From Chitinophaga pinensis (GTDB taxonomy: Bacteria; Bacteroidota; Bacteroidia; Chitinophagales; Chitinophagaceae), in contig NZ_VOHS01000001.1 in the NCBI RefSeq assembly GCF_007896845.1, positions 1 to 64,000 on the forward strand: a stretch of DNA of 64,000 nucleotides, in the 5' to 3' direction. Positions within the stretch are counted from its first letter, which is position 1; every line of letters begins with the position of its first letter. Made by a program: the position numbers and the translations under genes. The notes under the pieces were generated by a model, which saw only the letters and a list, made by a program, of their open reading frames with translations, had not been told where the DNA came from and did not search any database. Of this stretch, positions 1 through 64,000 are shown one piece after another.

Positions 1-121
1 ATGAGTACTTTTCAGGAGTTGATAGATTTAACAGAGGAAATTTTGACTGGTTTTTAAGGTATGACTGGCATTATAACCAGTTATTTATTGTAGGTCTAAT
101 TTTTACTCAAAATTGACTTAT

Positions 122-814
122 TTAGACGCTATCATTTGATAGTATGGAGGTTAGGCTAACAATTATTATAGATAATAAAAAAGATTATTAGGATTCTGAT
201 AATTGATAAAGCTTGTATTATTACGGGATAATTCTGGCAACATCGCCCAAACATCTACACCAAATTCTTCTCTAATCGCCCTTGGATAAGAGACCTGACA
301 GTTGTCATCATAATCAAATTAGTGAAAAATACACTGACAGCTTCCCCGAGATCTTCTATATCAGATTTTTTTCTGTTAATATTTTTTTTCTTTTCTCCGC
401 AACAACAGGTCATCCAACTTTAAAGGCTCACCAAATTAGCGGCTTCGGTATCATTTTCAATTCTTGCAAAGTAATCACCTTGAGATAAGCGATCCTTTCT
501 TCAAAGTCCTCAGAGGTTGGATGTTAAAACAGGTTGAAATTGTCCCATTTATTACTCTTTTCTTTTATTCCATTGGTTTTTTATCAGAAACCAATTAGCA
601 TAATTATCTCCTTCTTTATTCTTAAGGTTTGGATGAAAGATCAATATCTGAAGCATCTGTTCTGCTAATATGTTCATCAGTATAAGCGCAGTAACCTTTT
701 TGCTCTTGAAACAAATAGTCTTTGATCTTTTTGTTGTGATTGGAGTTATTAGGTATATATTTTAAAGTCATCAGCTAAAATCGCCGAATCCTCTATTTTC
801 TTAGCTTTTCTCAT
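122..814 (-). pseudogene. Broken HNH endonuclease (PtuB-like)
   Basis: No single frame is open, but stitching frames on the minus strand gives a coherent HNH-family nuclease. It starts at an ATG at 814 that shares one base with the ATPase's stop (TGATGA). In order the pieces read KKIEDSAILADDFKIY, then PNNSNHNKKIKDYLFQEQ, GYCAYTDEHISRTDAS, FHPNLKNKEGDNYANWF, SNKWDN, HPTSEDFEERIAYLK, GDYFARIENDTEAANLV, KLDDLLL, RKKSDIEDLGE and YPRAIREEFGVDVWAML. At least seven frame changes are needed, mostly single missing bases. One, near 631, removes the expected DH histidine just before FHP. The layout (ATPase followed by an overlapping HNH gene) resembles Septu PtuA/PtuB and other ATPase-HNH defence pairs; that assignment is inference. 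Either the gene has decayed or this stretch is poorly sequenced. The last ~30 codons and the stop are uncertain. Bases 1-121 to its left hold nothing recognised. Confidence 0.7.
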
Positions 815-1018
815 CAAAAGTATTTATCCCCTAACTGTGTTAATTCGCTAAGTAATTCACGTTTCCGTTGTGGTTCTGTTTCCACTTGCAATCTCTTTTT
901 CAGATCAAGATATTGCTGATATGCCCTCTTTGCATAATCGTTATAAAAATCACCCTGAAAATCATTTCTCATATATCATTAGGATCATCACCAATAGGAG
1001 ACTCACCTCTACGAACAG
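814..1018 (-). pseudogene. Out-of-frame C-terminal tail of the AAA ATPase
   Basis: Two more reading blocks continue the ATPase past its apparent stop. The first, YDKNGKIAVRRGESPIGDD followed by PNDI, is in the frame reached by restoring one base near 1041. It stops at TGA next to 972. The second block, 972-814, begins MRNDFQGDFYNDYAKRAYQQ and ends LGDKYF. It is a basic, helical 52-residue tail that could also be read as a small separate ORF starting at ATG 972. As one protein the ATPase would be about 428 residues and would overlap the HNH start by one base, which is the arrangement expected of an intact operon. I prefer the single-protein reading because the join falls in the middle of a continuous-looking sequence (DDPNDI then RNDF). 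Confidence 0.6.
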
Positions 1019-2098
1019 CTATTTTCCCATTTTTGTCATAATATAAATAAACCTCTCTGGTTCAAAAGATGCCGCAATAAAGGGAGAATGAGTAGCTGTG
1101 ATGAATTGCGCATCTGGCGCAAAGTTTTTATAGTGGGAAAACAACTCTACCTGTAAATCAGGAAAAAGTGATCGTTCTGGCTCATCAATCAAAATGATTG
1201 AATCAGAAGTATCAAATTCAAATAATGGGAAAAAAGATAACAATAATCCTTTTGTTCCTGTACTCAAAGAAGAAATCGGGATGACATCGTCTTGAACTTT
1301 TGACTTAATTGGGATTAAGAAATCTGTATTATCAGGGTCAATTTCAAGATTCAATTTCTCCAATATTGGATTAAACAATTCAGAGAACGGCACGAGTGGA
1401 TTTTTATTAATTATCGACCACTTCTGAATTTCCGCGTTTACCTTATTTAAATCCGTTATTTTCCCTTTCCTAATGAGTTCGGTAGCCATTTGCAAGAAAT
1501 TTTTCCGATACTCTAAAATGCGTCTTAAAAGTTTAAACCAAATTCTTTCATCTACATCCTGCGTAAACTCATAAATATATCTGGATCCTATGTATCTTTT
1601 GGTTAAATCAAGGTCGCTTCCCTCTGATAGACCATTGATAATATTAAGGGGGCTTTGATTAAAAATCTGAATGGTTTTATCGGAGATAATTTCTGAACTG
1701 AAGTAAATCAATTTCAGATCCTCATTAATAAGACGTGCAACCGGTCCTCCTCCACTATTACCTATGTTATCAGGATGAATCTCCCTTTCCCCAAAACGAA
1801 TACTATTATCATTTCTCAATAACAAATCCCCCTCCACTAGAGAAAATTCAGAGCTTCCGTTATATGTAAAAGGATGCAGAGTCCACAAACCATTATTAAT
1901 CACCTCAGTTTGCGATAGTTGAAAAATCAGGTTTTTAATTAATTCCAGGAGACTTGTTTTTCCGGTAGCACTCTGTCCAATGAAGCATATTTTATCCAAT
2001 GGCATGCCTGCTTTAGGATGCCCTTCAGGATATGTAAAGTCTAGATTAATATTCTCTAAATGTCTATATGACTCGATGTTGAGCTTTTTAATCTTCAT
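1019..2098 (-). CDS. SMC/ABC-like AAA ATPase (PtuA-like), C-terminus frameshifted
   Basis: The 359-residue open frame holds an ABC/SMC-type ATPase. The N-terminal strand MKIKKLNIESYRHLENINLD is typical of RecF/OLD-like ATPases. The Walker A motif GQSATGKT is at 41-48, a signature-like LSTGTKG lies near 275, Walker B IILIDEPE near 300, and the switch motif ATHSP near 335. Such ATPases sense or hydrolyse nucleotide to control a partner nuclease in defence systems. Here the next gene on the same strand is a broken HNH nuclease. The frame ends early (MTKMGK) because about one base is missing near 1041; the true tail lies at 814-1018. The gene is visibly AT-rich compared with the rest of the window, which suggests transfer. 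An intact ATPase with a dead effector would be non-functional for defence. Alternative: a RecF/OLD-like ATPase of another two-gene system. Confidence 0.75.
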   Translation of the reverse strand: MKIKKLNIESYRHLENINLDFTYPEGHPKAGMPLDKICFIGQSATGKTSLLELIKNLIFQLSQTEVINNGLWTLHPFTYNGSSEFSLVEGDLLLRNDNSIRFGEREIHPDNIGNSGGGPVARLINEDLKLIYFSSEIISDKTIQIFNQSPLNIINGLSEGSDLDLTKRYIGSRYIYEFTQDVDERIWFKLLRRILEYRKNFLQMATELIRKGKITDLNKVNAEIQKWSIINKNPLVPFSELFNPILEKLNLEIDPDNTDFLIPIKSKVQDDVIPISSLSTGTKGLLLSFFPLFEFDTSDSIILIDEPERSLFPDLQVELFSHYKNFAPDAQFITATHSPFIAASFEPERFIYIMTKMGK

Positions 2099-2204
2099 AT
2101 TTCAAAACTAGAATATAGTAGTCTTTGATTAAGATAAGATAAAAGATAATATCCTGAACATTGATTCCAGATTTTCGATGGGGCTTGAATTGAAGTTATA
2201 TAAA

Positions 2205-2239
2205 ACAAAAAAGTCTACAAACATAAAGCTTGTAGACTT
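2205..2239 (-). terminator. Hairpin terminator after tRNA-Asn
   Basis: Perfect 10-bp arms AAGTCTACAA (2211-2220) and TTGTAGACTT (2230-2239). On the minus strand the hairpin is followed by a T-rich run (TTTTTTG), as expected for a factor-independent terminator just downstream of the tRNA 3' end. Confidence 0.75.
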
Positions 2240-2246
2240 TCTTCCG

Positions 2247-2320
2247 CTCCCCCTGCTGGACTTGAACCAGCGACCCTCTGATTAACAGTCAGATGCTCTA
2301 ACCAACTGAGCTAAGGAGGA
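2247..2320 (-). tRNA. tRNA-Asn (GTT anticodon)
   Basis: The 74-nt minus-strand sequence folds as a cloverleaf. The acceptor stem TCCTCCT pairs with AGGGGGA (one T-G wobble) and the discriminator is G. A standard D-loop (AGCTCAGTTGGTTAGAGC) is followed by the anticodon stem-loop CTGACTGTTAATCAG with GTT, then the T-arm with GGTTCAAGTCC. CCA is not encoded. A good promoter lies upstream and a hairpin terminator downstream. Its 3' end faces the AT-rich ATPase/HNH module, so it may be the attachment site of an island. Confidence 0.96.
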
Positions 2321-2343
2321 GTGTTTTCCCCGTTTCGGGATTG

Positions 2344-2373
2344 CAAAGATAGATATTTTCTTATTCTCGCCAA
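2344..2373 (-). promoter_or_regulatory. Promoter of tRNA-Asn
   Basis: Minus-strand -7 element TATCTTTG (2351-2344) with a -33 TTG (2373-2371) and 19 bases between them, matching the Bacteroidota sigma consensus. The predicted start is around 2338, some 18 bases before the tRNA. Confidence 0.8.
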
Positions 2374-2392
2374 ATCTTTTTCAAATTTTCCT

Positions 2393-3998
2393 TTAAAAAT
2401 GATTTACTAAAATTAGAAAACGCTTGTCCAGTGCGGATTCCCGCGTATAAAAATTTATAAACTGTAAGTCCAGACGAGTCACCGGGAACTGTACGAAGGA
2501 TTTTAACTCCTTCACAGCATGGCCCCGGGCGATTAAAGAATCCCTATGCTCTGCCGTAGTAAAAACCAGTGACGGCCCTGCAGGAATCGTATCATATCGC
2601 AGGAGACGGGCATCCAGATAATATTCCATCGCATAGGAGTTCACCCCATAAAAACCGATAGCTCCGCCTTTCAGCTCATTATTTGCATAGAAAGCTGCTG
2701 TACTTCCACTTTGATACCTGAGCACATCCGGATAGAACAGTCCATTCAGAAAAATTCAGCAGAAATCCTGCGATACAGGTACGAAAGAATACACGTGGCA
2801 TTCCTTTCAACGGAAACCACACAAAAATGCCCGTTCCTATCACAATAAGCCCTACAGCCCAAAAATGAATTTCAGGCCTGTAAAGCGCCCATAAAGCGAT
2901 AATAGCAACACCTATGATTCCCATCAGGATATGCTGTGTGATGCGAAACACTTTTTCCTTTACATCATCTACTATATACTTCGCCGTTAAAATGGCGAAG
3001 AAAGGAAAGATGATATTCAGATAGTGAGGTAACTGAAATTTTGACAAAGAGAAAAGCAGGAAAGTAGATAAAGCGGCGCTGATACAATAATACTCAGGAG
3101 CTGCTTTCCTTTTTCTGATAAAGTTGACTATGGCAACATACAGGAATATAGACCACGGGAGAAATGCCCATAACACTGTATGCAGGAAAAATGAAGGATC
3201 ACCATGCCCTTTGATAGGCCCGTTATTCATGAAACGTCCGAACTGACTGTCCCAGAAAAAGAAACGGATACCGGATACGCCAGTCTGTCCGAAAACCATC
3301 TTTTCCGGATGTGCGTCAAACTGCTGATAAAGAGCATATAACTCTGGCGTGATAAAAATACCGATCAGCAACGCCACCACCAGCCAGCGCCAGTGAAAAA
3401 GCTCTTTCCATTGCCGGGTAAAGGTGTACTGACCAATAAATGCAAAGCCTATCGGTACCGATGCAAAAGGTCCTTTCGTCATCACCGCGCAGGCAGCAAA
3501 TAAAGCACCGGGAAGCAATTGCCGTTTGTATAAATGATAGACACTGGCAATGATCAGTCCTGTCAGGTAAGGTTCTGCCCGTACATCCGTACTGGATATA
3601 ACCAGATGTTCAGCTGACAAAAAGATGCATACCGCCCAGAGGGCTACTTTGTCACTATATACCAGCAGGTCTTTGGCAAACTTGTAAGTATAAACCACTC
3701 CCAGCATCAGAAATAAAAATGCCGGTAGCTTATAGGCAAAACTTGTAAATCCAAAAAGCAGATAGGAGAGAGCGGCCATCCAGAAAGGGAAATGCGGCTT
3801 ATCCAGCCAGTCATGTCCGTCAGCCACCAGGTTCAGGTAGTCATGATGCTGTACCATGTGTTTGGCAATACCCGCATAAAGGGCGCCATCAGGTTCCATA
3901 ATTGTAACGGGAAGACCGGTCATATGCATGAATATCAGCAGACCGATCATCATCCGGCAGACTTGTTTCTCTGAGATAGAATAGACTGTCATGCGCAA
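2393..3998 (-). pseudogene. ArnT-like membrane glycosyltransferase, one frameshift
   Basis: Two frames together encode a ~534-residue GT-C glycosyltransferase of the ArnT/PMT type, which moves a sugar from a polyprenyl-phosphate carrier to lipid A or another envelope acceptor. The first frame (3998-2679) has the N-terminal acidic motif EPDGALYAGIAKHM (the ArnT-like E-R/D-Y region), then DKPHFPFW and about ten hydrophobic helices. It runs off frame at LNF near 2753. The second frame (to 2393) continues LNGLFYPDVLRYQSGSTAAF and carries the soluble C-terminal domain. The switch needs one T fewer in the run of five A/T at 2750-2754, so the break is a +1 in a homopolymer. It may be a sequencing error, phase variation or a real mutation. 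No neighbouring lipid A or aminoarabinose genes are seen, so the substrate is unknown. Confidence 0.75.
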
Positions 3999-4061
3999 AA
4001 ATTACAGCACTGCTGGCACTTCCGCAAAACAGAGGGGGCTTTTAATAGAAAATTAACAGGC

Positions 4062-4400
4062 TTACCAGCCGAAAAGGCTTGATTTCTCCAGACCAATATA
4101 AAGTCCGTCCGCCCGTTGCTCCAATGGATAGGTCTTGAGGTAAAACCCTTCCCCGCTGCTATTATAGCCGTTTTTAACACTAAAACGGTACCGGTGCAGG
4201 GGACAAACAACATTACCGGCATCATCCATAAAACCATCCGCCATAATGCCACTTGCATGAGGACATTTGTAGGCGAAGGCAAAGATCTGCTCTTCATATC
4301 TGGTATAGCAGATCTTTTTACCCTGGACCTCCAGGACGCCAATCTCACCTTCCCTTGCGTACAGGTCTGATAAACGATGCCAGTTGTATTGCTTTGCCAT
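4062..4400 (-). CDS. Rieske [2Fe-2S] ferredoxin-like protein
   Basis: A 112-residue single-domain protein with both halves of the Rieske cluster motif: Cys46-Pro-His48 (CPHASG) and Cys66-Pro-Leu-His69 (CPLHRYRF). The spacing suits a small soluble ferredoxin or NirD-like electron carrier. No signal peptide or membrane anchor is present, so it should be cytoplasmic and pass electrons to an unknown partner oxygenase or reductase. It starts 8 bases after the hflX stop on the same strand, so co-transcription is likely. The fit around the cluster is strong; the role is not known. A second minus-strand frame (3989-4348) overlapping it is a shadow. Confidence 0.88.
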   Translation of the reverse strand: MAKQYNWHRLSDLYAREGEIGVLEVQGKKICYTRYEEQIFAFAYKCPHASGIMADGFMDDAGNVVCPLHRYRFSVKNGYNSSGEGFYLKTYPLEQRADGLYIGLEKSSLFGW

Positions 4401-4408
4401 GCTAAGAA

Positions 4409-5599
4409 TTAATAGAAATATTCGCTCTTATAAGGATAACGTACCCTGTACAGCTCCACTACCTTACTAAGGATAGTCGCCCGTAGTTCTTCAACATTTT
4501 TACGCTCCGTTGCAGAAATAAACACACAGTTACCCTGGGTTCTGGTCTGCCAGTTTTCTTTCAGCTGATTCAGAATATCCTGTTTGATATCTTCCGTCAG
4601 CCACTTGTCGAAGGTCTGTTCTTCATACAGGTCCATTTTGTTGAAGACCATGATAATCGGCTTATCAAAGGCCTTCAGTTCCTGCAAAGTACGATTTACC
4701 ACCTCTACCTGATCTTCATATTGAGGATGTGAAACATCCACCACATGCAGCAGAATATCACTTTCTCTCACCTCATCCAGCGTCGATTTGAAGCTTTCAA
4801 CCAGATGGTGGGGTAGTTTGCGGATAAACCCTACAGTATCGCTGAGCAGAAATGCGGTCTGATCAAACACCACCTTTCTGGTGGTCGTATCCAGTGTCGC
4901 AAACAGTTTGTTTTCAGCAAATACCTCGCTCTTACTCATCAGGTTCATTATGGTGCTTTTACCCACGTTGGTATATCCTACGAGGGCTACACGAATGTAT
5001 TCACCACGATCCTTACGCTGGGTAAGTGATTGTTTATCAATCTCAGCCAGTCTTTTTCTGAGCAGGGCCACTTTTTCCTTGATGATACGACGGTCCGTCT
5101 CGATCTCCGTTTCACCGGGACCACGGCTACCGATACCACCTCCCTGTCTTTCCAGGTGACTCCACATACCCTTCAGACGAGGTAGAATATACTGGTACTG
5201 AGCCAGTTCTACCTGTACTTTCGCCTGCGCCGTACGGGCACGGCGGGCAAAGATGTCCAGAATAAGGTCACTACGGTCTATCACCTTCACATTCAGCACT
5301 TTCTCTATGTTAGCTATCTGAGAACCGGTCAGTTCATCGTCAAAAATGACCAGATTGATATTTCTTCCTGCAATGAAATCCCTGATCTCTTCCAGCTTAC
5401 CCTTACCAACAAAGGTCGCCCTATCGGGACGCGCCAGTTTTTGGGTGAACTTTTTTACAGTTATAGCGCCAGCCGTCTCAGCGAGGAAAACCAGCTCGTC
5501 CAGATACTCCTGTACCTGACGGTCTGTCTGCTCCTTGTGGATCACGCCCACAATAACGGCCCGCTCTTCCTGTTGTACAACTTGTTTCTTTTCAATCAA
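4409..5599 (-). CDS. hflX: GTPase HflX
   Basis: A ribosome-associated GTPase that splits or rescues stalled 70S ribosomes under stress. The 396-residue protein has the HflX N-terminal domain (FVGKGKLEEI, residues 64-72), the glycine-rich linker RQGGGIGSRGPGETEIETDR (151-170) that is diagnostic of the family, and a G domain. The G domain shows G1 GYTNVGKS (208-215), G3 DTVGFI near 255 and G4 NKMD near 320. Length is normal. A TAnnTTTG -7 element 20 bases upstream suggests its own promoter and a very short leader. The Rieske gene and perhaps the glycosyltransferase follow on the same strand. Confidence 0.95.
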   Translation of the reverse strand: MIEKKQVVQQEERAVIVGVIHKEQTDRQVQEYLDELVFLAETAGAITVKKFTQKLARPDRATFVGKGKLEEIRDFIAGRNINLVIFDDELTGSQIANIEKVLNVKVIDRSDLILDIFARRARTAQAKVQVELAQYQYILPRLKGMWSHLERQGGGIGSRGPGETEIETDRRIIKEKVALLRKRLAEIDKQSLTQRKDRGEYIRVALVGYTNVGKSTIMNLMSKSEVFAENKLFATLDTTTRKVVFDQTAFLLSDTVGFIRKLPHHLVESFKSTLDEVRESDILLHVVDVSHPQYEDQVEVVNRTLQELKAFDKPIIMVFNKMDLYEEQTFDKWLTEDIKQDILNQLKENWQTRTQGNCVFISATERKNVEELRATILSKVVELYRVRYPYKSEYFY

Positions 5600-5618
5600 A
5601 GTATATAAAAATTTACTG

Positions 5619-5626
5619 CAAAGGTA
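5619..5626 (-). promoter_or_regulatory. -7 element of hflX
   Basis: Minus-strand TACCTTTG fits TAnnTTTG and sits 20 bases before the hflX start codon. No clear TTG at -33 was found. Confidence 0.5.
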
Positions 5627-5683
5627 TGGAATTAGTCCATAGCACTATTTTCCCTACTTTTAGCGTCCAAACAGAATCTGAAC

Positions 5684-7711
5684 ATGCATAAATCACTTTT
5701 GTTAACATCACTTTTTATATCAACTATGGCAGTGGCCCAGCAGAAAATGACGCCCGAGCTGCTCTGGCAATTGGGCCGGGTAAGCGGAGAGGCAATTACG
5801 GCAGACGGGAAGACAGTTATTTACGGCGTATCACGATACAATATCGCCGAAAACAAGAGCGATAAAGACCTCTTTGCCATCCCACTGGCAGGCGGAACCG
5901 CCACCCAGATCACCAAAGAACCGGGAGCCGAAGGAGAGGTGAGTGCCCTCAGCGGACAAAAAATCGCCTATGTTTTCAAAGGACAACGTTGGGAAATGAA
6001 TGCGGATGGCTCCGGCGCAACTCAGATCACCAATGTAGAGGGAGGCCTGCAGAACATGCGCATTTCCCCCGATGGAAAGCATATCCTGTTCTCCAAAGAG
6101 GTGAAACTGAAAAAAATCAGCGGCAGCGACCATTATCCAGACCTGCCGAAATCCAATGTGCAGATCTATGATAACCTGAATTATCGCCACTGGGATACCT
6201 GGGAAGACGGTAACTTTCAACACATCTTCTTCGCCACTTATGAAAATGGTCAGGTCGGTACTCCTGTCGATATCATGGAAGGCGAACTGTATGATAGTCC
6301 GCAGATGCCTTTCGGCGGAGCCGAAGATGTAATCTGGAGCCCGGATGGTAAAAGCATCCTCTATGTGACCAAGAAGAAATTTGGTAAAGATTATGCTACC
6401 AGCACCAACACCAATGTTTATGAATACAATCTTGAAACCCATGCTACCAAAAACCTGTCCGAAGGACTGGCCGGTTACAATGTAGCACCTGCATTCAGCC
6501 CGGATGGTAAATACCTCGCGTGGCTCGGTATGGCAAAAGACGGTTTCGAAGCTGATAAAAATGATATCATCATACTGAACCGTACGACCGGCACCCGCTC
6601 CAATCTCACCAAAGACTGGGATGGCACCGTAGCCTCCATTTCCTGGAGCAAAGACAACAAACAACTCTTCTTCCTTGCTGTGGTAAAAGGTACCGAACAA
6701 CTGCATGAGATCACCCTGCAGAAAGATGTAGCCGCTACCAACGCAAAACACATACGTCAGGTAACTGATGGTGAATTTGATATCAACGGCATCATCGGTC
6801 AGGCAGGCAATACCCTTGTTGTAAGCCGTACTGACATGAACCATGCAGCAGAACTCTTCACCGTACAGCTACCAAAAGGTACCCTTCAGCCGTTGACCAC
6901 CGTCAACAAAGAGGTGTATGATAAAACCGGCATGTGTAAGGTGGAAAAACGCTGGATCAAGACGACAGATAATAAAGACATGCTGGCCTGGGTTATCTTC
7001 CCACCCGATTTCGACCCTGCAAAGAAATATCCAACCCTGTTATATTGCCAGGGTGGACCACAGTCTGCACTGTCCCAGTTCTATTCTTACCGTTGGAACT
7101 TCCAGCTGATGGCTTCTCAGGGATATATCGTTGTGGCACCTAACCGCCGCGGTATGCCAGGTCATGGTGTCGAATGGAACGCTGCTATCAGTAAGGACTG
7201 GGGCGGACAGCCAATCCGTGACTACCTGAGCGCTATTGACGCTGTAAGTCAGGAACCATATGTAGACAAAAGCCGTCTCGGTGCAGTAGGCGCCAGCTAT
7301 GGTGGTTACTCCGTTTATATGCTGGCTGGTGTGCATAACAACCGCTTTAAATCATTTATTGCGCATGACGGTCTGTTTGACCTGAAAAGCTGGTATGGCA
7401 CAACCGAAGAACTCTGGTTTGCCAACTGGGACATCGGGGCATATTGGGATCCGGCTAACGCGAAGGTCTATAAAGAATTCAATCCAAGCGAATATGCCAA
7501 CAAATGGAATACACCTATCATGGTTATCCAGGGTGGTACCGACTTCCGTGTAGGCATCGAGCAGGGTTTACAGGCCTTCCAGCTGGCACAGCTAAAAGGT
7601 ATCAAGAGCAAACTGCTCTACTTCCCTGAAGAAAATCACTGGGTGCTGAAAGCGCAAAATGCGCTGGTATGGCAACGTGAGTTCTTCCAGTGGCTGAAAG
7701 AAACACTTTAA
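5684..7711 (+). CDS. S9 family prolyl oligopeptidase-type peptidase
   Basis: A secreted serine peptidase of the DPP/acylaminoacyl-peptidase type, cutting dipeptides or other short units from peptide N-termini in the periplasm. Residues 1-18 (MHKSLLLTSLFISTMAVA) are a signal peptide. Residues ~20-410 are a WD40-like beta-propeller with repeated SPDGK motifs. The C-terminal alpha/beta hydrolase domain has the nucleophile motif GASYGG (536-541, Ser538), Asp620 in GGTDFRV and His652 in ENHW, so the triad is complete. The length of 675 is typical. It stands alone as a transcription unit, with a strong hairpin after the stop. A long antisense frame over its first half is a shadow. Confidence 0.93.
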   Translation: MHKSLLLTSLFISTMAVAQQKMTPELLWQLGRVSGEAITADGKTVIYGVSRYNIAENKSDKDLFAIPLAGGTATQITKEPGAEGEVSALSGQKIAYVFKGQRWEMNADGSGATQITNVEGGLQNMRISPDGKHILFSKEVKLKKISGSDHYPDLPKSNVQIYDNLNYRHWDTWEDGNFQHIFFATYENGQVGTPVDIMEGELYDSPQMPFGGAEDVIWSPDGKSILYVTKKKFGKDYATSTNTNVYEYNLETHATKNLSEGLAGYNVAPAFSPDGKYLAWLGMAKDGFEADKNDIIILNRTTGTRSNLTKDWDGTVASISWSKDNKQLFFLAVVKGTEQLHEITLQKDVAATNAKHIRQVTDGEFDINGIIGQAGNTLVVSRTDMNHAAELFTVQLPKGTLQPLTTVNKEVYDKTGMCKVEKRWIKTTDNKDMLAWVIFPPDFDPAKKYPTLLYCQGGPQSALSQFYSYRWNFQLMASQGYIVVAPNRRGMPGHGVEWNAAISKDWGGQPIRDYLSAIDAVSQEPYVDKSRLGAVGASYGGYSVYMLAGVHNNRFKSFIAHDGLFDLKSWYGTTEELWFANWDIGAYWDPANAKVYKEFNPSEYANKWNTPIMVIQGGTDFRVGIEQGLQAFQLAQLKGIKSKLLYFPEENHWVLKAQNALVWQREFFQWLKETL

Positions 7712-7719
7712 TCAATAAG

Positions 7720-7754
7720 CAGCCTTCAGCGCCGGCAAGCGGCGCTGAAGGCTG
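7720..7754 (+). terminator. 15-bp hairpin after the S9 peptidase
   Basis: Perfect arms CAGCCTTCAGCGCCG and CGGCGCTGAAGGCTG with a GCAAG loop, directly after the stop. There is no T-run behind it, so it may stabilise the mRNA end rather than terminate. Confidence 0.5.
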
Positions 7755-7787
7755 TCTGATCACTTTATATATAAATTCCCCAACGTT

Positions 7788-8567
7788 ATGTTTACCTCTC
7801 TCTTGCTTAACATTCAGGATGGTGTTGCTACAATCACCCTTAATCGTCCGGATGTATACAACGCATTTAATGATCCGCTGAGCTATGAATTACAAGACGC
7901 ACTCAAACAGGTAGAAAAAGATGCTGCCGTAAGGGTAGTAGTATTGACAGGCGCAGGCAAAGCCTTCTGTAGCGGTCAGGACCTCAAAGCTGCTATGAAC
8001 GGTGAAAAGCGTAATCTCAGTGAGTCACTGCATAAACGCTATAACCCTATCATCAGGTCCATCCGTAATATGCCTAAACCTGTCATTTGTCAGCTGAATG
8101 GTGTGGCGGCGGGAGCAGGTTGCTCATTGGCACTGGCTTGCGACATGATCATTGCCAGCGAAAATGCATCAATGGTCGAGATCTTCATAAATATTGCACT
8201 GGTACTGGATTCCGGGTCATCCTACTTTCTCCCACGCACGGTCGGCTATCACAAGGCATTTGAACTGGCGACCAAAGCCAGTAAAATGACCGCCCTTGAT
8301 GCACAACAGCTTGGTTTTATCAATAAAGTAGTTCCTGCTGAAGAGCTGGAAGCAACCGTAAAGGCAGAGGCAGCCTTTTATGCTAACGCACCTACGAAAA
8401 CTATTGCCCTGCTAAAGAAAATGCTGACAAAAGGAATGACGGAAAACCTCGATGCAGTACTCGACTATGAAGCCTATTGCCAGGAAATTGCAGGTAATAC
8501 CGCAGATAACACTGAAGGAGTACAGGCTTTTCTGGAGAAACGTAAACCTGTATTCAAAGGAGCCTGA
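7788..8567 (+). CDS. Enoyl-CoA hydratase/isomerase, PaaG-like
   Basis: A 259-residue crotonase-fold enzyme acting on acyl-CoA in the cytoplasm. The CoA/oxyanion segments CSGQD (61-65) and GVAAGAG (105-111) are present. The active-site region reads LVLDSGSSYFLPR with Asp141, resembling PaaG (2-(1,2-epoxy-1,2-dihydrophenyl)acetyl-CoA isomerase, where the motif is LVPDSGGT). The usual hydratase glutamate pair is not obvious, which favours isomerase over hydratase. No other phenylacetate (paa) genes lie nearby, so a general fatty-acid role is possible. It is followed by a good bidirectional hairpin. The family is certain; the exact substrate is not. Confidence 0.85.
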   Translation: MFTSLLLNIQDGVATITLNRPDVYNAFNDPLSYELQDALKQVEKDAAVRVVVLTGAGKAFCSGQDLKAAMNGEKRNLSESLHKRYNPIIRSIRNMPKPVICQLNGVAAGAGCSLALACDMIIASENASMVEIFINIALVLDSGSSYFLPRTVGYHKAFELATKASKMTALDAQQLGFINKVVPAEELEATVKAEAAFYANAPTKTIALLKKMLTKGMTENLDAVLDYEAYCQEIAGNTADNTEGVQAFLEKRKPVFKGA

Positions 8568-8589
8568 GAATAAAATAGCTTATAAAATC

Positions 8590-8627
8590 AAAAGGGGCTG
8601 TCCGGCATACAGCAGACAGCCCCTTTT
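8590..8627. terminator. Bidirectional terminator
   Basis: Arms AAGGGGCTGTC and GACAGCCCCTT, with A-run and T-run flanks, between the convergent hydratase (+) and beta-barrel (-) genes. It can serve both. Confidence 0.85.
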
Positions 8628-8645
8628 TAATATTATCAGCTCAGC

Positions 8646-9344
8646 TTATAAACCGCTCAGCATAAATCCGAAAGAATATGGATTTACATCGTAAGTACCA
8701 TTCTCTTTAAATAAGCCGTTGATTGCATAAGTACCATACAGCGCGAAGTTACCATAACCCACTCTCGCTGTACCCGCAAAGCGCCATGTATTAAACTGAC
8801 GTTTGCTGGCTTCCTTCTCAATCAGTTTAGATCCGGCAATATTTTCAACTGAACGGGTGTGTGCGTTCAGCAGGTTACCTATTTTCAGACCCAGACCTAC
8901 TTTGAAACCATGATTGGCATTCTCAGGAACCTGACGATAACGTAGTTCCAACGGAATTTCCAGATAGGTGGTAGCTAATTTAAATTTGCTGTAAGCATCG
9001 GTTCCCTGGAAATCAGGAGTAGCAGATGTATTTCTCAGATCCAGACTCTGGTCTTTCAACATATAGTGATCAGACCCTATGCCCAAACCTGCTGCAAGAC
9101 TGAAATTCGTTTTCTGCATCGGGAAATCATACATGAATGCAATATTGAGCTGGCGATTGAATCCAGTGTTAATATTGCTGGCTCCTGTTCCTGATAATCC
9201 AACATAACCTAACTGAATCACTAAGAAATCCTTGGAATGTGATGCTGCTCCCATGGCCTTATTAGCAACTGCATTCCTGGCATCCTGTGCAAAAACACCG
9301 AGAGAAGCCGCCATCAATCCGATCGAAAAGAATAATTTCTTCAT
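8646..9344 (-). CDS. Outer-membrane beta-barrel protein (porin family)
   Basis: A 232-residue protein with a signal peptide (MKKLFFSIGLMAASLGVFAQ) followed by alternating hydrophobic/polar strands and glycine-rich turns (AAGLGIGSDHY, FKVGLGLKIG, ARVGYGNFALYG). The last residues end in an aromatic/hydrophobic strand (YSFGFMLSGL), as in PorT/OmpW-like Bacteroidota barrels. It should sit in the outer membrane; its cargo or role is unknown. A TAnnTTTG element lies 35 bases upstream. It is monocistronic. Confidence 0.82.
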   Translation of the reverse strand: MKKLFFSIGLMAASLGVFAQDARNAVANKAMGAASHSKDFLVIQLGYVGLSGTGASNINTGFNRQLNIAFMYDFPMQKTNFSLAAGLGIGSDHYMLKDQSLDLRNTSATPDFQGTDAYSKFKLATTYLEIPLELRYRQVPENANHGFKVGLGLKIGNLLNAHTRSVENIAGSKLIEKEASKRQFNTWRFAGTARVGYGNFALYGTYAINGLFKENGTYDVNPYSFGFMLSGL

Positions 9345-9378
9345 GTTTAAGTATAAAGTCTTGAAAAAGAATATTAGG

Positions 9379-9386
9379 CAAATTTA
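9379..9386 (-). promoter_or_regulatory. -7 element of the beta-barrel gene
   Basis: Minus-strand TAAATTTG fits TAnnTTTG, 35 bases before the start codon; no convincing -33 TTG. Confidence 0.4.
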
Positions 9387-9511
9387 ATGGAATAGGAATA
9401 AAACCAAGGGTTAAAATATTTATAAAATATCAGGAGGAGAACTCTGTCAATTTTTCAGTCTTTCATGATTGGAATATAATACATATCTTTTCGCATAATA
9501 TATTATACCCT

Positions 9512-10558
9512 ATGGAAGAGTACAATGACATCCCGTATCAGCATTCTAATGGCTGTTCCCGATGTAATTCACCTGAATATGAGCCTGGCTATCCCTTCAG
9601 GTTATGCAAAGCATGCCGAAAGAAACTATCCAGATACCCGGTTAAAAAAGAAATCATTTGGGCCGCAATAGGTATAGGCGTTATACTGATCGTATCCATC
9701 TTTCGCCTTCCAGGCTATTTCAAGGCCGGCGTTGGATATATGAAAGGAAAAAAACTGGCGGAAGAACACAAATATGTGAGCGCTGAGAAATGTTTTAAAG
9801 CCACCCTGAAAGAATTCCCCGACCATACTGGAGCCATGTTAAACCTGATCATAGCTTCTTACTTTAATGAGAATGAAGCTCAGGCGGATAGCCTTCTTGC
9901 GCTGGCTGGAGGGAAGACTATCCCTTCCGACGATGAAGACCTGCAGGCAATGCTCAACATCATTAATGAGCATCTATCCCAGTCCGACATACAGGATACG
10001 CTTGTGGCCAGAATGTTGGCCGACATTGCGGAAGATACGGCCGCCTATCGCGCAAAACTCGATTCTTATGTAGTGGCTGCCCCTTATGACCTTGCCGCCA
10101 AAACTGCATTAGCCTATACCTATGCAGAACTTAAAAATTATACGCTCGCTGATAGCCTTTCTGCACAGGTTATTCATGAAGCCCCTTTACTGAGGGCCGC
10201 ATATTATGAAAGACTCAGTGCTTTAAGAGATCTAAAAAGATATAAAGAAGGATTACAGCTGGCGGAAGACCTGCTGTCTCAAAATACTGAGTCCATTCAG
10301 GCCTTAATGACGCTTACCTCTTTTCAATTAAGATTAAACATGGATAAGCAGGCCCTCATCACAATAAAACAAGCGGCTGCCCTTGCACCGGAAGACAATA
10401 GTGTATTGTTTATGACGGCACTTGCCTGTCATTACAACCACCAGCAAAATGAATCTGATCGTATTCTGACTAAACTCAGAAACCGGCCGGATGCGGACAC
10501 AGGCAGCATTGCGCTCCTTCAGAACTTCATTACTGATAAAGTTTCCTACAAAAATTAA
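9512..10558 (+). CDS. Zinc-ribbon, membrane-anchored TPR protein
   Basis: A 348-residue protein in three parts. Residues 15-35 form a likely zinc ribbon with two CxxC knuckles (Cys15/Cys18 and Cys32/Cys35). A single transmembrane helix follows at ~48-66 (IIWAAIGIGVILIVSIFRL). The rest is a helical tetratricopeptide solenoid with recurring A...A/Y spacing (for example LAAKTALAYTYAELKNYTLA). It starts 5 codons inside a TATTATA-rich leader. The next gene begins 11 bases after its stop and encodes a membrane HEXXH protein, so the two probably work together, the TPR domain serving as a protein-binding arm. No function is known to me. Confidence 0.75.
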   Translation: MEEYNDIPYQHSNGCSRCNSPEYEPGYPFRLCKACRKKLSRYPVKKEIIWAAIGIGVILIVSIFRLPGYFKAGVGYMKGKKLAEEHKYVSAEKCFKATLKEFPDHTGAMLNLIIASYFNENEAQADSLLALAGGKTIPSDDEDLQAMLNIINEHLSQSDIQDTLVARMLADIAEDTAAYRAKLDSYVVAAPYDLAAKTALAYTYAELKNYTLADSLSAQVIHEAPLLRAAYYERLSALRDLKRYKEGLQLAEDLLSQNTESIQALMTLTSFQLRLNMDKQALITIKQAAALAPEDNSVLFMTALACHYNHQQNESDRILTKLRNRPDADTGSIALLQNFITDKVSYKN

Positions 10559-10569
10559 ATAACACTGAG

Positions 10570-11103
10570 ATGTTCATACCAGGTCCCTTTCTGGCACTCG
10601 TTACCTTTCCCGGAGTCATCGTACACGAATTCGCTCACCAGCTTTTCTGTCGCATATTTGGCGTGGCAATCTTTGAAGTAAAGTATTTTCAGATGGCCAA
10701 TCCGGTAGGGTATGTAAAACACGAACCTGTGCGCAACCCTGTTCATCAACTGCTAATCGGTACCGGTCCATTTATTATCAATACTCTCATTGCGCTGCTG
10801 ATTGCATTCCCGGCAGCTATTCCTGTTTTTATGTTCAGCGAAGGTACCATCCTTGATTACCTGCTGCTTTATCTGGGTTTATCAATTGGTATGCATGCAT
10901 TCCCAAGTACAGGAGATGCAAATGTTTTGTGGCAGACCTTATGGCACGGAGAACAAGTGCCCATCTGGTTGAAAATTATTACAGTGCCTATTGTTGGGCT
11001 GATCTATCTGGGTGCTATAGGCTCCTTCTTCTGGCTGGACCTGATCTACGGAATGGGTGTTGCATTCGGACTACCGATCCTCATCGTCAAATTTTTTGCA
11101 TAA
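10570..11103 (+). CDS. Membrane zincin-like metalloprotease (DUF3267-like)
   Basis: A 177-residue integral membrane protein with about four hydrophobic helices. The zinc-binding motif HEFAH (His19-Glu20...His23) lies inside the first segment (FPGVIVHEFAHQLFC), as in small intramembrane or DUF3267-type metalloproteases. A second candidate metal segment, HAFPSTGDANVLW near residue 103, resembles the HxFPxxxD motif of that family. It follows the TPR protein by 11 bases in one operon and is closed by a strong hairpin. The motif is seen directly; peptidase activity is inferred. Confidence 0.75.
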   Translation: MFIPGPFLALVTFPGVIVHEFAHQLFCRIFGVAIFEVKYFQMANPVGYVKHEPVRNPVHQLLIGTGPFIINTLIALLIAFPAAIPVFMFSEGTILDYLLLYLGLSIGMHAFPSTGDANVLWQTLWHGEQVPIWLKIITVPIVGLIYLGAIGSFFWLDLIYGMGVAFGLPILIVKFFA

Positions 11104-11144
11104 AACAAAGAAGGCATCCGCTAACGACGGATGCCTTCTTTGTT
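11104..11144. terminator. 17-bp bidirectional terminator
   Basis: AACAAAGAAGGCATCCG and CGGATGCCTTCTTTGTT pair perfectly around a 7-base loop, between convergent genes. Confidence 0.9.
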
Positions 11145-11162
11145 TAGATATAATATGCTTTA

Positions 11163-14100
11163 CTAACTGAAGAGGTACAATACATCCTCTTTCGTCAGTT
11201 TTTTCACAAATCCGGAATCATCAGCGATGATCTCTTTTACCAATGATTTCTTACGCTCCTGTAACTGCAGGATCTTCTCCTCAACCGTATCCTTACAAAT
11301 CATTCTGTAGGCAAAGATGTTCTTCGTCTGACCAATACGGTGGGTACGGTCAATCGCCTGTTGCTCTACAGCCGGGTTCCACCATGGATCAACGATGTAT
11401 ACATAGTCAGCCGCTGTCAGGTTAAGACCCACACCACCCGCTTTCAATGAGATCAGGAACACCCTGCAATCATCATTTGTCTGGAAATTCTGAATCGCAC
11501 GCTCACGCTCAGTAGCGGAAGTACTACCATCAAAATATTCAAACGGTACCTTCATATGCTGGAGCTTCTCACGGATCAGTCCCAGCATGCCCAGGAACTG
11601 GGAGAAGATCAACACCTTATGGTTACTGATATTCTCACTCATCTCACGGGTCAGTTCATGCAGCTTCACAGAATGATTCGGATATTGTTCCGCTTCATTC
11701 AGGATAGCCGGAGAGTCACAGATCTGACGCAGTTTCATCAGACCCTGAAGAATCGTCAGCTGTGAACGTTCCATACCCTGATCTTCAATAACACCCAGAA
11801 TCTTGGAGCGGTAAGAGTTACGATATGCATCATAGATATGCCGCTGCTCGGCATCCATCTCACAGAATATCACCGTTTCAATCTTCTCAGGCAGCTCTTT
11901 TGCCACTTGTTCTTTTGTACGGCGGAGGATGAATGGATAGATCAGCTTACGCAAATGGTCCTTACGTTCTTCATCCTGAAATTTGTCTATCGGAGTAGCA
12001 AATTCATTACGGAAGAAGTCCACGCTACCCAGCATACCCGGGTTCAGGAAGTTCATCTGCGCGTAGATATCAAATGTATTATTCTGCATTGGCGTACCAC
12101 TCAATGCCAGTTTGTTTCTGGTATTCAGTAATTGCGCCGCTTTGGTTACTTTACTCTGTGGGTTTTTGATCGCCTGAGATTCATCCAATACTACATAATC
12201 CAGATCCAATTTCATTAGTGTCTGTACATCACTGCGCAGCGTACCATATGTGGTGATCAGGATATCAAATTTCATCAGTTCTTCCGCTGTTTTCAGACGG
12301 GTAGGACCATGATGAATATGATAGGTCATACTTGGTGTAAACTTGCGGATCTCATTTTCCCAGTTATAGATCAGCGTCGTAGGACATACTACCAGTGCCA
12401 GACATTTATCATCATGCTTGTTCTTATAGTGCTGGATGAATGTCAGCGCCTGAATGGTCTTACCAAGACCCATATCATCGGCAAGGATACCACCCCACTT
12501 CACTTCGTCAAGGTAGTTCAGCCACTGGAAACCGCTTTCCTGATAAGGACGCAATGTAGCATGCAGGTTATGCGGCAGCTGTATATTACGGATCTCGTCA
12601 AACTGCAGGAGTTTACGACGCTTCTGTTCCAGCTCCATTAATACCGCCTCATCATCAATGAACTCGTATAGCTCATCGATCACACTGAAGTTATACTTAC
12701 TCAGCTTCAGCGCACCTTTATCTTTTTCTTCCCCGATTTTGAACAACAGGGAGTATTTCTTCAGCCATTCTTCCGGCAACAGACCCAATGAACCGTCAGC
12801 CAGTTGTACATAGTTCTGTTTACCTGCCAGTGCCTGCTTAATCTCTCTGATACTTACTTTCTGATCGCCATAAATCACTTCAATCTGCGCATCAAACCAG
12901 TCAATACCGGAGCTGATCTGCAGATTAGTAACAGGTTTATGGGCACTGAATTTGAAGTTTTTCAGGTTCTCAAAACCGAATACACGCACATTCATTTCCT
13001 TCAGAGTATCAAAGAAGAGGAAGAACCAGTTGTTCTTCAGCGCTTCTTTTGCCTTCAGATAGAAATAGTTGTTAGTATTAGGCTGTGAGAAGTTGGTATG
13101 CAGAGCGCTCAGCTTTTCTACGAATTGCTGTTCAGCTTCCTTATTTCTGTGGATGATCAGAACTTTATTACCTTCCTGAACCGTGATCTTGCCGTCATCA
13201 TTCCATTCCACTTCCTGACCATGGTAAGCAAATCCCGGTTGGATAATAAATGTCTCACCCACCTCACGCAGGAAAACCCTACATTCTGGTAATATATCAT
13301 CTACTTCTGCCAGCAGCGAATTATCAAACTGTATCTGATACTGTTTGCTCAGCGGTAAGAGGTAGTCTTGTAAGTAAGTGCTCCACTGATCTGCAGGAAT
13401 ACGGATTTTCCCGCTTTCGCGGAATAATTCAATATGCAGTGCATCCTGTGGATTTTCGAAAAGGTACAACACCTTGTTCTTCAGGAACAGGATGGAGCTA
13501 TCCCATTCATTTTCAGACACATTCACCAGTTCTCCTTCTATCTCCAGATGACAGGTCACCTCAATCGCATCATTCAGGGTGTGCGTTTTAAACACAGGCT
13601 GTAACCGGTCTCCTGCAAGATGTATCTGCTGAAGATTTTTAGTCTTGAACTGCTGTCTGTTAGGAAGGAGGAATAACAAACCATGCGCTGCCATCTGCGG
13701 AAACAGTTTAGCCAGTTTCGGATGCAGATATTCCAGCATCAGTTCCTTGGTCTCTGTTGGCAGGTCTGATTCGTTATGATCATGCGTGATATTTTCCCAG
13801 ATACCCGCAAAAGGTGAGTTCTTACTCAGGAATTTGCTGACTTCCATACCCTGTACTTTACGCACAGGTGTGATCAGGTCACGGTCAGCTTCCTTGTATA
13901 AATAGAAGTCAACATACTTGGTAAGATCCAGTTTGTTGACCAATGATACAAATTCACGTTGTTCATCATTGACCTCGCCACTTACCAGATCGATCCGGAA
14001 GAAAGGATATAATGGTTCGTTAGCGTTGAATACCACACCGATACGCTGGGTGATAGTATTCGTTTCCTCTGTAGGTGGGGGAGGAGCCGCTGCTGCTGCC

Positions 14101-14915
14101 TGTCTGCTCGTAGCCACACCATCCACTCGTTTGATAGCAGGATCTAATACACGCAGATAGGGTTTCCCCTCCATGTAGGTGAAAGTAAATTTCCCCTCCA
14201 GATTATCATCCAGCGAATAACCGTACAAGGCAAGCAGCTTATTCTTTTCCTTGTCCCAGTTGCGCAGGGTATCAAAATAATAAGGTCCGTGATTATTTAG
14301 AAGATTGAGGAACAGGGCTGTCTTATGCTTACAAAGCGCATGCTCTGTTTCATCACAGTTACAGGCGGTATCGAAGAAACGTTCTTCATTCCGCTGTATG
14401 ATCATCGGATATTCCTGTCCTTCGTACTTAAGTGTAGCTTCAACTTTCTCATCCTTGGCGGATGCGACCTTAATCGCTTTAGCCGGTTTGGCCATTTTCT
14501 CTGCTTCTGCAAATATTTCATTGGAAGTCAGTAGCTTAAGCGATTTCAGATCAATAAACTTCATCTTCACCAGCGTATGTTGCTGGTTATATTGTGTATC
14601 GTAGCTTTCAAAATGATTTTTATCCAGCATTTCCTGCAACTGGAACATAGCTGCGGCTTCATGCCGGCAGATGTCTCCCAGGTTATAAGGACACTGGCAA
14701 CGGACGGACATATTGCTCGTCTCGTGATACTTGCTGATTGAAACGCGATAATAATTCGCATGGGTATCGCTCTTTACCCGGAAAGTGGCTGATTTCAAAA
14801 CCGGATCAGCTTCCAACAACTCCACACCACCAGTCGCAAAGATGCGCTTCCCCCTACGGATTACCTCATCGGTTCCGTTATTATAAACGTATTTAAGCAA
14901 CTGGGGCAGCGACAT
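11163..14915 (-). CDS. SNF2-family DEAD/DEAH helicase with two SWIM fingers
   Basis: A 1250-residue Swi2/Snf2 ATPase, likely moving along double-stranded DNA to remodel bound proteins such as RNA polymerase. The N-terminus has a SWIM zinc finger (Cys73, Cys75, Cys83, His85) and a second copy of the pattern (Cys185, Cys187, Cys195, His197). A long family-specific middle region follows, with a short A/P-rich linker near 275. The ATPase core then has Walker A DDMGLGKT (Lys819), DESQ in place of DEAH, and SGTPMQN. The C-lobe carries SLKAGGVGLNL and the arginine-finger motif QAIDRTHRIGQ. The last segment ends LTKEDVLYLFS. It is a single-gene unit with a TAnnTTTG element 80 bases upstream. Confidence 0.92.
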   Translation of the reverse strand: MSLPQLLKYVYNNGTDEVIRRGKRIFATGGVELLEADPVLKSATFRVKSDTHANYYRVSISKYHETSNMSVRCQCPYNLGDICRHEAAAMFQLQEMLDKNHFESYDTQYNQQHTLVKMKFIDLKSLKLLTSNEIFAEAEKMAKPAKAIKVASAKDEKVEATLKYEGQEYPMIIQRNEERFFDTACNCDETEHALCKHKTALFLNLLNNHGPYYFDTLRNWDKEKNKLLALYGYSLDDNLEGKFTFTYMEGKPYLRVLDPAIKRVDGVATSRQAAAAAPPPPTEETNTITQRIGVVFNANEPLYPFFRIDLVSGEVNDEQREFVSLVNKLDLTKYVDFYLYKEADRDLITPVRKVQGMEVSKFLSKNSPFAGIWENITHDHNESDLPTETKELMLEYLHPKLAKLFPQMAAHGLLFLLPNRQQFKTKNLQQIHLAGDRLQPVFKTHTLNDAIEVTCHLEIEGELVNVSENEWDSSILFLKNKVLYLFENPQDALHIELFRESGKIRIPADQWSTYLQDYLLPLSKQYQIQFDNSLLAEVDDILPECRVFLREVGETFIIQPGFAYHGQEVEWNDDGKITVQEGNKVLIIHRNKEAEQQFVEKLSALHTNFSQPNTNNYFYLKAKEALKNNWFFLFFDTLKEMNVRVFGFENLKNFKFSAHKPVTNLQISSGIDWFDAQIEVIYGDQKVSIREIKQALAGKQNYVQLADGSLGLLPEEWLKKYSLLFKIGEEKDKGALKLSKYNFSVIDELYEFIDDEAVLMELEQKRRKLLQFDEIRNIQLPHNLHATLRPYQESGFQWLNYLDEVKWGGILADDMGLGKTIQALTFIQHYKNKHDDKCLALVVCPTTLIYNWENEIRKFTPSMTYHIHHGPTRLKTAEELMKFDILITTYGTLRSDVQTLMKLDLDYVVLDESQAIKNPQSKVTKAAQLLNTRNKLALSGTPMQNNTFDIYAQMNFLNPGMLGSVDFFRNEFATPIDKFQDEERKDHLRKLIYPFILRRTKEQVAKELPEKIETVIFCEMDAEQRHIYDAYRNSYRSKILGVIEDQGMERSQLTILQGLMKLRQICDSPAILNEAEQYPNHSVKLHELTREMSENISNHKVLIFSQFLGMLGLIREKLQHMKVPFEYFDGSTSATERERAIQNFQTNDDCRVFLISLKAGGVGLNLTAADYVYIVDPWWNPAVEQQAIDRTHRIGQTKNIFAYRMICKDTVEEKILQLQERKKSLVKEIIADDSGFVKKLTKEDVLYLFS

Positions 14916-14994
14916 AGTTCCTCAAATTGCCCGGTTTATTTACCAGCCTGGGTTAAACGCTAAAATATTTAGCAGCTGATGAAAAGGCAATTCA

Positions 14995-15002
14995 CAAAAG
15001 TA
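14995..15002 (-). promoter_or_regulatory. -7 element of the SNF2 gene
   Basis: Minus-strand TACTTTTG, fitting TAnnTTTG, about 80 bases before the start codon. Confidence 0.4.
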
Positions 15003-15100
15003 CGCAGAAAAATCCTAAAAAGCTACAGCTTGAGTAGTGTCTACACTACATCGCATCACTTCCAGAAACAAACACTTTAAGAAAAGAAATTATCTTGCAG

Positions 15101-15838
15101 CTATTCCGCGGCAACAAGCTCTCCATTCCGGTAGATAGGCAGCACATTGGCGCCATCCGGGGTCAGACAGTACCGGATATCTTTCTCCAGACCGAATTTT
15201 GCGAGACGTTTGTAGTGGGATGCCTGCTTCATTACTTCGTGGATATTGTCTTTTGAAGTAATGTAAAGTGCCTCTGCTGCAACAGCAGAATCACAATCCA
15301 CCGTAAAATGCTCCCTGATACGATTTACTACCGCTCCGGCAAATAAAGTATCCTCCATGTTGACGCGATCCTTCCAGGCAGCGCAACCAAGAATAACTGG
15401 TTTGCCCTGAGCTATCAGGTAATCACAAACGGCAGATATGTTAGGAAAGGAACCGGTGATGATCGCAATGGCGTCTTTGGCCATATGCAACAGCTTGGTA
15501 CCATTTGTAGTAGTCAGTACCAGCGTTTTGTCCTGTATAAATTCTCTGGGGTATTCAAAAGGGGAGTTCCCGTGCAGCAAACCTTCTGCTATCTTTCCGT
15601 CTCTTTCTCCTGCAGTAATGGCATTTTCACCCAGCTGTTCACCAATGCTGACACATTCGGGTACAGTTGCTACCGGTATCACACGGCTGGCGCCATTATA
15701 CAATACGGTACAAATAGTAGACGTAGCTCTCAATACGTCAATGATCACCACAATACTATTCTTCACATCATACAAATGCAATAAAGCCGGTGATAAACAC
15801 ACTTCCAGTCCTGGTTTCTGCTCTCCCATTTCATTCAA
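15101..15838 (-). CDS. comB: 2-phosphosulfolactate phosphatase (ComB)
   Basis: A 245-residue ComB family enzyme, which removes phosphate from 2-phosphosulfolactate in sulfolactate/coenzyme M chemistry. In Bacteroidota, which lack coenzyme M, it probably feeds sulfonate or sulfonolipid metabolism; that role is inferred. Family motifs visible are IDVLRATSTI (residues ~34-43), TTTNGTKL (~107), GCAAWKDRVNMEDTLFAG (~150) and SHYKRLAKFGLEKDIRYC (~206). No other sulfonate genes are adjacent. The stop-side neighbour is the SNF2 gene 185 bases away. Confidence 0.88.
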   Translation of the reverse strand: MNEMGEQKPGLEVCLSPALLHLYDVKNSIVVIIDVLRATSTICTVLYNGASRVIPVATVPECVSIGEQLGENAITAGERDGKIAEGLLHGNSPFEYPREFIQDKTLVLTTTNGTKLLHMAKDAIAIITGSFPNISAVCDYLIAQGKPVILGCAAWKDRVNMEDTLFAGAVVNRIREHFTVDCDSAVAAEALYITSKDNIHEVMKQASHYKRLAKFGLEKDIRYCLTPDGANVLPIYRNGELVAAE

Positions 15839-15909
15839 TTAGGAATTAGGAATTAAAAATTAAGAATTTGGACACAACGGCCCCGATTCTTAATTCCTAA
15901 TTCCTAATT
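15837..15909. repeat. Inverted repeat of tandem TTAGGAA units
   Basis: The left arm has AATTAGGAATTAGGAATTA (15837-15855) and then AATTAAGAAT. The right arm is ATTCTTAATTCCTAA followed by TTCCTAATT (15886-15909). The arms surround about 18 GC-rich bases and fill the whole gap between two same-strand genes. It could fold into a ~24-bp hairpin. The repeated 7-8-mer inside each arm suggests a dispersed intergenic element rather than a simple terminator. Confidence 0.75.
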
Positions 15910-15914
15910 GTATA

Positions 15915-16388
15915 TTAATCTAATATTACTCTCCACTTTTCAGTCTCCGCATAATCTTTTATTACGCTGTTCCGTAGTCTCAGCAGCTCGGTCATATATT
16001 TGTTCAGGTAAAACCTTTCAAATAATCTTCCCATCCAGCCGTACGGAGTGCCAAATTCCATGATGTCAATTGCTACTGTGCCATTCCCTATTGCCTTGAA
16101 ATGATGCTCATGTTTCATATAGGTAAAATCCCCTGCCACCATTTCATCACAGAAATAGTCTGTTTTACGCATTTCCGTGATACGGGTGGTCAGCCGCCGC
16201 AACTTACCCAGATGCTTAGCCTGCCAGGTTACCGTTTCATCCTGCTCTATCAGTCCGTTTGTACGGCCATGTATAGCGTCTTCCTGCATATGCGCCATAC
16301 TGCGCTTATGCAATGTAATGCTCCGGCTCAGGTCAAAGACCCGCTCCAGGGGAGCATAAATTACGGTTGTGACATGAATTGTCGGCAT
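15915..16388 (-). CDS. SRPBCC-superfamily (START-like) protein
   Basis: A 157-residue helix-grip protein starting MPTIHVTTVIYAPLERVFDL, the typical first strand of the polyketide cyclase/CoxG/SRPBCC fold. The middle has FKAIGNGTVAIDIMEF and the C-terminal helix FERFYLNKYMTELLRLR lines the ligand pocket. It probably binds a small hydrophobic ligand; no catalytic role can be read. It lies between comB and gcvT on the same strand, 34 bases after the gcvT stop. Confidence 0.8.
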   Translation of the reverse strand: MPTIHVTTVIYAPLERVFDLSRSITLHKRSMAHMQEDAIHGRTNGLIEQDETVTWQAKHLGKLRRLTTRITEMRKTDYFCDEMVAGDFTYMKHEHHFKAIGNGTVAIDIMEFGTPYGWMGRLFERFYLNKYMTELLRLRNSVIKDYAETEKWRVILD

Positions 16389-16421
16389 AGAATAGATATG
16401 GTTTTTTGCAATTTAGCCAAC

Positions 16422-17510
16422 TTAACTCAAAAATGGCACCTTCACAACTTTGGCTTTCAGTAATTTATCCCTTACGGCAATAAAAATCTCTGAATCCTGG
16501 GCCGCAAACTCAGTTTTTACGTATCCCAGACCAATCGCCTTCTGCATAGAAGGAGCCTGTGTACCAGAAGTTACCTTACCAATTACCTGACCTGCAGCAT
16601 CCTTGATTTCGTAATCGTGACGCGGAATACCTTTGTCAACCATTTCAAAACCAACCAGTTTGCGGGTTACGCCTGCTGTTTTCTGCTGCTCAAATTTATC
16701 GCGGGAAGTAAAGTCTTTGGTAAATTTAGTGATCCAGCCCAGACCAGCCTCCATCGGAGAAGTAGTATCATCGATGTCGTTACCGTACAGGCAGAAACCC
16801 ATTTCAAGACGCAGCGTATCGCGGGCACCCAGACCGATAGGCTTCAGCCCCTTAGGACCGCCTACCTCAAAAATAGCATCCCAGATCTTTTCAGCCGCAC
16901 CATCTTTATCTTCAAAATAGATCTCGATACCACCAGCACCGGTATAACCAGTAGCACTGATCACCACATTTGGTACGCCTGCAAATTCGCCCTTAGCGAA
17001 TGTGTAATATTTCAGGTTCACCAGTTCCACAGTAGTCAGCGGTTGTAAAATGCTTGCAGCATTCGGGCCCTGAATAGCTAACAGACAGGTTTTTTCAGAA
17101 ATATCGTGCATTTCCACACCCTTTGTATTGAACTTGCTGATCCAGTTCCAGTCCTTTTCTATATTGCTCGCATTTACTACCAGCATATATACTTTGTTCT
17201 CTTCAATACAATATACCAGCAAATCATCCACAATACCCCCCTCATCATTAGGTAAACAGCTGTATTGCGCTTTACCAGCCGTCAGCTTTGAAGCATCATT
17301 GCTTGTTACCCGCTGGATAAGGTCCAGCGCATTCTCTCCCTTCAGGATGAACTCACCCATATGGCTTACATCAAACACCCCTGCATTATTCCTGACTGCC
17401 AGGTGTTCTTCATTAATACCAGTGTAGGAAATAGGCATATTATACCCTGCAAAAGGAGCCATCTTAGCGCCCAGCGCTATGTGTTTGTGTGTAAATGGTG
17501 TGTTCTTCAT
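16422..17510 (-). CDS. gcvT: Glycine cleavage T-protein (aminomethyltransferase)
   Basis: Transfers the methylene from aminomethylated lipoyl-H-protein to tetrahydrofolate, releasing ammonia. The 362-residue length is normal. Family landmarks are [19 protein letters not shown] at the N-terminus, FDVSHMGE (46-53), [12 protein letters not shown] with the catalytic Asp region, [29 protein letters not shown] and the C-terminal [12 protein letters not shown]. The other gcv genes are not nearby. A TATTTTTG -7-like element lies at 17575-17582 on the minus strand. Confidence 0.96.
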
Positions 17511-17675
17511 AAATAAACTAATGATCGGTTCTGTTTTGGGTATGCTTTTAGGTTCAAGTTTTGTTTAAGCCCCGCAAAAATAGGTTGATTTTCCAAATTC
17601 GATGGCTAAATAGTGTTTTTGGTGCAATAATTGCCTCCCCGTAAGCAGTGCATTGCCGGTAAATCAAGGCGTTCG

Positions 17676-17707
17676 TTGCTAACCAGCTACTTAGATACGT
17701 ATCTTTG
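17676..17707 (+). promoter_or_regulatory. Promoter of the M28 peptidase gene
   Basis: TTG (17676-17678), 21 bases, then TATCTTTG (17700-17707): a good Bacteroidota promoter. The predicted start near 17713 lies downstream of the first in-frame ATGs (17705 and 17711), so translation must begin later. Confidence 0.75.
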
Positions 17708-17761
17708 CAAATGAAACCAGGTCTGCCGGCACTATCCGTGGACTTTAAAAAATCAACAACT

Positions 17762-19378
17762 GTGAAGCACACCACATGCCTGTTGGCACTGTTATTACCC
17801 TTTACTACGCAACTTAACGCCCAAAAAAAGGCCGATCGTAAAACATTAGGCAACTTACAAACACATATCACCTATCTCGCCAGCGATAAACTGGAAGGAC
17901 GCCGTACAGGTACTCCCGGCGAACAACTGGCAGCTGAATATATCGCCAGTCAGATGAAACTGGCCGGTCTGACACCCGCCGGAGACAGTGGTTATCTCCA
18001 GACCTTTTTAGTAAGCGAAGGCAAACTGATTGCCACCTCTTCCCATCTGACCGTCAACAGATCCACCCTAACGCCCGGCGAACAGTTCATACCCATGCCC
18101 TTCAGCGCACAAAAGAGCGCTAAAGGAGATGTACTCCCGGACGTGAATGAACCAGACAACATCTGGCTCTTCAACGTAAAAGATTTTGAGATGTCTCCAC
18201 ACGCCGATCCACTGGAGATATACAGACAAAACGCAAGAGAAGCAGCCAAAGCAGGCGCTACCGGTGTGATATTTTATAATGGCACCGAGACTCCCAAAGA
18301 TGTACAGAAATGGTTGTCCGTCCCTGTTGAACCATTGAAAATACCTGTAATATGGGTCAACAGTGAAATCAGCAAAGTGCTGGACGATGCCGAAGATCTC
18401 AGGATAGATATGCAGGTGGATTTTGCCTCCGGCAGACGTACAGGTACAAACGTTGTCGGACATATAGATAACAAAGCCGCCAATACCATCGTCATCGGTG
18501 CGCATTTCGATCATCTGGGTCATGGCGAAGACCATAACTCCATGGCACCCAATGATCAGACTATTCACCATGGAGCTGACGACAATGCCAGTGGCACTGC
18601 CGCGCTCCTGGAACTGGCCAGACAACTGAAAGCATCTAAACTACAGAAATACAACTACTTGTTTGTAGCCTTCTCAGGCGAAGAACTCGGTCTTTTCGGA
18701 TCTAAATATTTCACAGAACACAGTTCTATACCAATATCTTCCTTCAATTACATGATCAACATGGATATGATCGGGAGACTGGACCCCGCCAAAGGACTGG
18801 AAGTAGGAGGGATAGGCACCTCACCGGCATGGCCGGCACTGCTGCAGCAAACCATTCCTGCAAGCGTCCGTACTACCTACGATTCTTCTGGTACCGGCCC
18901 GTCTGACCATACTTCTTTCTATCTCAAAAATGTACCCGTGCTGTTCTTCTTTACCGGTACACACAGCGACTACCATAAACCTTCGGATGAAGCGACCAAA
19001 ATCAATTACGATGGAGAGCTCACCGTCCTGAAAGTAGTATATGAGCTGGTAGAAAAAACGAACGGCATGGAGAAACTGGCATTTACCAAAACCCGTGATA
19101 AACAAACGTCCACCAGTGCGCGTTTTACTGTTACGCTGGGTATCATGCCGGACTATACCTGGCAGAAACCGGGGGTAAGAGTTGATGGCGTATCAGATAA
19201 CAAACCCGCCAGTAAAGCAGGTATACTTGCCAATGATGTGATAGTCGGACTGGGCACACACACAATTGTCAATCTGGAAGATTATATGCAGGCATTGTCT
19301 GACTTCAAAAAAGGAGACAAAACCACCGTAAAAGTCAGGAGGGAAGACAGTGAAAAAGTATTTGATATCCAATTCTGA
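17762..19378 (+). CDS. M28 family zinc aminopeptidase with PDZ domain
   Basis: A secreted metallo-aminopeptidase. I place the start at GTG 17762 because the promoter would start transcription after the upstream ATG (17705) and because a clean signal peptide (VKHTTCLLALLLPFTTQLNA) then begins at residue 1. A PA-type domain with the loop NGTETPKDVQ precedes the catalytic core. Core ligands are seen in GAHFDHLGHG, GADDNASGTAALLEL, SGEELGLFGSK, NMDMIGRLD and the final histidine in SDYHKPSD. The last ~90 residues form a PDZ domain (RVDGVSDNKPASKAGILAND). The small lipoprotein gene follows 37 bases on. Confidence 0.9.
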   Translation: MKHTTCLLALLLPFTTQLNAQKKADRKTLGNLQTHITYLASDKLEGRRTGTPGEQLAAEYIASQMKLAGLTPAGDSGYLQTFLVSEGKLIATSSHLTVNRSTLTPGEQFIPMPFSAQKSAKGDVLPDVNEPDNIWLFNVKDFEMSPHADPLEIYRQNAREAAKAGATGVIFYNGTETPKDVQKWLSVPVEPLKIPVIWVNSEISKVLDDAEDLRIDMQVDFASGRRTGTNVVGHIDNKAANTIVIGAHFDHLGHGEDHNSMAPNDQTIHHGADDNASGTAALLELARQLKASKLQKYNYLFVAFSGEELGLFGSKYFTEHSSIPISSFNYMINMDMIGRLDPAKGLEVGGIGTSPAWPALLQQTIPASVRTTYDSSGTGPSDHTSFYLKNVPVLFFFTGTHSDYHKPSDEATKINYDGELTVLKVVYELVEKTNGMEKLAFTKTRDKQTSTSARFTVTLGIMPDYTWQKPGVRVDGVSDNKPASKAGILANDVIVGLGTHTIVNLEDYMQALSDFKKGDKTTVKVRREDSEKVFDIQF

Positions 19379-19415
19379 CCGTTTTATAATATCTTGCATC
19401 CCTTAATATCGTTGT

Positions 19416-19826
19416 ATGAAGCCTGTTTTGTTCATATTGGGTCTGGCAGTATTTAGCTTTTCGTGTAATCAGACACGTACGCGTGAAGAAAATAATGATG
19501 AAACCAAACTCGATGTGATTACAGAAAAATGCTACGTTGTACGCGAAGTAAAACCTGTCACCGGCACCCCGGAGACAGACTCGATACTGGTGCGTAAACA
19601 ACAGCTGGTATCCTATCTGGAACGTCATGGCTTTGTTCGTCACGTAGCAGATAAAGAGGTACTGCAATTCCGCAGGAATAACAGACAGCAGGTGACTATC
19701 GATATGCCGGAACCAACAACCCCGGCAGCAGCAAATGTGATCATCATTTTCGACCCGATGAAAAATCCCCTGTTCCTTAATTTAAAAAGAGACACAACAC
19801 AGGTGGAACACTATATTAATATGTAG
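19416..19826 (+). CDS. Small lipoprotein of unknown function
   Basis: A 136-residue protein with a lipoprotein signal (MKPVLFILGLAVFSFSC, Cys17 in the lipobox FSFSC), so it should be anchored in the cell envelope. The mature part is charged with no recognisable domain; the C-terminal half (VIIIFDPMKNPLFLNLKRD) looks like a small alpha/beta fold. It lies 37 bases after the M28 peptidase and may be co-transcribed with it. I do not recognise the family. Confidence 0.65.
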   Translation: MKPVLFILGLAVFSFSCNQTRTREENNDETKLDVITEKCYVVREVKPVTGTPETDSILVRKQQLVSYLERHGFVRHVADKEVLQFRRNNRQQVTIDMPEPTTPAAANVIIIFDPMKNPLFLNLKRDTTQVEHYINM

Positions 19827-19874
19827 GTTTTTATGCCGGGCTACTATCACCGGCGATAATTTTTAGAACTCGAT

Positions 19875-20561
19875 TTGGAACCTAAGCAAAACATAAGACT
19901 CTGTGTGGATGCGGTGGTCTTCGGCTACACGGCAAAAGAAAGTATTTCCGTACTGCTCATCAAACGCACCATTCCACCCTTCATGCACCGCTGGGCACTG
20001 CCCGGAGGTTTCGTCATTGATGGGGAAACGCTCGAAGAAGCTGTAACCCGTGAATTATTGACGGAAGCCGGTGTGCATATCAACTACCTTGAACAACTCT
20101 ATACATTTGGTCAACCGGAAAGAGACCCCCGCGGCAGAATCGTTTCTGTTGCCTACTTCGGTCTCGTAAATCCGACCAATTTCAAACTGGCAGCCAGCTC
20201 TGATGCAGAAGATGCAAACTGGTTCGATATCAAAAATCTGCCCGATCTCGCCTTCGATCACGCGATCGTAGTAGATGCTGCTATCCAGCGCCTACGCGCT
20301 AAAATCAGGTATGAACCCATTGGTTTCGAACTGCTGGATAATAAGTTCCCGATCTCTGATCTGGAAAAACTGTATGAAACAGTACTGGACAGACCCATTG
20401 ACCGCCGGAATTTCCAGAAAAAGATTAATCACCTCGGTATCCTGAAAGGTCATAACGAAAAGCAGAAACACCCTTCTGCCGGAAGACCTGCCAAGCTTTA
20501 CAGCTTCAATGAGGAACGCTATTTCCAACTGAAAAAAGAAGGTATCACATTCGAGATCTGA
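19875..20561 (+). CDS. Nudix-domain transcriptional regulator (NrtR/AraR-like)
   Basis: A 228-residue fusion of a Nudix domain (1-~145) and a C-terminal winged helix (~150-228; PIDRRNFQKKINHLGILK, then the AGRPAKLYSF wing), the layout of NrtR and Bacteroides AraR regulators. These use the Nudix pocket to sense ADP-ribose, NAD-related or sugar ligands and bind DNA. The Nudix box GGFVIDGETLEEAVTRELL is followed by TEAG, so the first glutamate of EExG is threonine, consistent with sensing rather than hydrolysis. Translation must begin at the TTG at 19875 or an upstream non-ATG codon, since the first ATG would remove the first beta strand. It lies 4.6 kb from a NAD salvage operon, a possible target, but arabinose-type targets are equally possible. 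Confidence 0.8.
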   Translation: MEPKQNIRLCVDAVVFGYTAKESISVLLIKRTIPPFMHRWALPGGFVIDGETLEEAVTRELLTEAGVHINYLEQLYTFGQPERDPRGRIVSVAYFGLVNPTNFKLAASSDAEDANWFDIKNLPDLAFDHAIVVDAAIQRLRAKIRYEPIGFELLDNKFPISDLEKLYETVLDRPIDRRNFQKKINHLGILKGHNEKQKHPSAGRPAKLYSFNEERYFQLKKEGITFEI

Positions 20562-20569
20562 GGAACGGC

Positions 20570-22999
20570 TTATTCCGCCCTCAGACTCTTTACCGGATTG
20601 GCCGTAGCGGCCCTTACCGCCTTATATCCTACTGTCAGCCAGGCAATCACCAGCGACAATACAATTGCCAGCAGAAATATCTCCCAACCCATATCGGTAT
20701 GATAATGGAATCCTGACAACCAGCGATGCATAAAATAATATGCTGCCGGTGTGGCTATCAGAAAAGCAATGCCTATCAGGATGGTGAATTCTCTTGAAAA
20801 CAGATATAGAATGCTTTGTATAGAAGCCCCCAACACCTTCCGGATCCCTACCTCCTTCGTCTTCTGCACTGCCATAAATGACACCAGTCCGTAAAGTCCC
20901 AGACTGGAAATGAAGATCGCCAGTATAGCAAATATCTGGAACAACTTAGCGATCAATGCCTCATTGCTGTAAAAACTCCTGATACTATCATCTACAAAGG
21001 TCAGATCATACATATAGGTCGGATAGATCTCCTTGAACCTTTTTTCTATGGCCTTCAATGTTGCATTCACTTCATCCTTTCGGAGACGCAACGCTAAGGT
21101 TCCATAGCCATTAAAATCCGGTGCAATCACAACAGGCGAAATACCATCCCGTAGGGAATTATCATTAAAATCCTTCACAACCCCCACAATAGGATAGGCC
21201 TTCCCCTCCGTAAACCTGATCGTTTTGCCGAGTACCTCTTCAGATGATCCCAGCCCCAGTCGTTTAACCAGTGTTTCATTAATCATCAATTCTCTCATCG
21301 TATCACTGGGGAAAGGCAGCCTGCCAGCCGCCAGACTCATTCTGAACAGGTTATAATAAGCAGAGTCACCATAAAGCCGCTTTGCAGAATAAGGCTGTTT
21401 CTCTGTATCATTACTAAAATAGAAGTCACTTAACTGTATCGCATTAGAAGCCGGTGCCGTCCAGCATAAACTAGTCGCTTCCACACCTTTCAGTTTATTC
21501 ATCTCGGCTACCAGATAAGGATACCGCACCTTCAATGAACTATCACTTGGCAGATCAACCATTACCACAGCCTCTTTCTCAAATCCCAGAGACTTGTTCC
21601 GGAAGAAAGACATCTGTTTGATAACGACCAGTGTCCCGATTACGAGTAACTGAGCGATCACAAATTGAAACACCACCAGACCACGGCGCAAAGAGATACC
21701 ACCTACCGTCCGGTTGCTGATCCTGCTTTTAATTGCCATCAAAGGATTAAACCCGGACAGTACCAGAGCTGGGTAGAAGCCTGCCAGTATAGTCACTACT
21801 ACACCAATAATCACCAAAAACAGGATTATAGCGGGGGAATGCAATACATTCATAGATAGCTGCTTGCCCATAAGATCACCCAGATAAGGCGTCGCGATCA
21901 ATGCCATCAGACTGCCCAATACAACTGCCAGTCCTGTAATCAATGCTGTCTCCTGCAGAAATTGTCTGATCAGCTGTGGACGATCGCTACCCAATACCTT
22001 TCTTACCCCGATCTCCCTTGCCCGGTTAATAGACTGTGCCGTTGCAAGGTTGATAAAATTCACACAAGCAACCATTAGCAGGAAAGTGCCAATCAACATC
22101 ATGCCCCATAGTTCCTGCGGACTCAGATTATCTTTCTTCAGGGTATCAAAACGCTTGTCCACATGCACTTCACGCATCGGTTGAAAACGCAGATCTACAC
22201 GTGTAAGCGCATGTTCCTGTTCTTCACGATAATTTCTTTTTACAAAGGCTGCACTCTGTGCCTGTAACTTAGCAAGCTCCTGATTGGGTGACAACAAGGC
22301 AAATAGTTGTGTGCCACCACCCAGACTACGCCAGTTATCCCAATCGGCTCCTATCAAATTCCTGAATGTCTGATAGGAACCTCCTATACACACCGGAACA
22401 TCCGTATTTTCCGGCAGATCTTTAAATACCCCGGTAATACGTAAAGGCACACGGTAGGACCACATCAGAATGGTTTTACCAATGGCATTTTCCGGCGTAC
22501 CGAAAAACCTGCGGGCGATTGACTCATTGATTACCCCGGTATTAGGTTCCTCCAGCCCTTTTGTATTACCAACTATCCAGCTAAAATCAAAAATGTCGTA
22601 CAGTGATTGTTCTGCAAAAAAGACCCCTCTGTCCACCTTATATTTCTTTTCGTCCTGTCCCTGCACCGGTATATAAAACTGTGCAGATCCAACTCCCTGC
22701 ATCGCGGCAACTTTCTCCAGTCCCGGGAAGTCCCGTCGCAAAGCATCCGCCAGCGGACGGGGAGCCATACTATGTGACCCTGTTACCTCTCCGGTAGTAG
22801 GATTATGGTCTATGGTCACCATTCTGACAATTCGATCATACCGGCTCTGATAAGCATCATAGCTCTTTTCATAATGAATAACCAGAAAGATGAGCAAACT
22901 GGCAGCAATACCTACTGCCAATCCCAGTATATTGATCAGGGAGAATGACTTATTCTTCCAAAGGGCGCGGAAGGAAAGTTTGAAGTTACTGTTCATCAT
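20570..22999 (-). CDS. FtsX/MacB-type ABC transporter permease
   Basis: An 809-residue permease of the type VII ABC (MacB/FtsX) class, with N-terminal helix (FSLINILGLAVGIAASLLIF), a large periplasmic MacB-like domain, and two FtsX blocks. Each block shows the family motif REIGVRKVLGS or KEVGIRKVLGA before its helices. The chosen start is MMNSNFKLSFRALWKN, six codons into the open frame. These proteins move lipoproteins, peptides or signals through the envelope with a separate ATPase. No ATPase gene is adjacent, which is common for the expanded Bacteroidota paralogues. It converges on the Nudix regulator with 8 bases between stops. Confidence 0.9.
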   Translation of the reverse strand: MMNSNFKLSFRALWKNKSFSLINILGLAVGIAASLLIFLVIHYEKSYDAYQSRYDRIVRMVTIDHNPTTGEVTGSHSMAPRPLADALRRDFPGLEKVAAMQGVGSAQFYIPVQGQDEKKYKVDRGVFFAEQSLYDIFDFSWIVGNTKGLEEPNTGVINESIARRFFGTPENAIGKTILMWSYRVPLRITGVFKDLPENTDVPVCIGGSYQTFRNLIGADWDNWRSLGGGTQLFALLSPNQELAKLQAQSAAFVKRNYREEQEHALTRVDLRFQPMREVHVDKRFDTLKKDNLSPQELWGMMLIGTFLLMVACVNFINLATAQSINRAREIGVRKVLGSDRPQLIRQFLQETALITGLAVVLGSLMALIATPYLGDLMGKQLSMNVLHSPAIILFLVIIGVVVTILAGFYPALVLSGFNPLMAIKSRISNRTVGGISLRRGLVVFQFVIAQLLVIGTLVVIKQMSFFRNKSLGFEKEAVVMVDLPSDSSLKVRYPYLVAEMNKLKGVEATSLCWTAPASNAIQLSDFYFSNDTEKQPYSAKRLYGDSAYYNLFRMSLAAGRLPFPSDTMRELMINETLVKRLGLGSSEEVLGKTIRFTEGKAYPIVGVVKDFNDNSLRDGISPVVIAPDFNGYGTLALRLRKDEVNATLKAIEKRFKEIYPTYMYDLTFVDDSIRSFYSNEALIAKLFQIFAILAIFISSLGLYGLVSFMAVQKTKEVGIRKVLGASIQSILYLFSREFTILIGIAFLIATPAAYYFMHRWLSGFHYHTDMGWEIFLLAIVLSLVIAWLTVGYKAVRAATANPVKSLRAE

Positions 23000-23144
23000 A
23001 ATCAGGGGAATTACCACCTTTTGTGCAAAAAATAGGTCAAAAACGAAATCTATTCATTATCAACAAAATACGATCAAAGAGATACCCGATCATGTGTCTT
23101 TACCGGACAATGCATGTTCGGTTCTGAACAGCAATATAGTATAA

Positions 23145-23180
23145 TGCAGAAAGCCGGGAGTAATATCCCGGCTTTCTGCA
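23145..23180. terminator. 15-bp hairpin after the SDR gene
   Basis: TGCAGAAAGCCGGGA and TCCCGGCTTTCTGCA with a 6-base loop lie just past the SDR stop (minus strand) and upstream of the permease start. The T-run is poor. Confidence 0.65.
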
Positions 23181-23200
23181 GACGTGCATTGGAAAATGAG

Positions 23201-24007
23201 TTACACAGCAAATCTTTCCGCCACTTCCTGTCTGAAAGCTTCCGCACCAATTTCCACCCGACGCGCATAAGCAGCTTTGGCATCTGGTCCGGCCAGATAT
23301 CGCAACTGGTCTTTGTCGTCAGTGGCTGCTTCGTACACCACTTCCGCTATCTGTTCAGGCGTACTGAAATGTATGATGGAGTTATCGCCATCCATACCTG
23401 CCATCAGTTTATTGAACAAAGGCGTATAGGCCTCATGCTGTGCCAGATCCAGAGAACGCCCCATAAAATCAGTGGTAATACCGCCGGGAGATACTGTTTT
23501 AATACGGATATTATGTGGCGCCAGCTCAAATGACATACTTTCACTCCAACCTTCTATCGCCCATTTGCTGGCGTGATATAAAGAGCCCAGAGGATAAGTA
23601 GTTAATCCGGCGATGGACGTTGTATTGATGATTAACCCTCTTCCCTGTGCACGCAGATAAGGTACAAAGGCTTTCGTTACTCTGATCACGCCCAGCGTAT
23701 TGGTATTCAGCTGTCGTACGATCTGTTCGTCAGTCAATGCCTCTAATGCACCTACTAATCCATAGCCGGCATTATTAAATACAACATCTACGGGTGCGTT
23801 TGCTGTCACCTTCTTCGCTATATCTTCTATCTGTGCCAGATCTGTTACATCTAATGGCAGCACCTGAATATTCTCATGATCCAGATCTGTTGCCCGTGAT
23901 GGATCACGCATAGTCGCGATCACTGTCCAACCTTTTGCTGCAAATAGTTGTGCTGTTACCTTTCCCAACCCGGTAGATGCACCGGTGATTAAAATGACCT
24001 TTTTCAT
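23201..24007 (-). CDS. Short-chain dehydrogenase/reductase
   Basis: A 268-residue classical SDR using NAD(P)H. It has the cofactor motif GASTGLG (8-14), the NNAGYG motif near 85, catalytic Ser of NTTSIAG, and the YHASK pair (Tyr/Lys). The C-terminus extends past the core by ~30 residues. The substrate is unknown. The AraC-type regulator 24114-24923 lies directly upstream on the same strand, 106 bases away, and may control it. Confidence 0.88.
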   Translation of the reverse strand: MKKVILITGASTGLGKVTAQLFAAKGWTVIATMRDPSRATDLDHENIQVLPLDVTDLAQIEDIAKKVTANAPVDVVFNNAGYGLVGALEALTDEQIVRQLNTNTLGVIRVTKAFVPYLRAQGRGLIINTTSIAGLTTYPLGSLYHASKWAIEGWSESMSFELAPHNIRIKTVSPGGITTDFMGRSLDLAQHEAYTPLFNKLMAGMDGDNSIIHFSTPEQIAEVVYEAATDDKDQLRYLAGPDAKAAYARRVEIGAEAFRQEVAERFAV

Positions 24008-24113
24008 ATGTGATCTGCTTATTTTTTGAAAGAATCAGGCATACCTTTTCCATTCGGGAAATGATCATCTCCCGGCAGGCCTGCCATTATTAACTGATTG
24101 ATTATTTGATTAT

Positions 24114-24923
24114 TTAATGAATACTGGATGGATTGACACCAAAAAACTGCTTAAAAGCGTAGGAGAAGTGAGAGAGGCTTTCAAAGCCAACTTCCTGATA
24201 GACGTCTGACGGACGTTTCTGTTTCTCCTTCAGCAGATAATGGGCCTCTTCCAGCCGCCGCTGCTGCAGCCAGCGATTAGGCGTAGTATGGAATGTTTTC
24301 TGGAAATCGCGCTTAAAAGTGGCCAGACTTCTTCCCGTCAGGAATGCCAGCCTTTTCATATCTACATTAAAACGATAGTTCTGCTGCATAAAAGCCTCCA
24401 GATCTATCTTACCCGGTATACTAAAATCAAAAACCACGTTCTTCAACTCCGGTTGCAACTGAAGCAATAACAGCAACAACTCCTTTTTCTTTAGTTTGGC
24501 AAGATGATCGTGCAGTGATGAATCAAAATAATGTGCAAGTGTCTCAAAGAAGTTGCGTATCAGGATGTCAGGCTCAAGTTTTAATACCGCACGATTAGTA
24601 GGATAGGCCGTCTCAAAGACATATCCATGCTCTTTACTGAATTCCAGTAAAAAGTCCCTGTCAAAGACAACTGCAATAGACCTGAAATCAGCCCCATCCT
24701 CTGGATGTTTTACGAACTTGGCAAGAAAATTCTTACGGAAAAACAACATCTCGCCCGCTCTGAAGGCAGTACTTGCCATAGCATCCGCTACCTTGAACAC
24801 ACCGGAAAACATATAACATACACCATGTTCTATCACAAACTGTTCTCCCACCATCTCCTTGCAATCAAGGTGAGAATACAGAATACCCGGTAATTTATCC
24901 TCCGCATAAATCTGCTTTTCCAT
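24114..24923 (-). CDS. AraC-family transcriptional regulator
   Basis: A 269-residue protein. The N-terminal ~150 residues form a cupin-like sensing domain (GVCYMFSGVFKVADA, FRAGEMLFFRKN). The C-terminal ~100 carry two helix-turn-helix units: MKRLAFLTGRSLATFKRDFQ, then VYQEVGFESLSHFSYAFKQF and FGVNPS. It is oriented toward the SDR gene. The spacer between them contains the 12-bp palindrome GGCAGGCCTGCC. Ligand unknown. Confidence 0.9.
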   Translation of the reverse strand: MEKQIYAEDKLPGILYSHLDCKEMVGEQFVIEHGVCYMFSGVFKVADAMASTAFRAGEMLFFRKNFLAKFVKHPEDGADFRSIAVVFDRDFLLEFSKEHGYVFETAYPTNRAVLKLEPDILIRNFFETLAHYFDSSLHDHLAKLKKKELLLLLLQLQPELKNVVFDFSIPGKIDLEAFMQQNYRFNVDMKRLAFLTGRSLATFKRDFQKTFHTTPNRWLQQRRLEEAHYLLKEKQKRPSDVYQEVGFESLSHFSYAFKQFFGVNPSSIH

Positions 24924-25140
24924 ATCCAGCGTTTAAGCACACCACAAAGTTGAAGATTATTATGTTTCGTCGTTTTCGTATAAAGCTCAAATTTACTTTC
25001 GTGAGAAGCTCAGTGAAGAAGAAGAAAACAAAAATAATTTTTATATTCACAAGCATCTCAAAAACAATCGCTTAAAATAAATCCAATGTTATTTGATCCC
25101 ACTTGAAAAGGGCATTTGTGTAAAAATTACGGAAAATATT

Positions 25141-25187
25141 TTGCTCATATAACAAACTTGTATACATTTGTGTAACAAATACACAAA
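25141..25187 (+). promoter_or_regulatory. NAD-salvage promoter with palindromic operator
   Basis: TTG (25141-25143), 19 bases, then TACATTTG (25163-25170) is a good Bacteroidota promoter. A perfect inverted repeat, TTTGTGTA (25167-25174), ACAAA, TACACAAA (25180-25187), overlaps the -7 element and the predicted start near 25176, where a repressor would block polymerase. The Nudix-type regulator at 19875 is a candidate. Confidence 0.7.
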
Positions 25188-25197
25188 ACAACATTCT

Positions 25198-26109
25198 ATG
25201 ACAATGCTAAAGCCTACAGGAGTAATAATAGCAAGGTTCCAGACACCTTCCCTGCACGAAGGGCATCTGCAACTGATCAAAGAAGTAAAAGCCAAACATA
25301 ACAGGCTGATCATCGTACTTGGCGTTAGCCCGATCAAGGGTGGCCGCAAAAACCCGCTGGATTATTATACCCGCGAACGCATGATCAAGAAGTTGTTTCC
25401 GGAAGTAATTGTGCTGCCTTTAAGCGACCAGCCTTCTGATAAAGGATGGTCCCGCAAACTGGACGAAATGCTGGGTAATAACTTCAATAACGAAACATTC
25501 ATCCTTTACGGTAGCCGCGATAGTTTCATTCCGTTCTATTCCGGTCGTTTCCCTACCGCAGACTTACCTCCGGTTCAGGACTTCAACGCAACTGCCCAGA
25601 GGGAAGCGATTTCCGATAAAGTGTTTGATACAGAAGAATTCCGTGCCGGTATCATCTACAGCACCTATAACCTTTATCCAAAAGTTTATCCGACTGTTGA
25701 TATCGCACTGTTCCGCAACAACCGTAGTGAACTGCTTCTCGGACGTAAATCAGCTGAAAGCGGATGGCGTCTGCCCGGTGGCTTTACCGACCCGCAGGAT
25801 ATGAGCTTCGATATCGCCGCCAAAAGGGAATTACTGGAAGAATGTGGCCCTGTAGAGACAAGCCCCATGCAATATGAACTGTCTTTACAAATGGACGATT
25901 GGCGCTATCGCTCCGAAGTTGACAAGATCATTACTACCCTGTTCAGCACCGACCTGCTGTTTGGAGAACCCGCCGCTGATGATGACCTGGCCGATATGAG
26001 ATGGGTAAAAGTGGACGCGATAACCACTATGATCACCCAAGGTGAAATTGTTAGCACCCACATCCCACTGTTAAAAAAATTAGCTGAAAAATATTCTACA
26101 AACGACTAA
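25198..26109 (+). CDS. nadM: Bifunctional NMN adenylyltransferase/Nudix hydrolase
   Basis: Joins NMN and ATP to make NAD (N-terminal domain) and hydrolyses ADP-ribose-like compounds (C-terminal Nudix). I start at ATG 25198 because the promoter at 25141-25170 would start transcription after the first open-frame ATG (25168). The nucleotidyltransferase shows GVIIARFQTPSLHEGHL with HxGH at residues 20-23 and GVSPIKGGRKNPLDYYTRER. The Nudix domain starts near 170 and has GGFTDPQDMSFDIAAKRELL plus EECG, an almost complete box. It is 11 bases from the phosphoribosyltransferase gene that makes its substrate, so the pair forms a nicotinamide-to-NAD route. Confidence 0.92.
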   Translation: MTMLKPTGVIIARFQTPSLHEGHLQLIKEVKAKHNRLIIVLGVSPIKGGRKNPLDYYTRERMIKKLFPEVIVLPLSDQPSDKGWSRKLDEMLGNNFNNETFILYGSRDSFIPFYSGRFPTADLPPVQDFNATAQREAISDKVFDTEEFRAGIIYSTYNLYPKVYPTVDIALFRNNRSELLLGRKSAESGWRLPGGFTDPQDMSFDIAAKRELLEECGPVETSPMQYELSLQMDDWRYRSEVDKIITTLFSTDLLFGEPAADDDLADMRWVKVDAITTMITQGEIVSTHIPLLKKLAEKYSTND

Positions 26110-26120
26110 ACTGACGAATC

Positions 26121-27536
26121 ATGACAAAGGAAAACCTCATTTTGTTAGCTGATGCCTACAAATACTCCCACCACAAACTTTACATCCCCGGTACAGAATA
26201 TATCTATTCTTATTTCGAAAGCAGAGGCGGTAAATTCAATGAAACCGTCTTCTACGGACTCCAGTATTTCCTGATGGAATACCTCCAGGGTGCTGTTATC
26301 ACCAAAGAAAAAATTGACGAAGCGGAAGCTAACTTACTGGAAGTCTTCGGTCGTAACGATGTATTCGATCGCACCCGTTTCGAATATATCATCGAAAAGC
26401 ACGGAGGTCGCCTTCCTGTCCGCATCAAGGCAGTACCTGAAGGTACAGTCACCGGTGTACGTAACGTGTTGATGACCATTGAAAATACAGACCCTAACTG
26501 TTACTGGCTGACCAACTTTCTGGAAACCCTCCTGATGCAGATCTGGTATCCATGTACAGTGGCCACCCTGTCCAGAGAGATCAAAAAAACAGTTAAACAA
26601 TACTATAACGAGACTGCCAGTGAAGCTGCATTCGGAGGAATTGACTTCGTACTGAATGATTTTGGTTTCCGTGGCGCCAGCTCAGTAGAAAGCGCCGGTA
26701 TAGGCGGTAGCGCTCACCTGATCAACTTCTCTGGTAGTGACACCCTGATCGGTTCCACTTTTGCCAAACGTTATTATCAGGCGCCGGTAGCTCCCGGTCT
26801 CTCTATTCCGGCTACAGAACACTCTATCGTAACCATGCTGGGTGAAGAAGGGGAAGTAGAAATATTCCGTCACATACTGAATGCATTCCCTACCGGCACT
26901 ATCGCCTGCGTATCTGACTCTTACAATATTCTGCGTGCCTGCCGTGAATACTGGGGTACCGAGCTGAAAGAACAGATCCTCAGCAGACAAGGCACGCTGG
27001 TGATCCGTCCTGATAGCGGTGACGCCATTCAGACCCTGCTGAAAGTATTTGAAATCCTGATGGAAACCTTCGGTTACACTGTCAATGAAAAAGGCTACAA
27101 AGTCTTACCTCCACAGGTGAGAGTGATACAAGGTGATGGTATCAGTTATTCTTCCATTCCTCCGATCTTCGAAGCCCTCAAAAAGGCCGGTATCAGTGCA
27201 GAAAATCTGGTACTGGGTATGGGAGGCGCTTTGCTGCAACGCGTAAACAGAGATACACAGGAATACGCCCTGAAATGCTCTTACGCACAGGTAAATGGTA
27301 AACACATCAACGTACAGAAAAATCCACTTGAACTGGATGCCAATGGTAATACCCGCGTATCCTTCAAGAAGTCCAAGTCCGGTAAACAAAAGCTGGTAGT
27401 GGAAAACGGTACTTATACATCTCTTCCTGAAAATGAAGCACCAGAGCTGGCTGACCAGCTGGTAACAGTCTTCGAAAATGGCGAGATCACAAAAGCATAT
27501 TCTTTCGAACAGATCAGAAAGAACGCAACTATTTAA
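26121..27536 (+). CDS. nadV: Nicotinamide phosphoribosyltransferase
   Basis: Converts nicotinamide and PRPP to NMN, the first step of the two-step salvage route. The 471-residue length and sequence (DAYKYSHHKLYIPGTEYIYS, FESRGGKF, YGLQYFL) match the NAMPT/NadV family rather than the shorter nicotinate enzyme PncB. Active-site landmarks are FGFRGASSVESAG, the central IPATEHSIV, ACVSDSYNI, RPDSGDA and VLGMGGALLQRVNRDTQ. It is the second gene after nadM with 11 bases between. A bidirectional terminator follows. Confidence 0.94.
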   Translation: MTKENLILLADAYKYSHHKLYIPGTEYIYSYFESRGGKFNETVFYGLQYFLMEYLQGAVITKEKIDEAEANLLEVFGRNDVFDRTRFEYIIEKHGGRLPVRIKAVPEGTVTGVRNVLMTIENTDPNCYWLTNFLETLLMQIWYPCTVATLSREIKKTVKQYYNETASEAAFGGIDFVLNDFGFRGASSVESAGIGGSAHLINFSGSDTLIGSTFAKRYYQAPVAPGLSIPATEHSIVTMLGEEGEVEIFRHILNAFPTGTIACVSDSYNILRACREYWGTELKEQILSRQGTLVIRPDSGDAIQTLLKVFEILMETFGYTVNEKGYKVLPPQVRVIQGDGISYSSIPPIFEALKKAGISAENLVLGMGGALLQRVNRDTQEYALKCSYAQVNGKHINVQKNPLELDANGNTRVSFKKSKSGKQKLVVENGTYTSLPENEAPELADQLVTVFENGEITKAYSFEQIRKNATI

Positions 27537-27564
27537 CCGCTCTTCATTGATTGCCCCCTTCAAC

Positions 27565-27602
27565 AAAAAAGGCCGGAGTAGGAATACTCCGGCCTATTGT
27601 TT
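27565..27602. terminator. Bidirectional terminator between nadV and the efflux operon
   Basis: GGCCGGAGTA (27571-27580) and TACTCCGGCC (27585-27594) with loop GGAA. The flanking A6 gives a T-run on the minus strand, so it best terminates the RND operon. Confidence 0.85.
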
Positions 27603-27645
27603 AAACCTACAACTGTTACACTATTAGTAACTAAAATCTTTATGA

Positions 27646-30600
27646 TTAATTCAATGAAGCTTCTTCAATTTCTGCCGCATATGGCGCTACCAGACGCTGA
27701 CGGATCAGTCGCTTAGCAGATGGCTTGTTCCAGCCAAAGCGGTCCATAATGCTGTCCACAATCTTGTACACCACCGGTACTACGATAAGTGTCAGGAACA
27801 TGGAACTGATCAGACCACCAATGATTACCCATGCCAGACCATTCTTAGTCGCAGCCACACCACCTGTAGCCAATGCGATTGGCAACATACCGATAACCAT
27901 CGCAATGGTAGTCATCAGAATCGGACGCAGACGGGCATTGTTCGCATGAATCAATGCTTCCATCGTACTCTGTCCCTGTTCCTTCATCTGGTTGGTGAAG
28001 TCTACAAGAATGATCGCGTTTTTCGCTACCAGACCGATCAGCATGATCATACCCAGGATGGTAAAGATGTTCAATGTGTTATTGGTCAATGCCAGTGCCA
28101 GTAATGCTCCGATGATCGCCAACGGGATAGAGAACAATACCACGAATGGATAAATGTAGTTATCATACAGCGCCACCATGATCAGATATACCATCACAAT
28201 AGAGATCAGGAGGGCTGCACCCAGTGTACCAAAGGAATCACCCTGATTTTCCGCATCACCAGCCCACAGATAACTGATACCAACCGGCTTACGCAGTGTT
28301 TCCAGCTTTGTAGCAAATTCCTGTTGTACGGAACCGGAAGGACGACCTACTACCAGAGATTTTACGGAGATAGATGTATTCTTATCCCTTCTTTCCAGTC
28401 TGCTCGGACCAGAACCTTCGGTGATCGTTGCAAATTGTGATAAGCGGATCAATTGTCCCTGACTGTTGATAAACTCAATATTGGATACGTCATCCAGATT
28501 CTTACGGTCAAAATCATCAAAACGGATATTGATATCATATTCGTAGTCACCCTGACGGAATTTCACTTTGGAATCATCCGCTGTACCGCTGAATGCCGTC
28601 TGCATCGTACCACCCACACCTTCCAGTGTAAGACCCAGTGCAGACATTTTATCCCTGTCTACCTGTACGTTGATCTCCGGATTACCTTCTTCTACTGACA
28701 GTTTCACGTCACTGGTACCATCAATAGTCGCCAGTACACCCATCGCTGATTTTGCATAGTTCATTACACTGTCCATATCAGTACCCATTACTACCAACTC
28801 TACAGGAGAAGCTTCTGCAGTACCCAGAATGCTCACGTCCATCGTTTTCAGTTTCACACCTGGCAGCAGTTTTCTCAACTCTACTTTCGTTTTTGCAGCA
28901 TAGATATCAGATCCGTCCATACGTTCTTCTGCATCTACCAACATTACTGTGATCTCTGATTTATAAGCAGTAGACTGAGACACACCAAAACCATCCTCAC
29001 TGGTCTGACCAACTGTTGTAATCAGACGGGTGATCTCCGGTTTTTTGGAGAGATATGCTTCTGCTTTACGGGTTGCCTGATTGGTTTGTTCTACAGATGC
29101 ATCCTTTGGCATCTCCAGTACAACAATGAACTGTCCACGGTCGCCTTTCGGAATAAACTCACCACCGATATAACCTTTACCTACCAACATGAAAGACAGT
29201 ACCAGCAAACCAATAGCCACTATCAGGGTATAGCGTTTGTGGGTCAGTGCCCATTTCAGGATAGACGTCATCCAGTCAGTAAATTTCTGCAGCTGTGCTT
29301 CAAACCAAAGGATGAATTTTTCGAAGAAATTCTTACCGGTGATATGTTCCAGCTTTCCGAAACGGGAGGACAGCAATGGTACAATCATGAAAGAAGACAA
29401 CAAGCTGAGCATCGTTGATATCATTACCACCACACAGAACTCACGCAGGATCTTTGATACCAGTTCGTTGGTCAGTGAAATAGGCAGGAACACCACCACG
29501 ATTACCAATGTAATGGAGGTTACGGTAAATCCGATCTCTTTCACACCGTCAAATGCCGCACGTACTCTGTTCTTACCCATTTCCATGTGACGGTAAATAT
29601 TCTCCAGTACCACGATCGCATCATCCACAAGGATACCTACTACCAGTGACAGCCCCAGTAAGGACATCAGGTTCAGGGAGAACCCGAATAGCTTCATACC
29701 GATGAATGTTGCTACCAGTGAAGCCGGGATGGAGATCATTACGAAGATGGCACTACGGATACTATGCAGGAACAACAACATTACGGCTGCTACAAGCACA
29801 ATCGCAATAATCAGGTCATGTATTACGGAGTCCGCTGACTCCAGTGTAAAGTCGGAAGAGTCGTTCGCAATAAATATTTTCAGATTAGCAGCAGCGTAGT
29901 CTTTTTCGATGGATGCGATGGCTTTCTTCATTTCCTCACTCACGGTTACCGCATTCGCATCATTCTGTTTCTGTACCATTAATGCGATGGAGCTTGTACC
30001 ATCCACACGTGCCAGACGATCTACGTCTTTTTGTGCATCCTGTACATCTGCAACATCTTTCAGACGGATCTGTGTACCGGTAGCAGTGGTAGATAATACC
30101 AGATTACGCAGCTGATCTACGTCTTTATACTTACCCGCGAGACGTACCAGTATCTGCTGATCCTGTGTCTTCACCTTACCGGTAGGGAAGTCCAGGTTCG
30201 CGTTGGTAATAAGCTGTCTTACCTGCAGGATAGATAGTTTGTATGCTTCCAGTTTCTTTGGATCGATATCCACCTGAATCTCACGTTCCTGACCACCGAT
30301 CAGGGAGATCTGGGCCACACCCGGTAAACGGGATAGGAGTGGTTGCAGCTTTTTATCGATCAGGTCATAGAACTGCTTGCTGTCCATATTGGCAGTAGCA
30401 GACAGTGTCATGATTGGTAAGTCATCCAAAGAGAATTTGTTCAGCGAAGGCGCTTTTGCATCCGTAGGCAGATCTGACAGGATCGCGTTCACTTTACGCT
30501 GTGCATCCTGCAGGGCGATGTCTACGTTCGCATCGTTATTCAATTCAACCGTTACGGTAGATAAACTCTCTGAAGACTTGGAGATAATTTTCTTGATCTT

Positions 30601-30825
30601 CTCCATGGATGCTACTGCATCCTCGATCTTTTTGGTGATGGTACTTTCCACCTCTTTAGGCGAAGCACCTGGATATACGGTGGCAATGGTCACTACCGGC
30701 GAAGTAAACTTCGGCAGCAGCTCATAGTTGAGTGACTTATAGCTCATCACACCCAGCAGCGTCAGGATGGTAAAGACTACCACCACTATCGTGGGTCGCT
30801 TTATGGATACTTCTGTGATCTTCAT
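27646..30825 (-). CDS. RND efflux pump, inner-membrane transporter
   Basis: A 1059-residue AcrB/HAE-type proton-driven exporter. It has twelve transmembrane helices, two large periplasmic loops, the proton-relay pair Asp401-Asp402 in helix 4 (VVGILVDDAIVVLEN) and Lys935 in helix 10 (GLVAKNAIILVDF). The N-terminus MKITEVSIKRPTIVVVVFTI and the loop YPGASPKEVESTI are typical of the family. Its substrate is probably a drug or lipophilic compound. Stop to adaptor start spacing is 6 bases. It forms the last gene of a five-gene unit with its adaptor, TolC protein and two TetR repressors. Confidence 0.96.
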   Translation of the reverse strand: MKITEVSIKRPTIVVVVFTILTLLGVMSYKSLNYELLPKFTSPVVTIATVYPGASPKEVESTITKKIEDAVASMEKIKKIISKSSESLSTVTVELNNDANVDIALQDAQRKVNAILSDLPTDAKAPSLNKFSLDDLPIMTLSATANMDSKQFYDLIDKKLQPLLSRLPGVAQISLIGGQEREIQVDIDPKKLEAYKLSILQVRQLITNANLDFPTGKVKTQDQQILVRLAGKYKDVDQLRNLVLSTTATGTQIRLKDVADVQDAQKDVDRLARVDGTSSIALMVQKQNDANAVTVSEEMKKAIASIEKDYAAANLKIFIANDSSDFTLESADSVIHDLIIAIVLVAAVMLLFLHSIRSAIFVMISIPASLVATFIGMKLFGFSLNLMSLLGLSLVVGILVDDAIVVLENIYRHMEMGKNRVRAAFDGVKEIGFTVTSITLVIVVVFLPISLTNELVSKILREFCVVVMISTMLSLLSSFMIVPLLSSRFGKLEHITGKNFFEKFILWFEAQLQKFTDWMTSILKWALTHKRYTLIVAIGLLVLSFMLVGKGYIGGEFIPKGDRGQFIVVLEMPKDASVEQTNQATRKAEAYLSKKPEITRLITTVGQTSEDGFGVSQSTAYKSEITVMLVDAEERMDGSDIYAAKTKVELRKLLPGVKLKTMDVSILGTAEASPVELVVMGTDMDSVMNYAKSAMGVLATIDGTSDVKLSVEEGNPEINVQVDRDKMSALGLTLEGVGGTMQTAFSGTADDSKVKFRQGDYEYDINIRFDDFDRKNLDDVSNIEFINSQGQLIRLSQFATITEGSGPSRLERRDKNTSISVKSLVVGRPSGSVQQEFATKLETLRKPVGISYLWAGDAENQGDSFGTLGAALLISIVMVYLIMVALYDNYIYPFVVLFSIPLAIIGALLALALTNNTLNIFTILGMIMLIGLVAKNAIILVDFTNQMKEQGQSTMEALIHANNARLRPILMTTIAMVIGMLPIALATGGVAATKNGLAWVIIGGLISSMFLTLIVVPVVYKIVDSIMDRFGWNKPSAKRLIRQRLVAPYAAEIEEASLN

Positions 30826-30831
30826 AGTTGA

Positions 30832-31893
30832 TTATTTTTGTACGGATACTTTAGATCCGTCTACCAGGTTGATTTGTCCGCTGGTGATAACGGTTTCACC
30901 TTCATTCAGGCCTTCTCTTATTTCCACTTTGTCGCCATAGATACGACCGGCTACTACCTTACGTATTTTAGCTACATTGTTATCCAGTACATATACCTGA
31001 TTGCTGTTCACTCCACCGATGAAAGCAGTACGAGCCACAAGGATTGTCGGAATCGCGTCTTTCATTTCGAAATGTGCCGTACCATACATACCTGCTCTCA
31101 GTTGTTTTCCACTGTTGTTGGTTACTTCCATTTCAACAGGGTAGTTGAGGGTATTATCTCCTTTCGCAGCGATAAAGGTTACATGACCTTCGTAGCTCAC
31201 TTCGGGAAACACGCTGGAAGTCACCCGTACTTTATCCCCTTCTTTCAGGTTTACCACCTGCAGTTCCGGAACGGATACTGCCAGTTTCAAACGGGAAACG
31301 TCCACGATATCGAACATTTTATTGCCGGGAGAGAGGTAAGCACCCTGCTCTACATATTTCTTGTTGATCACACCGCTGATAGGCGCTTTGATATAAGTAT
31401 CACCTACACGACGGCTGGCAGCAGCATATTTCGTCTTAGCGAGGTCGTATTGAAGTGTAGCGTCGTCTACCTGTTTTTTGGTTACACCACCTGTTTTAAA
31501 GGCAGCCTCATATCTTTCTTTATCCACTCTCAATTGTTCGAGATTGGTTTTAGCCGCCTGCAGGTCTGTGCTCAGTATTTCACCATCCACATTTGCAATT
31601 GCCTGCCCCTGTTTTACAACGGTTCCTTCGTCTACCAGCAGTTTATTGATACGGCCGGTTACTTCGGAGAGGTAAGTCAATTCACGGAAAGGAGTGAAGT
31701 TACCATTGGCCAGAAAGCCTTGAGAGAAATCAGATTTCACCACTTTTTCCACCAGTACGGGTACTTCCCCTGCATTGCTCGTCTTTACAAATTCCGTTTT
31801 GGCTTCGTTGGCTTTTTTATTGGCGCCCAGTTTCCACATGATCAATACAACAGCTGCGATGGTCACTGCGCTCCAGATAAGAATCTTTTTCAT
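30832..31893 (-). CDS. RND periplasmic adaptor (membrane fusion protein)
   Basis: A 353-residue HlyD/AcrA-type adaptor that bridges pump and TolC channel. An N-terminal anchor (ILIWSAVTIAAVVLIMWKL) is followed by the first half of the lipoyl/barrel-sandwich domain (FTPFRELTYLSEVTGRINKL). A short coiled-coil hairpin (AAKTNLEQLRVDKERYEAAF) is next, then the second lipoyl half (AASRRVGDTYIKAPISGVIN) and a beta-barrel. No lipobox is seen. It is 6 bases from the pump gene and 31 bases from the TolC gene. A 368-codon antisense frame over it is a shadow. Confidence 0.93.
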   Translation of the reverse strand: MKKILIWSAVTIAAVVLIMWKLGANKKANEAKTEFVKTSNAGEVPVLVEKVVKSDFSQGFLANGNFTPFRELTYLSEVTGRINKLLVDEGTVVKQGQAIANVDGEILSTDLQAAKTNLEQLRVDKERYEAAFKTGGVTKKQVDDATLQYDLAKTKYAAASRRVGDTYIKAPISGVINKKYVEQGAYLSPGNKMFDIVDVSRLKLAVSVPELQVVNLKEGDKVRVTSSVFPEVSYEGHVTFIAAKGDNTLNYPVEMEVTNNSGKQLRAGMYGTAHFEMKDAIPTILVARTAFIGGVNSNQVYVLDNNVAKIRKVVAGRIYGDKVEIREGLNEGETVITSGQINLVDGSKVSVQK

Positions 31894-31924
31894 ATAGTTC
31901 GGTATGCGGTTTTTAGCGGTTTAA

Positions 31925-33286
31925 TTAGTTCAGCAGGCTTTTGAGATTACCATTTGATTTAACGATATCCAGTTCTGCCAGCTTATATTGTAATAAAGCT
32001 TCGTTGTAGTTGTTCTGAGCAGAGATCAGGGATGTTTCAGCATCCAGCAGGTCTGTCAGATTGGCCAGTCCCAGGTTATAGTTATTCTGGGTAGAGTTAT
32101 ACACTTCGTTGGCCAGATCTACGTTCTCTTTCTGCGCTTTGATAGTACTGAGGTTATTTTGTACCTGCAGTTTCGCGTTCTCGTACTGTGTATTCAGGGA
32201 GAGGGTAGTGGCCTCCATATCTTTTTTGATCTGTTTCAGTGCAACATTTGCCTGACCTACGCGGGAGCGGCGTGCCCAACCATCGAAAATTGGAATTTTG
32301 AGGGTGAGGCTTACAGCGGCCATATCATACCAACTGGCAGTTGATCCGTTGGATTTTGATTTCAACATGTCAAATTTGTTACTGATACCATTATAAGAGT
32401 AGTTGCCGGAGAGGGCCAATGAAGGATAATACTCCGCCAGATAAGCTCTTTTCTGGAATGTCTGCAATTCTTCCTGTTTTTTCAGCAGGCGGTATTCGAT
32501 CCTGTTGTCCAGACTCATGCCTCCGAAATCAGCAGGTGTTGCTTTACTTTCAATTTCTTTAAAGGAGGTGGAAGGCAGATTGATTGGATTGGTTACAGCC
32601 ATGCCCATCATTTGTTTCAGCTGATTTGACTGCAGCTGGAACTGGTTCTGTGCCTGTGTACGTTGTGTTTTATAGTTCGTCAGGTTCACACGCATACGGT
32701 CAAGATCTATTTTACGGGCAAGACCGTTTTCTACCTGAGAAGAGGTTGTTTCGACAAGCTTTGTCATCTTCTCGATATTGGCATCCAGTACGATTGTTTT
32801 CTCGCGGGAAACCAATGTGCTGTAGTATAGCTGTGTTACGTTATAGATCACCGTCTCTTCGCTTTGCGCTGTCTGCATGCGATAATAATCTTCGCCTGCT
32901 TTTGCGGCTTTCAGACCGGTAAATACGGATTGATTATATACTTCCTGTGTTACGGTACCGGAGGCTGTCACGTTGTGCGTTACACCGGCTTCCAGCAGGA
33001 GCGTGGTACCAGGTGCGCCACCTGCAAATTCACCCGGAACAGGGATTACCTGTTTCTTGATATTATTAGTATACTGACCCTGCGCGTTTACCTGTGGCAG
33101 TGCTCTTGCTCTTACTTCGCTGGTTTTGAAACGGCCCATTTCTTCTTCCATCCGGGTACGTGCCAGTTGCTGGTTATTGGCGAGTGCATACTTAAGGCAC
33201 TCCTGCAACGACAGTTCCGATTGCGCATAGGAGGTATATCCCCCTATTCCCATTAAGAGAATAAGCGTTAACATTATCCTTTTCAT
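31925..33286 (-). CDS. TolC-family outer-membrane efflux channel
   Basis: A 453-residue protein with a signal peptide (MKRIMLTLILLMGIGGYTSYAQ) and two repeats of the outer-membrane efflux domain, rich in heptad coiled-coil (QECLKYALANNQQLARTRME at the start of the first, NVALKQIKKDMEATTLSLNT in the second). The C-terminal NLGLANLTDLLDAETSLISA is the usual TolC signature. It forms the exit duct for the RND pump encoded downstream. Confidence 0.92.
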   Translation of the reverse strand: MKRIMLTLILLMGIGGYTSYAQSELSLQECLKYALANNQQLARTRMEEEMGRFKTSEVRARALPQVNAQGQYTNNIKKQVIPVPGEFAGGAPGTTLLLEAGVTHNVTASGTVTQEVYNQSVFTGLKAAKAGEDYYRMQTAQSEETVIYNVTQLYYSTLVSREKTIVLDANIEKMTKLVETTSSQVENGLARKIDLDRMRVNLTNYKTQRTQAQNQFQLQSNQLKQMMGMAVTNPINLPSTSFKEIESKATPADFGGMSLDNRIEYRLLKKQEELQTFQKRAYLAEYYPSLALSGNYSYNGISNKFDMLKSKSNGSTASWYDMAAVSLTLKIPIFDGWARRSRVGQANVALKQIKKDMEATTLSLNTQYENAKLQVQNNLSTIKAQKENVDLANEVYNSTQNNYNLGLANLTDLLDAETSLISAQNNYNEALLQYKLAELDIVKSNGNLKSLLN

Positions 33287-33338
33287 CCGTATGTTTTCTT
33301 TGATTTTTTTAGTTGGCGGATATAGTATTTAAAGGTGG

Positions 33339-33950
33339 TTAGTCTTCTTTTATCTGTAGATATTCTGCTACTAGTTTACGTCCCTGTGTTGTGGCGATTC
33401 CAAGTAAGAAATGCGCTGTAATTTCCCTGATGACTTCAGGCATATTGAACTCCGTAGCGGGAAACAGTGCCGGCTGAAAAACCGTTTCCAGTTGCAATAA
33501 TCGCATACGTGCCATGATGTTCAGCTTAAAATCGTTGCGGTAACATCCTTCCCGGATCCCTCTTTCCAGATTGGCGGTAATGGCACGTATCAGATGATCC
33601 TTCTTGAACGTTTCCACTTCCAGCCAGAGATCCGGATGGTATTTCTGCATTTCATACAACATCACCGGATTGATGGTATTACCCATTTCCTCCATGTACT
33701 TCACCTCTTTGAGTAGCTCCTCGATAGCGTTAGCAGATTGCTGGCGAAAATCTTCGAGATGCTGTCCGTGACCGTTCAGCATGGATCTTATACCTTCCTG
33801 CACCAGTTCTTCTTTGTCCCTGAAATGTTCGTATACCGTCTTCTTTGACACTCCGCTCTCTCTCGATATATCAAACATTGTTACACTCTTAATGCCGTAC
33901 ATTCTGAACATCCTGAGCGCTGTTTCCAATATCCGGTCTTTGACTGGCAT
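33339..33950 (-). CDS. TetR-family transcriptional repressor (proximal)
   Basis: A 203-residue TetR protein. The N-terminal helix-turn-helix is visible (RILETALRMFRMYGIKSVTM, then DISRESGVSKKTVYEHFRDK) and the C-terminal helical part should bind a ligand. It sits between a second TetR gene (9 bases upstream) and tolC (52 bases downstream) in the same direction, so it likely senses a pump substrate and controls the operon. Confidence 0.92.
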   Translation of the reverse strand: MPVKDRILETALRMFRMYGIKSVTMFDISRESGVSKKTVYEHFRDKEELVQEGIRSMLNGHGQHLEDFRQQSANAIEELLKEVKYMEEMGNTINPVMLYEMQKYHPDLWLEVETFKKDHLIRAITANLERGIREGCYRNDFKLNIMARMRLLQLETVFQPALFPATEFNMPEVIREITAHFLLGIATTQGRKLVAEYLQIKED

Positions 33951-33959
33951 GTTTCCTGT

Positions 33960-34574
33960 TTATTGTTTCTTTATTCCTCTTACGAATATTTCCGTCAGCA
34001 ATTTCTGCTGTGCTACTATCTTTTCGAATCCTTCTTTATCTAATTCAACTATTGATTCCGGCATACAACTCATTCCTGCAAAACGGAGGCCTTCCATGGC
34101 ATCTTTATACAGTATGCCTATTTCCTCCGGATTGGCGACGTCAAATTCGCCGGTCTCAACTCCTTTCTTAACTACTTTGGTAAGCATTACATACTCTCTC
34201 GCTTCCACTGTCCTGACGATCTGCTGAATCTCTTCAGACTTATCATTGAGTATCTTAAACAGTTCCAGACGGCTGAAACGTTCTACGAACTGTATTTTAA
34301 TCGCGATCAGGTTGAAGAAGATCTCTTCAGACGTTATATCTGTTCTGTCGGCTTCTACCTCCAGCTCCTGAAAAAACGTTTCCCCGATTTTCATCAGCAC
34401 GGCATTATGCAATGTCTTTTTATCAGAAAAGTAGTAATACAGTGATGCCTTTGAACAACGCAGGTCATCTGCGATCTCATTCATAGTTGTTTTCCCTGCA
34501 CCATAGTGCATGAATCTTTTCAAAGCTGCCTCCAGGATTTTCTCCCGCATTTCATCTTTGTTCTCAGCAAGCAT
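33960..34574 (-). CDS. TetR-family transcriptional repressor (distal, first gene)
   Basis: A 204-residue TetR protein, first gene of the efflux unit, with an HTH (KILEAALKRFMHYGAGKTTM, then DDLRCSKASLYYYFSDKKTL) and a different C-terminal ligand domain from its neighbour. Its start is preceded by a -7 element (TATTTTTG, 34611-34604) that overlaps an AGTCAAAAA box, which suggests self-repression. Two unrelated TetR genes in tandem point to control of the pump by two signals. Confidence 0.92.
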   Translation of the reverse strand: MLAENKDEMREKILEAALKRFMHYGAGKTTMNEIADDLRCSKASLYYYFSDKKTLHNAVLMKIGETFFQELEVEADRTDITSEEIFFNLIAIKIQFVERFSRLELFKILNDKSEEIQQIVRTVEAREYVMLTKVVKKGVETGEFDVANPEEIGILYKDAMEGLRFAGMSCMPESIVELDKEGFEKIVAQQKLLTEIFVRGIKKQ

Positions 34575-34578
34575 TAAC

Positions 34579-34710
34579 TTTTTGACTTTTTTAGTTTCGG
34601 AGTCAAAAATAGTAAGAAATCGCAGAATAGTAAAACCTGTTTACCATTTAACAATTGATTAACTTTTTGACCTTAAAAGTCAGATAGTTGAAAAGTCAAA
34701 AAGTCAAAAA
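34579..34710. promoter_or_regulatory. Cluster of AGTCAAAAA boxes before the efflux operon
   Basis: The nonamer AGTCAAAAA or its complement TTTTTGACT occurs at 34579-34587 and 34601-34609 (inverted pair). Near matches follow at 34664-34672 and a double copy at 34694-34710 (AGTCAAAAAGTCAAAAA). The -7 element of the first tetR (34604-34611) overlaps a box. A further near match, GGTCAAAAA, is at 34769-34777. Likely operators for one of the TetR proteins. Confidence 0.6.
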
Positions 34711-34894
34711 TGCAGTTGATTGAAAATAAATTGCTTATAATAAGTCAATAAATCTAATTTCTTCGATTGGTCAAAAAATGTGGGATTAAAAAATTTTTTG
34801 AAGTAGAGGATAAGAGAACGCTGGAAAACCCGGAAACCGGGAAAAAGGTGTTTTGGGAGGCAGGGAAAGGAGAAGGTTGGATTGCTAATTTGGT

Positions 34895-34941
34895 GGTTTC
34901 AGATATATAGCAGGCTAAAGCATATTTTAAGATGATTGAGC
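34895..34941 (+). repeat. Degenerate half copy of the palindromic unit (left)
   Basis: Starts GGTTTCAGATATATAGCAGG and ends TTTTAAGATGATTGAGC, aligning without large gaps to the first ~47 bases of the unit at 34969. The second half is missing. Confidence 0.65.
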
Positions 34942-34968
34942 GGGGGAAGAGTGGGGCTGTTGCTGCCA

Positions 34969-35105
34969 TGGTTTCAGATACCTCGCAGACTGACGCCCGT
35001 TTTTAAGGCGATTGGGCTGTGGTTGCTGGGCGGGGCAATAGTAACTTAATGAACGTTAGCTGGATGCAGGGGACGGGCTAAGGTCTGCTCATGCATCTGA
35101 AACCA
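34969..35105 (+). repeat. Palindromic repeat unit 1
   Basis: 137 bp bounded by TGGTTTCAGAT and ATCTGAAACCA. Inside, GCAGAC pairs with GTCTGC and CCCG with CGGG. The core holds TTTTTAAGGCGATTGGGC and ACGTTAGCTGGATGCAG, shared with the other units. No reading frame. One copy to the next (35192) is exactly 223 bp. Confidence 0.85.
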
Positions 35106-35191
35106 CTGCCGGAAGAGCCTGTTGATTATTTAATTGTGGGATGGGTGAGATGGCTGAAAAAGAGGTAAGAATATGGGGGCTGCTTCTGCTA

Positions 35192-35330
35192 TGGTTTCAG
35201 ATACCTCGCAGACTGACGCCCGTTTTTAAGACGATTGGGCTGTGGTAGCCGGGCTGTGCAATAGTTACTTTAATGAACGTTAGCTGGATGCAGCGGGACG
35301 AGCGAAGGTCTGCTCAGGCATCTGAAACCA
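35192..35330 (+). repeat. Palindromic repeat unit 2
   Basis: 139 bp, same orientation as unit 1 and the same ends (TGGTTTCAGAT, ATCTGAAACCA). It is nearly identical in the first 50 bases and differs mainly in the loop. The segment after it (35331-35370) also resembles that after unit 1. Confidence 0.85.
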
Positions 35331-35408
35331 TTGCCGGAAGAGCCTGTTGGTTAATTAATTGTGAGATGAGTAATATGGCTAAAACGAGGGAAGCAGAGAT
35401 GTGGCATA

Positions 35409-35441
35409 TATAAAGCGTGTATAAAGCATGTATGAAGTATG
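35409..35441 (+). repeat. Three 11-bp tandem repeats
   Basis: TATAAAGCGTG, TATAAAGCATG and TATGAAGTATG follow one another without a gap, near the centre of the palindromic array. The function is unknown; a one-turn spacing suits protein binding. Confidence 0.55.
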
Positions 35442-35534
35442 TTAACTATTCCCCGATGGCACATTTAGCTCATCGTCCGGTATCCCAATTACCGGGACCT
35501 TCCTATTAATTAATCAACCGGCGCTTACAGCGAA

Positions 35535-35670
35535 GGTTTCATATACCTGTGCGGACCTTAGCCCGTCCCCTGCATCCAGCTAACGTACACCAATGCTCCC
35601 CCGTCTGGCCATACCACCACTGCCCAATCATCTTAAAAACGGGCGTCAGTCCGCACTGGTATATGAAACC
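35535..35670 (-). repeat. Palindromic repeat unit 3 (inverted)
   Basis: 136 bp, opposite orientation to units 1 and 2. The ends are GGTTTCATATACC and GGTATATGAAACC, perfect 13-bp arms. GTGCGGAC pairs with GTCCGCAC inside. Compared with units 1-2, base pairs have changed on both arms together (CAGAT/ATCTG to CATAT/ATATG; GCAGAC/GTCTGC to GCGGAC/GTCCGC). Confidence 0.85.
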
Positions 35671-35701
35671 GCAGCAGAAGCAGCCCAACACACTTCCTTC
35701 C

Positions 35702-35747
35702 CCCAATCGCCTTAAAAACGAACTTCATCCACTAAACACCCAAAACC
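35702..35747 (-). repeat. Degenerate half copy of the palindromic unit (right)
   Basis: CCCAATCGCCTTAAAAACG at the left end is the complement of the unit's conserved TTTTTAAGGCGATTGGG. The terminal arm is diverged. It faces inward, mirroring the half copy at 34895. Confidence 0.6.
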
Positions 35748-35772
35748 ACCGCAGAAGGACTCCCCCTTACAA

Positions 35773-35853
35773 CATAGTCTGACTATACTCATGCTACGTT
35801 AATGCTACCTTTAAAACGTAGCATTAACGTAGCATGAGTATAGTCAGACTATG
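35773..35853. repeat. Perfect 36-bp inverted repeat (long hairpin)
   Basis: The left arm 35773-35808 begins CATAGTCTGACTATACTC and ends ACGTTAATGCTAC. The right arm 35818-35853 is its exact complement and the 9-base loop is CTTTAAAAC. Each arm also holds the small palindrome ATAGTCTGACTAT and a direct repeat of ATGCTAC. No gene overlaps it. It may be a transcription stop, a DNA structure site or a relic of a mobile element. Confidence 0.85.
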
Positions 35854-36202
35854 GATTAACCAGTCAATCTCCCTTCACTCAGGTACCATTCAAACCACTT
35901 ACACCCAAAAAACACAAATCTTTTTCGGATAAACCTAAAACATTTCGATCCTGATAAGGGTTATCTAAAAGCTGCCAGCCGGGAGCACCGGAAGCCTGCA
36001 TCAATACAACAGGCTTCACTTGCAGCTATTTTTCCCTGCGAATTTCACTTTCAGCAGGGGGGTAAACAGGTCTTTTCCCTTCTGACCGGATGGTCTCATT
36101 TTTCACGCTTTTAGCCGACACATTTTACACCTACATCTCGGAACGCCTTGACTGGCATGGATCGGGCATTTGTTTTGCCTTACATAGGTAAAATCAAACG
36201 CT
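35854..36202. other. Gap without a gene, upstream of the secreted protein
   Basis: About 350 bp with no supported reading frame. It holds the leader and promoter region of the gene at 36203. A possible -7-like TACATAGG stretch lies at 36181-36188, weak. Nothing else recognised. Confidence 0.4.
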
Positions 36203-36694
36203 ATGAAAAAGTTAATGCTTCTGCTGATTGCCGTAACCGGATTTACAGCTACAACCATGGCCCAGATCAATGTTAGTATCAATATAGGAAGACAGCCGGT
36301 ATGGGGTCCTGTTGGTTATGACCACGTGGATTACTACTATCTGCCCGACATAGAATGTTATTACGATGTACCGGCCCAGGTATATGTTTATAGAAATGGC
36401 AATAATTGGGTAAGATCAAGAGCACTACCCCCAAGGTATGCAAACTTCGATGTTTATCATGCGCACAAAGTAGTGATCAATGGGGTTAACAGACCTTATA
36501 TGACGCATGACAAATATCGTCAGCAGTATTACAACTACAGGGGTAAACATGACCAGATAGCGATCCGTGACAGCAGAGAGGAGAAATACTGGGCTAACAA
36601 GTACCACCCGAATCACGGCCAGTGGAAGAAAGATCACCGTGACGACCATAATGGCCGTGCTGACCGTGGGGGACGTGGCCGGGACAGACACTAA
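36203..36694 (+). CDS. Secreted protein of unknown function, basic C-terminus
   Basis: A 163-residue exported protein with signal peptide MKKLMLLLIAVTGFTATTMA. The mature part starts INVSINIGRQPVWGPVGYD and has an aromatic, tyrosine-rich core (YYYLPDIECYYDVPAQVYVY) of a kind often seen in Chitinophagaceae hypothetical proteins. The tail from ~130 is rich in His, Asp, Arg and Gly and may be disordered or bind metal or polyanions. It stands alone, with a terminator shared with the aminotransferase gene. Confidence 0.75.
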   Translation: MKKLMLLLIAVTGFTATTMAQINVSINIGRQPVWGPVGYDHVDYYYLPDIECYYDVPAQVYVYRNGNNWVRSRALPPRYANFDVYHAHKVVINGVNRPYMTHDKYRQQYYNYRGKHDQIAIRDSREEKYWANKYHPNHGQWKKDHRDDHNGRADRGGRGRDRH

Positions 36695-36733
36695 GTAAAT
36701 GTTCCCTTCTTTCAACACCACACCTATCATGAA

Positions 36734-36765
36734 GAAGGCCGCTCCGTTTGAGACGGGGCGGCCTT
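36734..36765. terminator. Bidirectional terminator
   Basis: AAGGCCGCTCCG and CGGGGCGGCCTT (one G-T pair) around a short loop, followed by T-rich sequence, between convergent genes. Confidence 0.8.
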
Positions 36766-36796
36766 TCTTCTTTTATGTTGCTTGCCATTTAAAATC

Positions 36797-38056
36797 CTAT
36801 TGCAGCTTTTCCAGCGCAGCTTTCAGCTGAGCGATCATTGCCGGGATCTCCTCTTTTACGCAGGTACCTACGCTGAGGCGATACCATGGAGATGTTTTAG
36901 GAGCGCCGAATGCGTAGAATGGTACCAGACCCAGTTTAGCTTCGTTCAGGATGTAGGAAGTAACCGCTGCCTGATCTGCCAATACAGTACCGTCAGCTGT
37001 TTTCTTACCTGCCAGATCGATTTTCAGGGTCAGGTAAATAGCTGCCTGTGGAGCGATCGCTTCTACCGGATGACCTGCTTTTTTCAGGCTGTCAAATCCT
37101 TCGTAGATCTTCTGCAGACGCTCTTCTACTTCACCTTTGAATTTCTTCAGGTATACATTCACTTCGTCTTTACGACGCAGGTAACGCGCAGCTGCATGCT
37201 GTTCTGCCATCGGGCTCCATGCTCCTACGTGAGACAGGATAGATTTCATCTTGCCGATCACGTGTGCAGGTCCTAAAGCCCAACCAACTCTTACGCCGGT
37301 TGCAGCAAATGCTTTACTCATACCGTCGATGAAGATGGTGTAGTCTCTCAGTTCAGGACGCAGGGAAACCGGTGTATAGTGCTGTGTCTGACCGAAAGTC
37401 AGTACCCAGTACATCTGGTCGAACATTACATACAGTGGCTTTTCATCAGCACCACGGCTCTTGTTTTCAGCAATTACCAGATCGCAGATTTCTTCCAGCT
37501 GTTGCTTACCGAAAGCAGTACCGGTTGGGTTCTGCGGAGAACACAGCGCCAGGAGGGTAGCACCCTTCAGCAGTGGTTTCAGTTCGGCAGCAGTCGGCAT
37601 GAAATCGTTTTCTGGTTTGGTTTCCAGTACAACGTGTTCAGCCTCCAGGAAATGTGTATAGTGGTTATTGTTCCAGGATGGAGTAGCATAAACTACCTTT
37701 TCACCTCTGTCAACAATTGTTCTGAAAGTTGCATAGATAATCGGACGACCACCGCAGGAGATAACAATTTCCTTCGCTGGATCGTAGGTCAGGTTTTCGT
37801 GTTCAGCGATGAACTCACTTACTGATTTTCTCAGCTCAGGAATACCGTCTGCCGGAGGGTAGTTAGTAAATCCTTCCTTGTAAGCCTTTATGATCTCTTC
37901 CTCAAATTCAGCCGGAATTGGGAATACCTTAGGGTCAAAATCCCCAATGGTAAAATTGTAGATCTTCTCGCCCTTGGCCTGTTTCTCCTTTATCTCACCG
38001 GCCAGCTTAATAATTTCAGACCCGATCAACGTTTCGGCTAAATGAGACAGTTTCAT
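36797..38056 (-). CDS. PLP-dependent class I/II aminotransferase
   Basis: An aspartate/aromatic aminotransferase-fold enzyme. I start at MKLSHLAETLIGSEI (38056) rather than the longer frame (38101), because the -7 element TAGCTTTG at 38106-38099 would start transcription near 38092. In this numbering (419 residues) the PLP lysine is Lys248 (DGMSKAF), with Asn176 in SPQNPTG and Tyr/Asp in FDQMYWV near 212-217. Substrate is likely aspartate or a similar amino acid. It is monocistronic. Confidence 0.9.
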   Translation of the reverse strand: MKLSHLAETLIGSEIIKLAGEIKEKQAKGEKIYNFTIGDFDPKVFPIPAEFEEEIIKAYKEGFTNYPPADGIPELRKSVSEFIAEHENLTYDPAKEIVISCGGRPIIYATFRTIVDRGEKVVYATPSWNNNHYTHFLEAEHVVLETKPENDFMPTAAELKPLLKGATLLALCSPQNPTGTAFGKQQLEEICDLVIAENKSRGADEKPLYVMFDQMYWVLTFGQTQHYTPVSLRPELRDYTIFIDGMSKAFAATGVRVGWALGPAHVIGKMKSILSHVGAWSPMAEQHAAARYLRRKDEVNVYLKKFKGEVEERLQKIYEGFDSLKKAGHPVEAIAPQAAIYLTLKIDLAGKKTADGTVLADQAAVTSYILNEAKLGLVPFYAFGAPKTSPWYRLSVGTCVKEEIPAMIAQLKAALEKLQ

Positions 38057-38098
38057 AACCCAAAGAATTTTAGTTTTAAAAATATTTTTTTGCGCCCG

Positions 38099-38106
38099 CA
38101 AAGCTA
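38099..38106 (-). promoter_or_regulatory. -7 element of the aminotransferase gene
   Basis: Minus-strand TAGCTTTG fits TAnnTTTG and lies 43 bases before the chosen start codon; it also decides that start. Confidence 0.5.
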
Positions 38107-38273
38107 AAGGATATGAACATCATTTAAAAGAAAGAGCAGATTTTTTTATATCATATTAATAAAACAGCAGTTTATTAGATTTCATTTAATAAATAAACTA
38201 CTAATCATCGCTTTATCTAACATTGCATTTTCCGGTAATATCTGTAATTAGCGCGATACTTGACATTTCTTTC

Positions 38274-38281
38274 TATCTTTG
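38274..38281 (+). promoter_or_regulatory. -7 element of dnaN
   Basis: TATCTTTG about 123 bases before the dnaN start. A TTG at 38260-38262 is too near for -33, so the -33 element is weak. The 38107-38403 gap otherwise shows no gene. Confidence 0.5.
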
Positions 38282-38403
38282 TGCGCATTCTTAAAAAGCC
38301 TATTTTTAGTGCGGTTAACAAAATCCGAATTTCGGTCAATCGCCTCACCGGCCATTACAACGGCTATTTTTGAATAAAGCAAAAAGTAAATACAATATAT
38401 CAC

Positions 38404-39522
38404 ATGAAGTTTATCGTTTCTTCCTCTACTTTGTTAAAACAATTGCAGCAGATCAGCGGGGTAATCAACTCGAATACGGTGTTGCCTATATTGGAAGATT
38501 TCCTTTTCCTGATCGATAAGAACGAACTGACTGTAGTAGCTACGGATCTCGAGACTGTGATGAAGGTAAAGCTGGAGGTTGAAGCCAAAGAAAGCGGCCG
38601 TATCTGTATCCCGGCTAAAATCCTGATGGATTCACTCAAAAACCTGCCTGACCAGCCGCTCACGTTCCATATAGATCTTAACTCATACGCGGTTGAAATT
38701 ACTTCCGACAACGGTAAGTACAAGGTGATGGGAGAGAATCCGGAGAACTTCCCGAAAGAACCTGCAGCGGATGATACAACTTCATTCACCGTTTCAGCAA
38801 CGGCCCTGGTTACAGCGATCAACAAAACCCTGTTTGCTGTGAGCAACGACGATCTCCGTCCTGCCATGACAGGTGTTTTCTTCGAACTGACACCAACCAG
38901 CCTCACTTTCGTAGCAACCGACGCTCACCGTCTGGTAAAATACGTTAGAACCGGCGTTGAATGCCCGAAAGCAGAAACTTTCATCGTGCCTAAAAAACCG
39001 CTGAACCTGCTGAAATCCGCATTACCTGACAACGATAGCGAAATCAAAATCGCCTATAGCCAGAACCACTTCTTCGTAATGCACGATGGCGCTCAGATGA
39101 TCTGTCGCCTGATCGACGCAAGATTCCCTGACTATAAAGTGGTTATTCCAAAAGATAACCCATATCGCCTGACAGTCGCAAAAAGTGATTTCCAGAACGC
39201 GCTGAAACGCGTAAGCGTTTTCGCTAACAAGAGCACCAATCAGGTAGCCCTGAGCATCACCGGTAGCGAACTGCAGCTGTCTGCACAGGACGTAGACTTC
39301 TCTTTCGAAGGTAATGAGCGTATGAGTTGCCAGTACACCGGCGATGATATGCAGATCGCTTTCAATGCGAAGTTCCTCATCGAAATGCTGAACGCAGCAG
39401 AAGGTGATGAAATCACTATCGAACTTTCTACACCAACCAAAGCAGGTATCCTGAAACCTTCTGAAAAAGAAGAAAACGAAGACCTGTTGATGCTGGTTAT
39501 GCCGCTTATGTTGAATAACTAA
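38404..39522 (+). CDS. dnaN: DNA polymerase III sliding clamp (beta subunit)
   Basis: The ring clamp that holds replicative polymerase on DNA and recruits repair factors. At 372 residues it has the normal length and three-domain repeat. The N-terminus MKFIVSSSTLLKQLQQISGV, LPILEDFLFLID, VATDLET and ATDAHRLVKY, and the C-terminal hydrophobic peptide (LLMLVMPLMLNN) that ends every clamp, are all present. It is not beside dnaA or recF here, which is common in Bacteroidota. A leader of ~120 bases precedes it. Confidence 0.97.
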   Translation: MKFIVSSSTLLKQLQQISGVINSNTVLPILEDFLFLIDKNELTVVATDLETVMKVKLEVEAKESGRICIPAKILMDSLKNLPDQPLTFHIDLNSYAVEITSDNGKYKVMGENPENFPKEPAADDTTSFTVSATALVTAINKTLFAVSNDDLRPAMTGVFFELTPTSLTFVATDAHRLVKYVRTGVECPKAETFIVPKKPLNLLKSALPDNDSEIKIAYSQNHFFVMHDGAQMICRLIDARFPDYKVVIPKDNPYRLTVAKSDFQNALKRVSVFANKSTNQVALSITGSELQLSAQDVDFSFEGNERMSCQYTGDDMQIAFNAKFLIEMLNAAEGDEITIELSTPTKAGILKPSEKEENEDLLMLVMPLMLNN

Positions 39523-39561
39523 GCCGCTACTCCAACAACTAATAACTAATGTTTATTTATA

Positions 39562-39593
39562 AAGCAATCTCTCACAAGGAGATTGCTTTTTTC
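39562..39593 (+). terminator. Terminator after dnaN
   Basis: AAGCAATCTC and GAGATTGCTT around TCACAAG, followed by T5C, immediately downstream of dnaN. Confidence 0.9.
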
Positions 39594-39734
39594 TTTTACC
39601 ACAGCCACTTTCAAAAGATTTATTATTTGAAAAAGTCGTAAATTAATAGCAGCAATAAGGACAGTAACGACTTGATTTGCCCCAGTTTGATGACCACTAT
39701 TTCACGTTGAATAATAACCGCATGGGACCCAACC

Positions 39735-40577
39735 ATGCAGATAAAAACTGATTCCCGTATGGAAGAATTTTTTAATAATATTCCTCCGTGGTATCGCACC
39801 GCTTTTCTTGTAGGCGGACTCGTACTTCTCTGGATGATAGAAGGCGTTATACCCCGCCTCTCATTCAAAGGGGACCGGTATAAACATGCAGGTACCAATT
39901 TGTTCTTTACGTTAACCACAGCAGTCGTTAACCTTGGTTTCGCATTTCTGATAGTCACCGCATCAGAATGGACCACAAAGGCACATTTTGGCCTGTTGTA
40001 CACCTTTCCGATGCCCATCTGGCTACAATGCCTGATAGCCGTCATGATGATGGATCTGGTAGGCGCTTATCTCGTACACGTTATCCAGCATAAAATAGCC
40101 TGGATGTGGCACTTCCATAAGATCCACCATATCGATACAGCAGTGGATACTACCACTGCCCTCAGACACCATCCTGTGGAAAGCGTATTCAGAGTCATTG
40201 CCTTACTGCTCGCCATTGTTGTAATGGGCATACCAATCTGGATGGTTATGTTATATCAGACTATCTCAGCATTTATGTCCCAGTTTAACCATGCGAACAT
40301 CCGTCTGCCCAAATGGCTGGATAATATACTTAGCTACGTCATTGTATCGCCTGACATGCATAAAGTACATCACAGCCATTATCAGCCGGAAACTGATTCC
40401 AATTATGCGAACATTTTCTCGTTCTGGGACCGCCTCTTCGGCACATTCGTGAAAGTAAAAGATGTAACACGGCTACGCTACGGACTGGATGAGTATCAGG
40501 ACGCTCATTACCAGAACATCGGGACACTCCTGAAAGTGCCCTGGGAACAAACCAGGCAGGAAAAGATTATAAACTGA
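39735..40577 (+). CDS. Fatty acid hydroxylase/sterol desaturase family protein
   Basis: A 280-residue integral membrane di-iron enzyme. Three hydrophobic helices precede histidine boxes HVIQH (~115), HFHKIHH (~128), ALRHH (~145) and MHKVHHSH (~215), the ligands of the FA_hydroxylase family. It probably hydroxylates or desaturates a lipid such as a sphingolipid or carotenoid, with O2. Start at ATG 39735 or at the second Met (39759); I cannot decide. The small membrane protein follows 27 bases on. Confidence 0.87.
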   Translation: MQIKTDSRMEEFFNNIPPWYRTAFLVGGLVLLWMIEGVIPRLSFKGDRYKHAGTNLFFTLTTAVVNLGFAFLIVTASEWTTKAHFGLLYTFPMPIWLQCLIAVMMMDLVGAYLVHVIQHKIAWMWHFHKIHHIDTAVDTTTALRHHPVESVFRVIALLLAIVVMGIPIWMVMLYQTISAFMSQFNHANIRLPKWLDNILSYVIVSPDMHKVHHSHYQPETDSNYANIFSFWDRLFGTFVKVKDVTRLRYGLDEYQDAHYQNIGTLLKVPWEQTRQEKIIN

Positions 40578-40604
40578 TTATCATCACTCTTAATTCATCA
40601 TCAT

Positions 40605-40862
40605 ATGCAACAGCACACCACGTCCACTCCAACTAAAATTGCTTGCTTCGTTTCCATGTTTGCAGGCATATTCTCAGCAGTATATGCCTTCGTGGCAAGA
40701 AATCCGGGCACAGCGCTCGTGTTTGGTATTGCTGCTATTGTTATTGGCGGACTTTCCATCTTAAAAGCCCACAAAAATATCGACGACACACAAGTAGCTA
40801 CTGCCGGTGTATTCATGGCAGTTGTTGCATGCGCAGTCGCTTTGTGGCAGATGTATAACTAG
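40605..40862 (+). CDS. Small membrane protein of unknown function
   Basis: An 85-residue protein with three hydrophobic stretches (FVSMFAGIFSAVYAFVA, ALVFGIAAIVIGGLSI and AGVFMAVVACAVALWQMY) and short polar ends, so it is probably a three-helix inner-membrane protein. It begins 27 bases after the hydroxylase gene, perhaps in one operon. No family recognised. Confidence 0.65.
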   Translation: MQQHTTSTPTKIACFVSMFAGIFSAVYAFVARNPGTALVFGIAAIVIGGLSILKAHKNIDDTQVATAGVFMAVVACAVALWQMYN

Positions 40863-40890
40863 TAAGTTCATGACTACTATAATCTGTTTG

Positions 40891-40930
40891 CAGGCAACAG
40901 GCAGTATAACGCGATGCTGTTTGTTGCCTG
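40891..40930. terminator. Hairpin between convergent genes
   Basis: CAGGCAACAGGCAG and TGCTGTTTGTTGCCTG pair imperfectly, separated by a 10-base loop. It lies between the small membrane protein (+) and the lipoprotein (-). No strong T-run directly follows. Confidence 0.5.
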
Positions 40931-40948
40931 TGGACTATGGTAGCCCCA

Positions 40949-41446
40949 CTATCTTTTTTTACCCGCCTTCTTATATTCTTCGAGGTATCCCTCCGCAGCT
41001 TTGATAGGGAACAGCACTAACGAAGTATCTGTCAGCGCCCTTATAAGTGTAGTATCTATGACAACAGCAGAATCCTTCTGCCGGGTACCTTCTACATGAC
41101 TCCAGAACAACAGCGTATCGTGCGAAACACTCCACCTGTCATACACCATTGAATAAGTATTGATGGACGCTATTGTTCCATTCTTCTTTAACTGAAATCC
41201 CTGTGTAGCTTTATCAACCCCAGGTACCGGTTGCAGCCATTTACCAAACAATTGCTCCTCACTGTATGAAATCGTATCTGCCTTTATCATTGAAACAGAA
41301 TCAATGATCGTTTCCGGTGTCACAGTATCAGGTACATCTATCAGACTACTGTCTTCCACTTCAACAGTTGTAGTAGAAGGTGCAGGCTGCTGACAAGACG
41401 TAGCTATAACTGTACAGATCACTGACAAAAGCAGACTTTTTTTCAT
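40949..41446 (-). CDS. Lipocalin-like lipoprotein
   Basis: A 165-residue lipoprotein (MKKSLLLSVICTVIATSC, lipid-linked Cys18). A threonine/serine-rich acidic linker (TTTVEVEDSSLIDVPDTV) leads to a domain starting LFGKWLQPVPG. The domain continues with short beta strands (GFQLKKNGTIASINTYSMVY, WSVSHDTLLFWS), similar to Bacteroidota lipocalin-like domains. A TATCTTTG -7 element (41459-41452) is so close that the transcript may begin at the ATG. Function unknown. Confidence 0.72.
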   Translation of the reverse strand: MKKSLLLSVICTVIATSCQQPAPSTTTVEVEDSSLIDVPDTVTPETIIDSVSMIKADTISYSEEQLFGKWLQPVPGVDKATQGFQLKKNGTIASINTYSMVYDRWSVSHDTLLFWSHVEGTRQKDSAVVIDTTLIRALTDTSLVLFPIKAAEGYLEEYKKAGKKR

Positions 41447-41451
41447 AGCTC

Positions 41452-41459
41452 CAAAGATA
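41452..41459 (-). promoter_or_regulatory. -7 element at the lipoprotein start
   Basis: Minus-strand TATCTTTG ends 5 bases before the ATG at 41446, which would give a leader of a few bases at most. Confidence 0.5.
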
Positions 41460-41497
41460 GGAATACTAGTTTAACAATTTTAACTACCTTTAAGGCA

Positions 41498-41590
41498 CTT
41501 TAGGGGTGTTTCCCGGGAACTAAAAAAGACCGGGAAGCTGAGATGAGACCCTCAGACCTGATGCAGTTCATACTGCCGTAGGAAAAAGTT
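41498..41590 (+). promoter_or_regulatory. TPP riboswitch (THI element)
   Basis: The conserved parts of the thiamine pyrophosphate riboswitch appear in order: AGGGGTG, then GCTGAGATGAGACCC, then CAGACCTGATGCAG and finally CTGCCGTAGGAAA. It lies 95 bases before thiS and should turn off the thiamine operon when TPP is abundant. A weak -7 (TACCTTTA, 41485-41492) precedes it. Confidence 0.93.
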
Positions 41591-41684
41591 ACCTGACCCG
41601 ATATATATTATCACAGGTAAACATAGCTGAATTCTCCATCATTCCATCCTTAAAGTTTATTGTTCAACTAAATTCCTTGCAAAC

Positions 41685-41888
41685 ATGGAAGTGCTTGTAA
41701 ACAATAAACTTTATGTGGTGCAGCCAGGGACAACTGTGGCTGCCCTCTTACAGTTTATCCAACTATCATCAGAAAAAGGCGTAGCCATCGCCGTCAACAG
41801 CCAGGTCATACCGAAGACCTCATGGCCCGATCAGACCTTGCAGTCCGCTGATAAGGTCACGATCATCCGTGCCACGCAGGGAGGATAG
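41685..41888 (+). CDS. thiS: Sulfur carrier protein ThiS
   Basis: A 67-residue ubiquitin-like sulfur carrier whose C-terminal thiocarboxylate gives sulfur to the thiazole. It starts MEVLVNNKLYVVQPG, contains VAIAVNSQVIPKTSWP and ends IIRATQGG with the required Gly-Gly tail. It is the first gene behind the TPP riboswitch. The enzyme that loads it (ThiF) is not in this operon. Confidence 0.95.
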   Translation: MEVLVNNKLYVVQPGTTVAALLQFIQLSSEKGVAIAVNSQVIPKTSWPDQTLQSADKVTIIRATQGG

Positions 41889-41898
41889 ATCCAATGAT

Positions 41899-41982
41899 CT
41901 ATTGTACACAAACGAATTGCTAATGGACGTGCATTGCCATAAGGGCACTGTCATGCCCATACGTGAAAACTTTGTACAATAG
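41899..41982 (+). other. Structured spacer between thiS and thiC
   Basis: CTATTGTACA (41899-41908) and TGTACAATAG (41973-41982) are perfect 10-bp arms. Between them GGGCA (41943-41947) and TGCCC (41954-41958) make an inner hairpin, with ACGT/ACGT pairing between. The transcript could fold as a long stem. Confidence 0.5.
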
Positions 41983-42027
41983 GCCCCTGTCGCTCAACAT
42001 TTTTCCACCGTATTTCCTGATCTGTAA

Positions 42028-43871
<1,844 letters not shown>

Positions 43872-43872
<1 letters not shown>

Positions 43873-44486
43873 TGATACAGATCATCACACATCCTACCCG
43901 GTTGCCGGAGGAAACGCTTTACTGGCAACAGCTGCTCGATGAAGGAGCTGATAGTATCCTGCTACGTAAGCCGGGATGGTCAGCAGCCGATTATGAGCAG
44001 CTGTTGCAGGAAGCCAATTCTTCGTGTTACAGTCAACTCATGATAGCCGGACAACCTGCACTTTGCAAAAAGTATGGCCTGCAAGGCATACACTTCAGCG
44101 AAAGTGCAGGTAGTCTGCTGCGCACAGAAGATATCTATACCTACCAGCAACAGGGCTGGTTGCTAAGCACCAGCGTGCATACTACGGCTGCTTTACAGAC
44201 AGCTGGCACACACTGGGATCAGCAGCTGCTGGCACCCATCTTTGACAGCATTTCCAAACCGGGTCATAATAGTCCGTTCAGTGAGAATTTCAGACTGTCC
44301 AAAGGCGATTATCAGGGTAGGGTGCTGGCATTGGGAGGAATAGATGAAAATACCGCGATAAAAGCCCGCAACATGCATTTTGACGGGATTGCCCTTCTGG
44401 GCGCCATCTGGCAACAACCTGCTACAGCCATCAGCAGGTTCCGCCATATCAGGGATCTATGGAACAACACCGTCCATTTGTCTTAA
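43872..44486 (+). CDS. TenI-like thiamine phosphate synthase paralogue
   Basis: A 204-residue TIM-barrel of the ThiE/TenI family, but more divergent than the ThiE at 45223. It has LLRKPGW in place of the usual QLR-K and GIHFSESAG for the pyrophosphate loop. It also reads LAPIFDSISKPGH rather than the GP-F-T-TK loop, and ends ALGGIDENT. The lost catalytic residues suggest TenI-type thiazole tautomerase or a regulatory role rather than ThiE chemistry. It overlaps thiC by one base and thiD by 28 bases. Confidence 0.82.
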
Positions 44487-45226
44487 GCCTGGCCGGTCTT
44501 GATCCCTCAGCCGGAGCAGGTTTATTGGCGGATATCAAGACATTTGAAGCGCTTGGTACCTACGGACTGGGCGTATGTACCGCTCTGACCGTACAAACGG
44601 ATACGCGGTTCATATCTGCAGAATGGCAATCCGCCACACAGATTATCGCACAGGCACAACCGCTGCTTGAAACCTTTCCTGTACAATATTGCAAGATCGG
44701 TATCATGAAAGATGTAGATACTATGCTGGAAGTTATCAACGCCATCAGGGCCATTACACCGGGTATCCGGATCGTACTGGATCCTGTACTGAAAGCCAGT
44801 GCCGGCTACACCTTTCATGACGATACCCGTCTGAGTACGTGGAGAGCTGTCTTACAGCAATTATACCTGCTGACGCCCAATCTTCATGAAGCATTATTGC
44901 TAAGCGGAGAAAAGGATGGACAAACTGCTGCACGCGTACTGACTGCTTATTGTTCTGTATTACTGAAAGGCGGACACCGGGAAGACAAACCGGGCATCGA
45001 CAGTCTGTATTTCCACACACAGCAGGGAACAGGTAATGTGCTGGATATACCCGCCGGCAAAAGAAAAGTATATCCGAAACATGGATCAGGTTGCGTACTG
45101 AGTGCCGCTATCGCCGCACAACTGGCAGCCGGCGTTCCGTTATCAACAGCCTGTATTACGGCCAAACTTTATACAGAAAAGTTTCTGGCCAGTCATTCAT
45201 CACTATTAGGTTATCACAACTCATGA
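44459..45226 (+). CDS. thiD: HMP/HMP-phosphate kinase ThiD
   Basis: Phosphorylates hydroxymethylpyrimidine and its phosphate to HMP-PP. The 255-residue protein starts MEQHRPFVLSLAGLDPSAGAG, with the ribokinase-type first motif. It has ALTVQTDT and PVQYCKIGIMKD, then VLDPVLKASAG, LTPNLHEALLL, LLKGGH and the anion-hole motif KHGSGCVLSAAIAAQL with the catalytic region. Its start lies inside the end of the preceding gene and its stop overlaps thiE (ATGA). Confidence 0.94.
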   Translation: MEQHRPFVLSLAGLDPSAGAGLLADIKTFEALGTYGLGVCTALTVQTDTRFISAEWQSATQIIAQAQPLLETFPVQYCKIGIMKDVDTMLEVINAIRAITPGIRIVLDPVLKASAGYTFHDDTRLSTWRAVLQQLYLLTPNLHEALLLSGEKDGQTAARVLTAYCSVLLKGGHREDKPGIDSLYFHTQQGTGNVLDIPAGKRKVYPKHGSGCVLSAAIAAQLAAGVPLSTACITAKLYTEKFLASHSSLLGYHNS

Positions 45227-45837
45227 TCAGCTCACTGCATTACATATCGCAACAAACATCCGGAGCCACTCATCTGGACAACGTACAGGAAGCCTGTGAA
45301 GCAGGTTGCAAATGGATACAGCTTCGTATCAAAAATGAAACAGAAGAAACTATCCTCAGCACAGCTCTGGCGGCAAAAGAAATCTGTTCGAAGTACAACG
45401 CTACATTGATCGTTAATGATCATCCCGGTATTGCCAGAAAAGCGGGTGCACATGGCGTACATGTCGGTAAACTGGATATGAGCGTAGCAGCTGCACGCGC
45501 CTTGACGGGAGAAAGATTTATTATCGGCGGCACTGCCAATACACTCGACGACATTCTTGTTCACGTAAAAGACGGGGCAGACTATGTGGGACTCGGCCCT
45601 TACCGCTTTACCACTACCAAAGAAAAACTTAGTCCCATCCTCGGACTGGAAGGCATTGCCAACATCATGCGGGCATTGAAAAATATGGGTATTCATATTC
45701 CGGTCATTGCCATTGGCGGTATACTGGCAGCAGATATACCAGCACTTATGGAGACCGGTATACATGGTATTGCGGTAAGCGGATTGATCACGCACGCAAC
45801 AAATAAATCTCAAACCGTATCATCACTTACAATATGA
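45223..45837 (+). CDS. thiE: Thiamine phosphate synthase ThiE
   Basis: Joins HMP-PP and the thiazole phosphate to give thiamine phosphate. I start at ATG 45223, which overlaps the thiD stop (ATGA); the longer open frame is a run-on through thiD. The 204-residue protein has [35 protein letters not shown] and the pyrophosphate loop [16 protein letters not shown], all intact, followed by AIGGI near the C-terminus. It also overlaps thiG by 4 bases. Confidence 0.93.
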
Positions 45838-46607
45838 CACCTCTTGTAATAGCAGGACATACCTTTTCTTCCCGCCTGTTCACAGGTACCGGTAAATTCT
45901 CCTCTTTAAATCTAATGGAAGAGGCCTTACTTGAATCGGGATCAGAACTGGTTACCGTGGCCCTGAAAAGGGTAGATGTGCATAGTCAGTCAGACGATAT
46001 GCTGCAGCATATTCATCATCCGCAGCTAAAATTATTGCCCAATACTTCCGGCGTCAGAACAGCGAAGGAAGCGGTGTATGCAGCGCAGCTGGCCAGAGAA
46101 GCACTGGAAACAAACTGGCTGAAATTAGAGATACATCCTGATCCACGGTATTTACTACCCGATCCGATAGAAACGCTGAAAGCAGCAGAAGAGCTGGTAA
46201 AACTCGGCTTTATCGTATTGCCTTATGTACATGCAGATCCGGTACTCTGTAAGCGTCTCGAAGAAGCAGGTGCGGCAGCAGTGATGCCACTTGGCGCACC
46301 GATAGGCAGTAACAAAGGCTTGAAAACAATCGACTTTTTAGAAATCATCATTGAACAGAGCAATGTACCTGTAGTGGTGGACGCTGGTATTGGTAGTCCA
46401 TCAGATGCAGCGAAAGCCATGGAAATAGGCGCAGACGCTGTATTGGTGAATACGGCTATTGCGGTAGCAAAAGACCCGGTACTGATGGCAGGTGCTTTCA
46501 GACAGGCAGTAATTGCCGGCAGACAGGCATATGAGGCAGGACTACCTGCTATACGCCGGGAAGCAGCTGCTTCCAGTCCGCTGATAGGGTTCCTTGATGA
46601 AGTATAA
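45834..46607 (+). CDS. thiG: Thiazole synthase ThiG
   Basis: Builds the thiazole phosphate ring from DXP, ThiS-thiocarboxylate and dehydroglycine. The 257-residue TIM barrel shows [50 protein letters not shown] (Schiff-base lysine region), [14 protein letters not shown] and [20 protein letters not shown]. It starts inside the thiE stop region (ATGA) and is followed 11 bases on by its partner ThiH. Confidence 0.95.
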
Positions 46608-46618
46608 ATCCATTCACT

Positions 46619-47728
46619 ATGTCAGGATTCAAAGAGATTTTTGACCAGCATGACTGGGACGATATAAAAGCGTCTATCTACGGCAAAACAGCCCGTGATG
46701 TGGAAGCTGCGTTGCATAGCAACAGGCGTACACTGGAAGACTTTAAAGCACTGATATCACCAGCTGCCGCACCTTATCTGGAACAGATGGCGCAGCTAAG
46801 CAGGAAGTTAACACAACGGCGCTTTGGCAATACGATGCAACTATACATACCGCTGTACCTCAGTAATGAATGTCAGAATATTTGTACGTACTGCGGATTC
46901 AGTCTGGATAATAAGATTGCCAGAAAGACGCTGAATAAGGAGGAAATACTGCGGGAAGTGGCTGTTATCAAAGCGATGGGGTATGAGCATGTACTACTGG
47001 TGACCGGAGAGGCTAATCAGACCGTAGGACTCAATTATTTTCAGGAAGCACTGGAAATTATCCGGCCGCATTTTGCAAATATTTCTATGGAGGTACAACC
47101 TATGGATGAAGCGGACTATGCAGCATTGAAGCCATATGGTTTACATGGCGTACTTGTTTATCAGGAGACCTATCATCAGGCAGATTATAAGTTACACCAT
47201 CCAAAAGGTAAAAAATCGAATTTTTATTACCGTCTGGAGACACCTGACAGATTGGGCAGGGCGGGTATTCACAAAATGGGATTGGGTGTGCTGATAGGGC
47301 TGGAGGACTGGCGTACAGACAGTTTCTTTACGGCTTTGCATCTGCAGTATCTGGAAAAGACTTACTGGCAGACAAAATACAGCATTTCATTTCCAAGGTT
47401 GCGTCCTTGTTCAGGAGGCTTACCTCCTAAAGTGGAAATGAACGACCGCGAACTGGTTCAACTGATCTGTGCCTACCGTCTGCTGGATCAGGAAGTGGAA
47501 TTAAGCCTTTCTACGCGCGAAACGCCAAGGTTCCGGGACAATGTTATCAAACTGGGCATTACAGCGCTTAGTGCGGGCTCTAAAACGAATCCGGGGGGGT
47601 ATGCAACCGATCTGTCTTCATTGGAACAGTTTGAGATTTCGGACGATCGTAGTCCGGCGAGCATCAGTGGCATGCTACGGGCGCAGGGATTTGAGCCGGT
47701 GTGGAAGGATTGGGATGAAGGATACTAA
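46619..47728 (+). CDS. thiH: 2-iminoacetate synthase ThiH
   Basis: A radical-SAM tyrosine lyase that provides dehydroglycine to ThiG. The 369-residue protein carries the CxxxCxxC cluster motif at Cys85, Cys89 and Cys92 (CQNICTYCGF). Other family segments are LLVTGEANQTVGL, GVLVYQETYH, DRLGRAGIHKMGLGVLIGL and SAGSKTNPGGYA near the end. It is the last gene of the operon; the terminator follows 26 bases after the stop. Confidence 0.95.
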   Translation: MSGFKEIFDQHDWDDIKASIYGKTARDVEAALHSNRRTLEDFKALISPAAAPYLEQMAQLSRKLTQRRFGNTMQLYIPLYLSNECQNICTYCGFSLDNKIARKTLNKEEILREVAVIKAMGYEHVLLVTGEANQTVGLNYFQEALEIIRPHFANISMEVQPMDEADYAALKPYGLHGVLVYQETYHQADYKLHHPKGKKSNFYYRLETPDRLGRAGIHKMGLGVLIGLEDWRTDSFFTALHLQYLEKTYWQTKYSISFPRLRPCSGGLPPKVEMNDRELVQLICAYRLLDQEVELSLSTRETPRFRDNVIKLGITALSAGSKTNPGGYATDLSSLEQFEISDDRSPASISGMLRAQGFEPVWKDWDEGY

Positions 47729-47754
47729 AGGATATTAAGGGTATTAAACAAGGT

Positions 47755-47778
47755 CAGCCCCGCTATTCGGCGGGGCTG
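47755..47778 (+). terminator. Terminator of the thiamine operon
   Basis: CAGCCCCGC and GCGGGGCTG with a TATTCG loop, followed by TGAATTTT. Confidence 0.85.
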
Positions 47779-47837
47779 TGAATTTTACCTAAATCCATTA
47801 CTGAAATTTGTTACTTATAGAGATAAGTAGCCGCTTA

Positions 47838-47860
47838 ATCTTACATTTCAAATGTAAGAT
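47838..47860. promoter_or_regulatory. Perfect 11-bp palindrome
   Basis: ATCTTACATTT, C, AAATGTAAGAT in the gap between the convergent thiamine operon and PA2169-like gene. It could be a hairpin or a dimer-binding site; no gene starts there. Confidence 0.45.
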
Positions 47861-47935
47861 GCTCATAATGAACAACCACGTTGCAAGCAATTTTGAACAA
47901 AAAGAACAACGTTATTCAAAATGAACGGCGGTTCA

Positions 47936-48397
47936 TCAGTGAGGGATCTTTTCCAGATCCCTGTAAGTTCTTACGGTCTCCCTTGAACTTCTGAGCGCAC
48001 CTTTCTGGTTAGCGATCAATTCTCTGACGCTATAAGGCATCGGAATGCTTGAACGTAATATCTCCTCATAGGTCCGCTGTGCGGCAGATTCTCCGTACTC
48101 GCAGGAGGAGAGGATGGAATGACGGTCGTGACCGGAAAAAGTGGCTTTCACATCCATCCATGTTCTGTAGATCTTTCCGTAGATGGTAGAATGCCCCTGC
48201 GTCTCTTCACCGTTTTCGATCAATAATTTATTCAGCTGTTCTGTATATGTATTACTTTCTTCTGCCATTCTTTGAAACAGGGCTTTCAGGTCTGCATCAT
48301 CGGTCTGATCAATTGCCTTTCTATATCCTTCCACGCGATCACGATTGATCCTGACCAGGTCATTCAGGGCTTCCAACAATTTTTCATTGAGTTGCAT
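47936..48397 (-). CDS. PA2169-family four-helix-bundle protein (DUF2383)
   Basis: A 153-residue all-helical protein with NEKLLEALNDLVRINRDRVE, FQRMAEESNTYTEQL, TFSGHDRHSILSSCEYGE and ERTYEEIL-like AAQRTYEEILRSS. This is the ferritin-like fold of the PA2169/DUF2383 family, usually associated with stress or general stationary-phase response and sometimes metal binding. It is cytoplasmic, with no partner on its strand. The downstream lmo0937-type gene is also of a stress-linked kind. Confidence 0.85.
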   Translation of the reverse strand: MQLNEKLLEALNDLVRINRDRVEGYRKAIDQTDDADLKALFQRMAEESNTYTEQLNKLLIENGEETQGHSTIYGKIYRTWMDVKATFSGHDRHSILSSCEYGESAAQRTYEEILRSSIPMPYSVRELIANQKGALRSSRETVRTYRDLEKIPH

Positions 48398-48709
48398 GAT
48401 AGTAGGTTTTTAAATAATTCTATGATGATTATATATATGAAAGGAGGGGTTCAAAATATGACCAGTTCTCTGCATTCAACAGCGGCGGGGTTCACAGCTG
48501 TTTGTGCTTCGCACGCTGACGGACATTTTGCCCTTGCTGTGGAATACGTTCCACACGAAAAACAGGTGCTGAATTAATGGCACGCATTCGTAACACAAGA
48601 GAAAGATACCTGAAAATGCCTATAAATACTGGGCTTCCCGGGTATCAGGGACCATTAACACTATCTGGCATAAATTTTCTATTTACAATTTTAACCAAAT
48701 CTTTTTGAT
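48398..48709. other. Gap with a possible tiny ORF
   Basis: About 310 bp. An ATG at 48458 begins a 39-residue frame (to 48577) preceded by AAAGGAGGGG, a Shine-Dalgarno-like stretch. The product (MTSSLHSTAAGFTAVCASHA...) resembles nothing I know, so I do not call it a gene. The rest should hold divergent promoters. Confidence 0.3.
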
Positions 48710-48862
48710 ATGAACGGCTTACTTTATTTAATCGCAGTTATTCTGATTATCGGATGGGTTCTGGGTGCGTTTGTTTACTCCGCTGGCGGTCTTATACATG
48801 CACTGCTGGTATTGGCAATTATCGCTATTCTTGTAAATATAATACGCGGCCGGGCAGTTTAA
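48710..48862 (+). CDS. lmo0937-family small membrane protein
   Basis: A 50-residue protein too short for many ORF callers: MNGLLYLIAVILIIGWVLGA, then FVYSAGGLIHALLVLAIIAI and LVNIIRGRAV. Two hydrophobic helices with a glycine hinge (YSAGGLIH) and a basic end are the signature of the lmo0937 family, found widely and usually induced by envelope or osmotic stress. The leader ATCTTTTTGAT is AT-rich, as usual for this phylum. Confidence 0.88.
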   Translation: MNGLLYLIAVILIIGWVLGAFVYSAGGLIHALLVLAIIAILVNIIRGRAV

Positions 48863-48898
48863 GCCAGGCAACCAAGCTCCATTGTGTGAAAGGTAATT

Positions 48899-48951
48899 AA
48901 TCGTACTGAAATGAGATAGACACTCTTACCAGTACGATTGATTGCCTTTTT
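48899..48951 (+). terminator. Terminator after the lmo0937-like gene
   Basis: AATCGTACTG and CAGTACGATT, 21-base loop, then GATTGCCTTTTTG. Confidence 0.65.
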
Positions 48952-49245
48952 GTAATTTAACGAAAATCAGCCACAGTCAAGCACTCTAATAGAATAATAT
49001 TTTAGCAGAATTAAAAACCGGATAGATTTATACCCCGTATATCCAATCAGACGCACCTGTGTGATCCGGAAGCATGTGGTGTTTCAGCTCTCGCGAAGCT
49101 TTCAATTTTTAGCATCTTATTTATTTTAATTACTCATTCTCGGTTAACCAACCACGTATAAGTTTTCATTCACGCTAAAACTCATTTTATGTTTATACGG
49201 AAAACCCGCTCCGTGACCAGCAATGGTAAGGAGGAAGGTATTGCC
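48952..49245. other. Leader region of the ferritin-like pair
   Basis: Nearly 300 bp with no supported gene. An in-frame ATG at 49189 would extend the next protein by 19 residues but lies before the Shine-Dalgarno-like AAGGAGGAAGG at 49225-49235. Confidence 0.4.
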
Positions 49246-49902
49246 ATGCCCAATGTACATCGTCGTACATTCCTCAAATACGCTGGTTTGGGAGCTGCTG
49301 TTATCACTGCCGGATCATTAGCAGGCTGTAGCAGTGAAGATGGTGGTGGTGACGTCGCACCAGGTACCGGAGTAAGTTTAGGTACAGGTGACTTTGCGGT
49401 GTTAAACTACGCCTTCGCATTGGAACAACTGGAAGCTGCTTTTTATACACAGGTCGTAGCTACTCCATACACAGGTATTTCAGATGTAGAACGCACCTTT
49501 CTCACTGACATACGTAATCATGAAATAGCGCACCGGGAATTCTTCCGTAAGGCGCTTGGTACAAATGCAATACCTAATCTGATGGTAGATTTCTCCACCA
49601 TTGATTTTACCAGCAGAGATAAAGTACTCGCTGCTGCAAAGACTTTCGAAGATCTGGGTGTTGCGGCCTACAACGGAGCAGGTAAATTTATCACTACCCC
49701 CAACTATCTGGTGCTCGCTGGCAAAATAGTATCTGTTGAGGCAAGACATGCCGCATTGATCAGGGACCTTATCAGTAACGGTTCGTTCGCATCTGATGCA
49801 GACTCCAACGGATTAGATTTCGCGAAAACGCCGCAGGATGTATTTGCAGCCGCCAAGGTGTATATCAAGACAGAGATCGATGCCAATACATTGCCAAAGT
49901 AA
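49246..49902 (+). CDS. Tat-exported ferritin-like lipoprotein
   Basis: I start at ATG 49246, where an AAGGAGG stretch lies ~14 bases upstream and the protein begins MPNVHRRTFLKYAGLGAAVI. Arg6-Arg7-Thr-Phe-Leu-Lys is a twin-arginine signal, and LAGC (Cys28) is a lipobox, so it is exported folded and probably lipid-anchored. The domain has FALEQLEAAFYTQVV, NHEIAHREFFRKAL and VEARHAALIRDLI, with the E...ExxH pattern of ferritin-like (DUF4439/ferritin-2) proteins that may bind a di-metal centre. It pairs with the next gene. Confidence 0.82.
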   Translation: MPNVHRRTFLKYAGLGAAVITAGSLAGCSSEDGGGDVAPGTGVSLGTGDFAVLNYAFALEQLEAAFYTQVVATPYTGISDVERTFLTDIRNHEIAHREFFRKALGTNAIPNLMVDFSTIDFTSRDKVLAAAKTFEDLGVAAYNGAGKFITTPNYLVLAGKIVSVEARHAALIRDLISNGSFASDADSNGLDFAKTPQDVFAAAKVYIKTEIDANTLPK

Positions 49903-49934
49903 GGGCTACATTCCTCATTGTAAAACTGATCAAC

Positions 49935-50762
49935 ATGAATCTTCAAAATATATTCTCTGAACTGGAAAAACAGGACGCAGAATTATCCGGACGTCTTGAT
50001 ACGCGCAGGGACGCGATGAAGCAATTCCGGAATATAGGCCGTGTACTGGCATTATCAGCTATTCCGCTTGCATTAGGTAGTATGTTGAAAAAAGCCTACG
50101 GACGGACCCCTCAGGATGTATTAGCCGTACTGAATTATGCGCTTACGCTGGAATACCTGGAAGCAGAATTTTATGCGACCGCAATTACCAAAACGTCTCT
50201 CTTCCCCACACCGGCAGCATTAGCGGCATTTACCACTATCGCCAATCATGAAGCAGCACACGTAGCGTTGTTAAAAAGCGCTATCAGTGGCGCTGGCGGA
50301 ACGCCTGTTACCAAACCTACCTTCGACTTTGCCGGAGGATCACTTAACCTGCCTACATTCACGGACTATCCAACACTGTTAACTGTTGCACAGGCATTTG
50401 AAGATACCGGTGTAAGAGCTTATAAAGGAAAGGCCACTGTACTAATGGAAAATCCGGCTGTGCTCACCGTAGCCTTACAAATCCATTCCGTAGAAGCACG
50501 TCATGCAGCGCACTTACGCTATATGCGCAGAAATCTTGCATCAGCTCCGCAACCGGCATTGAAACCATGGATCACCAATGCAGAGAACAATGTAGCGATC
50601 ATTCAACCGGTATATGCAGGAGAAGACACTGATGTACAGGCAGGTATAACCATTACCGGTATTGCTACCGAAGTCAATAAAGCCGCTGCTACAGAAGCCT
50701 TTGATGAATTCCTGACGGAAGACGCTGTACTTGCTATTGCAGGAAACTTCATCAAAAAATAA
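49935..50762 (+). CDS. Ferritin-like domain protein
   Basis: A 275-residue paralogue of the preceding protein. Its N-terminal part includes a TRRDAMKQF stretch before a hydrophobic segment (VLALSAIPLALGS), a weak Tat-like signal that may target it to the periplasm. The ferritin-like core has ALTLEYLEAEFYATAI, NHEAAHVALLKSAI and VEARHAAHLRYM, matching the sister gene in order and spacing. The two genes are 32 bases apart and are closed by one terminator, so they probably form a heteromer or redundant pair. Metal binding is inferred. Confidence 0.82.
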   Translation: MNLQNIFSELEKQDAELSGRLDTRRDAMKQFRNIGRVLALSAIPLALGSMLKKAYGRTPQDVLAVLNYALTLEYLEAEFYATAITKTSLFPTPAALAAFTTIANHEAAHVALLKSAISGAGGTPVTKPTFDFAGGSLNLPTFTDYPTLLTVAQAFEDTGVRAYKGKATVLMENPAVLTVALQIHSVEARHAAHLRYMRRNLASAPQPALKPWITNAENNVAIIQPVYAGEDTDVQAGITITGIATEVNKAAATEAFDEFLTEDAVLAIAGNFIKK

Positions 50763-50816
50763 TGTCTTACCGTTCAATATCACGTGGGAAAATAACCACA
50801 AAAAGGTGTCACATAG

Positions 50817-50852
50817 GGAATCCTTCTGCAAAAGCAGAGGGGTTCCTTGTTT
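50817..50852 (+). terminator. Terminator after the ferritin-like pair
   Basis: GGAATCCTTCTGC and GCAGAGGGGTTCC pair with small mismatches around AAAA, followed by TTGTTTTC. Confidence 0.7.
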
Positions 50853-50860
50853 TCATTCGC

Positions 50861-50868
50861 TACTTTTG
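50861..50868 (+). promoter_or_regulatory. -7 element of the phytase-like gene
   Basis: TACTTTTG fits TAnnTTTG. The start would be near 50874, so translation must begin at a later Met (50883 or 50895), not at the first open-frame ATG (50847). Confidence 0.5.
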
Positions 50869-50894
50869 CAGACATGCAAAAAATGCGTCTGTCT

Positions 50895-52025
50895 ATGAGA
50901 AAATTATTACTATTGGCTGTCTTACTGGGAGGCTGTACCGCCGCGAAAAAGACGGCTGTTACTGAAGCGCCGGTACCGGCTATTTCATCCCTAAAGCTAT
51001 TGCATAAGTATGTAGTGCCTTACAACAGGCAATTCAACCGTACAACAATAGGAGGATTATCGGGCATAGATTACGATACCGCCCGTAATGTGTATTATAT
51101 TATCTCTGACGACAGGTCAGAACACCAGCCAGCCAGATTTTATACCGTTCAGATACCTTTGCCCGGTAAGGCTGGGGACAGTGTGATTTTTAAGGACGTT
51201 ACTTCCCTGCGCATGCGGAACGGAAATGTATATCCTTCCAACGCTGAATTTGCACCCGATCCGGAAGCTATGCGTTATAATCCGCATACCAGAAGGCTGA
51301 TATGGAGCAGTGAAGGGGAGAGGCTGCTTTCTCCTACCGGGTATGTTATTAATGATCCCGGCGTTTATGAAATTGACGTGAACGGGTTGATGCAGGATAG
51401 TTTTCCCCTACCGGAACAATTCCATATGCATGCTTCCGAAAGTGGTCCAAGACGCAACGGTGTATTTGAGGGAATAGGCATTACTCCTAACGGACAATAT
51501 CTGTTTGTCAGTTTGGAAGAGCCCCGTTATGAAGACGGTCCGAGAGCTGATCTGAAAGATACCAGCGCATTTGTACGACTGATCAGATATGACATGAAAA
51601 GCCGTAAACCAATTGCTCAATATGCTTATAAACTTGAGCCAGTTGCTCACGAGCCTATACCAGCCAATGACTTTCGTGTAAATGGTATTTCAGACATCAT
51701 TGCATTGTCGGCAGACAAACTGTTGGTAATGGAACGTTCTTTCTCCAGTGGTATAAAGAATAACACGATCAGAGTTTATACTGTGGAAATACCAAATGCT
51801 ACTAATATCAACAATATTACCTCGTTAAAAGCAACTAAAAACTTTATACCCGTAAAGAAGACACTATTATTGAATTTTGACGATCTACATACCTATATAG
51901 ACAATGTTGAGGGTATGACTTTGGGTCCGGTATTACCAAATGGACACAGGAGTATGATATTTGTAGCAGACAATAACTTTGACAAAAGAGAAGAAACACA
52001 ATTCTTTATATTTGAAGTAGAGTAG
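50895..52025 (+). CDS. Esterase-like/phytase-like lipoprotein
   Basis: A lipoprotein of ~376 residues starting MRKLLLLAVLLGGCTAAKK (Cys14). It belongs to the esterase-like activity of phytase family. Motifs seen are GGLSGIDYDTARNVYYIISD, PDPEAMRYNPHTRRLIWSSE, GVFEGIGITPNGQYLFVSLE and the C-terminal NVEGMTLGPVLPNGHRSMIF. These form a beta-propeller that may hydrolyse phosphoesters or lipids. Start chosen from the promoter and the lipobox. A terminator follows. Confidence 0.85.
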   Translation: MRKLLLLAVLLGGCTAAKKTAVTEAPVPAISSLKLLHKYVVPYNRQFNRTTIGGLSGIDYDTARNVYYIISDDRSEHQPARFYTVQIPLPGKAGDSVIFKDVTSLRMRNGNVYPSNAEFAPDPEAMRYNPHTRRLIWSSEGERLLSPTGYVINDPGVYEIDVNGLMQDSFPLPEQFHMHASESGPRRNGVFEGIGITPNGQYLFVSLEEPRYEDGPRADLKDTSAFVRLIRYDMKSRKPIAQYAYKLEPVAHEPIPANDFRVNGISDIIALSADKLLVMERSFSSGIKNNTIRVYTVEIPNATNINNITSLKATKNFIPVKKTLLLNFDDLHTYIDNVEGMTLGPVLPNGHRSMIFVADNNFDKREETQFFIFEVE

Positions 52026-52060
52026 AAGGATACTATTTTATCATTAATCATAAAATTTGA

Positions 52061-52097
52061 AGGAAAGTACGCCAAAATGCTACTTTCCTTTTTTTTG
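52061..52097 (+). terminator. Terminator after the phytase-like gene
   Basis: AGGAAAGTA and TACTTTCCT around CGCCAAAATGC, then T8. Confidence 0.85.
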
Positions 52098-52501
52098 TTT
52101 TTACAGGTCAGTTTCTCATATTTGTAGTCAGGCCACAAAATCCGGCTTGTAGTCACTACCACGGCAGTTTCCACGACAGGAAAAGTTTTTTGCAAAAACG
52201 TTTTACTTTACTTAAAAAATATTATACTTTTAACGCGAGCTTAACATACTAAGGAACCGAAATCGTATCTAAAACTTAACTATTGAAGTAAAAGCAAATT
52301 CCGAAAACGTTATAGAATCATCAATTATTTACTGTAGCTTATTCCTTATCCCACGGATATCGATCAGCATTCAATTTTATTTCATTACAGAGCCACGTAA
52401 AATAATGATGTAGTGTAGTTGTCTATTATCTGATCTCAGGAACGCATATGCGGACGAAAGTTTGCATGGCCAGCCAATCTATTCTCTAAAACCTCCAGAA
52501 T
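52098..52501. other. Regulatory gap before the SusC gene
   Basis: About 400 bp with no supported gene. It should carry the susC promoter; a TACTTTTA element (TAnnTTTA) lies at 52226-52233, which is weak. No sigma/anti-sigma or SusR-like regulator gene is present. Confidence 0.4.
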
Positions 52502-55500
52502 ATGAAGTCTAAATTCACACGTTTCATGAGGATTGCTGTGCAAGGAACATTAGCATTGCTAATGACATTGCAGGCGTTCTCACAAAGCCGGAAGATCTCC
52601 GGAAAAGTCCTCGACAACCGGGACAATTCGCCTCTCCCCGGGGTTTCTGTACAAATTAAAGGCACGGCGACTGGTACACAAACAAAAGCAGATGGTACGT
52701 ATAGTATAGATGCTCCAGGTGGAAGTACGATCGTGTTCTCCTTCATTGGCTATCTGCCACAGGAGAAGGTGGTTAATGGCGCCAGCACCATTAACGTCAG
52801 CATGTCCTCTGACGTAAAATCACTTCAGGACGTAGTAGTAGTAGGTTATGGTACCCAGAGACGTTCTGATCTGACGGGTTCCGTAGCATCTGTTAAAACC
52901 GCTCAGCTGGAAGAAAGGCCGGCAGCATCTGTGAATCAGGCGCTGGCAGGCAGAATTCCGGGCGTACAGGTTAATACCAACTCCGGTCGTCCGGGTGGTC
53001 AGACTAACGTACGTATCCGCGGTTTCAGCTCCATCAACACAACCAGTAACCCTCTCTATGTAATCGATGGAGTAGTAATTCCGGTAGGTGCGCAGACGCA
53101 GAACAGTAATGCTATCGACTTCCTCAACCCGAATGAAATCGCTTCCGTGGAAGTATTGAAAGATGCATCTTCTACTGCGATCTATGGTGCGAGAGGTGCG
53201 AATGGTGTTATTCTCGTTACTACTAAAAGAGGTAATGCGAGCGGCAGCCGTGTCACTTATGACGCAGGTCTGTCTTATAACATTCCCGGACCTCACAGAG
53301 TAGAAATGCTCAATGCAAGAGAATATATGCAGGTAGAAGACCTGGCCTGGAAAAACGCTGAGATCTATGATCCGGTGGGTTGGGCTGCAGGTAACTACGT
53401 GTCAAAAGATCCAAAGATCAAGCGTGCAAACCCACTGTTGTTCGACAGCAATGGTAATCCATTGTACGATACTGACTGGTTCAAAGAATCAGTACAGAAA
53501 AAAGTATCTCACAGCCATCAGCTGGGCTTCACCGGTGGTGATGAAAACAGCCAGTTCGGTCTCTTCCTGGGTTACAGAAATGACCAGGGTCTGCTCCTGA
53601 ATTCTTATCTGAAAAGATATTCCGCACGCTTTACTTTCGATAGCCAAATGAAACCATGGCTGAAAGTGGGTGGTTCACTGGGTTATACCAATCAGGATGA
53701 AAACCTGGTAGATATCGGTACCGGTGGTCTGAACTCCGTACGTATGATTACAGAAGCACTGCCTTTCCTGCCTGTAAAAATGCCGGACGGTACATACAGC
53801 AATAACAAACTGTATCCCGGTGCTGAAGGTGGTTCTAATCCTGTTCACATCCTGACTGATCGTAAATACGTTCTCCAGACACAGAACGTGCTGGGTAATG
53901 CTTACGCAACGATCTCTCTGGCGAAAGGCCTGGAATTCCGTTCCGTAGTGGGAGCTAACGTAGTAACACGTGGCAGGAACGAGTGGAACGGCCGCTCCCT
54001 GCTGGATATCTCCGCAACTCAGAAAGGTATTGCTATCGTAGCAAATGACAGAGAAACTTACTGGTCTTTTGAGAACTACCTGACCTATAACAAACGTTTC
54101 AATCAGGTACACTCCATCAGTGCACTTGCTGGTCTTGGATGGCAGAAAGATAACATCTTTGGTTTCAACGTACGTGGTGAGAACTTCTCTACCGACTACT
54201 TCCAGACCAACAGTATCGGTTCAGCAGGTCTGATCCCTTCTTCCGGTGCTGGTTCACGTAACCTGGGATTTGCATTTAACTCCTACTTCGGTCGCGTAAA
54301 CTATAGCTACAAAGACAAATACTTAGCAACTATTACAGGCCGTGTGGATGGTTCTTCCAAATTCGGTCCTAACAATAAATATGCGATCTTCCCATCTGGT
54401 GCATTGGCATGGCGTGTGTCTGAAGAGCCTTTCCTGAAAGGTAATCCGACGATCTCTACCCTGAAACTGCGTACCAGCTACGGTCTGACAGGTAACTCTG
54501 AGATCGATCCATATAGCTCTTTATCCCTGCTGGCTGCAAACAACGACTACGCTTTCCCGCTGAATGGCCAGAAAGTACAGGGTGTTGGTACAAACAGACT
54601 CGCAAACGAAGACCTCAAATGGGAAAAAACTGCACAGTATGATTTCGGTGTGGAACTGGGTCTGTTGAAAAACAGGATCTCCGTGGAAGCCGATATCTAC
54701 TACAGAAAAACAACAGACATGTTGCTCGAAGCACCGGTGCCTACTACCAGCGGTTATACCATTATCCGCAAAAACATCGGTTCTATGGAGAACAAAGGTC
54801 TTGAAATCGGTATCAACAGTGTGAACGTTGAAACAAAAGACTTCACCTGGACCTCTACCTTCAACATCTCTTTCAACAAAAATAAAATACTGGCGCTGGC
54901 AACTCCTGCTGACGTATTCGGCGTGGGTGGTCCTAACTTCACCAACCAGACGAACATCCTCCGTGTAGGGCAGCCTGTAGGTTCCTTCTGGGGTCTGGTA
55001 CGTGAAGGTACCTGGAGTACTAAAGAAGCAGCTGAAGCAGCACAGTTTAAAGACTACCGTGGTGGTAAACCAATCCTGCCTGGTGATATCAAATACCGCG
55101 ATGTCAACAACGACCATGCAATCAACGACGCTGACCGTATGATCATCGGTAATGGTAATCCTGATGGATGGGGTGGTTTCTTCAACACCTTCAAGTACAA
55201 AAACCTGGATCTGACGATTGAGTTACAGTTTGTATACGGTAACGACGTACTGAACATGACTCACCACTCCGGCGAAGACCGTACAGGTCTGGCAAACAGC
55301 TTCAAATCAGTACTGAACTACTGGACAGAAGACCACCAGAACACTGACATCGCCGCACCACGTGATCCGGCAGCCGGCTATGTAACCAACGTTGATACCC
55401 GTTGGGTTGAAAATGGTTCATTCCTGCGTGGTAGAAACCTGGGTGTGGGCTACAACTTCTCCCCAGAGTCTCTGAAAAGACTGCACCTTTCTAAACTGAG

Positions 55501-55657
55501 ACTGTATGCATCTGTTCAGAACTTCTTCCTGGTTACGAAGTTCAGTGGTAATGATCCGGAAGTTAGTACTTATACCCAGCCATTCGCACAGGGTCAGACT
55601 TTCTTCGATTATCCAAAACCAACCACGTTCCAGCTGGGCGCTAACGTTGCGTTCTAA
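52502..55657 (+). CDS. SusC/RagA TonB-dependent outer-membrane transporter
   Basis: A 1051-residue TonB-dependent channel for glycans or peptides. Signal peptide ~1-28. Residues ~30-105 form a carboxypeptidase-regulatory-like domain (GKVLDNRDNSPLPGVSVQIK). VVVVGYGTQ (111-119) follows as the TonB-box-like motif. The plug contains RIPGVQVNTNSGRPGGQTNV and RIRGFSSINTTSNPLYVIDG, and the barrel ends QLGANVAF. There is no STN domain, so it is not coupled to a FecR/sigma pair. It forms a complex with the SusD protein 24 bases downstream. Its substrate cannot be read. Confidence 0.95.
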   Translation: MKSKFTRFMRIAVQGTLALLMTLQAFSQSRKISGKVLDNRDNSPLPGVSVQIKGTATGTQTKADGTYSIDAPGGSTIVFSFIGYLPQEKVVNGASTINVSMSSDVKSLQDVVVVGYGTQRRSDLTGSVASVKTAQLEERPAASVNQALAGRIPGVQVNTNSGRPGGQTNVRIRGFSSINTTSNPLYVIDGVVIPVGAQTQNSNAIDFLNPNEIASVEVLKDASSTAIYGARGANGVILVTTKRGNASGSRVTYDAGLSYNIPGPHRVEMLNAREYMQVEDLAWKNAEIYDPVGWAAGNYVSKDPKIKRANPLLFDSNGNPLYDTDWFKESVQKKVSHSHQLGFTGGDENSQFGLFLGYRNDQGLLLNSYLKRYSARFTFDSQMKPWLKVGGSLGYTNQDENLVDIGTGGLNSVRMITEALPFLPVKMPDGTYSNNKLYPGAEGGSNPVHILTDRKYVLQTQNVLGNAYATISLAKGLEFRSVVGANVVTRGRNEWNGRSLLDISATQKGIAIVANDRETYWSFENYLTYNKRFNQVHSISALAGLGWQKDNIFGFNVRGENFSTDYFQTNSIGSAGLIPSSGAGSRNLGFAFNSYFGRVNYSYKDKYLATITGRVDGSSKFGPNNKYAIFPSGALAWRVSEEPFLKGNPTISTLKLRTSYGLTGNSEIDPYSSLSLLAANNDYAFPLNGQKVQGVGTNRLANEDLKWEKTAQYDFGVELGLLKNRISVEADIYYRKTTDMLLEAPVPTTSGYTIIRKNIGSMENKGLEIGINSVNVETKDFTWTSTFNISFNKNKILALATPADVFGVGGPNFTNQTNILRVGQPVGSFWGLVREGTWSTKEAAEAAQFKDYRGGKPILPGDIKYRDVNNDHAINDADRMIIGNGNPDGWGGFFNTFKYKNLDLTIELQFVYGNDVLNMTHHSGEDRTGLANSFKSVLNYWTEDHQNTDIAAPRDPAAGYVTNVDTRWVENGSFLRGRNLGVGYNFSPESLKRLHLSKLRLYASVQNFFLVTKFSGNDPEVSTYTQPFAQGQTFFDYPKPTTFQLGANVAF

Positions 55658-55687
55658 TCCAACATTTATCAGAAAAAAGAGATGCTC

Positions 55688-57256
55688 ATGAAGAACTACT
55701 TTAAGAAAACCGCATTCGGCATATTACTCGGAAGCAGCCTGTTTATGACCGGCTGCTCCAACTTCCTGGATGAACAGGATCCATCCAACCTGTCGCCAGA
55801 CAGCTATTACACCTTACCGGAACACGCAGACGCTGCTGTATATGCAGCTTATGCACGTGCCCGTTTTGTGGGTAGCGGCGCAGGTATCTTCTCCGCTAAC
55901 TTCCAGATGCTGGAAGCTCCAACCGGTACTATTACCACCGCAACTGCGCAGAACTCTGACCTGAATAACCTGTTAGGTCTGGTATATGATGGTGATAACC
56001 TGCACGTGAGACAGTGGTGGACAGGTGCTTACAGAGTAATCGCACAGGCCAACCTTGCACTCGACAAGATACCTGGCATCAATCCAATGGATGAAGCACA
56101 AAAGAAAAGAACACTGGGTGAAGCCAGCTTCATGCGTGCATGGGCTTACTTCTATATTGTAAGACTGTGGGGTGATGCACCACTGATCCTGAAACCACAA
56201 ACAGCAAGTTCTCCTGATTTCTATCCTACACGTACTTCTACCGAAGAAGTGTACAATCAGATCGTTGCTGACCTGAAAACAGCTGAAGCAGCTGGTCTGC
56301 CATGGATGGATCCATCCGGAAGGGTAGGTCTAGCCGCGATCAAAACTGAGCTGGCAAAAGTATACCTGACAATGGCAGGTGCACCACTGAACAAGGGTGT
56401 TGAATACTACAAACTCGCAGCAGATAAAGCGAAAGAAGTACTGGATTATTCTGTAGCAAATCCTACAGTTATCAACCTGTTCACCAACTATAGCGATCTG
56501 CATGATGTATCACAGAACAACAGACTGGAACATCTGTTTGAAATACAGTATCTGGCTGATATCGAGGGTAACCCAATGCAATCCCTGATGCTGCCAAACA
56601 ACTCCCTGGCTAAAAACATCTCTGCAGCTGGTAGTGGTGTTGGTAGCTCTGTTCCAACAGTATCTTTCTACAATTCTTATAAGAAGTATAATCCGACTGA
56701 CAAACGTACCGACGAACAACAGTTCTTCTTTACTTCTTACTTTGTAGATGGTACAGGTGCAGCATTCCCACTGGGTGCTCCTTACCTCTTCAAATTCTTT
56801 GATGTAGCTTGTCATGGTGCTCCCGGTAAACCGGGTACAGGTAGAAGTAACCTGAACATGCCGCAGATCCGTTTCGCAGAAACACTGCTGATCTATGCAG
56901 AAGCACAGAATCAGGCAGACGGAACGCCAAATGCAACGGCTTACGATGCATTAAACCGCGTACGTGGAAGAGCTAATCTGCCTGTATTATCAGGTCTGAC
57001 AAAAGCGACTTTCGAAGAAGCTGTATGGCGTGAGCGTTGGCATGAATTTGCTTATGAAGGTATCATTTGGTTTGACATGGTTCGCCTGAAAAAAGTATAC
57101 AATGAAGACACCAACGGTTTCGACAATTTCACAGGACACGTTAACAAGAACTCTGGTGCTGCGCTGGCAGATAAACACCTGCTGTTCCCATTACCGATCC
57201 AGGAAATTCGTAATAACCCGAATCTGAGACCTCAGAATCCAGGCTACGGTTCTTAA
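55688..57256 (+). CDS. SusD/RagB substrate-binding lipoprotein
   Basis: The lid partner of the SusC channel. I start at MKNYFKKTAFGILLGSSLFM (55688; two codons into the open frame), giving the lipobox MTGC with Cys23. Landmarks are FLDEQDPSNLSPDSYYT, RAWAYFYIVRLWGDAPL (the TPR-like first part), ETLLIYAEAQNQ and LNRVRGRANLP. The end is RWHEFAYEGIIWFDMVRL and HLLFPLPIQEIRNNPNLRPQ, as in all SusD proteins. No glycoside hydrolase, peptidase or regulator gene follows; a strong terminator ends the unit. Confidence 0.94.
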   Translation: MKNYFKKTAFGILLGSSLFMTGCSNFLDEQDPSNLSPDSYYTLPEHADAAVYAAYARARFVGSGAGIFSANFQMLEAPTGTITTATAQNSDLNNLLGLVYDGDNLHVRQWWTGAYRVIAQANLALDKIPGINPMDEAQKKRTLGEASFMRAWAYFYIVRLWGDAPLILKPQTASSPDFYPTRTSTEEVYNQIVADLKTAEAAGLPWMDPSGRVGLAAIKTELAKVYLTMAGAPLNKGVEYYKLAADKAKEVLDYSVANPTVINLFTNYSDLHDVSQNNRLEHLFEIQYLADIEGNPMQSLMLPNNSLAKNISAAGSGVGSSVPTVSFYNSYKKYNPTDKRTDEQQFFFTSYFVDGTGAAFPLGAPYLFKFFDVACHGAPGKPGTGRSNLNMPQIRFAETLLIYAEAQNQADGTPNATAYDALNRVRGRANLPVLSGLTKATFEEAVWRERWHEFAYEGIIWFDMVRLKKVYNEDTNGFDNFTGHVNKNSGAALADKHLLFPLPIQEIRNNPNLRPQNPGYGS

Positions 57257-57269
57257 GCAAACCGCTTAT

Positions 57270-57319
57270 AAAAAGGAAAGAGGCTTATCACCATAGGGTG
57301 ATAAGCCTCTTTCCTTTTT
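57270..57319. terminator. 22-bp bidirectional terminator
   Basis: Perfect arms, AAAAAGGAAAGAGG plus CTTATCAC and the complement GTGATAAG plus CCTCTTTCCTTTTT, loop CATAGG, between convergent susD and map. Confidence 0.93.
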
Positions 57320-57338
57320 ATGAATATCCTGAGTTGCT

Positions 57339-58103
57339 TTAAGACCAGATGCCATTGGAGGCAGTCAGTATAACCGGCTTACCATCTGTCACGATTATCG
57401 TGTGTTCATGTTGTGCTACAAAGCTGCCATCATTGGTTACCAATGTCCAGCCATCTCCCATATCATAAGCATAAGATGCCTTTGTAGAGATGAATGTTTC
57501 AATAGCTACAACACTGTTTTTATGGAAGCGGTTCTTATTCCTGCGATCATAGTAATTAGGGATCTCTTTAGGCTCCTCATGCAGGCTCCTGCCGATACCA
57601 TGACCCACCAGATTCTTAATCACTTTGTATCCCATTTTCTTCGCAGATCTTTCTATCAGATCACCCACATCTGCAATCTTCACACCACCTCTGATTTCAT
57701 TGATTGCTTTCTGAAGGATCAGTTTGGATGCATTTACCAACGGATTATGATTATGAATGTCTTCTCCTAATACAAAAGATCCGCCATTATCCCCCCAGTA
57801 GCCATTCAGCTCTGCAGATACATCTACGTTGATAAGATCGCCTTCTTTCAGCATCTTGTGTTCAGATGGAATACCGTGTGCGACTTCATTATTCAGGCTG
57901 ATACAGGTCCATCCCGGAAAACCGTAAGTCAGCTTCGGAGCAGACCTTGCACCCAGTTCACTGAGCAGCCGGCCACCATATTCATCCAGTTCTCTGGTAG
58001 ACATACCCGGTGCTGCATACTCTCTCATTTTCTTCAGCGTAATACCTACAGCTTCGCTTACGGCCTGCATACCAGAAATGTCTGCATTGGATGTAATTGA
58101 CAT
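57339..58103 (-). CDS. map: Type I methionine aminopeptidase
   Basis: Removes the N-terminal methionine from new proteins. I start at MSITSNADISGMQAVSEAVG (58103), because the longer frame would overlap the end of tmk with no reason. In this numbering (254 residues) the metal ligands Asp94, Asp105, His168, Glu202 and Glu233 and the substrate histidines His76 and His175 are all present. The gene lies 7 bases after the tmk stop, so the two are translated from one mRNA. Stand-alone class, with no zinc-finger extension. Confidence 0.94.
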   Translation of the reverse strand: MSITSNADISGMQAVSEAVGITLKKMREYAAPGMSTRELDEYGGRLLSELGARSAPKLTYGFPGWTCISLNNEVAHGIPSEHKMLKEGDLINVDVSAELNGYWGDNGGSFVLGEDIHNHNPLVNASKLILQKAINEIRGGVKIADVGDLIERSAKKMGYKVIKNLVGHGIGRSLHEEPKEIPNYYDRRNKNRFHKNSVVAIETFISTKASYAYDMGDGWTLVTNDGSFVAQHEHTIIVTDGKPVILTASNGIWS

Positions 58104-58110
58104 ACCTTGA

Positions 58111-58797
58111 TTATTTAGTAATGTTATGAATGATCGCTGCGTGGATCTCTTCAACAGAACGCATTTTATTATCCTGATCGTAACAAACAATCTTCGTCAC
58201 TGTAGCATCTGTATCTGCTAATATTTCGTACTCACGTTTCACGGCCAATTGTAAAGAAAAATCTTTCTCGTGTATATCGTCTTTTCCATTCAGGTATTTC
58301 CTGTCTTCTCCGGAACGACGCTGGGCTAATGCCTGCTCGGTATGAGAGAAGGGGACATCCAGATACACGGAAAGATCTGGCTGGGGAATGCGGTTGTACT
58401 CATATTCAAACATATTGATCCAATCACGCAGTTCTTGTTTCTCTTTGTCAGTTTTCAGCTTTGCACACTGGAAAGCAATATTGGACAATACATAACGATC
58501 TACCAACACGACATATCCACTTGCCAGCCATTCATTAATGGTGTGTGAAAAAGCCTTTCTGTCTTCTGCAAATAACAGGGCTACCAGTTGCGGATGGACG
58601 TCTTTTACATCTCCAAACTCTCCCCGGAGGAATTTGGCGATCATTTCACCAAAAACACCTTCCTGTACAATAGGAAAATGTACAAACCTTGTTTCTATAC
58701 CCTGGCGGTTGAAAAACTGTTGAAGTAAATTGATCTGTGTGGACTTGCCTGCTCCATCCAATCCTTCGATGGCTATAAACCTGCTGTTGTTTTGCAT
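58111..58797 (-). CDS. tmk: Thymidylate kinase
   Basis: Phosphorylates dTMP to dTDP for DNA synthesis. The 228-residue protein has the P-loop GLDGAGKS (12-19), DRYVLSNIAFQ (DRX motif near 105), the LID-like QRRSGEDRKYLNG stretch and FEYEYNRIPQPDLSVYLDVP. The TATCTTTG -7 element is 23 bases upstream. It is probably the first gene of a tmk-map unit; the M1 peptidase ends just 35 bases before it. Confidence 0.94.
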   Translation of the reverse strand: MQNNSRFIAIEGLDGAGKSTQINLLQQFFNRQGIETRFVHFPIVQEGVFGEMIAKFLRGEFGDVKDVHPQLVALLFAEDRKAFSHTINEWLASGYVVLVDRYVLSNIAFQCAKLKTDKEKQELRDWINMFEYEYNRIPQPDLSVYLDVPFSHTEQALAQRRSGEDRKYLNGKDDIHEKDFSLQLAVKREYEILADTDATVTKIVCYDQDNKMRSVEEIHAAIIHNITK

Positions 58798-58819
58798 TAA
58801 AATCAGTTAAAACTATCGG

Positions 58820-58827
58820 CAAAGATA
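58820..58827 (-). promoter_or_regulatory. -7 element of tmk
   Basis: Minus-strand TATCTTTG, 23 bases before the tmk start codon. Confidence 0.55.
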
Positions 58828-58831
58828 CCAC

Positions 58832-61705
58832 TTATTCAATGAACGAGGTCCGCCCATCATCCAGCTCATCAACATCTATCAGAAAATGCTCCTCATCGAC
58901 TTCGAAATCCTCCGCTTTCATATTTTTAAGGGCAAGTGTCTTCCAGGGGCCGGTTGGGTGGATAAACCTCATCTGGTCTTTGGCGGTAGTTACTTTCACC
59001 GGCATACTGAAATCAGGAACGTCAGTCTCCCAACGGTATCTGACCAGCAGGTTATTTCCTTGCTCCTTTAGACTGAACGCCAGCCGGGGCAGACGAGTGT
59101 ATTGCAGGTACTGCCTGAAAAAAGCGCTGTAATCATACTTTGTGAATTGGCAGATATAGCTGATCAGACTATCCGAAGAAAGCGTCTGATACCTGAAATG
59201 TTGTTGAATCCCCTTTAACAGGCCAAACCAGAGAGTGTCATTATCCAGTACATTCCGGAAGGTATGCAGCATCAGACTCCCTTTGGTATACATATCGTTG
59301 ATGTCGTAGAAAATGTGGTTCACGTCATATTCCCCGATCACCGGTTCCTTATTGCCAACACCATTTTTCTGGTCATTCAGAAAGACGGAAGCCGTCTGTT
59401 TGTCAAACAGATCTTCTATCACCAGTGATTCCGCATAAGTGGCAAAGGCTTCGTGCATCCACATATCTGCAATGTCCTTACAACTGATAGCATTTCCCCA
59501 CCATTCATGGGCAGCTTCATGCCATAACAGCACTGGTAGCTCCGGCAGCTGATTTCTATTGATCTTTCCAATGCAGACGCCACTCTGATGCTCCATAGGA
59601 TAAGGGCTTTCCACCAAAGTAAACCCGTCCCTCCGGAAGGCATATGGTCCGAAGTGCTTTTCATAACACGCCAGCATCTGCTTCACTTTAGCAAAAATCT
59701 GCTTTCCTGCTTCGAGATTGTAAGGCATCACATAATAGTCGATAGTGAGACTGTCGCCCCCCACATACAGGTCGGTATAATGCGCATACTTCCCGATACA
59801 AAAAGTTGCGTTGTAATTGTTGATCGGGTAGGTTACTGCCCATTCGAAGCGGGTCTTTGTATTCCCGACAGGCACTTTTTGTAATAGGCGTCCATTGGAG
59901 ATTTCGGTCAATCCATTGGGAACCGTGATCCAGATACACATACTGTCCGGCTCGTCTGACAGATGATCTTTACAGGGCCACCACAGACTGGCACCTGAGC
60001 CCTGACATACCACCTGTACCCATGGATTCCCTTCTTCGTCCTTATCCCACAATACACCCCCATTCATTGGAATACTTTTATCGGGTATCTGGGGACTACC
60101 TTCATAGTAAACGGTGATTTCCCCGGTATTGCCCGTAGTCTGTTTTTCGGGGAATCGCACAAAAACAGCGTCATACTCCCGTGTGTACGACAACGGCTGC
60201 CCTTTATACAAAATACGGTCAATCTGCATATTCGCATAAAGGTCGATCTGCATGCTGTCAAACGATTGCTGCACCTTATACCTGATCTTGTTATTTCCTT
60301 TCAGAAAATGCCGGTCGATGTCTACATCCACATCAAGATGATAAAAGGTTACATCGTAGTAGGAGCGAAGTGGAGATAGTTGTCCGCGGAGGGTGTCCGC
60401 CCTTGTAAAACCATTTTGCCGGTTAGATACTTTTCCTCCTACTTTAGCCCCGGCAGGAGTTGTTTTTATGGTGTCAGGCAACTCCGGCTGAAGGATGTTA
60501 TAATTCTCCCAGAATGCAGCGTCGTAATTACTACCAATAAGATTGTTCATGGAATTCTGATGACTACTGACACCTGTTTGGAATTGTCGTACACTATCCT
60601 TGTTGATACCCGTTACAAGAAAATTAAAATCGCCCGTCCATGGGATATTGTTGAGGTTTCTTTTTCTGCTGTTGATCACAACATCCCAATGCCGTAATAC
60701 CGTATGCAGATAATATTTCCCCTGAAAGGCCTGATAGCTGATGGTCATTTTTATGCCGGTAAAATCAAGGCTTCCTCCAACTACTTTTGACATGATTGTA
60801 TAGCGGAGGCCTCCTTTCCCATGTTTATTGATATAATCATTTCCGGCAGGAGTCGTTTCTACTTCAAACCTGACCATTGCCAACGTTGCTTCATCGATAT
60901 AAATAGCGCCCTTAATAATTCCCTTTCTGGAGTTTTTCTTTGGTGTGATACGGATTACTAGCAATTGACGTTCTCCCTCTGCAATTGTTTCCGCCAGAGT
61001 GTAATTGTAATAACGGAAATTATGTGGCGCCAGAATACTGTTTTTGACGTTGTTATATTTGATAATGTCTTCTCCAAGCGAGCTATACGCGGTATTGGTA
61101 ATATTTCCTATCCACCCATAGAATTGTGGATCATTATTAGGTGGAGCAGGTATTTTCCGGCCTTTGATGATACGTATCTGATCTCTATGCTCTTTATCTC
61201 TGCGAAAAGTCTTGAAAACGTCCAGTACTGACTCGTTATAGTTCAGGGTGTCGTTGTCGAAATGGATGTCCTCCCGGTAAAAAGCCGTCATTCTGGTATC
61301 AGTGGTGTCATAATTCCGGGTAATGGCAGCAATTGCCTTTTGTAATATCTCCAGTCCACTTTGCACGTGTATGGCAACTTCAGGCAGGGAAATTACGGCG
61401 GGAGTCAGTGCAACCTGTACTTGTTGATTTGTAGTTGTGAAAAGTCTGGTCATTGAGCGGTAACCGATGCAGGAGATCAGCACGCTGTCAGTTACTAACC
61501 TTTCCGGTATCTTAAAAGTAAAGGTGCCCAGATTATTGCTGATAGTACCGGTGCTACTATTTTTTAGTTGGATGTTTGCAGACGGAATAGGTTTATGCGT
61601 GGAAGCATCAGTGATAATACCGCTGATGATAATAAAGCGGTCCTGACCGTAGATCATCAGACCATTCAGGAGTAAACATACAAGGAGTAGGAATCGTGGA
61701 TACAT
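58832..61705 (-). CDS. M1 family zinc aminopeptidase with N-terminal CarboxypepD-like domain
   Basis: A 957-residue secreted metallopeptidase. The signal peptide is ~1-21 (MYPRFLLLVCLLLNGLMIYG). Residues ~28-115 form a carboxypeptidase-regulatory-like beta domain (IISGIITDASTHKPIPSANI), which is unusual on an M1 enzyme. The catalytic zinc site is HEAAH (729-733, Glu730), with a further glutamate in MHEAFATY about 19 residues on. PMEHQSGV takes the place of GAMEN. It may process peptides in the periplasm or at the outer membrane. Gap to the regulator gene upstream: 93 bases. Confidence 0.88.
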   Translation of the reverse strand: MYPRFLLLVCLLLNGLMIYGQDRFIIISGIITDASTHKPIPSANIQLKNSSTGTISNNLGTFTFKIPERLVTDSVLISCIGYRSMTRLFTTTNQQVQVALTPAVISLPEVAIHVQSGLEILQKAIAAITRNYDTTDTRMTAFYREDIHFDNDTLNYNESVLDVFKTFRRDKEHRDQIRIIKGRKIPAPPNNDPQFYGWIGNITNTAYSSLGEDIIKYNNVKNSILAPHNFRYYNYTLAETIAEGERQLLVIRITPKKNSRKGIIKGAIYIDEATLAMVRFEVETTPAGNDYINKHGKGGLRYTIMSKVVGGSLDFTGIKMTISYQAFQGKYYLHTVLRHWDVVINSRKRNLNNIPWTGDFNFLVTGINKDSVRQFQTGVSSHQNSMNNLIGSNYDAAFWENYNILQPELPDTIKTTPAGAKVGGKVSNRQNGFTRADTLRGQLSPLRSYYDVTFYHLDVDVDIDRHFLKGNNKIRYKVQQSFDSMQIDLYANMQIDRILYKGQPLSYTREYDAVFVRFPEKQTTGNTGEITVYYEGSPQIPDKSIPMNGGVLWDKDEEGNPWVQVVCQGSGASLWWPCKDHLSDEPDSMCIWITVPNGLTEISNGRLLQKVPVGNTKTRFEWAVTYPINNYNATFCIGKYAHYTDLYVGGDSLTIDYYVMPYNLEAGKQIFAKVKQMLACYEKHFGPYAFRRDGFTLVESPYPMEHQSGVCIGKINRNQLPELPVLLWHEAAHEWWGNAISCKDIADMWMHEAFATYAESLVIEDLFDKQTASVFLNDQKNGVGNKEPVIGEYDVNHIFYDINDMYTKGSLMLHTFRNVLDNDTLWFGLLKGIQQHFRYQTLSSDSLISYICQFTKYDYSAFFRQYLQYTRLPRLAFSLKEQGNNLLVRYRWETDVPDFSMPVKVTTAKDQMRFIHPTGPWKTLALKNMKAEDFEVDEEHFLIDVDELDDGRTSFIE

Positions 61706-61798
61706 GGCTTCTTTTTATCAGCAAAAGAAGCTTTTGAACCCGGTACCATCCACTCAAATCCGGATTTGAACAGTTTTTAAAGGGCTCATTTACAGGGT

Positions 61799-62932
61799 TT
61801 AGGCGATTTTGTTCTGATTATTCATGTATTCTCTGGGTGACATGCCGGTATTATTTCGGAAAGCACGTTGAAAAGTGGGGAGGGAATTAAAGCCTGATTC
61901 AAGGGCGAGGCTCATGATGGTATATTGTTCCTGCTGAGATGCCGCAATTTTCTGTTTAAAGGCGGCTACCCGGTATTCATTTATAAATTCATTAAAACTC
62001 TTTTGGAGGTGCTGGTTTAAAACGGCAGAGATGGTCTTCGGAGCTAATCCGATATGCTGTGCTACCAATGAAAGGTTCAATTCCGGATTCAGGTATAGCT
62101 GATCCTGTTCCATAGCTTTCAATAATAATGGAACCGCTTCAGTAATAATGGTATCAGGAATAGGGGCAGGAGAGGGCACTGCTTTGGGGGCAACCGTTTC
62201 TTCTTCAGCCGTCATCATATATCCTTTGATTCCCAGATAATAGATAAGGATTACCAGCGGTATATATACAGGATACCAATCCACCATGTTTAACAGCTTA
62301 TCCGTAAACCGGGGAATCACATAAGGTACCAGATAAATAAACCAGATCATTTGAAAAACCAGAAAGATCTGCAGGAACTGTTTTATCCAGCGAAGGTGTT
62401 TTTCGTTATTAATCTGTGTAACAGAAATATACCGGTAGGAGAGATAGACATAAATGGTCATGGAAAGCCAGCGGGGAATGTCGGCGTAGATGTTATAGGT
62501 ATCGATAAAAATGCCCCATGGTTCCGGATGACTCCTTAACAAACCTGCCAATACTCCCCCGACATAGATCAAAGCCACTAACTGGGGGATGATATCGATA
62601 ATAGTAGAATAAAAATGAGGCCTTTGTGTCTTATTAACCCTAAACGTCTGATCCAGCGTTGATTTTACATAAAAGTAAAGAAGCGGTCCTACAGGCATGA
62701 CCACAACAAGCGGTACAAAATTCAGCAGGAACCTCAGTAAGGGAAACCCATTTACCCAGCTGGACTCGAAAATATGCAGGTTCAGACAGGCCAATGCAAT
62801 GAGCAGGATTAATATAGCCAGCAGACGATCTCTCGCCGGACGCTTTCTTGCGAAGAACAACAATCCGCTCATAATGAAGCCTTGCAGGGCACCAAGCAAC
62901 ATCAGAGTACTGAATATTCCGGAGAAGCTCAT
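61799..62932 (-). CDS. AraC-type regulator with seven-helix membrane domain
   Basis: A 377-residue protein. Seven hydrophobic helices fill ~1-235 (GALQGFIMSGLLFFARKRPA, LVVVMPVGPLLYFYVKSTLD and so on). The last 105 residues form an AraC-type DNA-binding domain (LSLVAQHIGLAPKTISAVLN and then MSLALESGFNSLPTFQRAFR). Membrane-anchored AraC regulators of this type are common in Bacteroidota and sense envelope signals directly. Its target is unknown. It lies between the M1 gene and the HxlR/QorB pair. Confidence 0.88.
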   Translation of the reverse strand: MSFSGIFSTLMLLGALQGFIMSGLLFFARKRPARDRLLAILILLIALACLNLHIFESSWVNGFPLLRFLLNFVPLVVVMPVGPLLYFYVKSTLDQTFRVNKTQRPHFYSTIIDIIPQLVALIYVGGVLAGLLRSHPEPWGIFIDTYNIYADIPRWLSMTIYVYLSYRYISVTQINNEKHLRWIKQFLQIFLVFQMIWFIYLVPYVIPRFTDKLLNMVDWYPVYIPLVILIYYLGIKGYMMTAEEETVAPKAVPSPAPIPDTIITEAVPLLLKAMEQDQLYLNPELNLSLVAQHIGLAPKTISAVLNQHLQKSFNEFINEYRVAAFKQKIAASQQEQYTIMSLALESGFNSLPTFQRAFRNNTGMSPREYMNNQNKIA

Positions 62933-62972
62933 CGGGTTTGTTTAAGACCTCCTGAAGGTATTAAATCGGCTG

Positions 62973-63347
62973 TTACGATCCGATATATTTTTCCCTTGAT
63001 GCGTAGATCCCTTCCATGTGTGTAGCCGCCCATTCTGCCAGACCTTCCATATGAGGTAAAAGGCTGGCGCCTCTCTCAGTGAGTGCATACTCTACACGAG
63101 GCGGTATCTCCGGATAAACCGTTCTGCTCACGAGGCCATCTGCTTCGAGTGATTTCAGGGTAACTGTCAGCATTTTCTGAGAGATATCCCCAATTACCTG
63201 ATGCAGTTTGTTGAAACGCAAGGTGCCTTCTACCCCCAACACAATAATGACCAACATTGACCATTTGTCACCCAGACGATCCAGCACGTTCCTGACAGCA
63301 CACTCGCCATCAACATCCGAATATTTTTTCCAATCTTCTTTTGTCAT
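62973..63347 (-). CDS. HxlR-family winged-helix redox regulator
   Basis: A 124-residue protein with the HxlR/DUF24 fold. Cys16 in GECAVRNVLDRLGDKW is the redox-sensing cysteine of the family. The winged helix is RFNKLHQVIGDISQKMLTVT with LKSLEADGLVSRTVYPEIPP. It is divergent from a QorB-like gene, the same arrangement as E. coli ytfH/qorB, and probably represses it until an oxidant or quinone reacts with Cys16. A TAATTTTG -7-like element (63369-63362) lies just upstream. Confidence 0.9.
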   Translation of the reverse strand: MTKEDWKKYSDVDGECAVRNVLDRLGDKWSMLVIIVLGVEGTLRFNKLHQVIGDISQKMLTVTLKSLEADGLVSRTVYPEIPPRVEYALTERGASLLPHMEGLAEWAATHMEGIYASREKYIGS

Positions 63348-63407
63348 AACAAATTGATAATCAAAATTACTTACTTCTACGTAACAAGCTGATAGCCAAG
63401 TGCCTTC

Positions 63408-63463
63408 TTGTCAGCAACTTGCTACGCCATTACCTTTGACTTACCAAAAGTAAGTTAAGGTAA
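63408..63463 (+). promoter_or_regulatory. qorB-like promoter with overlapping palindrome
   Basis: TTG (63408-63410), 20 bases, then TACCTTTG (63431-63438). An inverted repeat overlays the -7 and start: ATTACCTTTGACTTAC and GTAAGTTAAGGTAAT, with the core ACTTAC, CAAAA, GTAAGT. A likely HxlR operator. Confidence 0.65.
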
Positions 63464-63494
63464 TTAGGTAACCAATACTATTAAATCTAAGAAA

Positions 63495-64000
63495 ATGGGT
63501 AAAATACTAGTGACAGGCGTAACAGGACATCTTGGTCGTGCCGTATTAGATAAACTGCTGGTAAAAGTACCGGCATCTGACGTAAAAGTACTCGTACGCG
63601 ATGCGGCCAAAGCAGAGGCATTCAAGCCCCTCGGCGTGGAAATAGCTATCGGCACTTATGATGACAAAACATCGTTGGTAGCTGCCTTCCAGCATACAGA
63701 TAAACTGTATTTCGTATCAGGCAATGATATGGCAAACCGTGGTCCGCAGCATGAAAATGTAGTAAAAGCTGCGATAGAAGCCAAGGTAGGTCATGTCGTT
63801 TATACCAGCGTTCAGCGTAAAAACGAATCCGCCACTTCTCCGTTAGCATTCGTGGCATCTACACATTTACTGGTTGAGAACCTGTTGAAGGCTTCCGGTC
63901 TGACCTACACCATTATGGAGCATGGCTTATATGCGGAGGTCATTCCAATGTTTGTGGGTGACAGGGTACTGGAAACAGGCATCATTTTCCAACCTGCCGG
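63495..64000 (+). CDS. QorB-like NAD(P)H-binding quinone oxidoreductase (partial)
   Basis: An atypical SDR of the NmrA/QorB type, cut by the window end after ~168 codons. MGKILVTGVTGHLGRAVLDK gives the TGxxGxxG cofactor motif. VLVRDAAKAEAFKPLGVEI, KLYFVSGNDMANRGPQHENV, HVVYTSVQRK and GLTYTIMEHGLYAE follow E. coli QorB segment by segment from memory. It probably reduces quinones with NAD(P)H as a detoxification step. Controlled by the divergent HxlR regulator. Confidence 0.85.
   Translation, partial: MGKILVTGVTGHLGRAVLDKLLVKVPASDVKVLVRDAAKAEAFKPLGVEIAIGTYDDKTSLVAAFQHTDKLYFVSGNDMANRGPQHENVVKAAIEAKVGHVVYTSVQRKNESATSPLAFVASTHLLVENLLKASGLTYTIMEHGLYAEVIPMFVGDRVLETGIIFQPA

Follow-up and report, generated by a model that had tools for sequence, protein, structure and literature searches.

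The window analysed here is a 64,000-nt stretch of the Chitinophaga pinensis genome (G000; assembly of 7.1 Mb in 96 contigs). At its TetR locus, the window holds an array of three ~160-nt units in the order ++-, with degenerate partial copies on both outer sides. The features are given below by position, strand and description. The E-values refer to two covariance models, R1 and R2, which are described further on.

34894..34949, + strand: degenerate, partial copy of the 5' half, outside the array (BLAST match of 74% to query 13-69 at E 0.16, weak by itself; repeat family D3)
34958..35116, + strand: unit 1, type I (R1 E 1.6e-33; R2 E 8.9e-13)
35117..35156, + strand: 3' flank of unit 1, with weak conservation across ten type I copies (ungapped 10-nt bins 0.45, 0.37, 0.40, 0.36, then 0.24)
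35181..35341, + strand: unit 2, type I (R1 E 1.8e-33; R2 E 2.6e-10)
35342..35522, no strand: centre between the inward-facing arms, including the 3' flank of unit 2 and that of unit 3 (from unit layout and flank conservation)
35523..35682, - strand: unit 3, type I, inverted (R1 E 1.6e-34; R2 E 3.1e-12 for 35524-35682)
35701..35723, - strand: degenerate 5'-half fragment outside the array at its opposite end (matches the 5' core with 3 mismatches)

Two direct units and one inverted unit were found where the original prediction had placed them, and units 1 and 2 are 88-91% alike. The conservation that it claimed for two core segments was confirmed by counting. Core motif 1 occurs 3 times in the window at up to 2 mismatches (0.02 expected), and core motif 2 occurs 4 times at up to 3 mismatches (0.00 expected). 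Two compensatory changes had also been named. In an alignment of 17 copies, the change from G-C to T-A (CAGAT/CATAT) is seen in 1 of the 17 rows, and the change from A-T to G-C (GCAGAC/GCGGAC) in 2 of them.

A long near-perfect hairpin lies beside the array at 35772-35854, and similar ones lie at L033:8246-8310, L035:7703-7791 and L101:5975-6059. The scan covered unit-bearing loci only. The four hairpins of this genome, which lie next to units or in the space between them, have arms of 32-41 bp with CTACGTTARTGCTACGTTT-like or close sequence. G075 and G076 carry long hairpins at the orthologous TetR locus whose sequence, judged by eye, is very different. A TPP riboswitch is also present in the window, at 41492-41601.

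When one window unit was used as a BLAST query, close relatives were found elsewhere in the same genome. Covariance model R1 was built from 17 copies, and the R1 search returned further copies together with a second, diverged layer. Further sequence types were read from this layer, including type II (TGGCTGACGCTCTTTGAAG ... CTTCAAAGACCTAAGGCCA) and type III (GGGCTGACGCCC ... GGGCTAAGGCCC). An alignment of 21 units of mixed types (A2) was discarded since its 3' arm was misplaced by MAFFT; alignment A3 keeps 11 of these units. Model R2 was built without any type I sequence, from 11 units that are of type III or closest to it. In the window's own genome, R2 gave 59 matches at E<=0.01 (58 full length and 1 fragment), including all three window units. 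The recovery of type I units by a model free of type I sequence indicates that the types form one superfamily. In their own genome, the window units are thus members of a superfamily that numbers 58 copies or more and spans several sequence types sharing a single fold.

Matches are ~150-180 nt long, and conserved flanking sequence extends ~40-60 nt past the 3' end and at most ~20 nt past the 5' end (7, 7 and 10 copies compared). At E<=1e-6, 77 matches were counted in G127, 88 in G076 and 40 in G094, numbers in which both strands of one unit may be included. The family units are intergenic, multi-copy, non-coding, shorter than 200 bp and folded as a long stem-loop, as is characteristic of small mobile sequences of the MITE/RU kind. 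Gene positions were taken from a mechanical ORF list, in which units are in some cases overlapped by ORFs of 90-190 aa. The original prediction had proposed a covariance-model search as its check, and this search revealed many further copies in the own genome and its relatives. An absence of other copies and of covariation, which was to have counted against it, was not found; copies are many, and covariation grows with them.

The shared fold is composed of an outer stem, an asymmetric internal loop, an inner stem and a G/T-rich apical part. Covariation was measured on alignment A4, which holds 124 matches, the last 13 rows being 12 reverse-strand matches and one fragment. Among the 122 distinct rows, two-sided change was seen at 28 of 30 pairs and 92.4% of cells were paired; A4 is fitted to the model structure, so pairing is favoured in these values. 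None of 500 shuffles on any of five measures, nor any slide, attained them. The unfitted 17-copy MAFFT alignment A1 points in the same direction with smaller numbers: 6 pairs with two-sided change (reached in 7/500 shuffles) and 20 cells (0/500), while the count of further pair types was not significant (82/500). The selection on pairing that had been predicted from three units is therefore supported by both the fitted and the unfitted alignment.

The remaining structural counts were made on the first 111 rows of A4, 109 of them distinct. Among 30 unit pairs of at least 90% identity, paired cells show 28 one-sided differences and 1 two-sided difference. Between units of less than 50% identity, 10792 differences are one-sided and 19342 two-sided, a ratio of 0.56 from unit pairs that are not independent. 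Near-identical units thus differ on one side and distant ones on both, which indicates stepwise compensation and argues against template switching in one step.

The internal loop between P1 and P2 carries CTG on its 5' side and TAAGG on its 3' side, the latter conserved position by position in 105 (T), 102 (A), 109 (A), 105 (G) and 109 (G) of 109 units. The UAA/GAN internal-loop motif has UAA opposite GAN. UAA is present in 98 of the 109 units, and UAA together with GAN in 64, so the loop agrees with this motif only in part and was not assigned to it.

The family is patchy within Chitinophaga. R2 at E<=1e-4 matched 15 of 79 Chitinophaga genomes, nine of them with at least 30 matches. R1 matched 13 of the 79 and added one genome beyond R2 (G125). 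Type I at E<1e-20 was seen with R1 only in G000, G127 and G094 of the same 79. The 12 genomes with the closest TetR orthologues (at least 80% identity, own genome included) all have R2 matches, among them the closely related G060 (TetR 94%) with 4; G100 has 2. In 244 genomes drawn from the bacterial family Chitinophagaceae, R2 matched the own genome and one from another genus (G301), the latter with two weak matches; with R1, the own genome was the sole match among 60 genomes of this bacterial family. No match was found in phages with one type III unit as the query, in plasmids with the window array and one type III unit, or in viral contigs with one exact 22-mer.

Sites with and without a unit were then compared. 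The TetR locus has the layout ++- in G000, +-- in G127 and +- in G094. A TetR match was present in 73 genomes, and among the 30 loci examined these three carry full units; in the remaining 27, flanks of 1.5 kb contain no full unit and a single weak partial match (L185, E 0.0021). Alignment of G000 with G060 places ~1.2 kb holding the array against ~500 bp of unrelated DNA, so the window locus is not a clean empty site. Unit-free sites in relatives were found at two other loci. At L113, the flanking matches of G060, G100 and G075 are directly adjacent, just past a terminator-like hairpin with a T-run (by eye), and the inserts, with unit and repeat-rich flanks, measure ~560-580 bp in G000, ~690 bp in G094 and ~370-400 bp in G127. 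At L107, a unit is present in G000 and G127 and a remnant lacking the middle in G094; where the unit is absent, the flanking matches are separated by 53 bp (G060) or ~110 bp (G100). The junctions at both loci lie within T-runs and low-complexity DNA, and no target-site duplication was found there. At least nine unit sites are common to G000, G127 and G094, so recent movement is not demonstrated, and orthologous loci differ in the number of arms. Short tandem repeats on the 3' sides of units (L113 6080-6362, L107 5372-5820) also differ between close relatives.

Opposite-strand units within clusters face inward, which is a new observation. The polarity count covered the 230 units listed (76 in G127, 60 in G000, 57 in G076 and 37 in G094), with orthologous loci counted repeatedly. 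Among these listed units, neighbours within 10 kb in the four genomes are ++ in 38 cases, -- in 35, +- in 34 and -+ in none; G000 alone has 9 inward and 0 outward clusters. Exceptions occur in G074 and G075, which are outside this count, where a stretch of ~7.0 and 7.2 kb with genes separates a minus unit from a plus unit that belongs to the following cluster (L158, L145). At one locus, a single minus unit in G000 corresponds to plus units in five relatives. The centres between arms range from 78 to 3271 bp and, at non-orthologous loci, share little beyond a hairpin and short repeats (E<=1e-4); many loci are one-armed. Of 14 partial 5' portions, 13 are found 5' of a full unit and share its strand. 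Nine partial 3' halves were found, 5 on the 3' side (4 in L145 and 1 in L034) and 4 on the 5' side (all in L152), which indicates that some L152 copies are internally shortened and are not 5' halves only. In five genomes, inward units flank an operon of an Ada-type regulator, a DNA glycosylase and an O6-methylguanine methyltransferase (L142, L143, L144, L145 and L158; genes identified in L142).

Taken together, the units are probably non-autonomous, MITE-like palindrome copies whose fold is needed for spreading by a putative trans-acting enzyme. The dispersed copies, the preserved fold, the varying arm numbers, the truncated outer 5' portions and the inward arms support this reading. A mobile miniature element, one of the three natures originally suggested, is the best fit to the unit-free sites in relatives and the lineage-specific copy numbers. 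The element would comprise the ~150-180-nt imperfect palindrome and the ~40-60 nt of conserved 3' flank, located between genes. Its folded strand, as ssDNA or RNA, may be recognised by the trans-acting enzyme during spread, and the fold would then be selected at the level of the spreading copies. Resident copies may drift, decay and multiply locally via replication slippage. Counted against the MITE-like reading, neither a mobilising gene nor a target-site duplication nor an autonomous relative was found, and the conserved 3' sequence continues beyond the inverted repeat, in contrast to a MITE bounded by its TIRs. This reading also gives no account of the inward polarity. Among 45 hand-picked neighbouring ORFs, no transposase, integrase or reverse transcriptase is seen in the 25 of 104 families listed, and within that listing the neighbours look ordinary.

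Known repeats resemble the units in several respects. The enterobacterial YPAL/RU-2 and ERIC/RU-1 are described as intergenic elements of ~100-200 bp without a protein, with a long stem-loop and unproven mobilisation (PMC2229807, PMC2759123). YPAL further shares with the Chitinophaga units its internal inverted repeats and its insertion beside dyad symmetry, as described in PMC2229807. The Chitinophaga units differ in belonging to another phylum, in their divergent types with one fold and in the inward polarity of their clusters, and no target-site duplication was found for them. A MITE with a minisatellite in Porphyromonas gingivalis, also of the Bacteroidota, carries tandem repeats and is likened here by its description, not by sequence or fold (PMC4596501). 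REPIN/REP doublets with RAYT are similar in their dispersed palindromes, inverted pairs, tandem clusters and compensatory hairpin changes (PMC3116915, PMC3733652), the last reported for REPIN hairpins (PMC3116915). REPs are described as 20-40 bp long with GTAG/CGTC tags (PMC3116915, PMC3733652) and form both head-head (HH) and tail-tail (TT) dimers (PMC3733652), whereas the Chitinophaga units are ~160 nt each and show a single pair polarity within clusters. The REP-like nature with a tyrosine transposase, another of the original suggestions, was not borne out: Y1_Tnp (PF01797) at E<=1e-5 has 0 matches in G000, G127 and G094. The REP/RAYT system is therefore not supported, and it was rejected also on the length of the palindrome. 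In the genus, PF01797 is present in 4 of the 15 R2-positive genomes and in 12 of the other 64. A transposon with cargo was similarly rejected, as the genes scanned between arms code for ordinary proteins (an Ada-type regulator, glycosylase, methyltransferase and PhyH) or gave no match (2 of 10 proteins) and the centres have little in common across non-orthologous loci.

The third nature suggested, a structured RNA, is rather unlikely. The G-rich strand of a multi-copy ncRNA would be transcribed into a long rod whose internal loop binds a protein, and arrays would raise the dose. The strong covariation, the strand-asymmetric internal loop with its frequent UAA and the G/T-rich apical part are consistent with such an RNA, as is a G3+ quadruplex motif, seen in 18 of the 109 loops on the sense strand and in none on the antisense strand, with 4.2 in shuffles; the motif is enriched but confined to a minority of units, and a G-quadruplex was rejected as a general feature. 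However, G-U and A-C cells are similar in number (82 and 61 across helices 1-3 when one fixed T-G pair is set aside), which indicates that no strand is clearly favoured. Rfam gave no family at gathering score for the units in the whole window, and on 8 loci with type I, II and III copies (E<=1) only unrelated weak matches, none at gathering score. A match to mir-4796, at 45 bits against a cut-off of 90, sits on the neighbouring hairpin and not on a unit. Promoter- and terminator-like sites of E. coli-type consensus in window 34500-36210 are not above shuffles. The mere 4 matches in the closely related G060 and the copy without its middle at one locus also speak against an RNA gene.

An improbable extension of the mobile-element reading is a fold-recognised class with a structured head, a repeat-rich 3' side, tail-to-tail pairs in clusters, rapid splitting into types with one fold, and an undescribed enzyme. 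Such elements might be copied by way of RNA or ssDNA and would then be the bacterial equivalent of SINEs. Boundary or insulator elements, whose inward arms would block transcription or direct RNA processing on both sides of the centre in an orientation-dependent way, are very unlikely. They would accord with the 34 inward and 0 outward neighbours among the listed units, with an arrangement kept at orthologous loci though copy number changes, and with centres that hold a gene or the Ada repair operon; however, orientation to the flanking ORFs is not constant, centres vary widely in length and share little sequence, and many loci have one arm only. Little probability is likewise given to change without selection, in which palindrome-correcting template switching copies arm onto arm, since correction would yield two-sided differences at once and near-identical units are 28:1 one-sided, although the G075 and G076 hairpins are palindromic while unlike the window hairpin in sequence, and the two arms of L161 share variants (both by eye).

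For the MITE-like units, no description of such repeats in Chitinophaga was found in the literature searched. The family bears on the question of how short palindromes can be mobile in bacteria with no recognisable transposase. It offers divergent types with one fold, together with unit-free and decayed sites in relatives; some of the genomes concerned have no Y1 match, and the inward polarity rule within clusters constrains any mechanism of spreading. The two weak matches in the genome of another genus (L170, E 1.6e-5; L171, E 2.8e-5) form long hairpins with a similar G-rich apical part (TTGGGC...GGGC), and are possible distant relatives of the family.
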